A stretch of DNA of 64,000 nt from Branchiostoma floridae (lineage: Eukaryota > Chordata > Leptocardii > Amphioxiformes > Branchiostomatidae), in the NCBI RefSeq assembly GCF_000003815.2, contig NC_049981.1, positions 26,931,785 to 26,995,784 on the forward strand, written 5' to 3'. Position numbers and translations under genes: made by a program. The first letter of the stretch is position 1, and every line of letters begins with the position of its first letter. The notes under the pieces were generated by a model. That model searched no databases. It was not told the DNA's origin and was given only the letters and a program-made list of their open reading frames with translations. Positions 1 through 64,000 of this stretch are shown here, piece after piece.

Positions 1-1659
1 CACTATTCTCTAGTCGAGGAGCGGGCCGGTAAAATCTTCTACTATATCTCCGTGACTCAACCTCTGCTTGGAGAATAAGTGGTGATGACATCACGACTGT
101 CAGACAATCCATCATGGCGACCGTCATTCAACCGAGTTACGTATCTTTCCCATCAACGTCCAATTCTGGGTCATGATGAGGGGAAGTTCTCCATGCCAAT
201 ATGAACCCTACTGGTACGGGTCACCGTCACTATGAGAGGACATTGTTTGTTTGTTTTGCATAACCGATAACCTAGTCTAGACGTAACACACTGGTTTTGT
301 AAAATAGGTATAAGCTGCATAAGACATTACAGTAAGGTTTGATCCACTCACACCGGGACTGGTTGGTTTAGGGGAAATTATAGGAACCCGGGCCGGCAAA
401 CTCGCCAGAATGACACTCAGGCTAACTGCGGAATGGACCCCTAAGCTTTTCAGCAACAACTGTGGTGGGTTTATCAACATTGTAAAATAATCCTCTGCTT
501 TGTGCTTCTATCTCCTCACGTTTGATACTCTCTCCTATTAAAGAAAATAACTTTACAAACATAACCAAGAAGGCGTGGGACACCTTCACAACCGCATGGG
601 CCCTCACCTGAGATGAAGTCGACAGACAAGACCACACGAATTGATAAAAATAGAGATGGAATAGCTCTGCTGATTCCAAAAAGAAAGAGGTGCGAACTTG
701 AAAGTTCAAACTGTTAGTACCCCCTTCTATTTCCCTTCCTTTACCATCTCTTATACCATATGGAGGACATCAAGCATTGGAAAGTCATCGCCTTACCCCA
801 ATACTCTACTATAACCAAATTATTCACGACACCCATTCGCTAGGCCCTGACAGTGCATTCAAGTGGAAGTCATCACTTATAGTTTTTATGTCTCAGAACA
901 CTTTATGGTAGAGATATTTACGACCATCCACCCAGCAGCTTGCCTATGCTTCGATGAGAAATAAATGGCAGTACTTGCTACTGTTTGACGATAAGAATTG
1001 TGATTTCTTCCATATACTTATCACAGCTGCCACGTGTTAAGGGAACCTTGATCGGGGAGGCTGATAAGGTGTAAAACATCATCTACAAAAGAGAATAAGC
1101 TTTATTTTAATCTCACATTTCGTCGAAGTAATAAACTTTTACAACATCTGTCTCCCCAGCTGAACGTTGTCATTTCAGCCTAATCAATCAGACGACTATT
1201 TGTCGTAATTACTAAATGCATATGAACACATTAGGATCACATTTGTCTTCAGACAGCGAGACAAAGCGCAGCAGTCACACACAAAAGACAAATGATAGAA
1301 CATGACAGGTAAAAATGCGAAGCTGCATATCAGCAGCCAAGTGTAACAAACACGTGCGTGTTTATTGTAATACGAGAACCAATTCATATGACAAGTAATC
1401 ATGATGTATGCCTGCAGATAGCGGCGGTATTGTTAGGCAATATCAAAATGGCGTTTTATCACAATAAAACACAGGTGCGTGGATAGGACAAGCTTGTGAG
1501 TTTACTCTCCCACATAACTTAAAACTCGCCTCATAAAACTGCGGTAGAGTGGTGGCATTTGACGAATCTTTCTTTCTGCTCCCTTTATGTGTTTCCAATT
1601 CCCGGAGTGCTGTGCTGATTTATTTGTCGTCGCACGAGTCTTATAATTCATTTTGTAGC
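1..1659. other. non-coding DNA, no gene seen
   Basis: No open frame here looks coding: the longest are under 100 codons and show no recognisable motif. A SINE fragment is annotated separately at 330-480. I see no RNA gene, tandem repeat or inverted repeat of note in the rest. Confidence 0.5.
330..480 (-). mobile_element. 3' fragment of a tRNA-headed SINE
   Basis: Read on the minus strand, this stretch matches the 3' part of the SINE at 16588-16872: both contain a 'CCACCACA' block followed by a conserved 'GTGTGAGTGGAT' and then 'CCTTACT'. The core and tRNA-like head are missing, so it is a truncated and diverged copy. The assignment rests only on comparison within this window. Confidence 0.4.
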
Positions 1660-1759
1660 NNNNNNNNNNNNNNNNNNNNNNNNNNNNNNNNNNNNNNNNN
1701 NNNNNNNNNNNNNNNNNNNNNNNNNNNNNNNNNNNNNNNNNNNNNNNNNNNNNNNNNNN
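1660..1759. other. assembly gap (100 N)
   Basis: Exactly 100 N, the usual placeholder for a gap of unknown length. Any open frame drawn across it is meaningless. The gap ends 17 bases before an RE1-type site and 71 bases before a tandem repeat, which may be why assembly broke here. Confidence 0.99.
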
Positions 1760-1776
1760 ACATAAAACACATTGGA

Positions 1777-1797
1777 TTCAGCACCATGGACAGCACC
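1777..1797 (+). promoter_or_regulatory. RE1/NRSE-type site
   Basis: The 21 bases match the vertebrate RE1 consensus at 19 of 21 positions by my count, with both half-sites intact: left half TTCAGCACC, a two-base spacer, then right half GGACAGCACC. In vertebrates this is the operator bound by the zinc-finger repressor REST/NRSF. Whether this organism has a REST protein that binds it cannot be judged from the sequence. Confidence 0.6.
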
Positions 1798-1830
1798 TTC
1801 CATGTACTACATTTTGTATCTCTTTTGTTT

Positions 1831-2055
1831 CCTTATTACCTCCATGAGAAAAGGAGGTATTGTTTGGGGTGTGTCTGTTTGTGTGGTTGTCTATCTGTTC
1901 CTTATTACCTCCATGAAAAACGGAGGTATTGTTTGGGGTGTGTCTGTGTGTGTGGTTGTCTATCTGTTCCTTATTACCTTCATGAAAAACGGAGGCATTG
2001 TTTGGGATGATTTTGTGTGTGTGGTTGTCTATCTGTTCCCTTATTACCTCCATGT
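1831..2055 (+). repeat. tandem repeat, ~69-bp unit, three full copies plus a partial
   Basis: Units start at about 1831, 1900, 1969 and 2039, each opening with CCTTATTACCTCCATG. Each unit holds a short hairpin (CCTCCAT...GGAGG type) followed by a GT-rich stretch. The open frames on both strands here are by-products of the 69-base period, which is a multiple of three. A diverged relative in reverse orientation lies at 12150-12235, so the unit is interspersed as well as tandem. Confidence 0.85.
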
Positions 2056-2059
2056 GCGG

Positions 2060-5000
2060 TTGTCTGAGTTACCGCTTATTTGTAGGCAGCATAACGTACG
2101 AACCTCTGGTTAAATTGTGATGGCATTTGGTAGTAAGGTAGCTCTTGGGAATAAGAAGGTCAAATTAAGTTCTCTCTCCGTATTGTAATGAACAGGTAAA
2201 ATAAAGAAGTTAAGTTAAGATTTCTGGACCCCCTGTGGCTTTCCTTGCTACTTTAGTATAACCCATTTTTTTCTTGTACTATGGACATGATTTGGCCTTG
2301 TTTTCATTTTCATGTTCCAGCAAGGTGTCTGCTCTCTTCTTCTATTGTGTTGAATTTCATAATGACCACTTCTGATTGATGAAGTGTCCACCCACTTATT
2401 TTTGAGTTAAAATCGTATCGAATAAATATCTACAAGAACATGTACGTTAGGAATTTGAAAAAGATAGATCCAACGGAAGTGGACATTATAATACGTTCAT
2501 ATCGTCGATGAAGGTTGGAGATCCAGGTGATATGATCACAGGTACTCAGGCACAATCCATCCAGCTGCTCGAGTAACTGTTATCTTGTATGAGACCATAT
2601 CATTTTGGGAATTTAAGTTCAGATTAGGTGATGTCCGGCCAAACAGCTCCCGTTGCAATAGTAATCCGAAAAGAATGACTAAAGTATGTTTTCTGTGCTA
2701 ATTCCTCTAAATCCGGTTCATTAAAGATGGGGGAATCCCATCAAATTTCCATAGAAATGGATTAATGTTATTGGCAGAACAAACAATTAGGTTTATGTAT
2801 TACTGCCATTAACGCAACGTGCCCCGTACATCAGGGCCAACGTCCCCTTACGCTGAGCGTGATTATTGGCAGGGGAGATACTGTAAAGAACTGTATTCAT
2901 TGGATGTTTCAACAAGCAATTACGGCCTAGTTTCGGGGGGTTAAACTCAATGATCCATACGAGGGGGCTTTAAAGGTCCCAGAAATTGAAACACTCAGTC
3001 ATCCGCGCTCCATTACCATAATTTGGCCATTTGGAACCATTTACATAGCGCAGTGACAAGACAGTTGCCTTAGCTAGCGACAGAAAAAGCCGAGGATTCT
3101 GCGCGAAGAGCTTACGTTCCCTGGGGGCATGTGTGGCTAAGTTGCCTCAACTTTGTTTCTGTCAAGTTTGATACACATTCTTAGCTGCAGTCGATACATC
3201 GAGGATCCCACTGAGCCGGGGAGGCAAAAACCGCGCCCCCGGCAGCGAGGGACTTCGTCCGGTCGTTTGTCATTGTTTGATGGCTCACTCAAGCCAATTT
3301 GTCCCCAAAATTGCATTTTCCTTTCAAAGTTTTACTTGAGACGAATGGCTCTCTTTTCCTCTGGTATGACCTGCCAGATTCTAATGTCCTATATTTTCCA
3401 ATGGTGGGATAAAAAGCATTTCTGTCGATGGGATCTTTGTTTTGCGGCGAACCGTGGGTGAAAGATGCAGACAGTGGGTAGAACAGCCATTAGTTGTGGG
3501 ATTACCTGCGCCGGGGTGTAAGGCGATTTTTCTTGTCAGAACTACAGAGGTGATTAGCGTTTAAATCTTGTTAAAAGTTTCCACGTTCCTTTTCTAAGAC
3601 ATCGGCACCACAGAAGGGCAGTTAGAGCCACAGCACTGTTGTAAACCTGACAATTTATTTTGTTCAGGAGAGCTGTAATATACCACATTCAACGGCCACA
3701 GGCAACCGTAAAATCTACGTCGAGAAATAAAGGCTTTCTTCCCTGCTGTCTGACGGTGGGGAAACAGTGTGGTCGGAGATTGACTTATCAGTGGCCCCAT
3801 CGTTTGTCACTCAAAATGGTCCACTCAACTTTGCTACAGACGACTCGATTTTCGGCTATAAAGAAGACAGACGCATCCATCCAGTGGTAGATATTCCTGC
3901 AATATTAATGCGCCATCTACCGACTCTTCCCGCAGAAATTGTGTAATCCTCGCCATATTTCTAATTTCATATCGGTGCGTCCTGGGATCAGGCCCGGGAC
4001 AGGGGGAGAGTGGGGAGGGATTGTTGGCGCGATGAGTGACTAATACCCCCATCATCACCAACATCTGCTCATCCCTGTCTTCTTTTCATTTTCTTGAATT
4101 ACTGCGCGCCTTTTTATCCGAATTTATGTGTCCCCTTAGCGCACCGAATACACATTGCGGTGCGCTGCAATTACCCCGATATTATTGTTCACTCAGCCGG
4201 CTTTACCGCGGCGGTAATTTATAGAGGCTTGCCGGCTGAGGATTACTCCGGGCCGTAATGGCGGGATGGGGTTTTGGCATCTGCGTTAGGAGAAAGTGTC
4301 CAGTCGACGCCGTGGGTCTTAAGGGTGGACAAAATAGCCTACTTAGAGAGTGGGCGCCGCGCGCTTTGATCTAAAGGTAGACGTACATTATGACAAAAGC
4401 CTTTAGTCACTTATACGGCCATCACCACCAGGGTAATATTGATCACCGGGTCGGGAAATATCGTTTGGGACATAGACCGCCATCTCTCACCCGACCATAG
4501 CGGCTACTCCAATGGTCGTAAATGTGGCATTGTTGGTTCCGCCAATGGGCTAGAATAATTCGGTGGGGAATTGCCCCCCTCTGCATTTGATTTAAGGTAA
4601 AACTCGAAATTACATCGGCAGCGAACCGTGGATGTCCCTGCACCGCGCGCCACCACCGCACATTTTCGGACCAAAACTACAGGTATCAAAATTGCCTCTT
4701 CCTGTGATGCCGTCATTTTTTACGGAGTAAATAGCTCGTGTTGGTGTGACGGCGGAGTGGACATAGGCTCCGCTCCTTCTATTGATTCTTCCAGCTTTCT
4801 CCGGGGACTATAAAACAGGATGGGGGACAGTTCATCGAATTTCATTGACTAACCACTTTCCTAGATTTATGGCCCAATTTCTCACTCTCTGATGGAAAAC
4901 GGAGCCGCTTTCAGGAAAATTGAGGTTATTCCGAAAACGCTACTCTATTTGGCCGTGATGGAGGTTTCCTCCGCATTACCTGGAAGTTGACTGAAATTTG

Positions 5001-5250
5001 GCTTTCCCAATCTTAACAAAACAGATGGAGGTGGAAATGGTAAGAGAAGGGCACGCGTGGTCGCAGCCCCGGCTCTTTATGGTAATTTACGCGGGGTGAA
5101 CTCTACCGAGGGCTCTTCACCTGCTCCCGAGCGGAAATAAATAAACTGTCGCTGACACTTTGACTGCATAAAGAATGCATTGAGTGCATATCATCCATTA
5201 TTGATCATCATCGAACCGTTTGTACATGATCTTTGCGGCCCAATCGAAGT
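2060..5250. other. single-copy non-coding DNA, possible regulatory sequence after ~2900
   Basis: No coding frame is convincing. From about 2900 the composition becomes more balanced and complex and I find no interspersed repeats, similar to the other regulatory-looking tracts in the window. Two neighbouring perfect hairpins lie at 4138-4238 (separate entry). No RNA gene recognised. Confidence 0.4.
4138..4238. other. pair of short perfect hairpins
   Basis: The first has 9-bp arms AGCGCACCG / CGGTGCGCT around an 11-base loop (about 4138-4166). The second has 8-bp arms CAGCCGGC / GCCGGCTG (about 4194-4201 and 4231-4238), with the palindromic core TACCGCGGCGGTA-like sequence between them. No function can be assigned; they could be chance palindromes in GC-rich DNA. 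Confidence 0.4.
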
Positions 5251-5825
5251 AGCTAACAGGGGAAACATTGAGAGGATGATTTAAAGGAAGAAAGGATGAA
5301 CAGGGGCCGTATACAACTACTGCTGGCCGGTGTTGACCTCATGGCTAGCAGCGTTGTCGCCGTGCGCGATTGGATATGATGACAAAAGTTTGTACACGCC
5401 CGTGTGGGGCCGCTGACCTGGGTGCCGCTCCGGTGGTGTTGAACAAACGCAGACAACAGCACGCAATCAATAGATCATCAATACATGTACATCTGCATAG
5501 AGTTGTTGGTGCCACATTCTGCATAGTGGGCCAAAACCCTTTTTCGAAAATCCTAGGTGTACTTAAATGGAAGGGTGTGTGATTTGTGTGCTACACTGCT
5601 CGAACAGTCTTTCAGTACAACAAGATTATCGCAATGCTTCTTTGACCTTGGCTTGGCGGCCATTTGACTTTTTTACAAACCTTCATAGTAATCAACTCAA
5701 CTGTTTATTTTTGTTTTCTGTTACTAAGGCATCGCACCGCTTTCCATTATCACAAGACAAGCAAATTTGAAAAAAAAAACACAGAATGAACAGTTCGTAA
5801 CATGAAACCAAATCGTTATCCATAG

Positions 5826-5935
5826 TCGTTATCCCAGTTACAGCTCGGTCATTTCTACCAGATGGTTTTTCAATGTTTTTCCTTTTTTCATATCTTGGTA
5901 TACTTGAATTGACCATCTTGTTAAGCGATCTATGA
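5826..5935 (+). pseudogene. exon-like membrane-segment remnant, plus strand
   Basis: The plus-strand frame reads a hydrophobic segment containing SFLPDGFSMFFLFSYLGI and then a stop. The block (S)F-x-P-(D/E)-G-F-S-M-F recurs on the minus strand at 10633-10821 as SFPEGFSMFADLSGI, and DNA similarity extends on both sides of it. This suggests duplicated, decayed copies of one exon encoding part of a membrane protein. The family is not recognised. The fragment is too short to stand alone and lacks clear flanking splice sites. Confidence 0.3.
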
Positions 5936-6249
5936 CCAAGGATGACGTCCTTGCTATGACAAACCATGACAGCACCGTTGCCTGCTGACATGTCCGACCC
6001 GGCGGTTACACGGCCGTACTGCCCGATAATGACTTGTCATCCCGAAACTGCCTAGCTCCATAATTAGACAGGAGGGAGATGGAGTCCCCCCTGTCATGTA
6101 TCAACCTCCGTTCTGACATTTTGGGAACACGATGACTCATGGCTGAAACAAGTCACAGGGTCGAATGTAATCAGCAACGTGTCTGAAATGTTTAGTGGCA
6201 TCTACAAATGTAAATCCGAAATGGAAACCTAATCTTTGTTAAGTCGCAC

Positions 6250-7500
6250 TCATCCATCTGCCATTCTCACAGTAACGGCGCGGCCACACTCTTCATATGT
6301 CATCTTGAGATTTTGATGTCGTACGATAGGGGTTCTAACAGGCTGTGACAAAACCAACCGACGAGGACCTACATGTATGACAACGCGATAGCTAAATGTT
6401 GCACAACACTTGCAAAACTATTCCTCGAATGTCCTCAATTTGCGATCGTACGGAAACCGTACGACGACTATGACCAGGCTAGGGCGGAGTTAGAGTCGAG
6501 AATAAACACGCTTGTATTGCCTTTTCTCTGTCTTTATTTTCATATCAGAGGCTTGATGTTTACAGAACACAAGCGGTATCTTTTTGATGCAACTCCTACC
6601 AGGAAATGAAAGCCAAAAAAAAAAACAGACAGCTTGATATTTCTATATATCGACGCCACTTCTGCTTTGAATGGAAAGATAACATGTTTTCATAAAGATG
6701 AATGTGTAGCCTGCTCTGTTCCCCTAAAATCATCTACTCCGTCCGTCGTTTCCTTCGGTCTTTCCCTTTTTTCAGTTCTTTTATTCCATAAAATAAATGG
6801 TTGTTAACAAGGATGAGGGTCCATGGTAATCTTTCTGAATATTTGACAATACTTAGAATCCATCTTTCACATAATTGCTTTAGTGACATTGCAAGGAACT
6901 ATAGCAACGTACCAGTCTTATCAGTCACCGAGCGGTCATGTTTGTTTTTTAGCGAAATGTCTACAAAGCGTAGATTTATTGACTGAACATGTCAAAGAGC
7001 TAAGTTATAAAAGATTGAAGACCCCCACACTTCATGTCTTTTCTTCACTCCCTTCTTTCTCAGTTTGTCGCTCCATCACCTTGTAACCTGTACAGCTGTC
7101 ACTTCTGTGTAATTCGTAATGTCATCTCCGATGTTCCCGTCGACCATATCCGCCAACATCTCATATCCGCCGGGCGTGACTGATAAAGAGGTCCGACCAC
7201 TGGTCCATCCATCTCGACTGGGAGGGGGTCGAAGTTCACCGAATTTGACGTCAAATAATGGCGGAGGTGTCGGGGTGGCTTCAAATTGGTTGGAAAGTTT
7301 ATGATGCATCGTCTGCGCTTGGTCATCACACGGGCGCGCGATTTACGGCGCAATGAAGCCGGGACTTAAGTTCGGTCGTGGATGGATGGAAAGTGTCTGC
7401 CAATATCTTGGCGGGAAAGATTAGTTCTGGGAGAGGTGAGACGGGGGCGTGTCCAATCGAGGTACATGCTGTCACAGAAATCACGGTCGCCGTGAAAGAA
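6250..7500. other. non-coding DNA with remnants of interspersed repeats
   Basis: The block around 6370-6490 has short palindromic sequence (CGTACGGAAACCGTACG) and resembles stretches near 11050-11250, with CGATCGCAC/ATCGTACG-type motifs and 'CCTCA(A/G)TTTGC' in both, so it is probably an old inverted-repeat element. Around 6921 a short stretch resembles 13750 (AGCGGTCATGTTTGT). No convincing gene. Confidence 0.35.
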
Positions 7501-7540
7501 GGGATTACATGTAGTGGCGAGTTCCCGCCCTCACTGGTGT

Positions 7541-8180
7541 TATTTACCTCAGCTCACGTTCGTCGACAGCTTGTCGTCTGACGACAGATTTTGCCCTCAG
7601 AAATTATGTCTTTTTGACCAAGAACATGATCATCAAAGTTTTGTAAGTATGGAATGTAGAGTGTGTCACAGTCGTCTCAAAAGGAGGGATAATCTTTCAG
7701 ACGATATTTACCTCAGCTCATGTTCTTCAATAGATTGTCGTCTGACAATACGTCTTTTGTTCAACGATTCTGTACTTCTGACGGAGAACACGATAAAGGG
7801 TCATAAAGGATTTGTAAGAATGGTATATAGAGTGTATGTTTCATAAGAGAGTGTGACACACTTGCCTCAAAGTATGGATCACATGTACGAGTAGTGGGGG
7901 AGATCCCGCCCTTGCAGACGATATTTACCTCACGTTCGTCGATAGGTTGTCGTCTCACGACTCGTTTACTTCTTAATATTTCCGTCAGAGAACACGATCA
8001 ATTTTGTACAAAAGTATGAAACGTAGTGTTTCAATGTCAAGGGTGCCGCGTGCATTGGTGGGCTAACGTGACGGGCAGTATTGTTTTTAACCCAGCCCAC
8101 GTTCGTCGACGGGTTGTCGTCCCATTTCCTCTCGGTGTCTCTAAACGAGAACATGGGACATTTTGTAATTACAGACTGCA
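7541..8180 (-). repeat. four diverged tandem copies, exon-like on the minus strand
   Basis: Copies begin at about 7541, 7705, 7922 and 8079, giving irregular spacings of ~164, ~217 and ~157 bases. Each starts with TATTTACCTCA or a variant, followed by a conserved block around CGTCGACRGSTTGTCGTC. On the minus strand the block encodes RRQ(A/S/P)(V/I)(D/E)E(R/H)E, and in three copies it ends at a good splice-donor-like G|GTAAAT. Frames upstream are broken by stops and indels. This may be a decayed cluster of duplicated exons. The product is not recognised. Confidence 0.45.
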
Positions 8181-8339
8181 GATTATACCCGGTATTCCCG
8201 GAAAACACCATGTGGAAGTTCTTAAACTCATCTCCGTCCTTCCTTCCAATGTCATGCTGCGAAGAAACATTTTACCAGCAGAGGGAGCCACTACCTACGC
8301 CATTTCGTCGGAGGGGCAGTGCTTTGAGAATTGAATATT

Positions 8340-8716
8340 GACACAATTCAATGTTTTGTATTCATTAAAGACCTCGTGGGCATGAGACCCGAATAGCGTC
8401 CGTATTACAAAAGGTTTACAACGTAGACCACATAAGACCATACGATTACAACATTTAAAGATCATCGCACAGTTAAAATCTATTTGTGTTTCCTTGGTTC
8501 GTGTAAGACTATTTCATGGATATATTACTGTTTACTGATCGCACAATGCAGGAAAGAGTTTCTGAGCCTGTGTGTACGGGCTTCTGGTATACTAAAGAAC
8601 CCAGCGATCCTTAGCGTCTGTCTCGTGGCAACAGTTCTTGAGGGTGCACTTGGTCGTGCAGAGGATGGTCCTTCTGAAGCATTCGCTCGAAAAAGTGAAC
8701 TGATCCTCCCTCCTTA
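8340..8716. other. non-coding, nothing recognised
   Basis: Unique sequence between the diverged tandem copies and the inverted-repeat element pair. A short open frame at 8484-8723 has no recognisable feature. Confidence 0.4.
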
Positions 8717-8724
8717 TGCCTAGG

Positions 8725-9585
8725 TTACACACAGCCGAATTTAGCTCCCGAACACCAGCCGACCCTTAGCCGACTCAGGTCGGCTGGTGTTCGGGAGCAG
8801 TCTGACCACGCCTATCTTTTAGCGCCGAACATGTCCCGAACATGTCCCAACCATCTCCCGACCAGTAAATGACTTACTCTCGACTGTGTCCCGAATGCTA
8901 ACTAACCTATTACCAACCATCCCGACCTCTAGCCGCAGACTGCCGAATCACTCCTGACTGATTCCCTACCGATTGTGACCCTCTTACGACTTGAAATGGA
9001 CATAATCAGCGATTTTTAAAAAGTAGCCATTTTCATGTTTCATCAAAATAATCCTTCTATTATGTAAACATCACCAAGAGATCAAATTTGGATCACAGAT
9101 AGCTCTAATATGGTATTTATGGTTCTTTTTGTTTTTGGCTGGATGTCGGTCGTGTGAAGTTCGGGGGTGATTCGCCTACGCCCTGGTAATAGTCATTTTT
9201 CTTGGGATTGAGTTGGTAGAGGTTTGTCTACGGGTTTCGGGTGAATCGTTGGTAGGTTGTAAACAAGCTGGGAGTATTTATCAGTGTTTATGGCTTGGTT
9301 AAGTAGTTGAAATTTGACTGCTGAGTTACTCCCGAACACCAGCCGAACACTAGCCGACCATGCCGAACACCAGCCGACCACCAACCGACCCATTCCAGAC
9401 CAGCCATTCAGAGCCGAATGTTTTGAACATTTCAAAACATTCGGCTGAGGCAGCCGAACACCAGCCGACTCACCCGAACGCCAGCCGACTCACCCGAACG
9501 CCAGCCGACTACAGCCGACTAGCTCCCGAATCACTCCTAAACCATAGTCGGGAGAGAGTTGGGAGCCAAATTCGGCTATGTGTAA
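8725..9585. mobile_element. inverted-repeat element, copy 1 (~861 bp)
   Basis: The ends are inverted repeats: TTACACACAGCCGAATTTAG at the left and the complement, ending ATTCGGCTATGTGTAA, at the right. TGCCTAGG lies directly outside both ends and may be a target duplication or part of a longer terminal repeat. Inside are a perfect 20-bp stem (8745-8764 with 8778-8797), a perfect 15-bp hairpin near 9413 and a run of short direct repeats of the AACACCAGCCGACTCA type near 9450-9510. No transposase is encoded, so it is non-autonomous. Superfamily not determined. Confidence 0.8.
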
Positions 9586-9593
9586 TGCCTAGG

Positions 9594-10460
9594 TTACACA
9601 TAGCCGAATTTAGCTCCCGAACACCAACCGACCCTCAGCCGACTCAGGTCGGCTGGTGTTCGGGAGCAGTCTGACCACGCCTATCTTTTAGTGCCGAACA
9701 TGTCCCGAACATGTCCCAACCATCTCCCGACCAGTAAATGACTTACTCCCGACTGTGTCCCAAATGCTAACTAACCTATTACCAACCATCCCGACCTCTA
9801 GCCACAGACTGTCGAATCACTCCAGACTGATTCCCAACCGATTGCTAACCCTCTTACAACTTGAAATGGACATAATCAGCGATTTTTAAAAAAGTAGCCA
9901 TTTTCGTTTTTAATCAAAATAATCCTTTCTTCTATCTTGTAAACATCACCAAAAGATCAAATTTGGATCACAGATAGCTCTAATATGGTATTTATGGTTC
10001 TTTTTGTTTTTGGCTGGATGTCGGTCGTGTGAAGCTCGGGGGTGATTCACCTACGCCCTGGTAATAGTCATTTTGCTTGGGATTGAGTTAGCAGAGATTT
10101 GTCTACTGTTTTGGGGTGAATCGTTGGTAGGTTGGAAACAAGCTGGGAGTATCTAGCAGTGTTTATGGCTTGGTTAAGCACTTAAACCTTGACTGCTGAG
10201 TTACTCCCGAACACCAGCCGAACACTAGCCGACCATGCCGAACACCAGCCGACTACCAACCGACCCATTCCAGACCCGCCGTTCAGAGCCGAATGTTTTG
10301 AACATTTCAAAACATTCGGCTGAGACAGCCGAACACCAGCCGACTCAGCCGAACGCCAGCCGACTCAGCCGAACGCCAGCCGACTACAGCCGACTAGCTC
10401 CCGAATCACTCCTAAACCATAGTCGGGAGAGAGTCGGGAGCCAAATTCGGCTATGTGTAA
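9594..10460. mobile_element. inverted-repeat element, copy 2 (~867 bp), same orientation
   Basis: It is collinear with copy 1 and differs by scattered substitutions and small indels; the two are separated by only TGCCTAGG. After the right end comes CCTAGGCATAACCTAGGCATAACC, two 11-bp tandem copies of the reverse complement of the sequence flanking copy 1. The terminal repeat therefore probably extends through CCTAGG. The pair could be one insertion beside another or a tandem duplication through the short repeat. Confidence 0.8.
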
Positions 10461-10632
10461 CCTAGGCATAACCTAGGCATAACCTTCAGTGTGGGCAGGT
10501 CAGGGACGCTTCGTCTTCCTCCCAGGGAGAAATTCATTGGTGCTTTGGTAGAGTTCTAAAGAGATGTGTAAGCTGTATAATATGTTATGATTTTGTCGCG
10601 GTCTTCTTTGTTCTGGACGGAATGTGTCTTAC

Positions 10633-10821
10633 ATTCATGATGATTAGGATGGCAGGAGGTAGCAGAATGACGCCAACTGAACGGTATGTACCAGCTCTGA
10701 TTCCGGAAAGGTCCGCGAACATGGAGAAGCCTTCCGGAAATGAGCAGACATCGGTGCAGCGAATCAAAATCAAATGGGTCAATAAACATTGCATCTGGTT
10801 GACAAAAGAAGATAGAAACAA
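10633..10821 (-). pseudogene. exon-like membrane-protein fragment, minus strand
   Basis: The minus-strand frame includes CSFPEGFSMFADLSGIRAG, followed by a hydrophobic segment with VGVILLPPAILIIMNV. The hydrophobic run is followed at 10632 by GTAAGA, a good splice donor. If the donor is not used, the frame continues with a basic tail and stops. Its SFPEGFSMF block recurs at 5826-5935 and its LPPAILII segment resembles a frame at about 13980-14040. The protein family is not recognised. It could be a real exon of an unannotated gene or a remnant. Confidence 0.35.
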
Positions 10822-10839
10822 AATGGGTCTCGGTAGCAG

Positions 10840-11320
10840 ACTGCTTCGGTTGTTAAAAAGGGTCTTCGGTTACCAACATTTAGATCTTTGTCCGGCTAAT
10901 TTCTGTGGCAGACCATTCCGTCCATTTAGCTATTTTCACTACATTTCCAGCAACCAAAGACATCTGGTTGAGACTACTTCAACGGCGTCATGTCTGACTT
11001 TAAGGCACTGTCGGTCAAAGTTCAAAACTGCCAAACCATGTTTATAGCCATTAGGGCGCCGTCACATTCGTCGTGGGTCGTCATACGGATTTTCATCCAG
11101 CTGTGGCAGAACCATTCGCAACCACCGACAATATTCTAAAACTGTCTTTTCGGTAACAAGACAGCTTAATTGTGTGCGACATAGTCACAACTATCCCAAG
11201 AATGCCCTCAGTTTGCCATCGATCGCACGACGATCGAAGACGTACACAGGAACAGTTCTACGCTTGTCTAGTCGCGCATGTCATCATATTATGTTGCAAT
11301 TAACCGTAGTCTTTTATAAT
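10840..11320. other. non-coding DNA with old repeat sequence
   Basis: Overlapping open frames on both strands carry no recognisable domain. The part at 11050-11250 has CGATCGCACGACGATCG-type palindromic blocks resembling 6370-6490 and 42520-42570, a probable family of decayed inverted-repeat elements. Confidence 0.35.
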
Positions 11321-11322
11321 TA

Positions 11323-11577
11323 TCTGGTGTATTTTGCCAGCCAGTATGTACCCCAAGTATGAGTAATGAGGCTGTTTAACGTGGTCGAGGCACCTCCTCG
11401 AGCACGGGACCCCCGTTTTACGTCCCTCCCGGAAGACGATTTCGTGGAAAACTTCGTGAGGCTACAGCAATCCGGACGTCCTTGGTTGGTCCCCCATCCA
11501 AGCACTATCCGGACCGCGCGTTGCTTAACTTCCGAGATCGAGGGATCGGGTGTACCAACGCGCCACGCGGCCGTAGC
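11323..11577 (-). mobile_element. 5S-rRNA-headed SINE (SINE3-type), minus strand
   Basis: Read on the minus strand, the first ~117 bases (11577 to 11461) align along the whole length of a eukaryotic 5S rRNA: GCTACGGCC at the 5' end, CTCGATCTCGGAAGTTAAGC in the A-box region, GTGCTTGGATGGGGGACC over the intermediate element and C box, and TTGCTGTAGC at the 3' end. It is too diverged to be a functional 5S gene. A ~140-bp body follows, with a core (GGGAGGGACGTAAAACGGGG) and an A-rich end. SINEs using a 5S-type RNA polymerase III promoter are known as SINE3. A second, head-less copy lies at 58055-58202. Confidence 0.8.
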
Positions 11578-11764
11578 TTTATGCCTGGTAAATAAAAGGC
11601 GGTATAGATGTTTTACTCAGAAATTTCCGGCTGACGCCAATTGATAAGTAGCTATCAAACGACATTTATGTCACATATAAAGTGGCATCGTTTAACACCA
11701 TAACAGGACAGCACCGGTTGGGAAAACGACAGACATGGCAACTATCAGAAATCAGTGGATATCA

Positions 11765-11990
11765 GCCTAGCCTCCACCAGGCCTTCCTACAGGGGTGCGG
11801 GGATCATAGAATCGGCGAAAAAATGGGAAATTGTCCAGGGGAGTAGTCTCTACCAGACTCCGGGTCGCTGGAAAACCGTAGAAATGGAACAAGTAGGGGA
11901 GTAAACCGACCAGAGGAGTGTAGCCGGCCAGAGGACAGTACGCACAGGTCGCGTATTGTTCCCTTGCCATCTACGGGGAGTCAGTCTGGT
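11765..11990. repeat. interspersed repeat (shared with 30655-30760)
   Basis: It begins TAGCCTCCACCAGGCCTTCC, and the following GGGGTGCGGG and CGGC-AAAAAA-GGGAAA blocks are matched at 30655-30760. It also holds GGAGTGTAGCCGGC, which recurs at about 28604 and 30925 beside the fold-back elements there. It is probably a decayed non-autonomous DNA transposon. Ends not defined. Confidence 0.55.
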
Positions 11991-12149
11991 ACGTTCAATG
12001 AAAAATACGTAGAAACTGGAAGATCTGCTGCAGTACCAAAAAAGGCAGCCATGGGGGCCAAAATCGACCATGTCATTTGTCTTGACCTACAACTTAGGAC
12101 ATAGCAAATATGGTCACAATCTATCTAGAGGTACAAGTGTTATTGTTGA

Positions 12150-12235
12150 CCACAAGTCAAATATGCAGACAGACAGACACAAACAGACACACATCAAGAC
12201 CTCCATTTTTCACGGAGGTAACAAAACGGATAAGC
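12150..12235 (-). repeat. single diverged copy of the 1831-2055 repeat unit
   Basis: On the minus strand it reads GTTACCTCCGTGAAAAATGG followed by AGG and a GT-rich tail, the same hairpin-plus-GT architecture as the 69-bp tandem unit at 1.8-2.1 kb. This shows that the unit exists dispersed as well as tandem. Confidence 0.6.
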
Positions 12236-12466
12236 ACGGAACATGGAGGCATATGTTCCCTACCTTCACCGTTGATAACTTAATGTACACGACTAGCAAT
12301 TATTTTCTGGATGATAGAATTATAACTCAACGGAATGTTAGATTGTATATGCTTGGAAGAACTGTCATGTATGTATATCTGCAAAGCCGGAGGAGAGGTT
12401 AGTGCCCTTTGACTGACATCACAGTTGTCACAAACGAGGCCAGTCACGAGACAACCTTCTGACGTA

Positions 12467-13046
12467 CGAGGGGCGGTCAATAAGTAATGCCCCTGACCCA
12501 TTTCCCATAGCAGGAGATTAGTGAAACTTGGTATAGTTATTAGTCTTTCTCTTCATAGAAAGCACCCAGAGTTATGCATTTCTCCCATCGTTTGATGCAG
12601 CTCTGGACACCGTTTTTGTAGGACACCCCAGGTTGGTCCTCCAACAGAAGCCTCATCATTGGCAGAAGAGGGACGACCAGGTCTGGGAGCTGTTTCAACA
12701 GACTTCCGTACATGTTTATATTCAGGATGCCAGCGTTTTACAAGGTCATATGATGGGGGGCATCATCACCATAAGTTTCTTTCATTTCATCAAAAGTCTC
12801 CGTTGGTGTGCGTCCTTTCAAATACAAAAACCGGATCACTGCGCGACACTCAACTGGCTCCATTTCACACCTGGTCCATTTCACACCTAACTCAGTTCAA
12901 ACACCAGTAAATCAGAAACCACAATTAGTTCAGAGCTGTTTTTTGCAACATAACCCATAGAGATATGAATCATTACACATTCAAAATATTATTTAGATTA
13001 GACAACTGAAAGTGGGTCAGGGGCATTACTTATTGACCACCCCTCG
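12467..13046 (-). mobile_element. internally deleted mariner-like element, 580 bp, TA duplication
   Basis: The terminal inverted repeats begin CGAGGGGCGGTCAATAAGTA and extend about 34 bp with a few mismatches. TA flanks both ends (12465-12466 and 13047-13048), the target duplication of the Tc1/mariner superfamily. The interior carries a broken minus-strand transposase remnant (12553-12863). Full-length mariners are ~1.3 kb, so over half is missing; the element depends on a partner for movement. Confidence 0.85.
12553..12863 (-). pseudogene. mariner transposase remnant: helix-turn-helix end joined to the extreme C-terminus
   Basis: The frame opens with ATG at 12863 and reads a stretch containing FLYLKGRTPTETFDEMKETY, typical of the N-terminal DNA-binding helix-turn-helix of mariner-family transposases. 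A frameshift in a C run near 12757 moves the frame, after which it continues with VKRWHPEYK and ETAPRPGRPSS, also family-typical. It then runs into CPELHQTMGEMHNSGCF and a stop, resembling the family's C-terminal tail. The whole catalytic DDD domain is absent. The product cannot be an active transposase; at most it could be a DNA-binding fragment if the frameshift were absent. Confidence 0.75.
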
Positions 13047-13099
13047 TATCCTTCGATGTCATTAGTGGGTACCCCGGATAGGAAACGACATAAAAAACA

Positions 13100-13960
13100 G
13101 GTGGTATTGTGGCAAACAGGAAGACGTGACACTCTGTTTTCCAGCTCAAACGGCTCTGTTCAAACACAGATAAGAAGCATCATATATATGAGAAAATATG
13201 ACGATCCATCGACCCCTTCTTAAGTTATTTTTATTTCTAATTAAATCGCAACCACAATCGGACCTAGCAATTCCAAAGAGGCTGATAGGGATCACAAAAA
13301 AACCCAGCTAGTACATCACATTTCACTCTGTTCCAAGAGATATCTACCACCACTTAAAAATCACGACCATAGCATGTTCAGAATACTTTATGTTAAAACT
13401 GGGATTTTTGGAGCAATAACGGACAAAGTCCCCAGTAGGCACATTGTCGAATCTTGGTTTTACCGACTCCTATCCAAATATCATAAGGATCCATCCAAAT
13501 CCTCTTGAGTTATGCTTATCTACACAGCGTGACACACACGCACGAACATAGGCACGCGTGCACAGCCCCTCACACACGCACACGCACATTAACATCTAAG
13601 TTGTTTACGGTCTTACTACTGACTTCTGAGATATGCTACTTAATTTCTGTGAACATCATTAGCAAAGCTACATCATGTAGTCAACCGTTCGTCTAACCTG
13701 GTGACCAGTGATCATGGTACAAAAGAGAATGGACACTGTTATCAGCACTCCAGCGGTCATGTTTGTGTCCAAAGCTAACATCTCCATAAAAGTTAGGCTT
13801 ACGGACTAATCTCCATTTGAAAAAAACAAATTTAAAACGCTTCACTCTTTCATCTTCATGTAGTTCATGCACCGATTTATCCAATCTGCTTACCTAAGGT
13901 CGTCGTCCTTTCGACTCATCCTGTTTACTGCCTTCACTACCGGCCTTTGACGTCTCTGCG
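13100..13960. other. non-coding DNA with a CA-rich stretch
   Basis: A short imperfect CA/CG-rich run lies at about 13527-13587. Around 13690-13884 a minus-strand frame gives a hydrophobic reading (MTAGVLITVSILFCTMITG) ending at CAG|GTTAGA. It may be another decayed copy of the membrane-segment exon seen nearby. The evidence is weak. Confidence 0.3.
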
Positions 13961-13964
13961 TTTA

Positions 13965-14395
13965 TTTTCGTAAACATTATTAGCAGAGCTGTAATCACGA
14001 AAGCCACAGGTGGTATGGGTAGCCAGGATTTTCCTGGTGAGAAGGACTAAGCAGACTAGAAACGCCGTCTCTCTAATTTGGCACCAATGATCTTTACACC
14101 TAACGAGTCACGACGATAAGTCTTTTATAAGACATTTAGCTAATTGTTGCGGAGATTCTCAGCAGACCGGTGATTATAAGCGCTATAGGTGGTGTGGATG
14201 GCCAGGAGGGTCATGTTGAGAAGAACTATGTTTGGTTAAAAACGGCATGTCTCCAGTGTTCAGTCAGGATCGTCACACTTAGAGAGTCACGACGAGAAGT
14301 CACTTTGACGTCATTAGCTTAATTGTTGTGGAGGTTCTCCGCAGACAGGTGATTATGAAATCCGCATGTGGTCTATTTGCCCCGGTTGGTTGAGA
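13965..14395 (-). repeat. three diverged tandem copies (~180-bp period), exon-like on the minus strand
   Basis: Copies centre on about 13990, 14170 and 14350. The second and third share GAGTCACGACGA(T/G)AAGTC at a spacing of 181 bases; all share (A/C)GCAGA..(T/G)GTAAT-type and AGGTGGT..GG..GGCCAGGA blocks. On the minus strand one frame of each gives a proline-then-hydrophobic segment (PPVAFVITALLIM in the first). The first continues to a strong donor-like CCTTAG|GTAAGC near 13895. Stops interrupt the other copies. Probably a decayed cluster of duplicated exons; product unknown. Confidence 0.45.
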
Positions 14396-15286
14396 TGGAC
14401 AACAGAACAAAATATGTGACATCTTCTTTTGGAACTAAGATTTACTACTGGACAAACTTTAATTTGGAAGACCGAAGAAAGATAGATTTACTCATTGTCT
14501 GTTGTGAATAGGTAAACCTATTTTTGTGACCGCCGTGAAAAAGACGAATTGGAAACAAACAGAACTGTCCTTAGTACTGAATTCAAACCACATACATGAA
14601 AACAGAACTGCTCTGTGCTGGATATCATCCGCATACAACAACACCTGTCCTTACATCTGAATATCACCCTCAAAGAGGAAACACAGCCCTGTCCTTAGTG
14701 CTGAATATCATCCCCAAACAGGAACACGGCCCTGTCCTTAGTGCTGAATACCATCCCCAAACAGGAAACACAGGCCTGTCCTTACTATTGAATATCACCC
14801 TCAAACAGGAAATGGGCCTATCTTTACTATTGAATATCACACTCAAACAGGAACACAGGTCTGTCCTTAGTGCTGAATATCACCCTCAAACAGGAAAACA
14901 GGCCTGTCCTTAATACTTAATGTCACCCTCAAACAGGAAACAGCCCTGTCCTTAGTACTAAATATCATCCCCAAACACAACACACAGGTCTGTCCTTAGT
15001 GCTGAATATCACACTCAAACAGGAACACATGTCTGTCCTTAGTGCTGAATATCACCCTCAAACAGGAACACAGGAATGTCCTTAGTGCTGAATATCACCC
15101 TCAAACAGGAACACAGGCCTGTCCTTACTACTGAATATCACCCTCAAACAGGAAATGGGCCTATCTTTACTATTAAATATCACACTCAAACAGGAACACA
15201 GCCCTGTCCTTAGGGCTGAATATCACCCTCAAACACAACACACAGGCATGTCCTTAGTGCTGAATATCATCCTCAAACAGGAACAC

Positions 15287-15307
15287 AGGTCTGTCCTTGG
15301 TGCTGAA
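15287..15307 (-). promoter_or_regulatory. RE1-type unit with canonical core inside the minisatellite
   Basis: The minus strand reads TTCAGCACCAAGGACAG and then ACCT. The left half-site is perfect and the right half keeps GGACAG; 17 of 21 positions match the vertebrate consensus by my count. It differs from most array units by restoring the last C of CAGCACC. Confidence 0.5.
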
Positions 15308-16076
15308 TATCACCCTCAAACAGGAAATGGGCCTATCTTTACTACTAAATATCACACTCAAACAGGAACACAGCCCTGTCCTTAGTGCCGAATATCACCC
15401 TCAAACACAACACACAGGTCTGTCCTTAGTGCTGAATATCACCCTCAAACAGGAACACAGGTCTGTCCTTAGTGCTGAATATCACCCTCAAACAGGAACA
15501 CGACCCTGTCCTTAGTGCTTAGTATCACCCTCAAACAGGAAAGACAGCCCTGTCCTTAGTGCTGAATATCGACCTCAAAACAGGAACACAGGTCTGTCCT
15601 TAGTGCCGAATATCACCCTCAAAACAGGAACACATGCCTGTCCTTACTACTGAATATCGACCTCAAAACAGGAACACAGCCCTGTCCTTAGTGCTTAGTA
15701 TCACCCTCAAACAGGAAAGACAGCCCTGTCCTTAATACTGAATATAACCCTCAAACAGGAACACAGGTCTGTCCTTAGTGCTTAGTATCACCCTCAAACA
15801 GGAACACGGCCCTGTCCTTAGTGCTGAATATCACCCTCAAACAGGAAATGGGCCTATCTTTACTATTAAATATCACACTCAAACAGGAACACAGGCATGT
15901 CCTTACTATTGAATATCACCCTCAAACAGGAAATGGGCCTATCTTTACTATTGAATATCACACAGGAACAGGAACACAGGTCTGTCCTTGGAACAGAAAA
16001 TCCTCCACAAACGTTAAGCGGACAGGCAGACCTGTCCTTTTTGCTGAATATCAGCCACATACAATGATATACTAGC

Positions 16077-16097
16077 AGCCCTGTCCTTGGTGCTGAT
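16077..16097 (-). promoter_or_regulatory. RE1-type unit with canonical core at the array edge
   Basis: The minus strand reads ATCAGCACCAAGGACAG followed by GGCT, 17 of 21 to the RE1 consensus. It is the last recognisable unit; sequence beyond it no longer follows the repeat. Its core is identical to the isolated sites at 23589 and 26653. Confidence 0.5.
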
Positions 16098-16587
16098 TAG
16101 ATCCTTAGAGTTTCATTGTATAATACGTAATTGAATTTTAGCCATTAAATAATTGTGTCACTTGATATGGGTTGGCATCATATCTGGAACTTTCCAGAAA
16201 AGAAGCATGGAGGTTTATGACGAGAACAAAGACGATCGTGTGCGTCTGGTTCACACTATTTGGAGCAACTTCACAATACGATATCAAATTGCCATTTCAT
16301 AATGTAGGAAGTTTATTTGCAAGTTCGTGCCCGAGGGCTAATTGCAAGTACATGGTATACACATAGTGACAATGGACAGTCATAAACAATATTCTAATCT
16401 AATACTAGTGTTGGCTATTTCTAAACAGGTTGGGTTTGAGTTCTTTTTTGGAAGCAGAGGGAGACGAAAAGCCCCACATTTTCTAAAATTTGTGGGTTCT
16501 GCGATTTCAAGAGAAAAGTGGCTTTCTGTTCGTCTGTCAATGTGGCGAAGTTGGGATAATACTTGACATAATGTCAACCCAGAAACA

Positions 16588-16872
16588 GGTAGTAAGGCAT
16601 TATCCACTCACACAGGGACGGACCACTACTCCAATCGATAAAAAGTTGTGGTGGATTCTCAACATGATCTAGGTGTGGCTCCCCTAAAATACGGAAACTC
16701 CGACTTAACGTCCCATCTGAGAGGACGTTTCAGTCCAAAGCTAGGTACTCATTGTCACTTGAGTCAAGTGAGGAACTAGGTATAAAGTGCCATTTCCAAC
16801 ATCACAATACTGGGACCTGTCAGGGGTTCGAACCCCAAACCATCAGATTCTAACCAGCCCTAACTACAAGCC
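16588..16872 (-). mobile_element. tRNA-headed SINE, minus strand
   Basis: On the minus strand a head of about 60 bases contains a strong RNA polymerase III B box (GGGGTTCGAACCCC, 16813-16826) preceded by an A-box-like TTAGGGCTGGTTAGAA. The body carries GTCCTCTCAGATGGGACGTT then AAGTCGGAG, closely similar to the core of the 5S-headed SINE at 11323-11577. The 3' part (CCACCACAA...GTGTGAGTGGAT) matches the fragment at 330-480. Different heads with a shared core are a known pattern of SINE evolution. Confidence 0.65.
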
Positions 16873-16999
16873 AGCTTCTATCCGAGGACTGTGCGACATC
16901 ACGTCGCCTGTCACTCAACTCGTCTGACTTGTGCTTCCCCGCCGCGTGGCAGGGCTCACGCGCCCACAGTACCGGCTCTCCCCGGAACCGCCGAGCAAT

Positions 17000-18960
17000 A
17001 ACACCGCGCGAAAGTCATCTCGCCAAGTAAATTACACTGCCATGATTGACAAAGGTCAATCGCCGTCTAGTTGGACCCGCAACCGTAATATCTTTATTAC
17101 CCTGCCACGGACGGCAACATTTGACATGGCCCACTAGGCGGAGTTCCCTGATGGTTAGGCGGTCACATTGCGACACGATCTGTCTTACATATCAATTTCG
17201 CGGAGTGAGCCTCGGTGGAGAAGCCGTCAAATTTATGACAAATTGTCAAGATGGATGGTCCATCCCTCTGATTGGCTGACAGATAGATTGCGTTATTGAC
17301 AGGCGCCAATGATAATCCCATAAGAGATAGATGGACGGATAAGTGGTGCATACAGACAAAGATGTTGAAAGCAGGTAAGTACCAGACGAAAAACTAGATA
17401 AACCTTAACTTTATAAATCCTCGGATGCGCCACAAAACAATGATAAAGATATGGTTTACCAACTCGATACTAAGCGAATAAACATGTCGAAATAAGCCAT
17501 GTTTAGCATACAATGTGCGGGCGATACGACTATTTTTTTACCGGGACCCTCGCAGTTTCCTGAAGTCCGAACAGTTATTTCAGCGGAGTGGTGGAATAAG
17601 TTGGTATAGCAAGGGCATTCTTGGCGAAGGTCACTGAAGTGTCCTTTAGAATCACCGAAGTAGTGCTCTTCATCGGCCGGGGCTTTCCTTGATAGATAGG
17701 GCTATACTGCGTTTGCATTAGTTGCATTTGTTCTTGAGTCGAGTCCTCAGATAAAAATTCGCCCATCCCCTCTCAAAGACATTAGCGGGATTTTGCTGTA
17801 AATGAAGACAAACTCGCTAATCCACACGAGGAGACAACTTCGCGATAAAAGCGGGCTTTAATGCTGCTTTAAAGGGCGGCACAGAGGGAAGTTGTGAGGA
17901 GGCGCTTAGTGAGAAAAAGGACCTATCAAACACTGGTAATTTCGCGGATTCATTTTTATAGCAAGGAAGGGACTAAAGATGGAGTTTCTGCCTTTAAATA
18001 TTCATATAACAGATGGATCGCTGCGGAAAATCATTGAGTTTATTCGTCAGAAATCCTCCTAATGTAACAGCCCGGCCCCCTAATAGCTAATCAACGCAGG
18101 AAACCCGCGCGGAGATTTAGCAGAAATTTGTCTCCGCGCACCGAATTTGTTTTCCAATGACATAAATGGATAATATCGCCCGGGCCGAAATCCTCCCGCC
18201 TAAATCTTGGTGGATAGTAATGTAAGAGAATGAGTAGCTTCATGAGGGGAATCAGTGCGCCTATAATGAAGATAGATGCAGAGATCATGGAGTGGAGTCA
18301 ACCCAGCGCGTTGATGCGGGCCAAGAGGGCCGGAAGGGTAATAAAACGGGTGATCAAAAATGTCATGAAGACGCCAAACTGCGGACAGGCGCGCGGTCCG
18401 CCTCCACCCGTCACCGGGAAAGACTCGCGGACAGAATCCACGGCGGGATAGCGAATATTGGCTCGGTGATAGATACTAAGAGAAGATAGATGAACCTCGG
18501 CTCGGATCGATAAATAGATCGCGGAGTAAACAGCCAAACAAATCCTGGGACTTTTCCTGCGGACCGTGATGGATGGGTTGTGAAGTTGTGGGTTGTGGGA
18601 TATGTATAGGTGTGTGCAGATCCGGAGGTAGATAGGTCATCGCGGTGGCCCCGATACCAAGATGGGTAGGTGGGCTCTAGTGAGTGATGAATGGCGGCAA
18701 CCATGATGGATTGCCAAATATTGAGAGGTACATTTAGACATGGAAGTAATAGAGCGGGATTCTAGTCTATTAGGGCCCCAATTGGCTGCGTTGAATGTCG
18801 TTTAGAAGACGTAATCCCGTCCGGGGGCGGGGTGACACTCTCAAAGGCTACTTGAAGCAAAGTTTGCTTTCATGTGAAATGGGTTGACGGCTGGACAAAA
18901 TTGCTGTGGAGACATCAAGGGGAAGGGCGCTGCATGCTTACTTGGTCTGAAATGGAGGGT
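17000..18960. other. single-copy, regulatory-looking non-coding DNA
   Basis: Balanced composition, no repeats recognised, and AT-rich homeodomain-type cores interspersed with GC-rich stretches. TGATTGACAA occurs near 17043 and ATTGACAGG near 17293, resembling PBX/MEIS-type half sites. Open frames of 60-97 codons on both strands around 18100-18700 have no recognisable features. Confidence 0.35.
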
Positions 18961-20127
18961 AGCGCCTGGCGGCACGGTGCTGGGCCCGAGTGTTGAGTGA
19001 CTCCGGCCATCAGGGACCCACCCGGGCGTCTCCGACCGTCACGGTGCCGCCCCGGACCGGACGCGTCACTTCTTGTGAAAGGGAGAAACCTTAGACGAAT
19101 TCCTCACGCAGCCAAGTTACGGGGATCGAACTCCGGACGTTAGGCTCCGCACCACGTAACAGCGCAGCATTACGGGTTAGGTAAAACATTACGTCATTCA
19201 GCCAGAAACCGGCTTGAATGAGTCGCAATCTGTTGCTGAAACACAAGCACAGACAACTTCACGATAAACTCTCACACCTTTCCTCGCAAATACGCATTTG
19301 GTAGGGAATACACGGCTTGGGTGACTCGGTTTAAGTCTCGTCTTGAAATAGAAAAATACAGAAGACTGACGACAAGTTTCCACACGATTCTGGGCACACG
19401 CCGCCACCCATGCCTTTGGCAGCGAAGCGAAGCTTTAGCTTAATGCCCATATTGATTGTTTATCCAATGATAACGTACAACTACATGTCAATGTCAGCTT
19501 ACGAGATTAAACATTATGACTCTCATAGCTCTACCCCTCATTAGGCCGGGTTGGAACGATATTAGTCTAAAAGCAATATTAACATATTGCAGATACATAA
19601 TTTACGTACATAACCATCAGTTATACGGCGAGTTCGCCGCGTACTTAAAGGGACGCATTAATCATAGCCGGTTTAGTAGGTTATAGCTCCGGGGCTGTCA
19701 TAGAAAATCATCGACATAATGTTCGAGGTGAAATTGCTTGATGAGAAAATATAGGACAATTTGGAATAGCGTCTGCGGAACTAGATCAGAAAATAGAAGA
19801 AGTTACGTATCCAGGATTCACGTGCATATGTTTCCAAGATGCAAACACAAACACAAATAGCAAAACAAAACAATATCAGTAATAACGTTAGAGGAAGGTA
19901 GTTTAAGGGTTGCTGTAACGTCAGCAGATGAAACCCCTATAGGATTATGTATCATAGAACCCAGTCTATTTTGGTGTACCAACCTGATAAAACTATTAAC
20001 TGAAGGGAGAACACTTTTCATGCATTAATAACAGCAGCAAAGTCAGGCCAAAACAACGCTGGAGCCAGTTGAATCAATGCAAAAGAGCGCCAACAGAAAT
20101 TTGGAGATGATGTAACAAAGAATACAT

Positions 20128-20148
20128 TTCAGCACCAGGGACATAGGT
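20128..20148 (+). promoter_or_regulatory. RE1-like site, intact left half
   Basis: TTCAGCACCAGGGACATAGG: the left half-site is perfect and GGACA of the right half is kept with correct spacing. The 3' end departs from the consensus, giving about 16 of 21 matches. It is the weakest of the four isolated sites. Confidence 0.4.
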
Positions 20149-20271
20149 TAAAACTAGAAATAATGTAAACTGCAATCTTTCTGACTATTTTGTGGTAGAA
20201 TTAATATGCTGTTACTGTTCAATAGTCATGGCAAAATGTATTGTTGTGAAGTTCTATCAATCGTGTACTGG

Positions 20272-20402
20272 AACAAAACTAAACGTGTTATTCTAAATGA
20301 TTCAATGATATAAAAATAACAATAACTTATTGTAGCAAAACTAAACATGCTATTCTGAATGATTCAATGTATATATATGATAATGACAATAACAATAATT
20401 TT
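20272..20402 (+). repeat. tandem duplication, ~63-bp unit
   Basis: Two adjacent copies share CAAAACTAAAC(G/A)TG(T/C)TATTCT and AATGATTCAATG, each followed by an AT-rich stretch ending in AACAATAA. It is an ordinary local duplication in AT-rich DNA. Confidence 0.65.
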
Positions 20403-23400
20403 GTCATTGTCTATGTCTTGCAATTACCAACTTTCTTGAACAGTTTTAACACATGCTATGATCTTTCTTAGTTTGCGTATTGGAAAACAGTTCCTTATTC
20501 TGACATTTCTGTTCTCGTTCGTCTTTTCTGCCTAGTCCAACAATAGCGGAGCGCTCTCGAGTCAGGTGATGTTGAATACCTCTTCTCTCAGCATCTTTAC
20601 TTTGTTCCCCCGTAGTTGCACCAAGTTGTCCCACACGTGCTTAGGGTCAGGACAATCTGTACGATACAATACGTTTGTTTTCCTTTATTGCTTCGTCCAT
20701 CTTTGAAAAGAACATTTGTGGTCCCAAGACGAGAAACCCTTACTGATTGCAGCTGAACCAGAAACAAGGTACATTATGCGTCCTCACGCAATAGGAGACC
20801 GTACAAACCGACACTGGCACTTCCTCTTTTGTGCACTGGTATTCATTGGTGTTTTTTTCACCCCAAAGCATCAGAAAGGATTACTATTAGAACACAACCG
20901 CAGGCATGTTATGAATAAAACATATCTTTGTGTAAGTTCCAGAAGAAAAAAGATGACGTCTTTGTCTCACTACGCCGGGTAAAAGGAACGGAGGCAGGAG
21001 TTGTAAGAAATGCCGTACTGCAAAGCACGCTTCGTTAGCACTTACTTTTAGCACTTAGCACTTTTTCCGGGGTTTTCAAATCGTCGTAACTACTTGGTCA
21101 CCCAAGTCCCTTGACAAATCATTCAGCATATCTCACCGATTTCAACTACTTTTTCAGCTACCCATGGCTACTGGTAGAGACTGCAGTGATTTTTTCTTCC
21201 CCTCTCTCGTGCATTGGACTTGCAAATGAGGTGACAAAGAGTTGTACGTCGGCACATGGCGCCGAGATTAACGTCGAATCCGCTCTGATCCAGAGACATG
21301 GAAGTAGAATGCAAATGTGACGTCTCGCCTCGTGTGCTGCTATGATAAGACTAACTGCCATGCTTTCACTCCAGATGGACTAAATTTGTCAATCGTTGTA
21401 GATAAAGAAGAAAACTTTTCCCTGATAAGACGTTGGCCGTGCGGAAGGCCGGCGGAAACCGTGCGGGAATGCCATAAATCATCAAAGTTCCAAACTGGTT
21501 ATCAGTTCTCGCTGTTCTAACCCGAGTCGATATACTTCAGTCAGGGTTGCGGACAATCAAGGGTGACCATCTCCAGCCCTGTCTTTACACTACATAAATC
21601 ATACCACACCGAAAGTACGTTTAGAGCCTAAAGGGTGACTCCTGATATGCTTCCGCGGACACTGAGTTATCGTGATTAATTGGGGGAACACACCAGGGCT
21701 AAAGATGTTCAAAGGCGATTTCAACACGGTAAGCAAGTTAGAATGCAGAAGAAGACCGGTCCTGTTGGCACGGGAAAAAATCACGTGAAAGTACTGTAAT
21801 ATCTATGAGTTATACACCACATAAAGCGTGCACCGTTTTTGTCATTTGTGCACTCTGGATTGTCTCATCCCCACATTCGCGTCTAAGGCATTCTGGCGCA
21901 CGAATCGGACTTCAAAAGGCCGCGCGGTCGCAGTAAATGGTCTGTGTGACTAGTCACTAAATTCTGGCTGACAGGGAAAGGAGACAGAAAGTACTATGTT
22001 AGTTTTATTACCGCCATAATTCGCTTTCAATGGCGTTTGATTGGTTCGAGAGAAGGTGAGGGACAAGATGGATCTGCCACACAAACAGAAAGATTTATTA
22101 GAAAAGTATCAAGCTTGTTGAATCCAGACTTCAGTTCGTCGTGTCCGCAGAATAATGAGATTCTCAGCATTCTATCAAATGCCCAATGTCGGACAATGGC
22201 AACTGCGTGAAGAAGCTTGTTGACGTGACACAAAGTACGGTGTTTATCGTACGGTCAACAAACTAGACTTCTAAATAATGCAAGCTGATACCAGTATATC
22301 CGCAACATGTTAAAGTCAGGTAGGGCTAATATTTTTCTAATAATGAAGTAATCTTTTATGTACTAACCTTGAGGTCTCTTGTACTAAAGCAAAGAAATGT
22401 TATTAACTTATTACGTAAGACATCATATCTAGAGCATTCCATGAGAAAGCGAAATTCATTTTCAATCTGTTTTGCACAGGAGGACCACAGATTTTGCTAA
22501 CCCGATTGTCCATATTGTTACTCCGTTCTCTCTCTTAAAAATGAGACTCTAACCTCAAACATGTTTCTGTTGACTCCAAACTTGTCTCAAAGGCATTTCC
22601 GACCTGTTTACCCTGGCTCAGATTCTTCTGCAAAATGATAACCTTTCATGTGACTGAGAGATTATAGCAGAATAGTATCGTAGTTCGGAATCCGACATCT
22701 CTCTATCGACAGGGATAAAAAGTGAGGTAACATATTTCCGTCACGTGTACGCAGGACACGTCAGCATAACACCCCTGATGTCTGAATCGGCATAGTCGTG
22801 TAGTTTAAGTACGTGTACTTCAATCTATTATATTGTTTACGGAAAGGTCGATTGCAAAAATTGCCTAAATGTTCCTAATCCAAGACATAAAAATTAAGGA
22901 TGGAAACGTCTGGAGACTTTCCAGCGCTACGTTTGGCAATACTTCGTGGGAGTTGTCTGGAATCATAATCTATTTCAAGATATATTGGGTTCATGACAGG
23001 TACCCCGAAAACACATTAAAAAGAACATGCATAAAACACATAAAGGTGATTTAGAACCATAAACGCCTGTGTATTTCAAGGTTACATGTTGCCATGAGGA
23101 GCCACAATTTGGAGAATGCAGAAACGCTAATGCTGCCATTTCTTACAGAAACTTTCCCAGAATTGTCTCCCGGATGATGGGTGAGGGGGAAATGTGTTTG
23201 AAGTAAAGGCAATTAATATACTTTAACACTGGTGTTTTCCATCCTATTTTATACTATATATCAATTTCAGTTACTATTTGCCTCGGGCTCGAAGGCTAAC
23301 CCTTATACAACGCAGAGACGGATACAAGTCTAAAAACGTCTTATGAAGTGGCCATATTATCTGTCGACCTCTTGAAACGCGATCATATTTGTCGTTACTC

Positions 23401-23588
23401 TAGGCAAAAGTAACTTGTTTTGTACTAATCTGGCAAGTGGGTGCCTTCGTCTTTATTTTTGTCAAATGATGAATTCTAGACAATGTTTCGACCAAAAAGT
23501 GAAGTAAAATTTGAATAAGTAGCTCCATATTGCCGCGTTGGTAGAGATTACCTTGTTTCCCTCTATGTGTAGTTTATCAGATGGTGAG

Positions 23589-23609
23589 TTCAGCACCAAG
23601 GACAGGGCA
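23589..23609 (+). promoter_or_regulatory. RE1/NRSE-type site
   Basis: It contains TTCAGCACCAAGGACAGGGC; 18 of 21 positions match the RE1 consensus by my count, with both half-sites and correct spacing. The same 26-27 bases (TGAG + site + T) recur at 26653, but the flanks beyond are only weakly similar. Confidence 0.6.
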
Positions 23610-24560
23610 TATGTAGTCACCAGCACACTCCACTAGCACACACAAGTCATGTTGCGATGATCTGATTGAATTACGAACTGCGACTCTCTGCCACTCAAAC
23701 CTATTATCTGAACGAGGGGTGAGGTCTTACTGGCATGATCTTGTCATGTTTTTAATTTCATATCGACTTTATCATAATGGCGATGATAAAGTGAATGATA
23801 CCATCTGGGCCTGTAGTCCATCCCACACATGACAGCACTCTTGGGCCATATTTCTGCGCACTGTTAAACCAAAAGAGCTAAGAAAGCTTTTTGACCTGCG
23901 GTTATAGTTGTGTTAAAACGAGCATTTTGTCTCTCAAGGCCACAGAGTCAGCTCAACTGAGGACATAAAATCATGGAAATAGCGTACGTGTCAGTAAAAG
24001 GACAGTTACAAGCATGCTTTGAAGCCGATTTATGAAAATAGATGTCCTGTCATGAGTAACGTTGCGTTTCAGGAACCTGCACTATATCAGAGCGCTGCTA
24101 CATACAGAAGTAAAACAACAACAAATGATTGACGTCCAGATGGTAGTCTAACAGTAACCCCTTACTGGAATATTCAGTCTATGTACCCGTACCCCAGTAC
24201 AGGTTTCTAGCTGTCTTGACTCACTTTATTGCTCTTTTAGAAACTGTCATCATCTGTCCGAAATCTCTCGATCGACACTTTTTGCACCCGAATAATCACC
24301 CCGCTAACAACTCCTCCGTGTGACTGAAACAGCAAGGAGACATGTTGACTTATGTGCCAATTAGCATTTCAAGTGTCTGAACGAACGATGATTTAGGTCA
24401 TGATACTTGTATATATTTATAACATAATAAGACACCATTGCTTGCTTGTAAGCCATAGAACCTATTTATTGCCTCTGTATCCAGGGGTGAAAAGTGATAA
24501 ACAACACCGATAGGTACAATATATACCATGACTCTGAGGGTGTCTTTATATTGTACCAGC
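23610..24560. other. non-coding, nothing recognised
   Basis: AT-rich unique sequence without coding frames above 60 codons or recognisable repeats, apart from a short palindromic GGTACAATATA / TATATTGTACC pair at about 24512-24557 next to the fold-back element. Confidence 0.4.
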
Positions 24561-24565
24561 TTAGA

Positions 24566-24856
24566 ACGATCAGCTGAATGAGAAAAACATCAACTCTCAT
24601 AATACCCCCGGGTGCCATAATACCGCCACATCAAAAATGTTATACCGCCACATAAAAGATAAGAAAACAAACATTGTTGTAGAGGCATTCTCAAGATTGT
24701 ATTGAACAACTGAATATCTAAAGTGCCTGAGTATTGCTGATGCTGCATTGGTACAACTCTTTAAATCATTTCAAACTCGTGAATTCTTCTCATGTGGCGG
24801 TATTATGGCATCTGTTGGAATTGTGAGAGTTGATGTTTTCTCATTCAGCCGATCGT
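24566..24856. mobile_element. fold-back (MITE-like) element, ~291 bp, ~66-bp inverted repeats
   Basis: The left arm (24566-24631) and the right arm (24792-24856) are inverted copies sharing GCTGAATGAGAAAA, ACATCAACTCTCA and GCCATAATACCGCCACAT, roughly 85% identical by eye. Part of the arm (ATACCGCCACAT) is repeated again just inside at about 24643. No open frame. TTAGAA lies outside both ends but a target duplication is not certain. Confidence 0.7.
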
Positions 24857-24869
24857 GTTAGAATTATTG

Positions 24870-26640
24870 GGAAAATAAAAGGAAAACACTGTCAATAACT
24901 CAGTGCCATAAATTTTCCTTGCACGTGACAGGATATTTGAGTCCGTGCGATCATTTTGACAGGTTGTTGCACCGTTATTCTGGGAAAGATGAATTCAAAT
25001 ATATATCAATTTAAAAAAAAAATATTCAAAAGTATTTTACAAATACCCTACGCCCTTGTAAGTGACATTTTACAATATGAAAAAGTCAGAGATGGGTGTC
25101 TCATCTAAATTTACATCTAAATTTTATAAACTTTAATCAGAAGATGAAGAACTAAAAGAGGAATGCGCGGACTCTCTTCAACAATGTTCTCTTTTTTCCA
25201 GCTGTTCTCTGGAGTTCGCTCTTTCCCCCAAACCCAGTAGCTGGCTGGTGGGCTCTTTGTGCCTGTCCATAGGTGTGGTGACGATAATAGCTCGGATAAC
25301 GTTAGTGACAGGTGCTTTATCAGCCCTGGACTCTACTAAGCACGGAGAGACAACATCTCGCCTATTTCCCGCCCTACAGGTGACTCCAGACGTAACTCCC
25401 TGCATTATCTCCCGCCATTTCGCGCCCAAGTGATGACCGGAAGTGCGCGGAAGTGGAAACTTACAGCCGCCATTTGTGAGGAAACACGATCAGTCATCTC
25501 TACCGGGCTAAGACACACGCCACCTCCTCTGGGCGCCGATCACAGGAGTGGACATTTACGCCCAAGTTGACGAATTACGCTCTCTAAACCGAGCAAAAAT
25601 GAAAGGCTAGCGCCGCCAAGACGTGTGGCGGGCTCTCGGGAGGTTTCAAAGGTAGTAAGGTGGCTAAATCTGCAGCAACGCAAAATGGCCGGGCTAATGT
25701 CGGTGGTCTAGGCCTGGGCACCTTTCGTGCTGAATTGTGAAGAACGTTGAAGTACGAAACACATAGGTTCTCTGCATAAATTGTCCATTGAAGTGAACCA
25801 GTGAAAGACAATTGTTATCGATTAGCAGCGATAACGTTAGATGACCATAATTAGCTCTTTTTACAGTACGTAAAAGTTAGTACGTCTGACTACGGAGTTT
25901 GTGAGAAGCCATCAATCGGAGGCTGGGTATCTATCATACCTACGTCTTAGGGCCACTGGTAACTTTCGTACAGCGAGTTTGAAAGGATGAATGCACCTGA
26001 GCGTGGTGGTATTATTAGGTTGTTTTAAGAATCAAGATAGGTAACTATCTGCCCCACGTTTAAGTCTGTGCCACAAGCGAACGGCGGCCGAATTTAAAGA
26101 TCGGCTACAGCTCGCCGAATTTCAAAACCGCCTGAGCGTCGACCGTATTATTCGTTGAAAACCTGCCCCGCCACGGATTGGACGTGTCTCGGGTGACATC
26201 TGTCCAACACTAATTATCATATATCCCTCATGAGATGGTAGCATCTCTTGGACATGGACGAAGTGAGAATCGACTAACCCGGTAAAAGCCAATATTTTGG
26301 TCAACTTTAATCTCTGAGTTGTGGGAAATATGTAGGGCATAATTGGTGTGGATGGGAACACTAAAGACAAATGTTAACAGAAATTTTGCGATAGGCCATT
26401 TTGCGATAATCCAAAATCTCATGAAAAGCTCAAATATCTTCGCTCGCCCAGCTTCCAAGGACCCGCGAACGTCGACCGAGCCGCTAAAAATCGTCCGAAG
26501 CCCGCACGTGATCGCCAGGACGTCGGTCGTTCTTCGGCCGAAAATGCCCAACACATCAACTGAGCTCAATTCTTGATCTATGACGGAAGCTTCACGACTA
26601 TCAATTAGCCTGATGAGAGAGGACGCCCCATTGCTGTTGA
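24870..26640. other. non-coding DNA; GC-rich part at 25150-25600
   Basis: The 25150-25600 stretch has balanced, complex sequence of the regulatory-looking type. The 26080-26560 stretch is rich in CGNNCG and short palindromic blocks (CGGCCGAA, CGTCGACCG) of the kind seen in decayed inverted-repeat elements of this window. No gene recognised. Confidence 0.35.
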
Positions 26641-26652
26641 ACGGATAGTGAG

Positions 26653-26673
26653 TTCAGCACCAAGGACAGGGCA
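26653..26673 (+). promoter_or_regulatory. RE1/NRSE-type site
   Basis: Identical in all 21 positions to the site at 23589, about 3.06 kb away and in the same orientation. Right and left half-sites are intact. The identity suggests duplication or strong constraint. Confidence 0.6.
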
Positions 26674-26679
26674 TGCAAT

Positions 26680-28495
26680 GTGGTGGCATACAAAAGATCA
26701 AGAAGGCTTGAACAAAATACGATTCCGTGTGTCTTTTTCTTAACGATGAACACGAAAAGAACTTCACATTTTTACCAATAAACTTTGAGCAAAGGGTACA
26801 AAATGAGGACACGTCAGAGGTTCAACGTGCCGTAAATGCAGTTCCCTAGGCGCTCGTGTCCCAGGCTATTATCTTGTCATGTTGGGGTAGATCTTCATAA
26901 ATTGTTGTCACCTAATTTCATTAAGTGTTTACAGTGAAGTCGCAAGAGAAAAGAATCCTCGTGCGGTTTGTTTCTTCGCTGTTGTTAACAGCTCAAAGTA
27001 TGACATGATTATGTAAATGTGGGAATATATAGTGCGGTCGATGCCAATACCAAACAGATTGCCTCATCCAGATTATTTCCACATTTAACGATCTGATATT
27101 GCTTAGGTTGATTAAATACCCACATTTCATATCTGTATATATCTGCGGGAAAACAAGAGAGTGAAGAACTCCACATTTCACGTCGCACATCTAGTCAATT
27201 CCCACCATGGAAGGATCCGATTCAGCCGTGATGTTTTACACATATATTGGCAACTTTGGTACTTTTTTCACCGGAGAGAAGCCGTTAAAAGGTGCAATAC
27301 TATATTAGAAAATGAACATTTAGTGCCAATATTGTAAAACAGGCGTAGAACACCTAGAATGAGCTCCATACATCTGCTTGGAGCGTTCGCTAGCATTGGG
27401 GAGTTTTTTTTTACAGCCATTTTTCTCCAAACACGTGCTCTGTCTGATCCTAAAAGGACTCCGAACCCACACACGGCGGATCGATGCACGCCATCGACCC
27501 ATTGTTTCTAACATTTCATTGTATCTGACGCTGTCCATCGGAGGAATTACCGCGGCACTTCGGATTGATACCCCGTTGGGTCGATCTCTAGTAGTCGGCT
27601 ATAGCAGGTTGCGATGGGATTTGGGACGATGTACAGTGATGTATACGGGGCATTCGACTTCCTCTGAAGACGACGGCCTGGCCTAAGCTGTGTGGGAGTA
27701 CCACATATGTCAATGTAAATAATGAACGGGACTTGGACATGGTTTTCATCCTTGACCAATACGTATAGCTACTACAGTTTACTTCTGTTCTTGTAACACT
27801 TATCGTATTTGTTGTCGACTCTATATGTGTGTTGTTATTATTGGCTTGGTGTTTGTCTTCAGGCGGTGTAAATATTAAACCCTGAATGTTGTTTTTTACA
27901 TGCAATAGACATCTTAGTGCAGTACATTCCGTCGCTATGTGGCGCTTTTGCACACATCGCATGATATCGTGCTTTTACAGCAGTAGATTTGATCATTCCT
28001 ATCAGCGTTGTTGCATTGTTTTTTTCAGGAATTCTTACAACACAGAACACTAGTATTGTCTGTGTACATACCAGTCATTCAAACAGTGACGTGATCATAT
28101 CTTTTTTTTTTACAATCACCAACCATATTGGTGGCAATGCGATGCGTGAAAATGATAAGATGATGATGATCCTTTTTGCGTGCTCTTGTCCATGTAATCA
28201 AAGACTACAGATTTCCTAGTGTTGATTGTTGACAACAGGAAAAACAATTAAATATCAAAAAAAGCTACGCTACCGCTAAATCTAACGTTAAATTATCTCT
28301 TTCATCTTACAGGTCTATACTAGAAGCAATACACAAAGTTATGCTTATAAGACACTGGTTTACAATGTTCTAGTTCTAGTTCTTAATCCGCAAACCTCCC
28401 ATAGGACTATGTAAGTGCAGAGACACTATATGTACATCTTTGTAGGTTCATTTTTGTGAAATGAAGGCGTCCAAAATAGTGAAACATGACAGACG
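26680..28495. other. non-coding, nothing recognised
   Basis: Several overlapping open frames of 60-124 codons lie at 27270-27960 on both strands. None has a recognisable domain or consistent splice signals. No repeats identified. Confidence 0.35.
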
Positions 28496-28499
28496 GCAG

Positions 28500-28603
28500 C
28501 CTGGTATCCAGCCGTGATATAGCTCCCGAGTCTCTTCTCTCCTCTTCGCAATTACGAAGAGGAGAGAAGAGACTCGGGAGCTATATTACGGCTGGATACC
28601 AGG
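28500..28603. mobile_element. near-perfect 104-bp palindrome (fold-back element)
   Basis: The 48-bp arms (28500-28547 and 28556-28603) match at 47 of 48 positions around an 8-base loop, GCAATTAC. The arm begins CCTGGTATCCAGCCGTGATA and continues through AGCTCCCGAGTCTCTTCTCT. The same arm sequence forms the two ends of the element at 30829-31247, so this is a minimal hairpin member of that family. It could extrude as a cruciform or be transcribed as a long hairpin RNA. Confidence 0.85.
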
Positions 28604-28749
28604 AGTGTAGCCGGCTAAGGGAGAGGGCCTATGTAAGTTACCGCACACAAGCGTTAACATCCCCTGGACGCCTGCAACACGGCAAGGATCCGCCACCTAG
28701 ACGCAATAAACAGGTGTACAGCTGGGGCTGAGATGTAATGGTGATATTT

Positions 28750-29230
28750 GTCTGTGAAAACAGGTTTGAAAAAATCGAAGTACTTTGTTGAAACCTGTTA
28801 CTCGAAGCACTGAGAATAGAACCAAATGCAAGCACACGCTGTACGTGTTTCGCCATACACTGCGTATGTAACTGCTGCAGGTGTCACAAAATACACATCA
28901 TGTTTTACCACAAAGTTGTACAGACTCTTATGAGTCTCCTGTTGCTCTACAAAAGTTGTTTCCTTGCCATGCCTCTACTGGTCTCTGATATTAGACCAAG
29001 GTCGGCACTTATGTCCCGCCACGGTGTCACATGTCCCCTTGTTTCTCTGTCTTTCCGGAGCTATTGAGAAAGGGAACGTCAGACCTGACGTGACAGGACG
29101 CCTCGTCGCCCACACGGATGCTCAGTGAAGTGCCGGATAAAACCTGAAACGACGTCACTCGTTAGCGTACAGGTGACGTAATCGTGCCCTACTTCTAGTA
29201 CTAGTAGACTAGAGACAAACGCTTCTTTTA
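28750..29230. other. non-coding, nothing recognised
   Basis: Unique sequence without recognisable gene or repeat. Confidence 0.4.
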
Positions 29231-29236
29231 TAGTTG

Positions 29237-29500
29237 TTAAGAGCAACCAAGCAGTTTAGAAGTAGTTGCAGAAGTGGTTGGTAAGGGTGCAGGAAAGTCG
29301 ACAATGCGATTATCGGAATGCATTAAAAGTTCAGTTTTTCCGCGGTTGAACAGAATGCGACAGGCACTATTCTCCACACAGAGGTTGGTGGGGAGGATTG
29401 TGACGCAGGGGAGTGTGGACAGAAAACGGGGGATATGACATGAAGGCCACGATCTTCTCCATACATAACCACTGGAAGCTGTTCTTTTAAGATGGAACAT
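29237..29500 (-). pseudogene. possible fragment of a LINE-type reverse transcriptase
   Basis: The 87-codon minus-strand frame contains LFNRGKTELLMHS, a spacer and KLLGCS. In non-LTR reverse transcriptases a block of the type LN..KTE.., followed 20-40 residues later by ..YLG, lies C-terminal to the catalytic YADD motif. YADD itself is not in the frame and the flanks do not extend the similarity, so this is at best a short remnant. It could also be a chance resemblance. Confidence 0.3.
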
Positions 29501-30315
29501 TATACATTACATACTCTAACGTTATACATCGATTACTCTAAATTCATCATTTTATAGTTTCGTAGAGCGTTTTTGTTTTCTTTTAATTTCTACCATGTGC
29601 CAACTGACAGCAACCTATCAACGAACCAAGTAACCAGGCGGCCACTTGAAATGTGGGCCAAGGAAGTCATAAATCAAAGGATAAGATGTCAGAAAAGATA
29701 AGATAAAATGTGACTAGAGATTTATCTATCTATCTCTGTGACGCTATGTGAATCTCGGAGAGGCTGTGTGAATGTGTCGTCCTTTTCTATCAGGATAACC
29801 AAAACCTCCTATGGTTAACAGGTCATGAAAGGTCCTCTTTTGTGTTGTGCATGCTGGCCGACCAATTTCTTTTTTTCGAGCGTATGACTACTATCTAATG
29901 TCTGTTACTCTCCGTCCTTGTCGGTCCCTGGTGGAAAAAGCGTCTGGAACTCCCGTCTGTCGTCCGATTCATCACTTTCAGTCAGGGACAGACGAGCGCA
30001 TGTGGCTTTTATTCTGAACTCATAATTCATGCCCGTGCCGCACAGGCCTGCGCCCTGACAGCCTCCACATGCCTGTCCAGCCACACCCTGCAGAAGAGAA
30101 ATAAAACAATTTCAAGCGTGTCTGTCATAAACTTTTATCGGTGACGAGCATTAATTTAGATTGACCTTGGCCACCATCCTTTGCATTTGATGAGAAAATG
30201 TGACTTTTAGTGTGATTTGGGTTGTGTTTCCCACAATGGAGTGAACTCACCCCCCTTCCCCCTCCCCCCAAGAAAAAAGTCACGGGAACAAAAGACTGAT
30301 CATTTGTATGAACTG
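29500..30315. other. non-coding, nothing recognised
   Basis: Unique AT-rich sequence. A C-rich tract (CCCCCTTCCCCCTCCCCCC-type) lies at about 30250-30270. Confidence 0.4.
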
Positions 30316-30529
30316 TCATGGCGAGTTATGATGACATCTGTATAGTGGGACGGACGTGGCGTGGTCTGGGCGTTTTCTAGTCGTCCTGCCGTTGGGACGT
30401 TCCGATTTTACTAGGTAGTCTGGTCTCCGCAACAGACCTTTCTGTTGGCTGAAAGACCTGTTGGCAGAGATTTGGCAAGGTAAAATATTGTGCAATGGCG
30501 GCCAATTTTTACAGCCAAACCTGAACAAG

Positions 30530-30630
30530 TTGTACACAAGGACCACCTGGACAAGGTGACCACTTTTTGGTGGCCCCTTGGATTGCTCGTTACCGGTGAC
30601 ACAATACTGTAATATAGTGGCCACCTGTCT
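30530..30630 (-). repeat. interspersed repeat (shared with 62848-62945)
   Basis: On the minus strand it reads GGCCACCAAAAAGTGGTCAC, with ACAGGTGG-CACTAT upstream; both blocks occur in the same order on the plus strand at 62850-62900. The GGTGACCACTTTTTGGTGGCC core is itself partly palindromic. Type of element unknown. Confidence 0.65.
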
Positions 30631-30654
30631 ACATATACCAGATTTCATCACTTC

Positions 30655-30760
30655 CCGTAGCCTCCATCAGGCCTTCCTAGATTCTTCCTACGGGGGTGCG
30701 GGAACCGTATAATTCGGCAAAAAAAATAGGGAAATGGGCAGGGAGTCAGTCCACATTTTT
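30655..30760. repeat. interspersed repeat (shared with 11765-11990)
   Basis: TAGCCTCCATCAGGCCTTCC, then GGGGTGCGGGAACC and CGGC-A8-TAGGGAAA, match 11765-11840 with small indels. Only the left part of the family is visible here before the element at 30829. Confidence 0.6.
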
Positions 30761-30828
30761 AAGCAAGGTTCCGAGGTCTCCCCTCCGGACCGCGGCCGAC
30801 CAACTCTTCTGTTCTGGTAGCAAAACTC

Positions 30829-31247
30829 TAGCCTGGTATCCAGCCGTAATATAGCTCCCGAGTCTCTTCTTAATCTCCAAGCAGATCCTACGGTGCCATA
30901 AGATAGTATCAAAGCTGGCCAAGGAGTGTAGCCGGCTAAGGGAGTCAAACAGGCACCTACGGGAAGTTTGATACTATACATTACGTACCGTGGATCTGGT
31001 TGGAGATTATCTCTTCTCTGCTCCAGCAATCGCAAAGAGGAGAGAAGAGATTCGGGAGCTATATTGAATGAAGACCTTTATTGTACAATTTTGCCCAACC
31101 GGGCTAAGTACAGGTCACAACATGTCAGGATATATACATACATAAAAGTGTCACAAATCTAGTCTAACACAAAAGTTCGGCTTCTTCTCGCTTCTTGGTA
31201 ATAGTGAAAATGTAGGACTGTATATATTACGGCTGGATACCAGGCTA
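30829..31247. mobile_element. 419-bp inverted-repeat transposon with a 9-bp target duplication
   Basis: Perfect 25-bp terminal inverted repeats open with TAGCCTGGTATCCAGCCGTA, and GCAAAACTC is duplicated exactly at 30820-30828 and 31248-31256. A 9-bp duplication is typical of Mutator-like elements, though other superfamilies cannot be excluded. Inside are a second, partial hairpin of the same family (GAGGAGAGAAGAG..., near 31035) and an imperfect inverted repeat around GATAGTATCAAA / TTTGATACTATA. No transposase. Related to the palindrome at 28500-28603. Confidence 0.85.
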
Positions 31248-31613
31248 GCAAAACTCCCCTGGCAAATCATTCTCCCTATAGATTAGTATACTGCCAAGTG
31301 TAGTCAGCCTGGTAGAAGTCCCCCGCGTGGTCGTCTTGGGTGGATTTGACTATTTTCTTAGCCCATTGTGGAAACCAGTTCCGATCGGGGCACATCGCCG
31401 TTGATTGATCTGCACACTCCACCCTCTCGCTGCCCGAAAATTGTGGACGTATCTCCGCAGTGTATTACAAGAGCGACGTGCCGTGAACCCGCACCAAATA
31501 GATTGCCGAACTATTGAGTGTCGCCCTGTAATGTATGGCCAAATAAATTAGCCGCTGACCGGGTACCCGTTTGTCCACACCCATCTCGCCTTGGAGATCC
31601 AAAATACCTCTAA

Positions 31614-31634
31614 CCCCCCCCCCCCCCCCCCCCC
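31614..31634 (+). repeat. 21-base poly-C run
   Basis: An uninterrupted run of 21 C. A 12-G run lies about 360 bases downstream (31990-32001). Such runs can form G-quadruplex/i-motif structures and are length-unstable. Confidence 0.9.
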
Positions 31635-31639
31635 ATCCC

Positions 31640-34550
31640 TCTCACCCATCGCGTGTTTGTCCAGCTATTTCTAGCATATTAAAGTCATAAATAACGTTGA
31701 TTAATGGCCATTAAGTATGTCGTTAACGGCTATTTTGACTGTAATTGATAATTACGCTTATATATAGAGCGGCGAATAAAAGTTTCGCCGTGGCTGATTA
31801 ATGACTCTGGAGCACCCGGCCCAAATACATCACCGGATCCTTCATTCCTCTCGTCCCCTTCCCAACCTTTTACATCACATCGTCTGATCGACGGAACATT
31901 GATAGTAAACAGTATTAAGAATTCATAGATTTGCCCGGTTTTAATAGCTGTTATTTGGTGGGGTCTGCTCTCACGTTATTTTTTTTTGAGGGGGGGGGGG
32001 GTGTAAAATCTTGGGTAGCGGCTCGATGGCAGAAAGGTCATTACAAAACGGTCCCTTTACATTCCATGAGGCAATCAATCAAATGGGAGGTATGTACACA
32101 AAAATGCCGCATGGAGCGAAAAAAATAAATCGGCAAAAATTTCACGTTCAAATGCTGGAAGTTGACGGAGCCTTTTTTGCAGTGGTAACGATGGTAGATA
32201 GCAATTTTCTTTACAGGGGGAGGACGTGGCCTCCTTGTTGTCGGAACAAGTACTTTCCGAGAAGACAATTTTATCTGCCGTACCCGCTGGGTTGATAAAA
32301 TGAATGTACACAAGTGCAGGCCGCCACCATTAATATTCCTGTCCTGGCAGGAGGGGTCGGGGATTGCTAGGCGAGCCCCTGCGCTGTCGAAACGCTACTT
32401 ATAGTTCGGCAATAAATTGCGTTCCAACGTAATCATCTCTCAGGTCAAACCTTGCGGTCCATTTCAGTTCCCCTTCATTATCTCCGAAAATTATTTTGCT
32501 CTTTCGCTCTAGTGGGGACGGGCGCTCTGGAAATTAATTGCCATTTTCCGTGAAATAATGCTGAACTTTACGTGCGCCCTTGTATTTGGCGAGCCGTAAC
32601 CCCGGGCGTTTTGATCGAGACCCACCAGGGCGAATCACGGAAGGGTTGGCACGCGATAATTCCGAGGACTCGACACTTTTATTTCGTGTGCACGTTCGTA
32701 TTTGTGAGCGTGTAGGAAACTACAGCTGCTGAAATAGTCTCCTCTATTGAAGTTCGTGTAATAAAGGGGCCAGGCCATTGTTAGGGCCTTCCAGATTGTG
32801 CCAATTTACTGTCGATAGAAATAAACGCGCTCTCCGATAACTTGTTGAAGCACAATTCATCAAGGCGTCACTCACCGCCACTAACGTCAGTCCCGGATGT
32901 CAATCATCCCGGGCGGCACTATTCGCACAGAGGGGGTGACAGGGGTTAAAAACCTCTTGTGACACGTTAATAGCCATTGAGAATAATTGAGTCGTCGGCG
33001 TCGTCAACGAACAATCGCATATCAGCGAGAAGTAATACTTGTAACCCTTCTTATCTCCAGTTAGGTAAATAGTTACCCTGTCGGGCGCTATGTGGCAACA
33101 GTGATGCGAGGCGCCTGGTCGCGCTTGTGGTGTGTACATACACCAGCGACAGCCAAGGACCTTTGCCACTGCACCTGTCGTTGTGGGTGGGTTATAAAGT
33201 AAAGCCGACAATTTACACTCGAAACAAATTCTACTCAAACATGTCGCTCAAGTCGCCTTGCTCAAGTGAGGGATTATACCGACAATTTCGACATTTACGT
33301 CTTGCCTCCTACGTCGACCGGTGTCAATATTACTGTTATATTCCGGGTCAAATTCACAGCCACATTCCGTGGAACATGTTCTCTCTGAAGCCCATATCCT
33401 TCCTACCATGAAAAATCTGGTGACAGAGACAAATAGAGATGTCAGAATGACGAAAGCCATGCGGTCATGGCGAACTCGTGCCCGACAAAGGATCGGGTAC
33501 ACCCAGGTAAATACCCCTGAAGTCTGGGGTAATTTACTGTGCCCACCTCTTAGACGGCTGGTCCCCATTGAATGTCAAATTAAAGCCTGAAGTGGTTGGA
33601 GATCTAAGGCGGAACGCCGGTTTGGGTGGATCAAACGAAAGTCTCAAAGTCCTTCCAAACATTGACATTTTGGATAAGAAGACAAAGAGTTTTCCTGTCT
33701 TACACAAGACTACAGTATATACGTACAGAACCGTTATGACTGAAGTGTATAGTATCTCATTTCAACATGGCGACGTCAATATATGTCATTGTTTTGCAAT
33801 AATACGCAATCGGCGTCTAGTTTTGGCAAGTAACTGGCATGTCATTTTTGTCAGTTGCTGAGGAACTTTGTCATCAATCTCGTGTACATGTACGGCAATC
33901 CTTCTAAGAAACGCCACTCTGCTGAAGTTGTCAGGCAGTAACCGTAGCCGGAGAGGAAGGCCACACATTCTCCACATAAATCAGATAAACGAGAAAAACA
34001 GGCCGACGGTTTCATGATTGGTAAGCTGTAGTTGACAAGAGCTAGGAGCGACAGCGATGTTGACCTTGGCTTGGATACCTCCCCACCCTGCAGTGGATAC
34101 AACCGTTGAACGTGTCCATCGGCAGTTCGTGGCACGTCCAAATATTTCTGTGGCGGCGGTGCGCCTTGAAAATACGGGCTGGACAATAGCGCAACTCAAC
34201 TACCCGATCTGTCCGTACTTGGTGATTTATCCCACTCAAAGCCGACTTGAAATGGCAACTGCCAGCTTTGGGCCAAGTCAGAATGTTTCACTCAGCGACT
34301 GGGCCGGTAAGAGAGCGCAGACTTCCTGGGCAGGTCGGGGTGCTGACACATCAAAGGGGCCCGCCAGCACCCGGTGTTTGTGGGATCTTATCGCGAGGAT
34401 TGACAGAGCAAACGTTGCATCCATCAGCGCGGGCCCAGCTGCCTAACCAACACATATATCACTCCTTGAAGGGGAACAGAAAATATTTGCCCCGCGAGCA
34501 AACTCGGGCCTTACGATACCGGCTGTAGCCAAATATTGTTGGCGGAGAAA
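31640..34550. other. single-copy, regulatory-looking non-coding DNA
   Basis: No repeats or convincing genes. Many homeodomain-type ATTA/TAAT cores are present, including the 14-bp perfect palindrome TTAATGGCCATTAA at 31701-31714 and ATTGATAATTA nearby, a TATATATA-like stretch at 31760, and a TGTCAATCA site near 32898. This is the look of a conserved cis-regulatory tract, but conservation cannot be tested here. A 94-codon plus frame at 32011-32295 is not supported as a gene. Confidence 0.4.
31701..31714. promoter_or_regulatory. 14-bp palindrome with paired homeodomain cores
   Basis: TTAATGGCCATTAA is a perfect palindrome holding TAAT and ATTA cores separated by four bases, an arrangement compatible with homeodomain dimers. 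Function is inference from the motif only. Confidence 0.35.
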
Positions 34551-35040
34551 CCCGGCCTAGAGATAGGACTGCATCGGGACACGAGTCTCACCGAACTTCT
34601 TAGCTTGATCCAAAATTGGCCAAAGAGACTGACTTATTTGCCAGACCCAGGGTTGCCTATCAGTGTAACTTAAGTTAATGACAAGCTTACTTCTATAACC
34701 TATTCGCCAAATTGTATCATTTTTTTCCAGAAACCCACGGCGTCTGGTAGAGACTTGTGGAATAATAGAGAGAACCATAATAAAGCATTGGGTTGGGCCT
34801 CTAGTTATCACCTCAATTTAGTTCTCTTAACTTTTAGAATTTCATTTCAGCCCACCTAAGAGTTTTTCCCATAGAAAGGCGTCCGAAACATATGAGCTTA
34901 CTCGTTGTTCCACGTTATATTTTAGCAATAAGAGAGACTGGCTTACATAAAAGTTGGGGAAATGGTGTTGAGACTAACCCACAACTTAATGCATTGTACT
35001 TTTTTTCAGTCTAGAATGTCAGTCCATTGTTTTATTAAAA

Positions 35041-35239
35041 CAGTAGGGTCCAGCCGTATACAGCAGGTCATGCACAGCAGACCATATATGAGCAGGTAGC
35101 ATGCAGTATTCTAGAGGCGCTACACAGCAGACAATACACAGCAGGCCATATCACGATAGCAGGTGTATACAATATGGTGTAGGTCGTATACAGTCGGCCA
35201 CTGTGAAGTATGAAGCTGGCTGTATACAGTCCGGTACAG
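35041..35239 (+). repeat. degenerate short tandem repeat around CAGCAG(G/A)CCATA
   Basis: Irregularly spaced, degenerate copies of TA(T/C)ACAGCAG(G/A)(T/C)CAT recur across 200 bases up to the left end of the hAT-type element. Unit length varies between about 15 and 30 bases. No coding potential. Confidence 0.5.
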
Positions 35240-36947
35240 CAGCGTTCCCGCCAGGCATACGTCTTTACGTCTTTGGACGCATTTTTTCCTGGAAAGACGC
35301 ACTCGGCTCAGCTGAATGCGTCCATAAAAAAATATGAAAGAAAGGCTGACCTGTACCACCAGTGTACAAAATGTATCTGGAATCTTTTTAAAAATCTGTC
35401 TTTATACGAAGGAATCCTACCTTTACAATTTATACTTCAAATTCTTCACTTTCCGGTCATCCTAGTAGTCTGGGCATGGGGCGGAGCGCGGCACGCTTTA
35501 CAACTAGCGGACCCATGTGCGACACACCCAGCCACGCGCCAGTCTGAGCTGTCCGTTGCGCAATGTAATTTTTTGTAGTCCGTGAAATACGTCTGACAGT
35601 CAGCATTCTTTAACACTCGAAGAAATCTTATGCAGATTTTATATTCTGATATTAACATGATACTTACTTGTCCTCAGTTTCACGTATTTGTTAAAGATTT
35701 GTGGGTAATACTAGTATTGAACAAGCAAACTGCTCTGCGCGAGTGCTGCACATCTCAACAAAAGTTCTCACACTGTGGGCAGTTGATTGGCAGTCGGTAT
35801 CTTTGACAACAGGCCGCTAGCGCCAAGCAGTCTAGATTGGCCACCAGGTCCAAATCCAATCATCTTAATAACCAATCAGCATTTGATAAATGTAATGTTG
35901 CACTCTGTTATTGGTCACCGGAAAAAAAACAAAAGTTACCGAGTATTAGCGCACGTGACGTTGGTAGCCGCCCGTGTCGTCTGGCAACTTGACTTTCTTC
36001 CCTAGCTGCTAACAAAAAACGGTGCGCGGTAAATAAGTGAAGAATCCAAAACTATACACTTTATTTCTTATTTACAAAATTTCTTTTATTTCAAAAAGAC
36101 AAAATTTGCGGCAGAAAAGGGGCCGCAATATTGTTGTCAAGCGTCGATCGAGTCGGCTGTGCACTCCGTGGCACATGTCACGGCACGCCCCCCTCCCCAG
36201 ACGGACCGTCGATCGCAGCGCCGTCTTTCTGGCTACTGCTTCAAGGTTACACCGGCAATGATCACTGCCAAAGAGGCAGCAGATCGTCCTCCTCGAGTGA
36301 TGTATAACGTTCTTGGTCTATTTAAAAAGAAATCCAGCCAAAGATTTCACGCCGAAAACGGGGTTACCTGAGGTCGCAGGAACAAACGCACGCTCGTGGA
36401 AAATGACGGCAAGGCCTTGTAAAACCCCACCGATTCAAAACATTTGACTAAAATCATCGGGCAAAATAGAAAAAAGACACAAAGTGTGATGGCGCCATTA
36501 TTTTATCGTCTCGGAAAAATTTTTGATGCGGGAGGGCGCAACATCGATCGCACGAGGTAACGTTAGACATTTTTTTTTCAATGACGGAAAATAATTGGCA
36601 GAATTTTTTTCACGGGCTGACGGACAGGCTAGGCCGCTAGAGCCCTGTTTCGAAGCATCAAAAATCCAAAATTTTCATATAGATATGTCTGGACAAATAA
36701 TACCCGGGCCAGATCACGGAAGGCTGATTCCCTGTGCTTACAGTTGTTTTTAATATACGTATTTTGATGAAGAGGGTGGTCGTCGATAACTGAAAATGGG
36801 AGTAAAAGAGGCAACCGACATCCAATCTCAAGTGCATGATTATCCTCTCAAATTGCAGGAAATTGTGTTCTAGAGGGTTTGAAAATCCAAATTTTCCCGG
36901 GGGAGCATGCCCCCGGACCCCCCTAGAATGCGAGCGCCTGCGGCGCT
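35240..36947 (-). mobile_element. hAT-type element, left copy (runs into the assembly gap)
   Basis: This is the mirror image of the right copy at 37341-39126: coordinates sum to 74366 over the whole visible length, and I see no mismatch in the parts I compared. The outer end is CAGCGTTCCCGCCAGG at 35240. The inner end would fall at about 37025, inside the gap. Its outer flank (CGGTACAG) differs from the duplication around the right copy, so the two are separate insertions rather than one element assembled twice. No transposase frame is recognisable. Confidence 0.8.
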
Positions 36948-37136
36948 NNNNNNNNNNNNNNNNNNNNNNNNNNNNNNNNNNNNNNNNNNNNNNNNNNNNN
37001 NNNNNNNNNNNNNNNNNNNNNNNNNNNNNNNNNNNNNNNNNNNNNNNNNNNNNNNNNNNNNNNNNNNNNNNNNNNNNNNNNNNNNNNNNNNNNNNNNNNN
37101 NNNNNNNNNNNNNNNNNNNNNNNNNNNNNNNNNNNN
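36948..37136. other. assembly gap (189 N) between inverted copies
   Basis: The gap lies in the spacer of a ~1.7-kb inverted repeat, a structure that defeats assembly and sequencing. If the N count reflects true size, the first ~78 N would be the missing inner end of the left element. Confidence 0.95.
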
Positions 37137-37176
37137 TTAAGTTGCGATATTGCTCCAACGGATTATGCCGTTAGGA

Positions 37177-37283
37177 GATTGGCGGTGCAACTTTGGTATG
37201 GAGCAAGTCATCGTGTTCACATTCTGTACCGTGCTTCAGTTTAAACCATCTCATGCTCCATACCAAAGTTGGCACCGCCAATC
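37177..37283. repeat. short inverted repeat in the spacer between hAT-type copies
   Basis: Arms GATTGGCGGTGCAACTTTGG-TATGGAGCA (37177-37205) and its complement (37254-37283) differ by one inserted base. The loop is about 48 bases. It may be an independent small fold-back element. Confidence 0.7.
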
Positions 37284-37340
37284 ATGCTTCAGCACAGAAA
37301 GTAGAACAGCCACATGAAAAAAATAACATACTAGTAGTCC

Positions 37341-39126
37341 CAGCGTTCCCGCCAGGTTTTTGAAAGTATGCGTCCAAATATTTGGGAGGGGCGTAATGAG
37401 CGCCGGAGGCGCGAGACGAGCGCCGCAGGCGCTCGCATTCTAGGGGGGTCCGGGGGCATGCTCCCCCGGGAAAATTTGGATTTTCAAACCCTCTAGAACA
37501 CAATTTCCTGCAATTTGAGAGGATAATCATGCACTTGAGATTGGATGTCGGTTGCCTCTTTTACTCCCATTTTCAGTTATCGACGACCACCCTCTTCATC
37601 AAAATACGTATATTAAAAACAACTGTAAGCACAGGGAATCAGCCTTCCGTGATCTGGCCCGGGTATTATTTGTCCAGACATATCTATATGAAAATTTTGG
37701 ATTTTTGATGCTTCGAAACAGGGCTCTAGCGGCCTAGCCTGTCCGTCAGCCCGTGAAAAAAATTCTGCCAATTATTTTCCGTCATTGAAAAAAAAATGTC
37801 TAACGTTACCTCGTGCGATCGATGTTGCGCCCTCCCGCATCAAAAATTTTTCCGAGACGATAAAATAATGGCGCCATCACACTTTGTGTCTTTTTTCTAT
37901 TTTGCCCGATGATTTTAGTCAAATGTTTTGAATCGGTGGGGTTTTACAAGGCCTTGCCGTCATTTTCCACGAGCGTGCGTTTGTTCCTGCGACCTCAGGT
38001 AACCCCGTTTTCGGCGTGAAATCTTTGGCTGGATTTCTTTTTAAATAGACCAAGAACGTTATACATCACTCGAGGAGGACGATCTGCTGCCTCTTTGGCA
38101 GTGATCATTGCCGGTGTAACCTTGAAGCAGTAGCCAGAAAGACGGCGCTGCGATCGACGGTCCGTCTGGGGAGGGGGGCGTGCCGTGACATGTGCCACGG
38201 AGTGCACAGCCGACTCGATCGACGCTTGACAACAATATTGCGGCCCCTTTTCTGCCGCAAATTTTGTCTTTTTGAAATAAAAGAAATTTTGTAAATAAGA
38301 AATAAAGTGTATAGTTTTGGATTCTTCACTTATTTACCGCGCACCGTTTTTTGTTAGCAGCTAGGGAAGAAAGTCAAGTTGCCAGACGACACGGGCGGCT
38401 ACCAACGTCACGTGCGCTAATACTCGGTAACTTTTGTTTTTTTTCCGGTGACCAATAACAGAGTGCAACATTACATTTATCAAATGCTGATTGGTTATTA
38501 AGATGATTGGATTTGGACCTGGTGGCCAATCTAGACTGCTTGGCGCTAGCGGCCTGTTGTCAAAGATACCGACTGCCAATCAACTGCCCACAGTGTGAGA
38601 ACTTTTGTTGAGATGTGCAGCACTCGCGCAGAGCAGTTTGCTTGTTCAATACTAGTATTACCCACAAATCTTTAACAAATACGTGAAACTGAGGACAAGT
38701 AAGTATCATGTTAATATCAGAATATAAAATCTGCATAAGATTTCTTCGAGTGTTAAAGAATGCTGACTGTCAGACGTATTTCACGGACTACAAAAAATTA
38801 CATTGCGCAACGGACAGCTCAGACTGGCGCGTGGCTGGGTGTGTCGCACATGGGTCCGCTAGTTGTAAAGCGTGCCGCGCTCCGCCCCATGCCCAGACTA
38901 CTAGGATGACCGGAAAGTGAAGAATTTGAAGTATAAATTGTAAAGGTAGGATTCCTTCGTATAAAGACAGATTTTTAAAAAGATTCCAGATACATTTTGT
39001 ACACTGGTGGTACAGGTCAGCCTTTCTTTCATATTTTTTTATGGACGCATTCAGCTGAGCCGAGTGCGTCTTTCCAGGAAAAAATGCGTCCAAAGACGTA
39101 AAGACGTATGCCTGGCGGGAACGCTG
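37341..39126 (+). mobile_element. complete hAT-type element, 1786 bp, 8-bp target duplication
   Basis: The terminal inverted repeats are CAGCGTTCCCGCCAGG at 37341 and its complement ending at 39126. AGTAGTCC is duplicated exactly at 37333-37340 and 39127-39134. A CAGNG terminus with an 8-bp duplication is the hAT signature. Just inside the left end is a run with GAGCGCC-GAGGCGC and GGGGGGTCCGGGGGCATGCT, a GC-rich subterminal block. Open frames are at most ~100 codons and none is transposase-like, so the element is probably non-autonomous. Confidence 0.85.
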
Positions 39127-39174
39127 AGTAGTCCACTTGTCAGTGCCTCTCCCATGACTTCATGTTCTGCCACT

Positions 39175-39310
39175 CCCCCCCCCCCCCCATCAACTTCTAA
39201 CTGGTGTAGTCCCAACATAGTAGTACAATTCATCAAGAGTTATGCTGACCACAAATATCTGGAAACGCAAATACCACATACACACACTGTGACACACACA
39301 CGCACGCACG

Positions 39311-39341
<31 letters not shown>

Positions 39342-39368
39342 CGACACCCACCCACCCACACGCACACC
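39175..39368 (+). repeat. poly-C run and (CA)n microsatellite
   Basis: Thirteen C at 39175-39187, then a CA/CG dinucleotide-rich tract at about 39279-39368. Open frames on both strands here are artefacts. Confidence 0.85.
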
Positions 39369-39369
39369 A

Positions 39370-40000
39370 TTTTTCATGGTGACAATAAACACTATAAAGT
39401 ACTTCCTCGGATGATACATGAAACATATAGAAAACGCCTTCATGGAATTACCGTCAACTTCAATGTGTGTTTTCATCTGAAATAAACGATACGAGTGCCA
39501 TAAGAGGTCATATGTGTCGGACCCCTAACCTAAAAGCATGACAAGTCCGTACGAGTATTAGACCGTGCACTTTGTCAGTGGTACCGACCATTGCCGCCCA
39601 AAAGCAGGCAGCTTTACCCGGATCAAGTCCTTGGCTGGAAGTCTGCTAATGATGGTGTAAGAGTGATCCCACCTTGAGCCCTGCAGAGCCCGGGCATACG
39701 TAATGCCAGGCGGCACCCTTACCGCGACACCTGGTGTACTGGGAGATGCGCGGATATGTAACGTTACATGTCGTAAATTGTTGTACACATATACTGTATA
39801 GTATATCGTCAAGCAGATATGTATGGTTCTGATTCGCCATTCCGCGCGTTTTGTGCGTCGTTTATTATTATTTTTTTTTAGTTGCCTCGTTACACAATAT
39901 CGTTTTATTGTTTATTCGCACAGAAAATGATATGTCACAGTAGAGCATTCAGGAGAATTCGGAATTCTCAGAGGAGAGACTGGAATTCCAACTTACGAAA
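39370..40000. other. non-coding, nothing recognised
   Basis: Unique sequence; short open frames at 39558-39840 lack recognisable features. Confidence 0.4.
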
Positions 40001-40004
40001 ATGC

Positions 40005-40330
40005 TGAAGCTTATTGTTTGAAAAGTTAGTTTAAAGTTTTTAAGAAGCTAACCATGGACTAAGGTACTGTAGTACACTGGTGAGTAGCATACAGCATATT
40101 CTTGACATTTAAATACATGTAACAGAAAATAAGGACAAAACTTCTGCTGTATAACTTGTTAAAAATTTGAAATTTGCTATATTTAGATTAGGTACTGTTA
40201 TACACTTGTGAGTAATACACAGCACACTTATAAGTGTTAGAAAAAATATAAACCCGTTGCTGTATTGTTTGAAACTTTGAAGTTTAGCTAATATAGTAAG
40301 TCAGTAATATACAGCACATCAAGTGATTGC
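40005..40330 (+). repeat. diverged tandem repeat, ~110-125-bp unit, about 2.5 copies
   Basis: GGTACTGTAGTACACTGGTG (near 40061) and GGTACTGTTATACACTTGTG (near 40190) start successive units. Each continues with AGTA..A(T/C)ACAGCA(T/C)A and later a TTTGAAA..TTTG segment, and a third partial unit follows at about 40300. Confidence 0.6.
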
Positions 40331-40761
40331 AAAATGAATTCCTATCTTTTCTAGGGCAAATTGGGATGCCAATATTTCCGAATACTCCTGTTTTCCAATC
40401 TCTACTTTGACTTTATTCAGATCCACTTTTAGCTATTACAACAATGTCAAACATTATGTTGCCAGCTATTCTTCCAGTGGTCTACATAAAATACATTAAT
40501 ACACGCACAACATTACATAAATACAAAACATAATATGTACAATGCAAACACAGACAGCAACTCGAATATAATAGAAGTAAAAAAACAAGTGGAAAACATT
40601 GGTATTTTTTGAGGGGGGGGCTCAAGCTTACTAGATACATGAGCAAAAAAATCTAACCTCATAAAAGAAACAAGTGGAAATCATATAACAATAAGACAAA
40701 ACGAACTAAGAGACAGAGAGCTGCGCCTTTCCCCTGATGGTCGTTTCTGGATGGTCCTGAC

Positions 40762-41083
40762 CAGGGCTCTAGCCAGCGTCCGTTTTTCCGTCAATTGACA
40801 GAAATTTGCTACGTGTGACGTAAATGTTTTTAAACCAATCCGTCAACCTTGACGGACAAAAAATCTTGTTGGAAGCTACAGGCAGCTTGGGGACGCTGTC
40901 CACGGTCGGAAAGTTTGTTTTGCTATTGTTATGATTGTTGACATAGTGTGTCGGCATCCTTTCGCATACGATAATGTAATTAAAAACCCGTTTTTCAAGG
41001 TCTCAGTTCTGTCGTTCTATCCTAATTTTCGCAACAATGGGAATTGGCTGACGGAAAAACATTTCGAGCTGGCTAGAGCCCTG
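40762..41083. mobile_element. 322-bp hAT MITE with an exact 8-bp target duplication
   Basis: The terminal inverted repeats are CAGGGCTCTAGCCAGC and GCTGGCTAGAGCCCTG (perfect 16 bp), with TTTTTCCGTCA repeated slightly further in on both sides. GTCCTGAC is duplicated exactly at 40754-40761 and 41084-41091 and fits the nTnnnnAn hAT preference. The interior is non-coding. A related terminus (CAGGGCTCTAGCGGC) occurs inside each of the two large hAT-type copies, at about 37719 on the right one. Confidence 0.9.
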
Positions 41084-41537
41084 GTCCTGACCGAACTTTG
41101 TATTTTACTTGCATATTTTTGCGAAGTTTGTGTTTTGTGCCATTACTCATATTGAGTTGACGAAGACTGTAAGGGATTATTATCATTAACTCGGCATATA
41201 TCTTCTTTTGCTTTTTTTCTGGAACATCTCTAGTACAACATGTGCTAGAACTCACGGTTTTCAACAATCTAGCTATTTGCTGGAGTGTTACTACCTGCAG
41301 GTCTAACCTTCATTGACGTATCTTGAGTACTCGTAGATGAGGGTGTTAACATCACGTGTAAAGCGTCATTACAAAAATGTGCCTAGCGCCTGACGTGCGC
41401 GTCTTAACGTTACGTCTTTCCTGTCTCCACATACTTTTGTTTGTTTAGCTCCTGACTCCGAGGACTCTAATTGTTGTTCATCGCTGTGTGCTTGTGTGGC
41501 AATGGTATTGTTAGAAAAGCAAAAAAAAATAGCATGA

Positions 41538-41793
41538 TTACTCACGGAGCGTCACGAAGCACGGAAAGAAAAAGTAGTTAAGAGGCTCGTATACGTCATC
41601 TTCATTGATGTCTAGTTTTACATGACGTATTTGAGTTCTGAACACCAAATCAAAGCCTTGCCACTCGTAGTTTGTAGTCTTTACCAGACTTGATGACTGA
41701 CTGGGGAAATCATGGTAGAAATTGGCCAAATAGACTGAATGACAGGCAACCCATGGTCGTGATACTTTGTTGTCATGATGTTTTGTGAAGATG
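41538..41793 (-). CDS. candidate exon of an unidentified gene, minus strand
   Basis: On the minus strand a pyrimidine-rich acceptor (CTTCTTACGTTGTTTTCTAG) is followed by an open frame of 84 codons ending in a stop. It contains HHDNKVSRPWVACHSVYLAN and HVKLDINEDDVYEPL, with an amino-acid mix that looks protein-like rather than low-complexity. A further short exon-like segment ending at a donor-like AAG|GTTAGA lies at about 41308-41391. No domain is recognised, and no start codon or upstream partner exon is secure. It could be a terminal exon, a remnant or chance. Confidence 0.3.
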
Positions 41794-42099
41794 CTAGAAA
41801 ACAACGTAAGAAGCAGGAATGTTACTTAATGATTCAAACGTATTGCTATTCATGCAGACAGTAGAGGCTTAAGGAAACTTCACAAAGTTTTAAGCAGTCT
41901 ACACATGTTTTGCTTATCAACAGCATTTTTTGCTTGTTGACATATATTGCAAGCATATGTTAGAATCAGACAATGCAGTGATTGACATTATTGTAAAAAG
42001 GGACTCCTCAAATACTACTTTTGGCTATATCTATGTTACTTCCGGCTAATGGCTCCATTGTTAAGAAAAGTCGAAAAGTCTATAGACATTCAGAGGAAT

Positions 42100-42905
42100 G
42101 ATACACGTAAAAGTTATAGGATTCTGCTAACAAAAAACACGGTATCAAAGGTTACAGCAGTGGTATATGAACAACCACCTGCATGAGACCTAAACGCTTT
42201 CCATAAAGACATCAACCAAATCAACTATTTGCAGGGCTCCGCACTTGCCAACTAACTTTAGCTAACTGGTTAGCAAGCGAAAGGATTGAGCCAGCGGTTA
42301 TTACGAAGGATGATACTCAGGCTTAATTAAAAAAAAAACTTGCCTCCTCCCTCATGACCACAATGAAAAAGCGGCCTGCAGACCAATTTGAACTTCTCAG
42401 CAACAAATAAAAAGTACAATATGAACATAGCAACTGTGCTTTACTCTGCTACATAGTTCAACATCGCATTTCATTTTATCTAATCTTCAATACATCTAGT
42501 AGCCCCTTTATACCCCTGTTACATTTGGCCGAAATCGATCGGACGACGATTCTGCGGCAATCGCCCGAGCCTCGCTTATAATAATAACTTTATTGCACAA
42601 CAATAGTACAAGGTACAAAGTATGGCTTTTATGTGACAGGGGCGGTTTTCATATGAAAAATACGTGCAACCTTCTGTCGATCTTAGATATGGCCGATCTT
42701 CCATCGATACACACGAAGATCGTGGATAATGTGACATGGTATAAACAGATGTTGATTTCCTTGGGACCAGATAACATCGGAAAGCATTGAGACATAGATC
42801 ACATAACAGACAATGAAACACATATACAGAAATTGACATGGCGGTCATAAAAAAGGAATGGATAATACAACATGTAAAGCTAGCTTTACAAAAGCAAACA
42901 AATCG
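42100..42905. other. non-coding with repeat-like tail
   Basis: Around 42520-42570 are CGATCGGACGACGATT-type blocks like those of decayed elements elsewhere in the window. On the minus strand a possible polyadenylation signal AATAAA is followed by an ATT-rich tail at about 42580-42596, which could end either a retroposon or a transcript. Confidence 0.3.
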
Positions 42906-42910
42906 TCAAG

Positions 42911-43072
42911 TCACAGTCGTGATTCGAGGCCATCGGTTTCGACCTCTCCTGTGCCTGCCTTCACGACTTCAGTTGTCACCACGACTTCTCCTAAGTGGTT
43001 TGGAGAGGACGATTTGGGTTCAGATGAGCCACTTATATCAGCAATTGGAGTTTTGATTTCTTCCGTAGACAT
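42911..43072 (-). CDS. candidate short coding exon, minus strand
   Basis: A 53-codon frame starts at ATG 43072 (context AAAACATGTC, with an in-frame TAA two codons upstream) and ends with TGA at 42911. It contains MSTEEIKTPIADISGSSEP and EVVVTTEVVKAGTGEVETDG, an acidic, Ser/Thr-rich composition typical of disordered protein. A possible AATAAA signal lies about 320 bases downstream. The overlapping plus-strand frame is less plausible. No family recognised. Confidence 0.25.
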   Translation of the reverse strand: MSTEEIKTPIADISGSSEPKSSSPNHLGEVVVTTEVVKAGTGEVETDGLESRL

Positions 43073-43246
43073 GTTTTACAAGTGTTGAAGTGACGCAAAA
43101 GCTGTCTCTTCTACGTCACTTCACCTTGGTGATGACGATAATACACAGTATAACAAAGCCTTCGTAATCAGTGTGACGGCTGTTTCTTGAACAAGACAGG
43201 AAGACACGTGCAGTCTCTGACATATGACTTTTCGGGAGAGTGACAC

Positions 43247-43393
43247 CTATTGTCTAGTGACTCTCATCCCAGGTTCAGGATAATCTTCAGATTGATCATC
43301 ACATGGATTATTTCGTTCAGAGTCAGTCCCAAAACGTGATGCAAAAGTGAAATAAACTATGTCTAAATCTTTAAAATTAGGAGATGAAAAATG
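43247..43393 (-). pseudogene. candidate terminal exon of an unidentified minus-strand gene
   Basis: A pyrimidine-rich acceptor ending CTTCTTACAG lies just before 43393 and is followed by a phase-0 frame of 48 codons with DLDIVYFTFASRFGTDSE and then the acidic CDDQSEDYPEPG before a TAG stop. It is phase-compatible with the donor at 43730, giving a 336-bp intron. Because the upstream frame has a stop codon, I list the pair as a probable pseudogene. Family unknown. Confidence 0.35.
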
Positions 43394-43729
43394 CTGTAAG
43401 AAGACTTGAACGGACAGAAAGCAGTGTGTCAATCGTATTGTTGTGCATTGACCTTGGAACTTCAGAATTGATATAGTACAAACAAGCTAGCGACTAGATC
43501 GACATAGATGTGCAACATTATTACGTCAGGGAAACGTTCGTACCTCTATTTCATCATTGAAACATCATTTCATGTCATTATTATTTCATGTACCCAAGAA
43601 TCAAACATTGACATCCAAAAATGACTGAAGGCACTCCAGCGAAAATTTCATAGTACAAAGATCAACAGGCAAATTTCCGACTTCACATCGACACGGACTC
43701 TTCTTGGTCACCAGACGACAAGTCCTTAC

Positions 43730-43960
43730 CTCAGGTACCCAACCGTCCACAGTACCACCACAGAAGGTCATGTGTACTCCACGTGTCTGATAGCGCCAAG
43801 CTATTACAACTATTCGTGGTGTCGGGAGTGTCTTCACAGCGTTGTGCGGGGAAAACTGAGCGTTGCAATTGGTCTTTTCTGGTTTGCTTTAAATCTTAGG
43901 TCCTTGTCTGGGTCTTTCGGTTCCTACAGGTACATTATGTGTAGCAAAGAATCCATCGGC
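43730..43960 (-). pseudogene. exon-like frame with an internal stop, strong splice donor
   Basis: A minus-strand frame of 77 codons ends exactly at a near-perfect donor (CCTGAG|GTAAGG). It includes FFATHNVPVGTERPRQGPK, then an in-frame TAA (43891-43889), then CNAQFSPHNAVKTLPTP and GVHMTFCGGTVDGWVPE. The composition is protein-like on both sides of the stop, suggesting a real exon that was inactivated, or two exons. The donor is phase 0 and suits the acceptor at 43393. I do not recognise the domain. Confidence 0.35.
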
Positions 43961-44009
43961 CTGTGGACTTCCAATTGCTTTCGACGAAATGTTGATTTTT
44001 TTTAAAAAG

Positions 44010-45000
44010 ACATTCAATATCCAGAATTTCAGATATTCAACAATCTTTATTGCATTTTCCTGCAGATGTGATCTAAATGCAAATGATCTACATGTGGCCT
44101 ACTGGTTGTAAAATAGAGAGAATGGGTCACTTAAGTACTCTATTCCAAACTTTTAACGTTAAATGCTATACATTAAAACAATACGATAAGCTATGTTACT
44201 AGTATGTACATATGTTAGTTTTTCTTTTGCCATCTGGCGGTATCCACAATACTTGTAGTCCTCTTCTGACTGTTGGTTTTAACTTGAGTCACTTTTCTGT
44301 GGCGGTTAAGTCATGATACATCGGTGCAATTATGGTGTATGAAAGTGTTTTATGGTGATTGTTCGGGAAGAGGGGATGTTTATCGGGCAAACTGCTGCAA
44401 CTTGTTTTGCTATAACTACGTAACGTTGCCCCGTTCATTAGCATGAAAACTAGAAGAATTATTTCTTTACATAATTTTTGGCTACTGATCCAAGCAAATG
44501 TATCAGGATCTGGGTCATCATCTCCTTCTTTTACGTCTTATTAGTACTCTTTTTTTTATTTCTGACGGTTTGCCTCTCCTCGGTATGAATGATAATCATC
44601 CTTACCATGATCTGATTGGAAATTACAGTGTACAGAACTTCATCGATTTTCCCGAGTCACCACCAGATCCATTCGGTTGCTGAAAAATTTGCCAATTACA
44701 TGTACAATGAAAAATTTGCCATACAATGTAGCTACTAGCTTTTGTTTTATTGTTTAATTTGAGTTTTTTTCAGTGTGAAAGGGATGGCAAAACAATGTAG
44801 GAACTTAAATAAAGACGTCTTTATTACATCCCATGGTTACCTAGTACTCCGGGAAAAAATGACAGGACAAACTACAAACTCCTTGTAGAATGATATTGAG
44901 AAGTTAAAAAAGAGACTGGTTTCGCCTTGCTGTGTCTAATATATGATTTACGGCTCTGTGTGTGACTCAGCCCTGGCCCGTTTGGTTCTCCCTATCTTCC
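44010..45000. other. AT-rich non-coding DNA
   Basis: A plus-strand frame at 44498-44683 with an AATAAA about 125 bases downstream is the only hint of a gene, and it lacks a clear acceptor. Otherwise nothing recognised. Confidence 0.35.
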
Positions 45001-48000
45001 CATTATATCGCCTAAATACACATGTCAACCTGGGGTCAGCTAATTCCTTCTCCTGCTAAATAATGGTTCTGTCACAATCACAAGGTTGTCTGCCTCCCCT
45101 CGCCCTTTATTCCCACCTTTCCAGTTGAATTGCAGAGTATATACCAATCGGCCTTCCAAGTATGTCCTCCTTCTTTTGATGTTTCTTGTTTACGCCGACC
45201 CAAACTTGCGTGTCGTGTTTGTGCTAACGAGGCTTTCTCACGGAGAGAGAAGCGTATCTGATCTCAAAACGGGGCCACAGAAAGCTCTGATATCACACAC
45301 AAACCTTCAGTACATCATAGGTGTGAGGAAATTACAGGAAAGAGCATGCGCGGCCATGAAAATCGAGCCCAGACGGCTTCCGGCGGTGTCTCTTTACCTC
45401 ACCTGTCAATCAACGGAGAACAAAGGAAGTTGACATAAAGCGCATGCACGCAAGTGATTAATGGACCATTCTGTCTGTCAATCAAGCTGTCAAATGTCAA
45501 TCATCACCGGCTCGTAACCCGCAAAGTGAGGAAAACAACGCTCAGACGTAAGGCTTCCTTGCGTTCTCGGCGTCGACGTCGTCAAGAATGAAGAAATTAC
45601 GTCGTCTTTAAGGTGACCGAAAATGAGCACTGCTGTCAAGCAGAGGTTAACATGGCGGATAAATTTGCCAGCTGCATAGCTTTAGGCTACGCCGGAGAAC
45701 TTCAATGACTTGAAAGTTTATTATGACCAAATTTTGGAGTGTCTGGAATAAAGTAGGTGTTTGTTCTGGTCTGTTGTGGCCTCACAGCCCAGTGATTTCA
45801 CCCTGTCAACTTGTCTAAGCCGGGAGTGATTGACAGTAGGCTACGGTGTATTGATTCACCTTTATTCCGGTACAACAGCTCTCAATGTCCTATTATTGAA
45901 AACGTCTAAATATAGGGGAGCATAATGGGCGGAGATAATTCCAGTTGACAGTTGTGTGGCCGAGTTGAAACCCCCTCTCGCTGTCATTAAAGATCAAAGG
46001 AATCGCGCCGCCTATTATGCTAGGCCGCAAAGTTACACACACACGGCGACCTCAAGGCGCACCTGAGAGGGCCCGGCTTTATTGTATTACTGTCCACGCC
46101 TGGTTGGCAGGACACGCCATTCTCGTCTGTCGGAAGGATAAACAAGATCAATCCGCGGCATTCGACGGTAGATTTAGCGCAAGGACCGCTTCCTTTGTCG
46201 GGCCCTGTCCGCCGCCGACAGACACAAGCGTACCGTGAACGTGTGGAAATATCTGTTTTCTTGGGTTTCCTGGGTGCCACCGCCCTGACTCAAACCTGTC
46301 TGTGTACGGAGCCTGGTTACCCTCCAAAAGACCCTCCTGTATTTAGCCGGACTGCCGTAATGACGCCATATCTCACACCCTGCGATAAACCAGTCAAATG
46401 TCCGCCTGAAGTTAGATTGCAGCCTGAATAATCAAAGGGAAGGGCTATTTGTCAAAACTGGTCATTTTTCGAAGTCCGCCCTTTCCCCCCCGCAGGTACA
46501 TTCTCCGCCTCAAGCCAGGATTGATGCTTGGTGCCCGCCTTTTTGGGGCGTTTACGTCAATTCTGTACAAACCATAACTTTTATAAGTTGACACGGAGTG
46601 CCTAGTAGCTCCAACATAAAATCTCTCGTTGCTCGTTTCTCCCACCAAATCTCTTCCGTGCACATTTTCGTCCTCTGCGTCCCAAGACGATGCCCATGAA
46701 TCGGAGGACTGAGAGGAATTGAATTTGAAGGTGATATGTGGTTAGTCGTAGAGGGATGCAGCACGGAGACACGAGACAGAAATGGCTCGGAGGGACAACC
46801 ATAGCAGCCCGCCTGCCTCGCCAACTGTCACCTTTCATAAGTGCATGCAAGCTCTGTGCAGTCAGTAGTCTCCTCCGCTACTGAGATTAAACGATCCCGA
46901 TTTTTCGCCCCTGGCCTTTTCTTTTATGTCATTGCACCCCATTACTTCGGCAATTATTCTTACTAGTGTAGTGAGCAAATGCTTGCTTTCAGAAGTATAA
47001 TCACAGGACCCCGCCGCCGAAAGGTCGATGTGCATGTTTAAACCTATCACAGCCCCAGCCTTGGAGAGAGGGGAAAATCATTTATTTCTACGGCAACATG
47101 TTGCCAAAGGTTCTAACCAAAATGAAGCGCCTGTGATCAGAAATTTGGAGTTCTACTACCCTTCAAAGACAGGCGGTCGTTCTCTGAGGGACGCTTGGAT
47201 GTTGGTCGCCCTGGGCCGACTGGCGTGGCGAGCGACAAAACAAGTCTTCATTAAAAGCTTTGATCAATCACTGGGAAAATCTACTCTTTAATATTTTTTT
47301 TCTCATCGACAGGGGGGGTGGGGGCATGGTTTCCGCCCAAGCGTCCGTAAGCCTGTTTTCCATGGAGAGTTCTTTCCGACTTGTCGTCTGGCTAAGAATA
47401 GAGAAGTCATGGGTAACGGAAAGTGAGTGGCGCACCGCGTCAGGTTGTCCGAGTAGAGTTCCAATACTTCAAAGTGCAGAGCGCGTAATCCCCCCGGTAG
47501 GTAGCTGTCACATGCTCTCAGACCCGTTAAGACCATGAAAAACTATCTAGTCATGGTCGCCTGTCACTCTTTGTCATCGGTCGTGACCGACAATGGGCAG
47601 ATGGGCCCGGGGAATGTGCGGCGGCGCTTTGTCAGGGCAAGCGTGAGCGACTTACCAATTTCCACGGGCGACAGGACTATCAACGGTGGTAAGCATGAAG
47701 ATGGCGAGATATTTAGTATATGCATTCCCCCTGTGTAGTTTGTGCACCACGTCAGTTCTCGGTTTGTTCCAGACGTAACAAAGGGGAAGATCAAAAGGCA
47801 GCGCCGGTAGCACGGACGCCCCATCCAGGGCGGAGGGCGTCTTGTGCGTCGGCGGGTCTCGGAAAGACGCCGGCCCCTGCTGCAACACGCCAAGTCCCAG
47901 TGGGGGCGAGCAGAGAGAGGGAAAGTGGGGCTGAACTACCCGTGAACTCGGCACACATTAAAACGGTGAGAAGATGGCGGATTATTATTAATCCTTCATT

Positions 48001-48420
48001 GTTCAGGGAGTATTTCTGCCGCAGGGACGACCCGGCCCTGGGAGAAAATTGGCGAGCGGCCCTGAAGTGACAGACAAGGCTAACATGATAAATGGCATCA
48101 GGCGTCATACGAGTCGCAACAATGCCTGTCATACTCCGCCGCCATTACGACCTGTGCGTTTGAACTTTAGTAGCCCTGTTGGCGACAGCCTCTCATGTCG
48201 AAAGGTATCTGAGTTGTACAGTACAGTATATCTCACTACTACTACTACTACATACACACCGCCCGGTCGAACATCTGCGATGGGCGGTCAGACGATCAGA
48301 AGGATTGTCGCCCCGGCTGCCAACGACAAAAGACAGCCATATAAATGATTAAGAGTGAGAGCCTTTTGGGTTGCAGGCCGGCCTCATTAATCATCTCTTG
48401 GTCATAAATTTCCCCTGAAA
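45000..48420. other. single-copy, regulatory-looking DNA downstream of the zinc-finger gene
   Basis: Balanced composition, no interspersed repeats recognised, and numerous TGTCAA/TTGACA and ATTA-type sites. The overlapping open frames at 45086-45433, 46017-46850 and 47260-48350 on both strands lack recognisable domains and mutually conflict. A short (CTA)n tract lies at about 48237-48250. Probably an array of enhancers of the neighbouring developmental gene (inference). Confidence 0.4.
45403..45836. promoter_or_regulatory. cluster of PBX/MEIS-type decamers
   Basis: Three perfect copies of CTGTCAATCA or its complement TGATTGACAG occur at 45403-45412, 45475-45484 and 45827-45836, plus a one-mismatch copy ATGTCAATCA at 45494-45503 and an extra CTGTCAA half site between. 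TGATTGACAG is the classic binding site of PBX-MEIS/PREP homeodomain complexes. A given 10-mer is expected about 0.12 times in 64 kb on both strands, so three in 434 bp is striking. It lies 3-4 kb downstream of the zinc-finger gene. Confidence 0.55.
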
Positions 48421-48599
48421 CATGTCAGCCCTGCCCTTTCTTACTCATCTGTTTCTGTCACTCCGTCCCGGGCCGTGCTTGTTAACAGGGCAGACATTAT
48501 TTTGTGAATGAAACTGAGACTATTTCCTCTCCCGCACTAACAAGCTTGAAATTAAATAGTTGACAACTTACTTCAAGAACACAGACTCAGCCACAAACA
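48420..48599. other. short intergenic stretch
   Basis: Unique sequence with CATTAATCAT and similar homeodomain-type cores; nothing else recognised. Confidence 0.3.
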
Positions 48600-49149
48600 G
48601 GTTCAGATTCAGCGAAATATTTAATGCGACCAACCGCAATGATTCACACTGCTCCATATTACATAAGCCACTACCCAACCAGTAGCATATTTACTCAGCA
48701 TCTCTTACCAAGCTCTTTGAAACAGTACAAAAATACAAACGCCTTCATAGCATAACTCACAAGTGTGTTCGAATCAACCTTTTTAAATACACAACTCACA
48801 AAGAAACACAAAGCTGGAGACAGCAAACGCAATTCTAGCAACAAATATTTACAAGTTGAGATAAAAAGGAATCAGAATACAGGATCTGGTTGTAAAAACT
48901 GTACTTGTGAACAAAGTGCAGCTTAACAAGTAGCGCATAAAGACTAAAGCATGTTTATCTTGACAGGGCTTGGTTCAACAAAGAAAGCTGTTCTGTGTTC
49001 TGTCACAACTTGGGGCAGAGTCTTTTGGGCAAATAAAGCATTTCTCTCTTTTTAAATCACTGTACAGAAACTTTATACATCAATATACTCTACTCATCAA
49101 TGTCTTTCATAATTCATATAGTTCATATGTTCGTCTCCGGTCGGTTTGG
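48600..49149 (-). other. probable 3' untranslated region of the zinc-finger gene
   Basis: AT-rich sequence directly after the stop codon, distinct from the GC-rich coding exon. A candidate polyadenylation signal ATTAAA on the minus strand lies at 48620-48625, about 525 bases past the stop; a TATAAA variant occurs nearer, at about 49071. The true end cannot be placed without transcript data. Confidence 0.4.
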
Positions 49150-50499
49150 TCAAGGATATCCCACTGTCGGGGCACCGAGTCTTGCCGCGTATAGCCCGTA
49201 GGGTGAGTAGAACGCGCCCGGGGTGGGTGCATGGAGTTGGAGGGAAGGCATGGCAAGCGATGGCGGGGCCCCTGTCGGCATGGGTGGCTTGTATGGGTGG
49301 TACCTGTAACTATGAAGTCCGTTTACAGGAGACGTAGGGTACCCCGGGCGAAGTAGTCCTGCCGCGCTGGCGGCCGAGGGGTAGTGAAGATGGCACCCGT
49401 TCAGGGCAGAACTGGTGAGGGAGGGGGTGAACAGGGAGCCGGCCTGAGACCCCGACATGGTGTGCGTTCTCAAATGTTGCAAAAGTTCCTCCGAGGTGGC
49501 AAAGCGCTTCCCGCAGCTGCTGGTCCCCGAGACCCAGTTGCAGACGTGGGGCAGCATGGTGCTGTAGGGTGAGTACAGGGGCGTCCCGAGACCCGGGGCA
49601 CCAGCCATGCTAGTTGACGCGGAGTATAGTCCTGGGTGCCCGAGGGGTAGGTAGGGGAAGGGAGAGGGGTAGGGAGTGTCGTGGGTACATTGTTTGCACC
49701 CGGCTGCCGCAAACTGTGCGCCCTGACAGTTCGTACAGTAGGGGTCCCTACAGATAGGCATGAGAGCCGTCGCACCCGTGGACGTTTTCACATAGGCGTA
49801 GGGGTTGGGAGCGGTGCCCCCGGCCAGCGGACTGGCATCCAGCTTCCCCGCGGCCATGCTGGGTGGCAAGGTGCTCGGTAGCTGCGCTGTCATGGCTCCC
49901 TTGGACGGGTCGAGGAGAGACGATCCCGAACCACAGGCGCACCCGGCTCCGCAGGGAAGTGCGCCCGGAAGGTGGGGTGCGATCGACGAATGTCCCGGTT
50001 TTGGCGAGCTGGGCGACAGATGACTCGGCTGGACACTCAGGCTGCTCTTCTCGGTCGAGTTTCCGCCTGAGTTGGTCTCGTGGTGGTTGACCTCCACGAA
50101 CATGCCCCCACAACTCACGTTGATTCGACTGTGACTGACGCCGACACTCGACGTTGAACTTGACGTAACCGTGGACGTTGAAGTGTTCTCTGTCTTCCTC
50201 TCCGACTCGTGTTCGGACCCGGCTGGTGTTTTGTCTCCAGCCGTGCTACCCGCTGCGCTGTTTGGGGTGTGGAAACCCGACTTGCTGGAAGACTCTCCCT
50301 CGGTCTTCTCCTCCTTCTTGTACGGTTTGAAAGAGGACTTATCCCCGTCCACGACAGAAGATTTCGACGGAGAAGCGGATGAGGTACGCTGGTCCTTCTC
50401 GATAGAAGACGAAGCTTGTTTGGACGGGAGCTCAGTGTCTTTGCCAATACTGCTGCATGTTTGGGCGAGGAGAGCGAGGGGGCTCTTCTTAGCGTCCAG
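49150..50499 (-). CDS. znf503/703-like: ZNF503/ZNF703 (Nlz/NET family) zinc-finger protein, exon 2 of 2
   Basis: Encodes residues 57-505 of a 505-residue transcriptional co-repressor of the Noc/Elbow/Nlz/Tlp-1 (NET) family, nuclear proteins that pattern eye, hindbrain, limb and nerve cord in other animals. The exon opens with the invariant LDAKKSPLALLAQTC (57-71). It continues with the FKPY motif (113-116), reported in this family for Groucho recruitment; a conserved RINVSCGGMFVEVN (181-194); a Buttonhead-box-like CRDPYCTNCQGAQFAAAGC (306-324); the single atypical zinc finger C376-x8-C385...H398-x3-H402 with KRFATSEELLQHLRTHT; and the family C-terminus FYSPYGLYAARLG near 486-498. The acceptor is TTTGTCTCACAG, phase 0. 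It lacks the poly-Gly/Ala tracts of the vertebrate proteins. The 462-codon open frame that starts in the intron is not the true start. Confidence 0.95.
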   Translation of the reverse strand: MDAKKSPLALLAQTCSSIGKDTELPSKQASSSIEKDQRTSSASPSKSSVVDGDKSSFKPYKKEEKTEGESSSKSGFHTPNSAAGSTAGDKTPAGSEHESERKTENTSTSTVTSSSTSSVGVSHSRINVSCGGMFVEVNHHETNSGGNSTEKSSLSVQPSHLSPSSPKPGHSSIAPHLPGALPCGAGCACGSGSSLLDPSKGAMTAQLPSTLPPSMAAGKLDASPLAGGTAPNPYAYVKTSTGATALMPICRDPYCTNCQGAQFAAAGCKQCTHDTPYPSPFPYLPLGHPGLYSASTSMAGAPGLGTPLYSPYSTMLPHVCNWVSGTSSCGKRFATSEELLQHLRTHTMSGSQAGSLFTPSLTSSALNGCHLHYPSAASAAGLLRPGYPTSPVNGLHSYRYHPYKPPMPTGAPPSLAMPSLQLHAPTPGAFYSPYGLYAARLGAPTVGYP

Positions 50500-51299
50500 C
50501 TGTGAGACAAACGGAAGACAAGAGTCAGAATCTATCATGCCGCACTAGCAACAACAACTACATACATCACAGCTCATCAAGGAACCTTTATTACCAAGAA
50601 ATGAGAAATGCAGTAGACACAAAATGACGAATGTTTGTGTAACCCTCTCATCAATTCGGTCATAAATTAAACCCGGGTTACTACCCACACACTGGTCGTG
50701 CTGTTCTCTGTATCTACACATGCAGAATCGGGCACACAGCCGCGTTTTCAGTTCGTCAGGAAATGGGGAAATCTTCTGAGGAATTAAGGAAATCGTGGCT
50801 GGGATAAAATACACATACACAAACATTGTGTGTGCCTGAAAGGGGAAACATTGGGCGGAAATTTCCTATGACTCATTCCAACAGATGTGATGGTCATTCT
50901 CAACATGAAGCATGGGTGCCGTGGGAAATGCATGCACAGTTTAGGCCCAGGTTTCGCTTGGGCAGAATTTAGTAGAACATCAGGCGGATAACTGTAAATA
51001 TATACATCTAAGACCGGTAGGAGAGGATTTCAAGTCTGTCAAGAATAAGCACTGATCAGATACACATCAGTCAGATAACGCTAGGTTTCACGAAGCCAGA
51101 CAAAAAATACTTTTGGGGTCCCTCTAAAGATCCCAAGTGCGTACTAGGCGAGGAATTTGTTCGGGGCACGGGTACCGGGCCCGGGACGTGCCGTGAGCGG
51201 AAGACGGACACGCACTGTCCCAAATGTGTACGCTCCCACCGCCCGGTAATTAATCACGGGGAATCGGGGACGGGGTGAGACCGTAGCGTATCGACCTAC
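50500..51299 (-). other. intron of the zinc-finger gene (800 bp, phase 0)
   Basis: Starts with GTAGGT (51299-51294) and ends with TTTGTCTCACAG (through 50500). The intron falls just before LDAKKSP, the position where vertebrate ZNF503/703 genes also join a short first coding exon to a long second one (established knowledge, from memory). No coding signal inside. Confidence 0.85.
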
Positions 51300-51467
51300 C
51301 GTGGTCGGTTGGAGCGGCTGCAAGTACTCCGTGCGAAGCATATGCTGGCTGCGGGCACTCAACATCCTGATAATACGGATGGGAAGTCGCTTGGCTTGCC
51401 TCTCGGGGTCTGTCGGCGGTCTCTCGATGTGAATCTGCGGTGGTTGATCAGGAGAAACGCTGTTCAT
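51300..51467 (-). CDS. znf503/703-like: ZNF503/ZNF703 (Nlz/NET family) zinc-finger protein, exon 1 of 2
   Basis: Encodes residues 1-56. The start ATG at 51467 has an in-frame TAG two codons upstream, so no earlier start is possible in this exon. The family-specific segment ERQAKRLPIRIIRMLSARSQ and the following TEYLQPL (25-52) correspond to the vertebrate sequence around RLPIK..KMLTARTGHI and HPEYLQPL. After QPTT the frame meets the donor ACG|GTAGGT and continues in phase into LDAKKSP of exon 2. The N-terminus is much shorter than in vertebrate orthologues (no Gly/Ser-rich leader). Nothing else in the window is a recognisable neighbour gene, which fits the gene-desert setting of this locus. 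Confidence 0.93.
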
Positions 51468-51900
51468 GACCTAACACCATCGGCCCTTCGTCAAGAATGC
51501 GCTGCTCGGGCCCAACGTTCTGTGAAGCATGCCGCCCTGCTAGACAACACACAAAAACACGAATTTGCCGACAACACTTCAGTCAAACAGTGAATTACCC
51601 AAAGATTAAACGACTTTGCCGCCTTCCAATCAAATCGCTCAATGGGCTACAAAAGCAGCTCCGATTGGTTGGTGGTCAGATCCTTACGTCACAAGTCAGG
51701 GATGGGGCTAATCAGGGAAATATGAGCCGGCCCCATGTGACCGTGATTGACGAATCAGATCTTGACATTTTAATCACCTGGCATGTCGCCATCCGTCGAT
51801 ATCCAGACCCCCATCAATCAATCTCCTGTCAAGGCTGTCAATCCTGGCTGATTCATGTCACCTTTTGTTGTTGATTACATGGTCCGGTGTGATTTGAAAA
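51468..51900 (-). promoter_or_regulatory. putative promoter and proximal control region of the zinc-finger gene
   Basis: Immediately upstream of the start codon. A CCAAT box on the minus strand lies at about 51664-51668 and an opposite-strand CCAAT at about 51626. Farther up is a run of TALE-homeodomain-type sites: TGATTGACG at 51744, ATCAATCAATC at 51813, CTGTCAA at 51826 and CTGTCAATCC at 51835-51844. No TATA box is evident. The transcription start is not determined. Confidence 0.45.
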
Positions 51901-52590
51901 AAAGAAAGGCTTTGAAAAGCGTCATTGAATTGGTGATATAAATCGTTGGAAATAAACCCGTTTGGCGGCGAACAAAGAACGCCGAAACACTGTAAGTAGG
52001 CGGCAATTTGTGCCCCTTTCATCATCGCTTCGGCCCTCGACAAACACGTTTCCAAAGGTTAAAAATGTTTTGTGTGAAAAAAGGCATGTCGTCTGGCCAC
52101 TGGTGGTATTGTATGAATAGTCGGCAAACTACAAACGGTTGACATATTATTGAGATCTTTATCTCTTATCAATCAATCAATCTTCCACAAGTAGGGGTGT
52201 TTAAAAACAGATTGAGATTGACGTGTTGAAAGCCTTGACAAGTTCATGTTGACAGATCGGACAAATGGGCGGCGACTTCAAAGGGGACCCCGTAAAGATG
52301 GATATCAACGACTATAAACGCCGCATGCCTTGTTATCTTTCTGATTCCTAGCGCTGATAAGAGTTGAAATATAAACTTTATATTTTCGGGGCGCCTCGTT
52401 TCGGCTGTCGAGGAGGTTTTGGTGGAAAAGCTGTGTGTTTTTGACAGCGGTACGGATCAGGGGTATTAGTTTCAGCTGGAGAGCCCACCTCGAGGGGTTT
52501 TGTTGCTTGTTCGCGTTTTTGTTTGACAAGAAAAATTGTCCAAAAATTACAGATAATCAATTCTTTACATTGTTTCCGGCCCTTGCCGGG
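51900..52590. other. upstream non-coding DNA
   Basis: Unique sequence; TATCAATCAATCAATC at about 52166-52181 adds more PBX-type half sites. No gene seen. Confidence 0.4.
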
Positions 52591-53060
52591 GCCCACACAT
52601 GGGTGGGTATCAGAAGGTCAGTAGTCACCGCGAGCAGGACTGACAGCTCCCGGAGAGGAGCGAACAATGGCCCAGTGTGCAAGCAAAAGCTCACCCGGGT
52701 GCGAGGGGGAGGGCGCCCGGGCACCACCAGCGGTGCTGCGCCGCCCTTCTCCCCAAGAATCCTAGACAGCCGCCTCGGGACGCCACTGGAGACCCTCTCA
52801 TACCCGACAGGCAGCGGACACACGCTAAAGAGGTACAGACCCACAGAAATGGATAACAGTACGACATTTCCGAAAAGTTTTGGCACTGAACGGGCTAGTC
52901 CGCGAGGATTGACGCAGCCGGGAAGCGTAGTTTGTCGGCTGTGTTTGTGTATCGTGACCGCCGAACCGGGCACAAACCCTCGGCGCGGGTGCAGGCGCAA
53001 GGGCCCGCATGGAACACAAACCTTTCAGCGCTTTGCTTTGAACACAACCCCATTAACACC
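52590..53060. other. GC-rich, CpG-containing stretch upstream of the zinc-finger gene
   Basis: Markedly GC-rich compared with its flanks, about 1.1-1.6 kb upstream of the start codon. Long overlapping frames exist on both strands (the longest 217 codons on the plus strand), but none has recognisable domains and such frames are expected in GC-rich DNA. Could be an unannotated promoter or enhancer. Confidence 0.4.
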
Positions 53061-55990
53061 GCTAGTGCTCTTTTATACGGTAGGTTGATGAATGGGCCCG
53101 ACTCGCAGAAGCCAAAGCGAACAAAACGAGCAGTTGTGATTAAAATTTCTGGCTGTTACAGGGTGCACATTATCCTAACAGACTGTGTGGACGGTGTGAA
53201 AAATAACAATTACGCTCTGTCTGTGAAATATTGCAGTTCGACGGGAAATTGTTTTGTTGCCCCGCCAAAAGAGACAGCTTACGTCCTCGACTTGTTTGAA
53301 GTCGCCGCTCCTTAGGCGCTCAATTAAAAGCCTATCAGTTTTAAAGTAAATCAACGCCTATCAAAAGTGTCAGATCAAACAAAATGATTATTATCATAGA
53401 CCGCCCACCCCATTTATCACTCTCCATCATTCGGTAATCCTACTGACACGTTTATATTTGGAACAATAACAGGCCGGACGACAAAGGACGCACACGGGGT
53501 AACCAGAATCACACCAAATGTGTGAATGGCAGCAAGTTAGGGCTTCGGGAAGGCTAGGAGCGCGGCGGGCAAGTTTGCTGAACCTATTCAAGGCGGCTTT
53601 TTGGCCTCTGTAGTAACAACTTACGACAGCCAGGCTGGCCCTGGGGGCATTGGCGGGTACATGTGGTTTTCATAAAGGCTGCTCCGGGCCTGTCAGGCCA
53701 GTCAGATACGCACGATTACCGGTGCCTCCGCACAAAGATCTTGCTCTTTAATCATACGCCCTGTGACGGGTGCCAATTTCTGGACAGCCATGCATGGCTA
53801 AACTATCGCGGGCGCTTGCCATCTCCCAACCACGATGATATATGGTGCCCTTTTTACACCGGACGTGCGTGAGAAGCCAGTTGAAAACGTGTTCCCCGGG
53901 CGGGCAGAAGAACTCGCAGTAGGCGAGGGGGAAAAGGGACCGAGCTGCTCAGCGTCCTCTCCTTTTATGGCCAGCCCTATATTTAGCCGAGAACGTGTGT
54001 TTCCTTAAAGTTTACGGTGCCGCGAAACACGCAAACACAAGAAGAGGACAACACGTTGATTGAAAGGCACTGAGTGAGCGCTAGAAACCCGCAACAAGAC
54101 AGTAACACACACCGAAGCGACGACGGCTCCAGAACGACAGGCCCTCGACAGGGCACATTTGGTCTTGACAGACCGGCCTATTGTGACGCCAGTTGTTCAC
54201 ACACCAAACACTTCATTTCTTCTCTCCCCCAAAAGAAACATCTGCGAAGGACTGTTGAACCATAAGCAACTGTCAAAAACCTAGTCGAGTCATAACAAAC
54301 TGCTTGACCAGAAGCTCTTGTTCTCCCCACAACGCCCGACTGACCTGGCCATGCACCAAACAAAGGGGGAGGGCAAGCCGCCTTATCGTTTGCACCGAAT
54401 GGGCGGGAAACCTCCCTCTGAGAGGTTGGCAACTTCGTCGTCTGGATTAACCACTTTCCTTTATCGGCGGTTTTGATTCTACAAACTTCCCTGATGAAGC
54501 TCGCGATAAAAATTGGGTTAAAATGGTTGGCCCAGGCCGTATTTCTCTGGTTTCAGGAAGGAGTGATTTTGGCGAATTCCAGCGTGTAACCCTTACCAAC
54601 CCGTAACTTGATGGATTACTAGGGAAGGCGGCATCCCTTTTTTCTCGGTTTGATGGATGGGGCGTGGGACATTATGGACATTACCCCCGTATCGTGTATT
54701 ACCGCTGGGTATCATTTGGTATTTTAGAGCAATCAATTTTCCTAAAGAGAAGTAACATAAGGCTGGCCCCGGTTTGACACGGAGCAAAACTTCTCAAACC
54801 CCTCTGTTTACAGAAATCTTGCCCGGTAGCTTTTTTAACGGGGACTGTGTGTCACAGCGTGTTGGGAGAGCGGCGCAAGCGAACACCAACTAGCCCCAGA
54901 CCACCCAAGAACCCGAACTTTTTAGCGAACCGCCTTTGATAAGTTCCCCGGGCCTGTCAGTACTTGGCTGGCTCAATATTAAACGCTGTTGACAGCTTGC
55001 GAGGTCTGTACATCCAACTAGTTGTTCTGTTTGTGCTCGGCCGGCGGGATTGCGCGCTAGGCTCAGACGGAGAAAAAGCAGGCCCAAGCCGTCAATTTGC
55101 GATGAAAGGGGACGGTGCCCTGTCACAAGAACCGCGCCTGGGAAGTTTGTTTATTGCGGAAAGGTGTGTACTGCGCATCTGGAGTCCACACCATTCGGCT
55201 AATTCTCCCACCATAAACTAATAACCGCTCTAAATTATCGCCACTCTTTAAATGGGTCTCTGATTGATTATGAACTTTGTGATAGTGTGTAAATCACCAC
55301 GGGGGTGCGAATTGGTCATGTGGCTCTCAACTTTGGACCAAATCCGGAGATTATAGCTTCTCTGTCGGCGATTTTTTTCTCTGCGTCGTGACTGAGACAC
55401 CGACAGTGCCCACTTATTTTTGTTGTTGTTCGTGGTTCTCAGGAAATTGGACGCACCAGGCTGCACCGTCCGTCCGTTCTTAGGACCAAGTCAAGACCTC
55501 CATGTTCGGACACATAAAGGCTGCATCCTTGTTTGGACATAACACAGCGTTGGTGTTGATCCGGGAGACAATGTACGTCATAAGGGAACATTTTCGACAT
55601 TTTTGTCCAACAGTAAATAAGCAAATAACCATCTGAGGGGCTATTCATTTCGTGCCATCATAATAAAGCTGACAGCAAGCAGATGTTAGGGGCAAAATAG
55701 ATGCTTTATTACACTTTCCGGGGTACGCTTTGTTGCTACTTTTTTTTTCAGTTTGAGCGCAGTCCATCACCCCAAGTTGGCCGGATCTAAACCGTAAAAG
55801 GGACCAAAAGAAACGCAAATATAATTTCATTAAAGACTTAAAAGTAAATCATGTCTCTTTGTGTTGACACTTCAAGGCAAAGCAGCGTTTTGAACGTCTA
55901 ATAAAATTTTTGTGGTCTGCACTTTTTTTGAAGGCGCAGATCTTTAATCGCTCTATGAAGTATCGGCAGTCGCATCTGAAGTCTATTTGC
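53060..55990. other. single-copy, regulatory-looking DNA
   Basis: Balanced composition, no repeats recognised, no convincing gene. Multiple homeodomain-type cores and ATTGACAG-like sequences. Likely part of the cis-regulatory domain of the zinc-finger gene (inference). Confidence 0.35.
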
Positions 55991-58050
55991 TTCAAGAATA
56001 CACATTTTACCCCCTAGGTCTCCCCCCGATAATTACAATCACAATTCGCAGTAGGAGTGACAGTATGTATTGAGGGGGAAAGCAAAGCCGCTGACAAGTG
56101 AAAATGGGACCAAGTTTCTTGCCTCAGAATTCGGTACCTTTAATCCCCACGGGGTTTCTACCCTGTGCTACCATGAGAGAGTTATCATTCTGCTTTGACA
56201 AAAGAGGTCGAAAATACCGCCGCTTTGAAGCTATGCATGCCCGGACACCTTCTAAGTGGAGAGAAATGGTTTGCAAATCGAGGTTAGTTCCAGAAAAAGA
56301 ACCCATTTCTATGAAAATAAAGCAGACGGTTTTCTCACAATGCATACTCACAGTAATGGTCATCTAATGCCCTTTTACAGACATAAAATTCTTAGCTCAT
56401 GTTTGTACTTTCATCTGGAACAATGCTACAGAGGGGATACAAGCGACGAGAAAATTATCGGGTTCTAGTCTAGTCTAGTTATGTGACATTGACGTCTATG
56501 TTAAAAACAGGGACTACAAGAGAGTCTGAGGTTTACCTTATGTGAAACCCGAAATAAATGAAATTCGAAAGTAAAAGCAACTTCCCATTGCCCTCACTAT
56601 TTCCTAGTTCATCAATTAGAACTTTAGGCTAAGTTTATTCTCAGTGTAACACAAACTCTGCTGTCCGGGCTGTAAACTGGCCCCTCCTGCAATGTTGGGC
56701 GGTCTGTATACCTCTAAATGGCAAAGTCTTGTATCCCTCTTTCAGCCTCCTTGCTTGTATCTATGGAAAATATGTCAAGGACATGTAGCATTTGTCATTG
56801 TATATAAACTGTGTTGTGTGGAAGACTATGGGAACATGCTTTTACAGTGGAAGGACAAAAGCAATTCTGGAAGACTTTTTGTGAGATGATATATTTCAGA
56901 TACTAGAGTAAAACGTAAAAATGAGTTTAAATAATACGATTAGTTCACAGGGACCAAACTTATACAAAGTGTCAGAAAAAAAAGAAAGTTCGCTGATCCA
57001 GGATAAAACATACACACTTTAAGTTCCTTTTCACTTGTCCGTCTGAGGTTGGATACCTGCTGTTAGTATGTTTTCCCACCCAAATCTCCTTCGAGTGCTT
57101 GCGTTAAGTATGGCTGGAACGCTGACACAATTGAATCAGTTCGTTCGTTTGTTTGTTATCCTTTATGTATTCACGAAGAACTCAAATCGGTCTTTCTGGG
57201 ATCACGAAGGAAGATGTATGGATCAGACAACATAAAACAAAGATATAGATCACATGGTTGCACGTGGAAGTCCAAATAAATCCATAAACGAATACGCATG
57301 TTAACATGTTGGGTAGCCGAACTATGGGGTACAGCAAGAAGAGCAGTCTTCACTGGTATAATCTATCTATATTAAAAGTTCATTCAGAACAGATTTAATT
57401 GTCACTATAAAGGCCCTATTCCTACTCCCTATCTTGTAATACTAGTAGTCAATGGGTGAACTACTAAATTTATTTACATCTACCAAGCTAGCCTTCAGCG
57501 CATATATTAATAATCACGGTGCAATAACGATATGTTTGTGAGACACAAAAACATAACTCTCTCATCCTATGTTCTTTTCAGCCTTTTTGATCGGACGACA
57601 AGTAGAGCTAACCAACAGTAACATGTGTAACGAATTTGCTGGTCTTGAACAATGCAAAATGGCGCAGACCAAGGACGCTTTGTTAAGTTAGAGGAAAAAT
57701 TAGTGTTCGCTGATATTTTGATTGACTGCATAAATTGGTTTCTTTCTTATTTCTTTCGTTGAAACTTGACCTGGCATTTAAAGCCATCGGTTCTTATTTG
57801 TTTGGTGAAAGAATGACAAGAAATCAAATAATTTGACAAATGTGGAAAGCTAACACTAAGCTAGCAACACTTACTTATAACAGGCATTGTCCTTATTCCT
57901 TTACTTAGCCTGATAATGGGTTTATAAATTGATAAGAATAAAAGTTTGGTGATTCTTGTGTATTTTGGAGGATAGCAGACTTTAAGCATGTTCGTATGGT
58001 ACAATATGGCGTTGCAGTTTCCCTCTCTCAATATTGTTATAATAATAATA
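55990..58050. other. AT-rich non-coding DNA
   Basis: Short open frames only. Sequence around 57130-57180 (TTCGTTCGTTTGTTTGTT) looks like the low-complexity tail of a retroposon. Nothing else recognised. Confidence 0.35.
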
Positions 58051-58054
58051 ATAA

Positions 58055-58202
58055 TCTGGTGTATTTTGCCAGCCAGTAGGTACCCACAGTATGAGTAATG
58101 AGGCTGTTTAACGTGGTCGAGGCACCTCCTCGAGCACGGGACCCCCGTTTTACGTCCCTCCCGGAAGACGATTTCGTGGAAAACTTCGTGAGGCTACAGC
58201 AA
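58055..58202 (-). mobile_element. SINE copy truncated exactly at the 5S-head/body boundary
   Basis: About 95% identical by eye to 11323-11469, from the 3' end through GCTGTAGCCTCACGAAG. The 5S-derived head that should follow at 58200 is absent. On the minus strand the 3' end runs into (ATT)n, a simple-repeat tail. 5' truncation of this kind is usual for reverse-transcribed insertions. Confidence 0.8.
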
Positions 58203-58209
58203 GCAATAC

Positions 58210-58850
58210 TACAAGGTTGATTCAGCCTACTACGTTAGGAAATGGTAGGAAAATCTACTGCCTACATTGACCTAATTCTACATAGTGGTCCATTTATGTA
58301 CTTAGCACATGTGCTCACGGGTTTGTACTAGTAAGAGAGTTACTAATTGTCTTTCTTCTGTCGCATGATATAGCAATTAACTATCTTTGCAATCTAATGA
58401 TCATACTAATTATGCACCTAAAATTTATGCAAACATTAAAGGACAACATGGTCAGCAAATGCCTCGTTTTAGCAAGGACGTTATATGACGTCCTTGGTTT
58501 TAGCAACAAATGCTTGATGGCCGTCGATACGGTTACTGGTTCTTAATTATGCTAATTTGGATGGTGTAATGGAATTTTCATCCGGATTTTCATAAAACGT
58601 GGCGCCAAATGCTGTTTATCTACCATAATTACGTGTTTATTTCTTTTGGAAAGAAAAATATTTAAACATTAGTGGGAAAGAATTGCAAACATAAATAGCA
58701 CACAAATAATCCAGAAACTTTGAAGAACAAAATTGAATGTCTCCTGTAAGAGGAAGCCGAAAGAAAAAGGAAAGAAACTGTTGTAGACATCAAAATAACA
58801 CAATCGCTGCTTGTTACTAGTATGCTGCTGTGCTATTACAATTAAATGTA
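58210..58850. other. AT-rich non-coding DNA
   Basis: A short perfect hairpin CAAGGACGT-TATATG-ACGTCCTTG lies at about 58474-58497. Otherwise nothing recognised. Confidence 0.35.
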
Positions 58851-58856
58851 GAAAAT

Positions 58857-58998
58857 TTGTGTCTGTCTGTGTATGCGTGTTCGTGTGTCTGTATATGTGT
58901 GTGTGTGCCTGTGTATGTATGTATGTATGTTTCAGTGCATAATCATATTTGTGTGTGTGCATGTGTCTATCTGTGTAATAGACTGTATGTTATGTATC
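58857..58998 (+). repeat. imperfect (GT)n/(GTAT)n microsatellite
   Basis: GT- and TATG-rich simple sequence; cysteine-rich open frames on both strands are artefacts of it. Confidence 0.8.
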
Positions 58999-59009
58999 TT
59001 GGCGTGTTT

Positions 59010-62000
59010 GTGTGTATGTACAGGCACGTCGCCTCCGGTCGACCTCCCCAAACGCGGCAGCACTGATCAGCCCCCACGGCTGGCACTACCAAGTGTGGAG
59101 AAACAGCGCTCAACAAGGGATGACGGCGAGCTTTTCATCTGGCACTGTCGAAGGCGAATGGACACAAACTGCCTCGGGTGGATTACCGTGATTAATGTTC
59201 GGGCTTAAAAACACATACTTTCGCCCGGGCTGATGTGACCGATCTGACACCATCGGAGCCTGTGGGATTTCCAACTCTTTCCCCTCGCGTTGTGTCAAAG
59301 ACTGCGGCAATGTTTCCCTCGCTGGCAGACAAGCGATTATCGCAAGCGATTGGCGCTTGACAGTGGGATTTATCAGACAACGGGCAAGGAAAAAGGAGAG
59401 GAAAGCCTTGAAGAAAATGTGTGCCGAAAGGCGAGAAAAACACACGTGGCGGATTTATCGCTTCCCCAACAAGCTGTAACTCCTCTTGTATCCCCCGCAA
59501 ATCCCCAATAGCCCGGCGGGTTAATTTCTCATCTTTAAAAGACTAGCCAGCCCAAATTAAACATCACTGCAATTAAAATAAGCAGGATTACGCATCTGTG
59601 GCTTGGTGGAAGCAGGCATCCTTGAAATGTCAGCGACATTAGAGCGGGCATACATCACAAGCCGCCGCCGCGCGAGGGGTAATTTGGAACTAAATGTCAC
59701 ACTCTGTGTGCTCTAACTGACTCCCTCCTAAACTCCACACAGCCTCATATGTGAAGAGTGAGGGGAGAACACTTCTTAGCACTGCCTGTCTGGTGCGATG
59801 TTTGAGGAACAAAAAGACTCCATCACTGATTGAGTCGTAAAGTTGTGCGCACGTTTACCAACTTCGAAGTTGTGACACGTCCCCTTGTGCCGATTTACTC
59901 CCCAAAAGCCGACGCGCGGATGACATTAAACAAGTAATCCACGTGGCGTCACAGACCGCAGATACGCCAAAGTTCTCCATAATTGCCATTTTTCATCGCC
60001 AAAAGCATTTGAGCCGAATTTCGGCGAGCAGACGAGCAAAGTGCTTGCATAAATCACCACAGACTCCCTCTCGAACCCTGCTGGCGCCCAACCACTCTAC
60101 AACCCCCACCGAAACGGTTTAGTGTTTGATTGGCAATATTTTCCAATATGGCAGATTCGGAAGCAGAGGCAGAAAAGTAAACTTCCATAATTGGCCGCGA
60201 TATTTGCCGAAATGGCCGAGGCTCTTTAGTGTCGGCCAAATAAAAGACATTAGACTGGCCGCAAGCGACAGGCAGTCAGCCCAGCCGTCGGAAAAGCATT
60301 ACTCAGATACTCTGATGTTATGATAAAATCAGAAAATGGAATTTTTATTATGTGAAGATATATAGTTATAGCTGTCTGACTGACTATTTTCTCAGTTCCT
60401 TGTCGATAGCGCAGCGTGATCGTAATGTTTCCAGTTACCGTACGGCCGTATTTCTCTTTTTCCCAGACGAAAAATGCCCATCCTGTTCAGGCACTAGCTT
60501 TGAAACCGGAGGATGAAAAATAGCGAGGAAGCTCCCAACATCGTTTGATAAACCTGATTTATGACTCTACTAGAGGAATCAACAATACGTAATCGAGACC
60601 ATACACCGCGAAATCGACATCCAAGCAGTTTCCTCTTTTTTCCCCTCGCTCGAAAAGGAAGTCGGTCCATCTCTTGTTACGACTTTGGCGGTACTGGGGC
60701 ATTCATAATTTATACCGCGATATCTTCGCCTCTTTGTGACAGAGCTTCATATATAATTGATATGGCTTGATGTATTTGGAGCCGAAGGCGTAGACATGTC
60801 GTACTGTAGGGCTATCCGTCCGGCTATGGGGTGGGGAGGGGTCATTTCGCCTGGGTTATGGATATATCCACAGGGAGAAGACGAGAGTTCGTACTCAATT
60901 GAAAGATAGAAGCCACTTAGCATGAGATATTCATTCTTCATATATCAAAAGTAACATTTTCCTGGCGGCACATCTATCGGCAGAGATTATCTAGCCCAAG
61001 ACCGGATAGACCACCGTCGCCGGGACAATGTAGTAAATTAAGCGACCATTTGGGCACACGTCTCCGTTTGAAATTGTCCTTGTCCCTTTTTTTTATTACC
61101 TCCAGCCTAAGCCCGCGCGTGACAAACCGGAGCGATATGAGGTTTTCGCTAGTAAATTAAAATCTACTTACCGAGTGTAAAGAACCATCCTCCTTCAAAA
61201 GGTCGTAATTTTGGCGGGAAATTAGTTGCGAGTCAGACGGTTCGCTCTTTGTTTCACACGATTAATGAGTTCATTTGAACTTTCCGGGGCGAAAAAAGTC
61301 CTCGCCTGCCTAATATAATCATCTATCACGGAGTAATTTCCCAGGAAAATGAACCGTTTCGGAATGAAAAACGCATGAGAGAAATTAACTGATACTTCAC
61401 TTGTAGCCGCTAATTCGAAGAAAATTAGGTTTGAAGTTACGTATCACCGTCCAATGATGATTATTTGGCTGCGGTTATTCATATTGATTAGGTGTCAGCG
61501 CGGGTGGAATACTGTAACGTGTTTGTAATGGGAGTTTGGGGTGGGGCAGGGGTTGGCGGAGGGCGACGTCCCCTCAATTTAGCCAGAAAATTAATGATCT
61601 CAATTTTCGGCGACTTTGGCTGGGCCTGTACCTGGGATGGGTAGACTCATGTGAAACAAACCCATTTGAAATGTGCTACAAGGCCCCGTAGATCACCCGA
61701 CAAACTGACACGTTGTCAATTCTTAATTTCTGTAGGCGCGACCTTTGCGGGCTAGGGGAGCGTGGCAACTTCATTTTAGGAGGGACCGATATCACGGCCT
61801 GATGACACCAATTCGGGACCCACCAAGATGCAGAGGGGGGCGACGCAGTCTTTTTAATGGCGGATTGTGCAAATACTAAACACACATTTCGAATTGAATC
61901 TGTATCTACCAGTATGAGTGTGAAATATAATTGTACCCTAAAATTATTTGTAGTCATCATTTTACATTGCAGTGCTTCTTTTATGTCTAAAATGAAACTA

Positions 62001-62840
62001 ATGGGTTATTAGAGTTGATGATATGGAAATGTTTGCCAGAAAATGTTTAAGAAGAAATTCAGAAAGTGTTCTCTCCCCCTCCAAAGTTTGAAGTTGAAAC
62101 AGTTCTGATGGAAACTTCTCTGTGAAGAGGGACGTGCTGGCGGGGAGGAAAATTAAGAGTTAGCCGCGAATTTCAGAAAAGAACAACCAAGGAGTGGAAA
62201 ATGAGGGCTTGGGATCGGCTCAAAGGGTTTATTCCGCTGAGGTCGGGTGGAAAAAGTGGATAATGAGCGCTCTGGGAGTCGGAGACGGAGATTTTAATTA
62301 CTCTTTTCAAGCCGTAAGTGAGCCCAGAAGCGAACGACGCGGTTGATCAAATATGTAATTAAGACCCCCTAAACTCAAATGCATCCGACAAATGGGGGCT
62401 CTTGGCGGATTAGACTCGTCTACATCCCTCGGACGGAACTTTATCCGCACAGACAGTCTGGCTTTCTGTACCGACGGTACTGTACATGTCACAGAATAAA
62501 CCTGGGAACTACCGCTTATCAACATTATTGGAAACGCAGCTTCCCGTCAGCATCTTTTTGCCTCACAATCCTCAACATCACCTTTCTACTGACTAACACC
62601 ACGCACGTCATTGTCGGCTATGATGGCGAAGTTTGAAAGTTTTAGAGTATGGTTTACTTCTCCTTCACTGTAGTCTACAACAAGCGGTGCAGTATCATAC
62701 GCCAAATGGTACATCTTTGACCGACGCTGTTAAAGACCTGAATTCGCCTCATTGTCCACCTATCTTTGCTAACTTGTTTAATGAAATGTGTACCATCTAC
62801 AAGTATCCACACCTGCCGACAGCAGGGACCAAGAAAATCT
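59010..62840. other. single-copy, regulatory-looking non-coding DNA
   Basis: Balanced composition with many homeodomain-type cores and no repeats recognised. Overlapping 60-110-codon frames at 59020-59510 and 61676-62850 carry no recognisable domain. Consistent with more distant enhancers of the zinc-finger gene; conservation is untested. Confidence 0.35.
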
Positions 62841-62847
62841 GGTCTGT

Positions 62848-62945
62848 ATGAACAGGTGGTCACTATTCCAAAGGGCCACCAAAAAGTGGTCACCCTGGCC
62901 AGGGCAGGTGTTTCTTATGTAGAGGCGATCATTGTTGTACAGGTG
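62848..62945 (+). repeat. interspersed repeat (shared with 30530-30630)
   Basis: ACAGGTGGTCACTATTCC, then AAAGGGCCACCAAAAAGTGG, match the minus strand of 30530-30630 in the same order. Confidence 0.65.
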
Positions 62946-62994
62946 TGATAGAGTGCACATCTCTTGTTTTCAACACAGGTTTGGAGTAGAAATT

Positions 62995-63207
62995 GTCTCG
63001 CCTCCTTCGCAGACTTCTAGCAGCACCAGCTTGTTTTGCAGGAGCGCTGATTGGCGATTTTCAACATGGGCTAATGTTCTCTAATGCCGGGAGATCGAGT
63101 TTCGCGCTTGTGGCTAGAGAACCTTAGCCCATGTTGAAAGTCGCCAATCAATGCCCTCGCAAAAAGAAAGGCATAGTGCTGCTAGAAAACTACGAGGGAG
63201 GCTAGAC
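62995..63207. mobile_element. 213-bp fold-back (MITE-like) element
   Basis: Arms of about 88-93 bp (62995-63082 and 63115-63207) are inverted copies sharing GATTGGCGA(C/T)TTTCAACATG, GGCTAA and GTGCTGCTAGAA at matching distances. The loop is ~32 bases. No open frame and no clear target duplication. Confidence 0.7.
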
Positions 63208-63209
63208 AT

Positions 63210-64000
63210 TGGTCAAATATTGCTAGTTGCCTACAATGGAAATCTAATGTGCTTTCCTGGAAAATCATTCTATCTTTCAGGCCAACTTTTTACTATTTTC
63301 TCCGTTCCCAGATGGGTCTGGCACTACGAGACCCGACGCCACATCGCCTCTCTCTCTCTCTCTCACCAGAACTTCCTGGAAAGTAATAGAAATTGGCTAA
63401 AATGGATGACATTATGCAAGAGGAGTTAGGCTTTCCTGCCATAGAGTACCATTTGCCTGTACAAGGAACCTTGTAGTAGGCTACAATGACTCCGGCAAGT
63501 GACAATATGGCACTACGATGACTCGGAAAGCGCGCCAAGCCACACCAAACTGGACCCTGCCGCCAACTCAGCTAACCCCGAACGTGACATCGGCGGGATT
63601 TATCCCACTTATCGCCCTGTTCCGTGTGGGATGCCATCAGTCCCCCATCACCTGTTTAGGACGGAGGCAAAATCGAATTTGCCAGGTGGAAGCCATGTAA
63701 AACCAGGCTGTGGAACCGGTCTCAGGGGCGCTGTTCACCAGCCCTGACGGAAATTGCGCAGAATTTTATATTTCGCGTATTTATCACTCTCAGGTATCCA
63801 TCGATTTCCCCCCGCGCGATGATATATTAGGGTAATTCGCGGAAGCGGGATAGTGGAGTGTAAGTTTGATATAGTTTGAGTGGCCGCCATTAAAAATTCA
63901 GGCCCCTGGTAAATAGATAGCGCCGGGAAAGTTTGGCAACCGTCTTCGGACGATCTATTGGAGATTTAGCCGTGATGAATGATGGGATAGTGGCCGTACA
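63210..64000. other. non-coding DNA to the window end
   Basis: A short (CT)n tract lies at about 63347-63363. The remainder is unique, regulatory-looking sequence without a recognisable gene. Confidence 0.35.

What the first reader, a model, noticed from the sequence alone, without database searches (positions are those of the whole stretch)
14562..16105. A minisatellite whose repeat unit is an RE1/NRSE-like operator
Each ~43-bp unit carries, on the minus strand, TTCAGCAC(T/C)AAGGACAG: the left half-site, two-base spacer and right half-site of the vertebrate REST/NRSF operator. I count about 36 units, roughly 11 with the near-consensus CACT core and two with the canonical CACC core. A tandem array of RE1-like sites could act as a REST sink, a silencer or a structured heterochromatin nucleator. 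I know of no description of such an array. Caution: most units have T where RE1 normally has C, which may weaken binding.
Basis: partly seen in the sequence, partly recalled or inferred. Interest (0 to 1): 0.85.

Follow-up and report, generated by a model that had tools for sequence, protein, structure and literature searches.

The report
Tandem array of RE1-like silencer motifs
This animal genome, probably an amphioxus, carries thousands of copies of the DNA motif that vertebrates use to silence neuron genes, many of them multiplied into tandem repeat arrays, and the array in this window looks like one worn-down member of that family.

Summary
A 43-bp minisatellite (TRF 14644-15989, 31.2 copies) carries an RE1-like 17-mer per unit on the minus strand: 11 sites with at most one mismatch to TTCAGCACCNNGGACAG, none in 200 shuffles. 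This array is degenerate: 1 of 30 sites is perfect, the consensus has T for C at position 9, and its RE1 columns are less conserved than its spacer (0.872 vs 0.914). The larger finding is genome-wide: 7,427 exact cores in 513 Mb, reversed pattern 1, and 2,064 exact pairs 25-55 bp apart. Of 34 arrays compared, 24 group by spacer and 10 do not. Of 35 fetched singletons, 20 share no flank with any other fetched locus and 32 lack the array-family flank. The two central bases vary, and 7-8 bp half-site gaps are in excess. I read this as a real two-half-site operator bound by a REST-like zinc-finger protein. No REST orthologue was established. The species is probably amphioxus (inferred, unconfirmed). 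Sink and silencer roles are untested.

The parts
14562..16105 (-). whole RE1-like minisatellite, including degenerate end units
14644..15989 (-). core tandem array, period 43, 31.2 copies; RE1-strand unit TTCAGCACTAAGGACAG + GCCTGTGTTCCTGTTTGAGGGTGATA
15291..15307 (-). the only perfect RE1 core in the array (TTCAGCACCAAGGACAG)
16081..16097 (-). end unit with a CACC core, one mismatch (ATCAGCACCAAGGACAG)
1777..1793 (+). isolated perfect RE1 core TTCAGCACCATGGACAG
20128..20144 (+). isolated RE1-like site, one mismatch
23589..23605 (+). isolated perfect RE1 core TTCAGCACCAAGGACAG
26653..26669 (+). isolated perfect RE1 core TTCAGCACCAAGGACAG

Best explanation
The window array is one member of a genome-wide population of RE1-type operators: two half-sites, TTCAGCACC and GGACAG, separated by 2 loosely constrained bases. 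Many independent sites are single copies kept as a bare motif. Others were multiplied in place: a segment of some 26-52 bp holding one motif duplicated in tandem and became a minisatellite. One such lineage, a 43-bp superfamily of RE1 plus a ~26-bp spacer, spread and diversified, and the window array belongs to it. Arrays with a perfect motif would then act as dense homotypic silencers or as decoys. The window array is an old or relaxed member in which a weaker T9 variant was spread by repeat homogenisation, so it probably binds poorly. Shown: the motif population, the lack of shared flanks at 20 of 35 fetched singletons, the diversity of units, and the relative conservation within arrays. Inferred: the protein, repression, titration, any chromatin effect, and the route of array birth.
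For: Exact cores 3,462 + 3,965 = 7,427, reversed control 1; up to 1 mismatch 16,728, control 22. Exact-exact pairs 25-55 bp apart 932 + 1,132 = 2,064, control 0; the 100 listed pairs, all on C1, have periods 31-52. The first 100 exact sites on C1 fall into 44 clusters, 35 single, with 10 different central dinucleotides among the 35, AA in 18. In 28 single sites from fetched loci, 26 of 30 flank columns carry under 0.2 bits, the highest 0.57. 20 of 35 exact singletons match no other fetched locus over 150 bp each side; 3 of 35 match the superfamily flank at the 1% level, one of them the window array's own unit. 24 of 34 arrays group by spacer, 10 do not. In the 7 TRF rows with a perfect consensus RE1 is better conserved than the spacer in 7 of 7 (sign test p = 0.016). 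Long-gap pairs without a 2-bp-gap site: gap 7-8, 11 seen in the 100 listed of 131, 1.4 expected; gap 11-14, 8 seen, 3.7 expected. Mouse REST also binds half-sites at altered spacing (PMC2573930 passages).
Against: No REST orthologue was established. Human REST finger queries return generic fingers with a flat score list, the REST Pfam model is not specific here, and the one locus with a REST-ZF9-like C-terminal finger has an upstream finger array whose helix residues do not look like human REST's (helix comparison by eye). In arrays with imperfect consensus, the window's included, RE1 is better conserved in only 1 of 6 TRF rows. 15 of 35 singletons do have some flank match elsewhere, being in degenerate arrays or other repeats. 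[quoted passage not shown] if that means gaps of 9-13, my 7-8 excess does not coincide, and 9-10 shows only 3 against 1.4. Loci were chosen by exact hits, which favours well-conserved RE1. No binding, expression or neuronal-gene association was tested.
Confidence: 0.58

Rival explanations
1. A plain dispersed minisatellite superfamily. The 17-mer is just the best-preserved stretch of a 43-bp repeat that spread by copying, and nothing reads it; isolated copies are eroded arrays or lie in other repeats.
For: 24 of 34 arrays group by a diverged spacer. L012 and L018 singletons keep superfamily flanks; by eye, window sites 23589 and 26653 share similar bases before the core and GGCAT after it. AA dominates the centre (18 of 35 singletons). 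15 of 35 singletons have some flank match elsewhere. The window array's RE1 is not better conserved than its spacer.
Against: 20 of 35 singletons share no flank with any other fetched locus and 32 of 35 lack the superfamily flank. 10 of 34 arrays did not group, though 3 of those have spacers of 9-13 bases, too short for a fair test. The bases that vary at the centre are those free in RE1. A chance match of a repeat to all 15 fixed positions of the vertebrate consensus is implausible.
Confidence: 0.22
2. The motif is read by a different, lineage-specific C2H2 protein, possibly one that starts recombination (PRDM9-like). Breaks at the bound motif would seed tandem duplications, so that different minisatellites share only the motif, as the human minisatellite core was linked to recombination (recalled).
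For: Arrays found by the core have unit lengths from 26 to 52 bp and partly unrelated units. Zinc-finger searches give 4,253 and 5,614 first-look candidates and no clear REST orthologue.
Against: The match is to the vertebrate REST consensus at all 15 fixed positions with the same 2-bp gap, and long-gap half-site pairs exist. PRDM9-type sites erode rather than stay perfect (recalled).
Confidence: 0.15
3. A very short mobile or templated insert of about 17-20 bp is copied into unrelated sites and sometimes expands in place.
For: Bare cores without shared flanks.
Against: Central bases differ among isolated copies while the search fixes the 15 others, and half-sites occur at altered spacing; both fit protein reading rather than copying. 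No known element of that size is recalled.
Confidence: 0.05

Closest known systems
RE1/NRSE operator of vertebrate REST/NRSF
   Same: All 15 fixed core positions and the loosely constrained 2-bp gap; half-site pairs at altered spacing occur in mouse too (PMC2573930 passages).
   Different: Here thousands of perfect copies and tandem arrays in a probably invertebrate genome; the mouse passages mention tandem RE1s only within 1 kb of Snap25 and Celsr3. The window array has T at position 9.
MIR137 VNTR with REST binding (human)
   Same: A tandem repeat with a potential REST site whose genotype changes reporter activity (PMC4393679 passages).
   Different: A single 15-bp VNTR of 4-12 copies at one gene, not a genome-wide family of arrays built around a perfect core.
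Lineage-specific RE1 gain in mammals
   Same: RE1 numbers grow in a lineage; [quoted passage not shown] Spread on transposable elements is recalled.
   Different: Here 20 of 35 fetched singletons share no flank with other fetched loci, so carriage by a transposon is not evident for them.
Amphioxus 'mirage' minisatellites
   Same: Minisatellites in cephalochordates with length instability (PMC3087553 passages; also PMC3902484 passages).
   Different: Defined as tandem duplications of exon-intron boundaries; no RE1 core is described in the passages seen.
Human minisatellite core / PRDM9 motif, and CENP-B box in alpha satellite (both recalled)
   Same: A protein-binding box shared by otherwise different repeat units.
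   Different: Different motif and protein; relation by analogy only.

Membership tests
RE1/NRSE operator | TTCAGCACC-NN-GGACAG core (consensus recalled) | tested here: met
   genome-wide 7,427 exact, control 1; but in the window array only 1 of 30 sites is exact and the consensus has one mismatch
RE1/NRSE operator | unconstrained 2-bp gap between half-sites | tested here: met
   10 dinucleotides among 35 singletons, AA in 18
RE1/NRSE operator | tolerates enlarged half-site spacing | tested here: inconclusive
   gap 7-8: 11 seen, 1.4 expected; 9-10: 3 vs 1.4; 11-14: 8 vs 3.7. Duplication of GACAG also makes gaps of 7 and 8, so only sites with 3 or more mismatches at the 2-bp position were counted; the mouse range (expanded by 7-11) may not coincide
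RE1/NRSE operator | a REST protein in the genome | tested here: inconclusive
   only 150 candidates scored in each
RE1/NRSE operator | bound by REST and repressing nearby genes | not testable with these tools
   needs binding or ChIP data
RE1/NRSE operator | preferential location at neuronal genes | not tested
   planned but not run
minisatellite | head-to-tail units of about 10-100 bp | tested here: met
transposon-carried RE1 | copies share flanking element sequence | tested here: inconclusive
   20 of 35 singletons have no flank match in other fetched loci, 15 have some; the comparison covers only 285 kb of held sequence, the window included
amphioxus mirage | units span exon-intron boundaries | not tested
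   no gene model at the array

The most novel reading that the evidence does not exclude
In an invertebrate chordate a REST-type silencer code has expanded to thousands of perfect sites, and binding of its reader itself provokes tandem duplication, so that a transcription-factor motif is the seed of a whole class of minisatellites. If no canonical REST exists there, the RE1 code would be older than, or independent of, vertebrate REST.
Probability: 0.25. Interest if true: 0.93.

Novelty: new variant of a known kind. Interest (0 to 1): 0.8.

Why it matters
REST is usually described as a vertebrate neuronal repressor; one paper calls it conserved in vertebrates (PMC5573535 passage). A genome, probably of an invertebrate chordate, with thousands of perfect RE1 cores and many RE1 minisatellites would move the origin of this code back or reveal a second reader. 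It would also give a natural set of dose-graded silencer arrays, and a case in which a binding motif rather than a transposon is the common element of different minisatellites.

Tried and rejected
REST orthologue: the human REST finger 2-8 query gives C15:4002005 (45% identity) and then a long list of similar fingers. L049 and L050 are generic tandem-finger proteins, and L061, the best PF24540 place, is too; PF24540 scores 73, 118 and 64 bits on the three, so it cannot decide. The finger 2-4 query gives a flat list, best 6.8e-12. The C-terminal finger query gives one place, C4:20253621. Its protein ends in an isolated VCIYCDRSF finger behind C2H2 exons, but alignment to the REST fingers is 30-35% in several registers, so I do not call it REST. 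A search of solved structures with one of its exons gave only other zinc-finger proteins among the 60 best shown of 186.

Gene context of isolated sites was planned (one search counted 50,196 residues of open frames in 24 loci) but not run. The 3-33 bp gap search is dominated by neighbouring motifs and was followed. The literature was searched ten times in the PMC library; what I saw were listings, some capped (one search showed 12 of 845). One search (REST + NRSE + tandem + minisatellite) returned 0 papers, and no listed title or abstract start describes RE1 minisatellites or an RE1 expansion in amphioxus. Passages of an amphioxus microRNA paper mention REST/NRSF only in background and abbreviations (PMC3145563). 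Species test: a fluorescent-protein query did not complete.

Two facts were stated more exactly: 20 of 35 singletons, not most in general, lack flank matches, and the mouse gap range may not coincide with mine. For the same reason the transposon row of the membership test is now inconclusive.

Full report
Observation. The window holds a 43-bp minisatellite at 14644-15989 with 31.2 copies. On the minus strand the units carry an RE1-like 17-mer. Against TTCAGCACCNNGGACAG (consensus recalled), 30 sites with 5 or fewer mismatches lie in 14501-16150: 1 perfect (15291), 10 with one mismatch (9 of them CACT units), 7 with two, 8 with three, 3 with four and 1 with five. In 14562-16105 there are 11, 18 and 26 sites at up to 1, 2 and 3 mismatches, against means of 0, 0 and 0.025 in 200 shuffles. 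Three perfect isolated sites (1777, 23589, 26653, plus strand) and one with one mismatch (20128) lie elsewhere in the window.

Genome-wide. The window lies in a 513,431,437-base assembly of 431 contigs. TTCAGCACYAAGGACAG occurs 4,780 times, reversed 0. The full core with free centre occurs 7,427 times, the reversed pattern once; with up to one mismatch 16,728 times, reversed 22. That is about 207 per one-mismatch variant against 7,427 for the perfect core. The first 100 perfect sites, on the first 8.7 Mb of C1, form 44 clusters, 35 of them single; if C1 is typical this means some 2,600 independent loci (extrapolation). Some of the 35 are the only perfect unit of a degenerate array (for example L044 and L038).

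Isolated sites. In 28 single sites from fetched loci, 26 of the 30 flank columns examined carry under 0.2 bits and the highest 0.57. With the core masked, 20 of 35 exact singletons find no match in any other fetched locus over 150 bp each side; the other 15 do have a match elsewhere, in degenerate arrays or other repeats. Of the 35, 3 match the superfamily flank at the 1% level, one of them the window array's own unit, whose spacer was used in the model; among non-singleton sites 52 of 76 do. Ten different central dinucleotides occur among the 35 single sites. So for many sites what repeats is the bare motif with the free bases of RE1. The sample is the start of one contig plus the window and was chosen by exact hits.

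Arrays. 2,064 exact pairs lie 25-55 bp apart, control 0; the 100 listed pairs, all on C1, have periods 31-52. I took one spacer by hand from each of 35 named arrays (28 C1 places with at least one listed pair, 3 picked from the C2 rows, L015, L042, L029 and the window; L029 is the 417-kb array, so 34 distinct). By single linkage at z of 4 or more against shuffles, 24 including the window's form one group and 10 do not join it, with unit lengths 26-52. Three of the 10 have spacers of only 9-13 bases, too short for a fair test. Aligning units without reference to RE1 gives RE1 versus spacer identity of 0.956/0.906, 0.973/0.874, 0.915/0.877, 0.963/0.892, 0.982/0.908, 0.933/0.885 and 0.985/0.942 in the 7 TRF rows with a perfect consensus (7 of 7; sign test p = 0.016). 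In the 6 rows with an imperfect consensus (one array counted twice) RE1 is better in 1 only (0.967/0.957); the window is among the 5 others (0.872/0.914).

Spacing. TTCAGCACC-N7-10-GGACAG occurs 131 times, reversed 0. Of the 100 listed, 86 still look like a 2-bp-gap site next to a duplicated GACAG; 14 do not: gap 7 in 4, 8 in 7, 9 in 2, 10 in 1. For gaps 7-8 that is 11 against 1.4 expected; for 9-10, 3 against 1.4. Gaps 11-14 occur 14 times in the whole genome (reversed 3), 8 of them without a 2-bp site, 2 of these overlapping a neighbouring core, against 3.7 expected. [quoted passage not shown] if that means gaps of 9-13 the excess at 7-8 does not coincide. Gaps of 7-10 are what I recall for human REST. 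The agreement is partial.

The reader protein. No REST orthologue was established. Finger queries return a flat list of generic fingers, only 150 of 4,253 and 150 of 5,614 candidates being scored. PF24540 is unspecific here. A single place has a REST-like terminal finger (C4:20253621; 42% over 43 residues) downstream of C2H2 exons, but their helix residues, compared by eye, do not resemble human REST's. REST may be diverged, missed or absent, or another protein reads the motif.

Species. Assembly size and the finger type CGECGYRTA/CDQCDYSA suggest Branchiostoma floridae (recalled). The paper on its assembly gives 19 chromosomes and 489 Mb of contigs (PMC7269912, passages), which is compatible. 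A direct test did not complete (eight attempts).

Judgement. The RE1 character of the motif is very well supported at genome scale. Being an operator read by a REST-like protein is the best explanation (0.58). That the window's own array is a strong REST sink is unlikely given its T9 consensus and relaxed RE1 columns. How the arrays act, as silencer cluster, decoy or by-product, is inference.

Noticed in passing
window 35240-36947 and 37419-39126: Perfect 1,708-bp inverted repeat (100%) with 471 bp between the arms; an N run lies between the arms, so possibly an assembly artefact.
   Followed up: no
window 11459-11578 (-), and 11316-11470 repeated at 58048-58202: 5S rRNA-like match (54.4 bits) adjoining a 155-bp repeat that recurs at 97% identity, perhaps a 5S-derived SINE.
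   Followed up: no
window 49150-50538 (-): 462-aa open frame with one C2H2 finger below the Pfam cut-off; looks like a Noc/Nlz (ZNF503/703) family exon (recalled).
   Followed up: no
window 8716-10228: Tandem duplication of about 870 bp (93-96%) containing short CCGAAC-type tandem repeats.
   Followed up: no
window 1829-2054: 69-bp tandem repeat, 3.3 copies, starting 36 bp after the end of the isolated RE1 core at 1777.
   Followed up: no
L016 1189-3461: Ten RE1-like sites with 2 or fewer mismatches at irregular spacing, one perfect, the others changed mostly in the right half-site.
   Followed up: partly
C1 28.05-29.42 Mb: RE1 arrays look crowded: 11 of the 28 C1 places with a listed exact pair lie in this stretch, where the capped list ends.
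   Followed up: no
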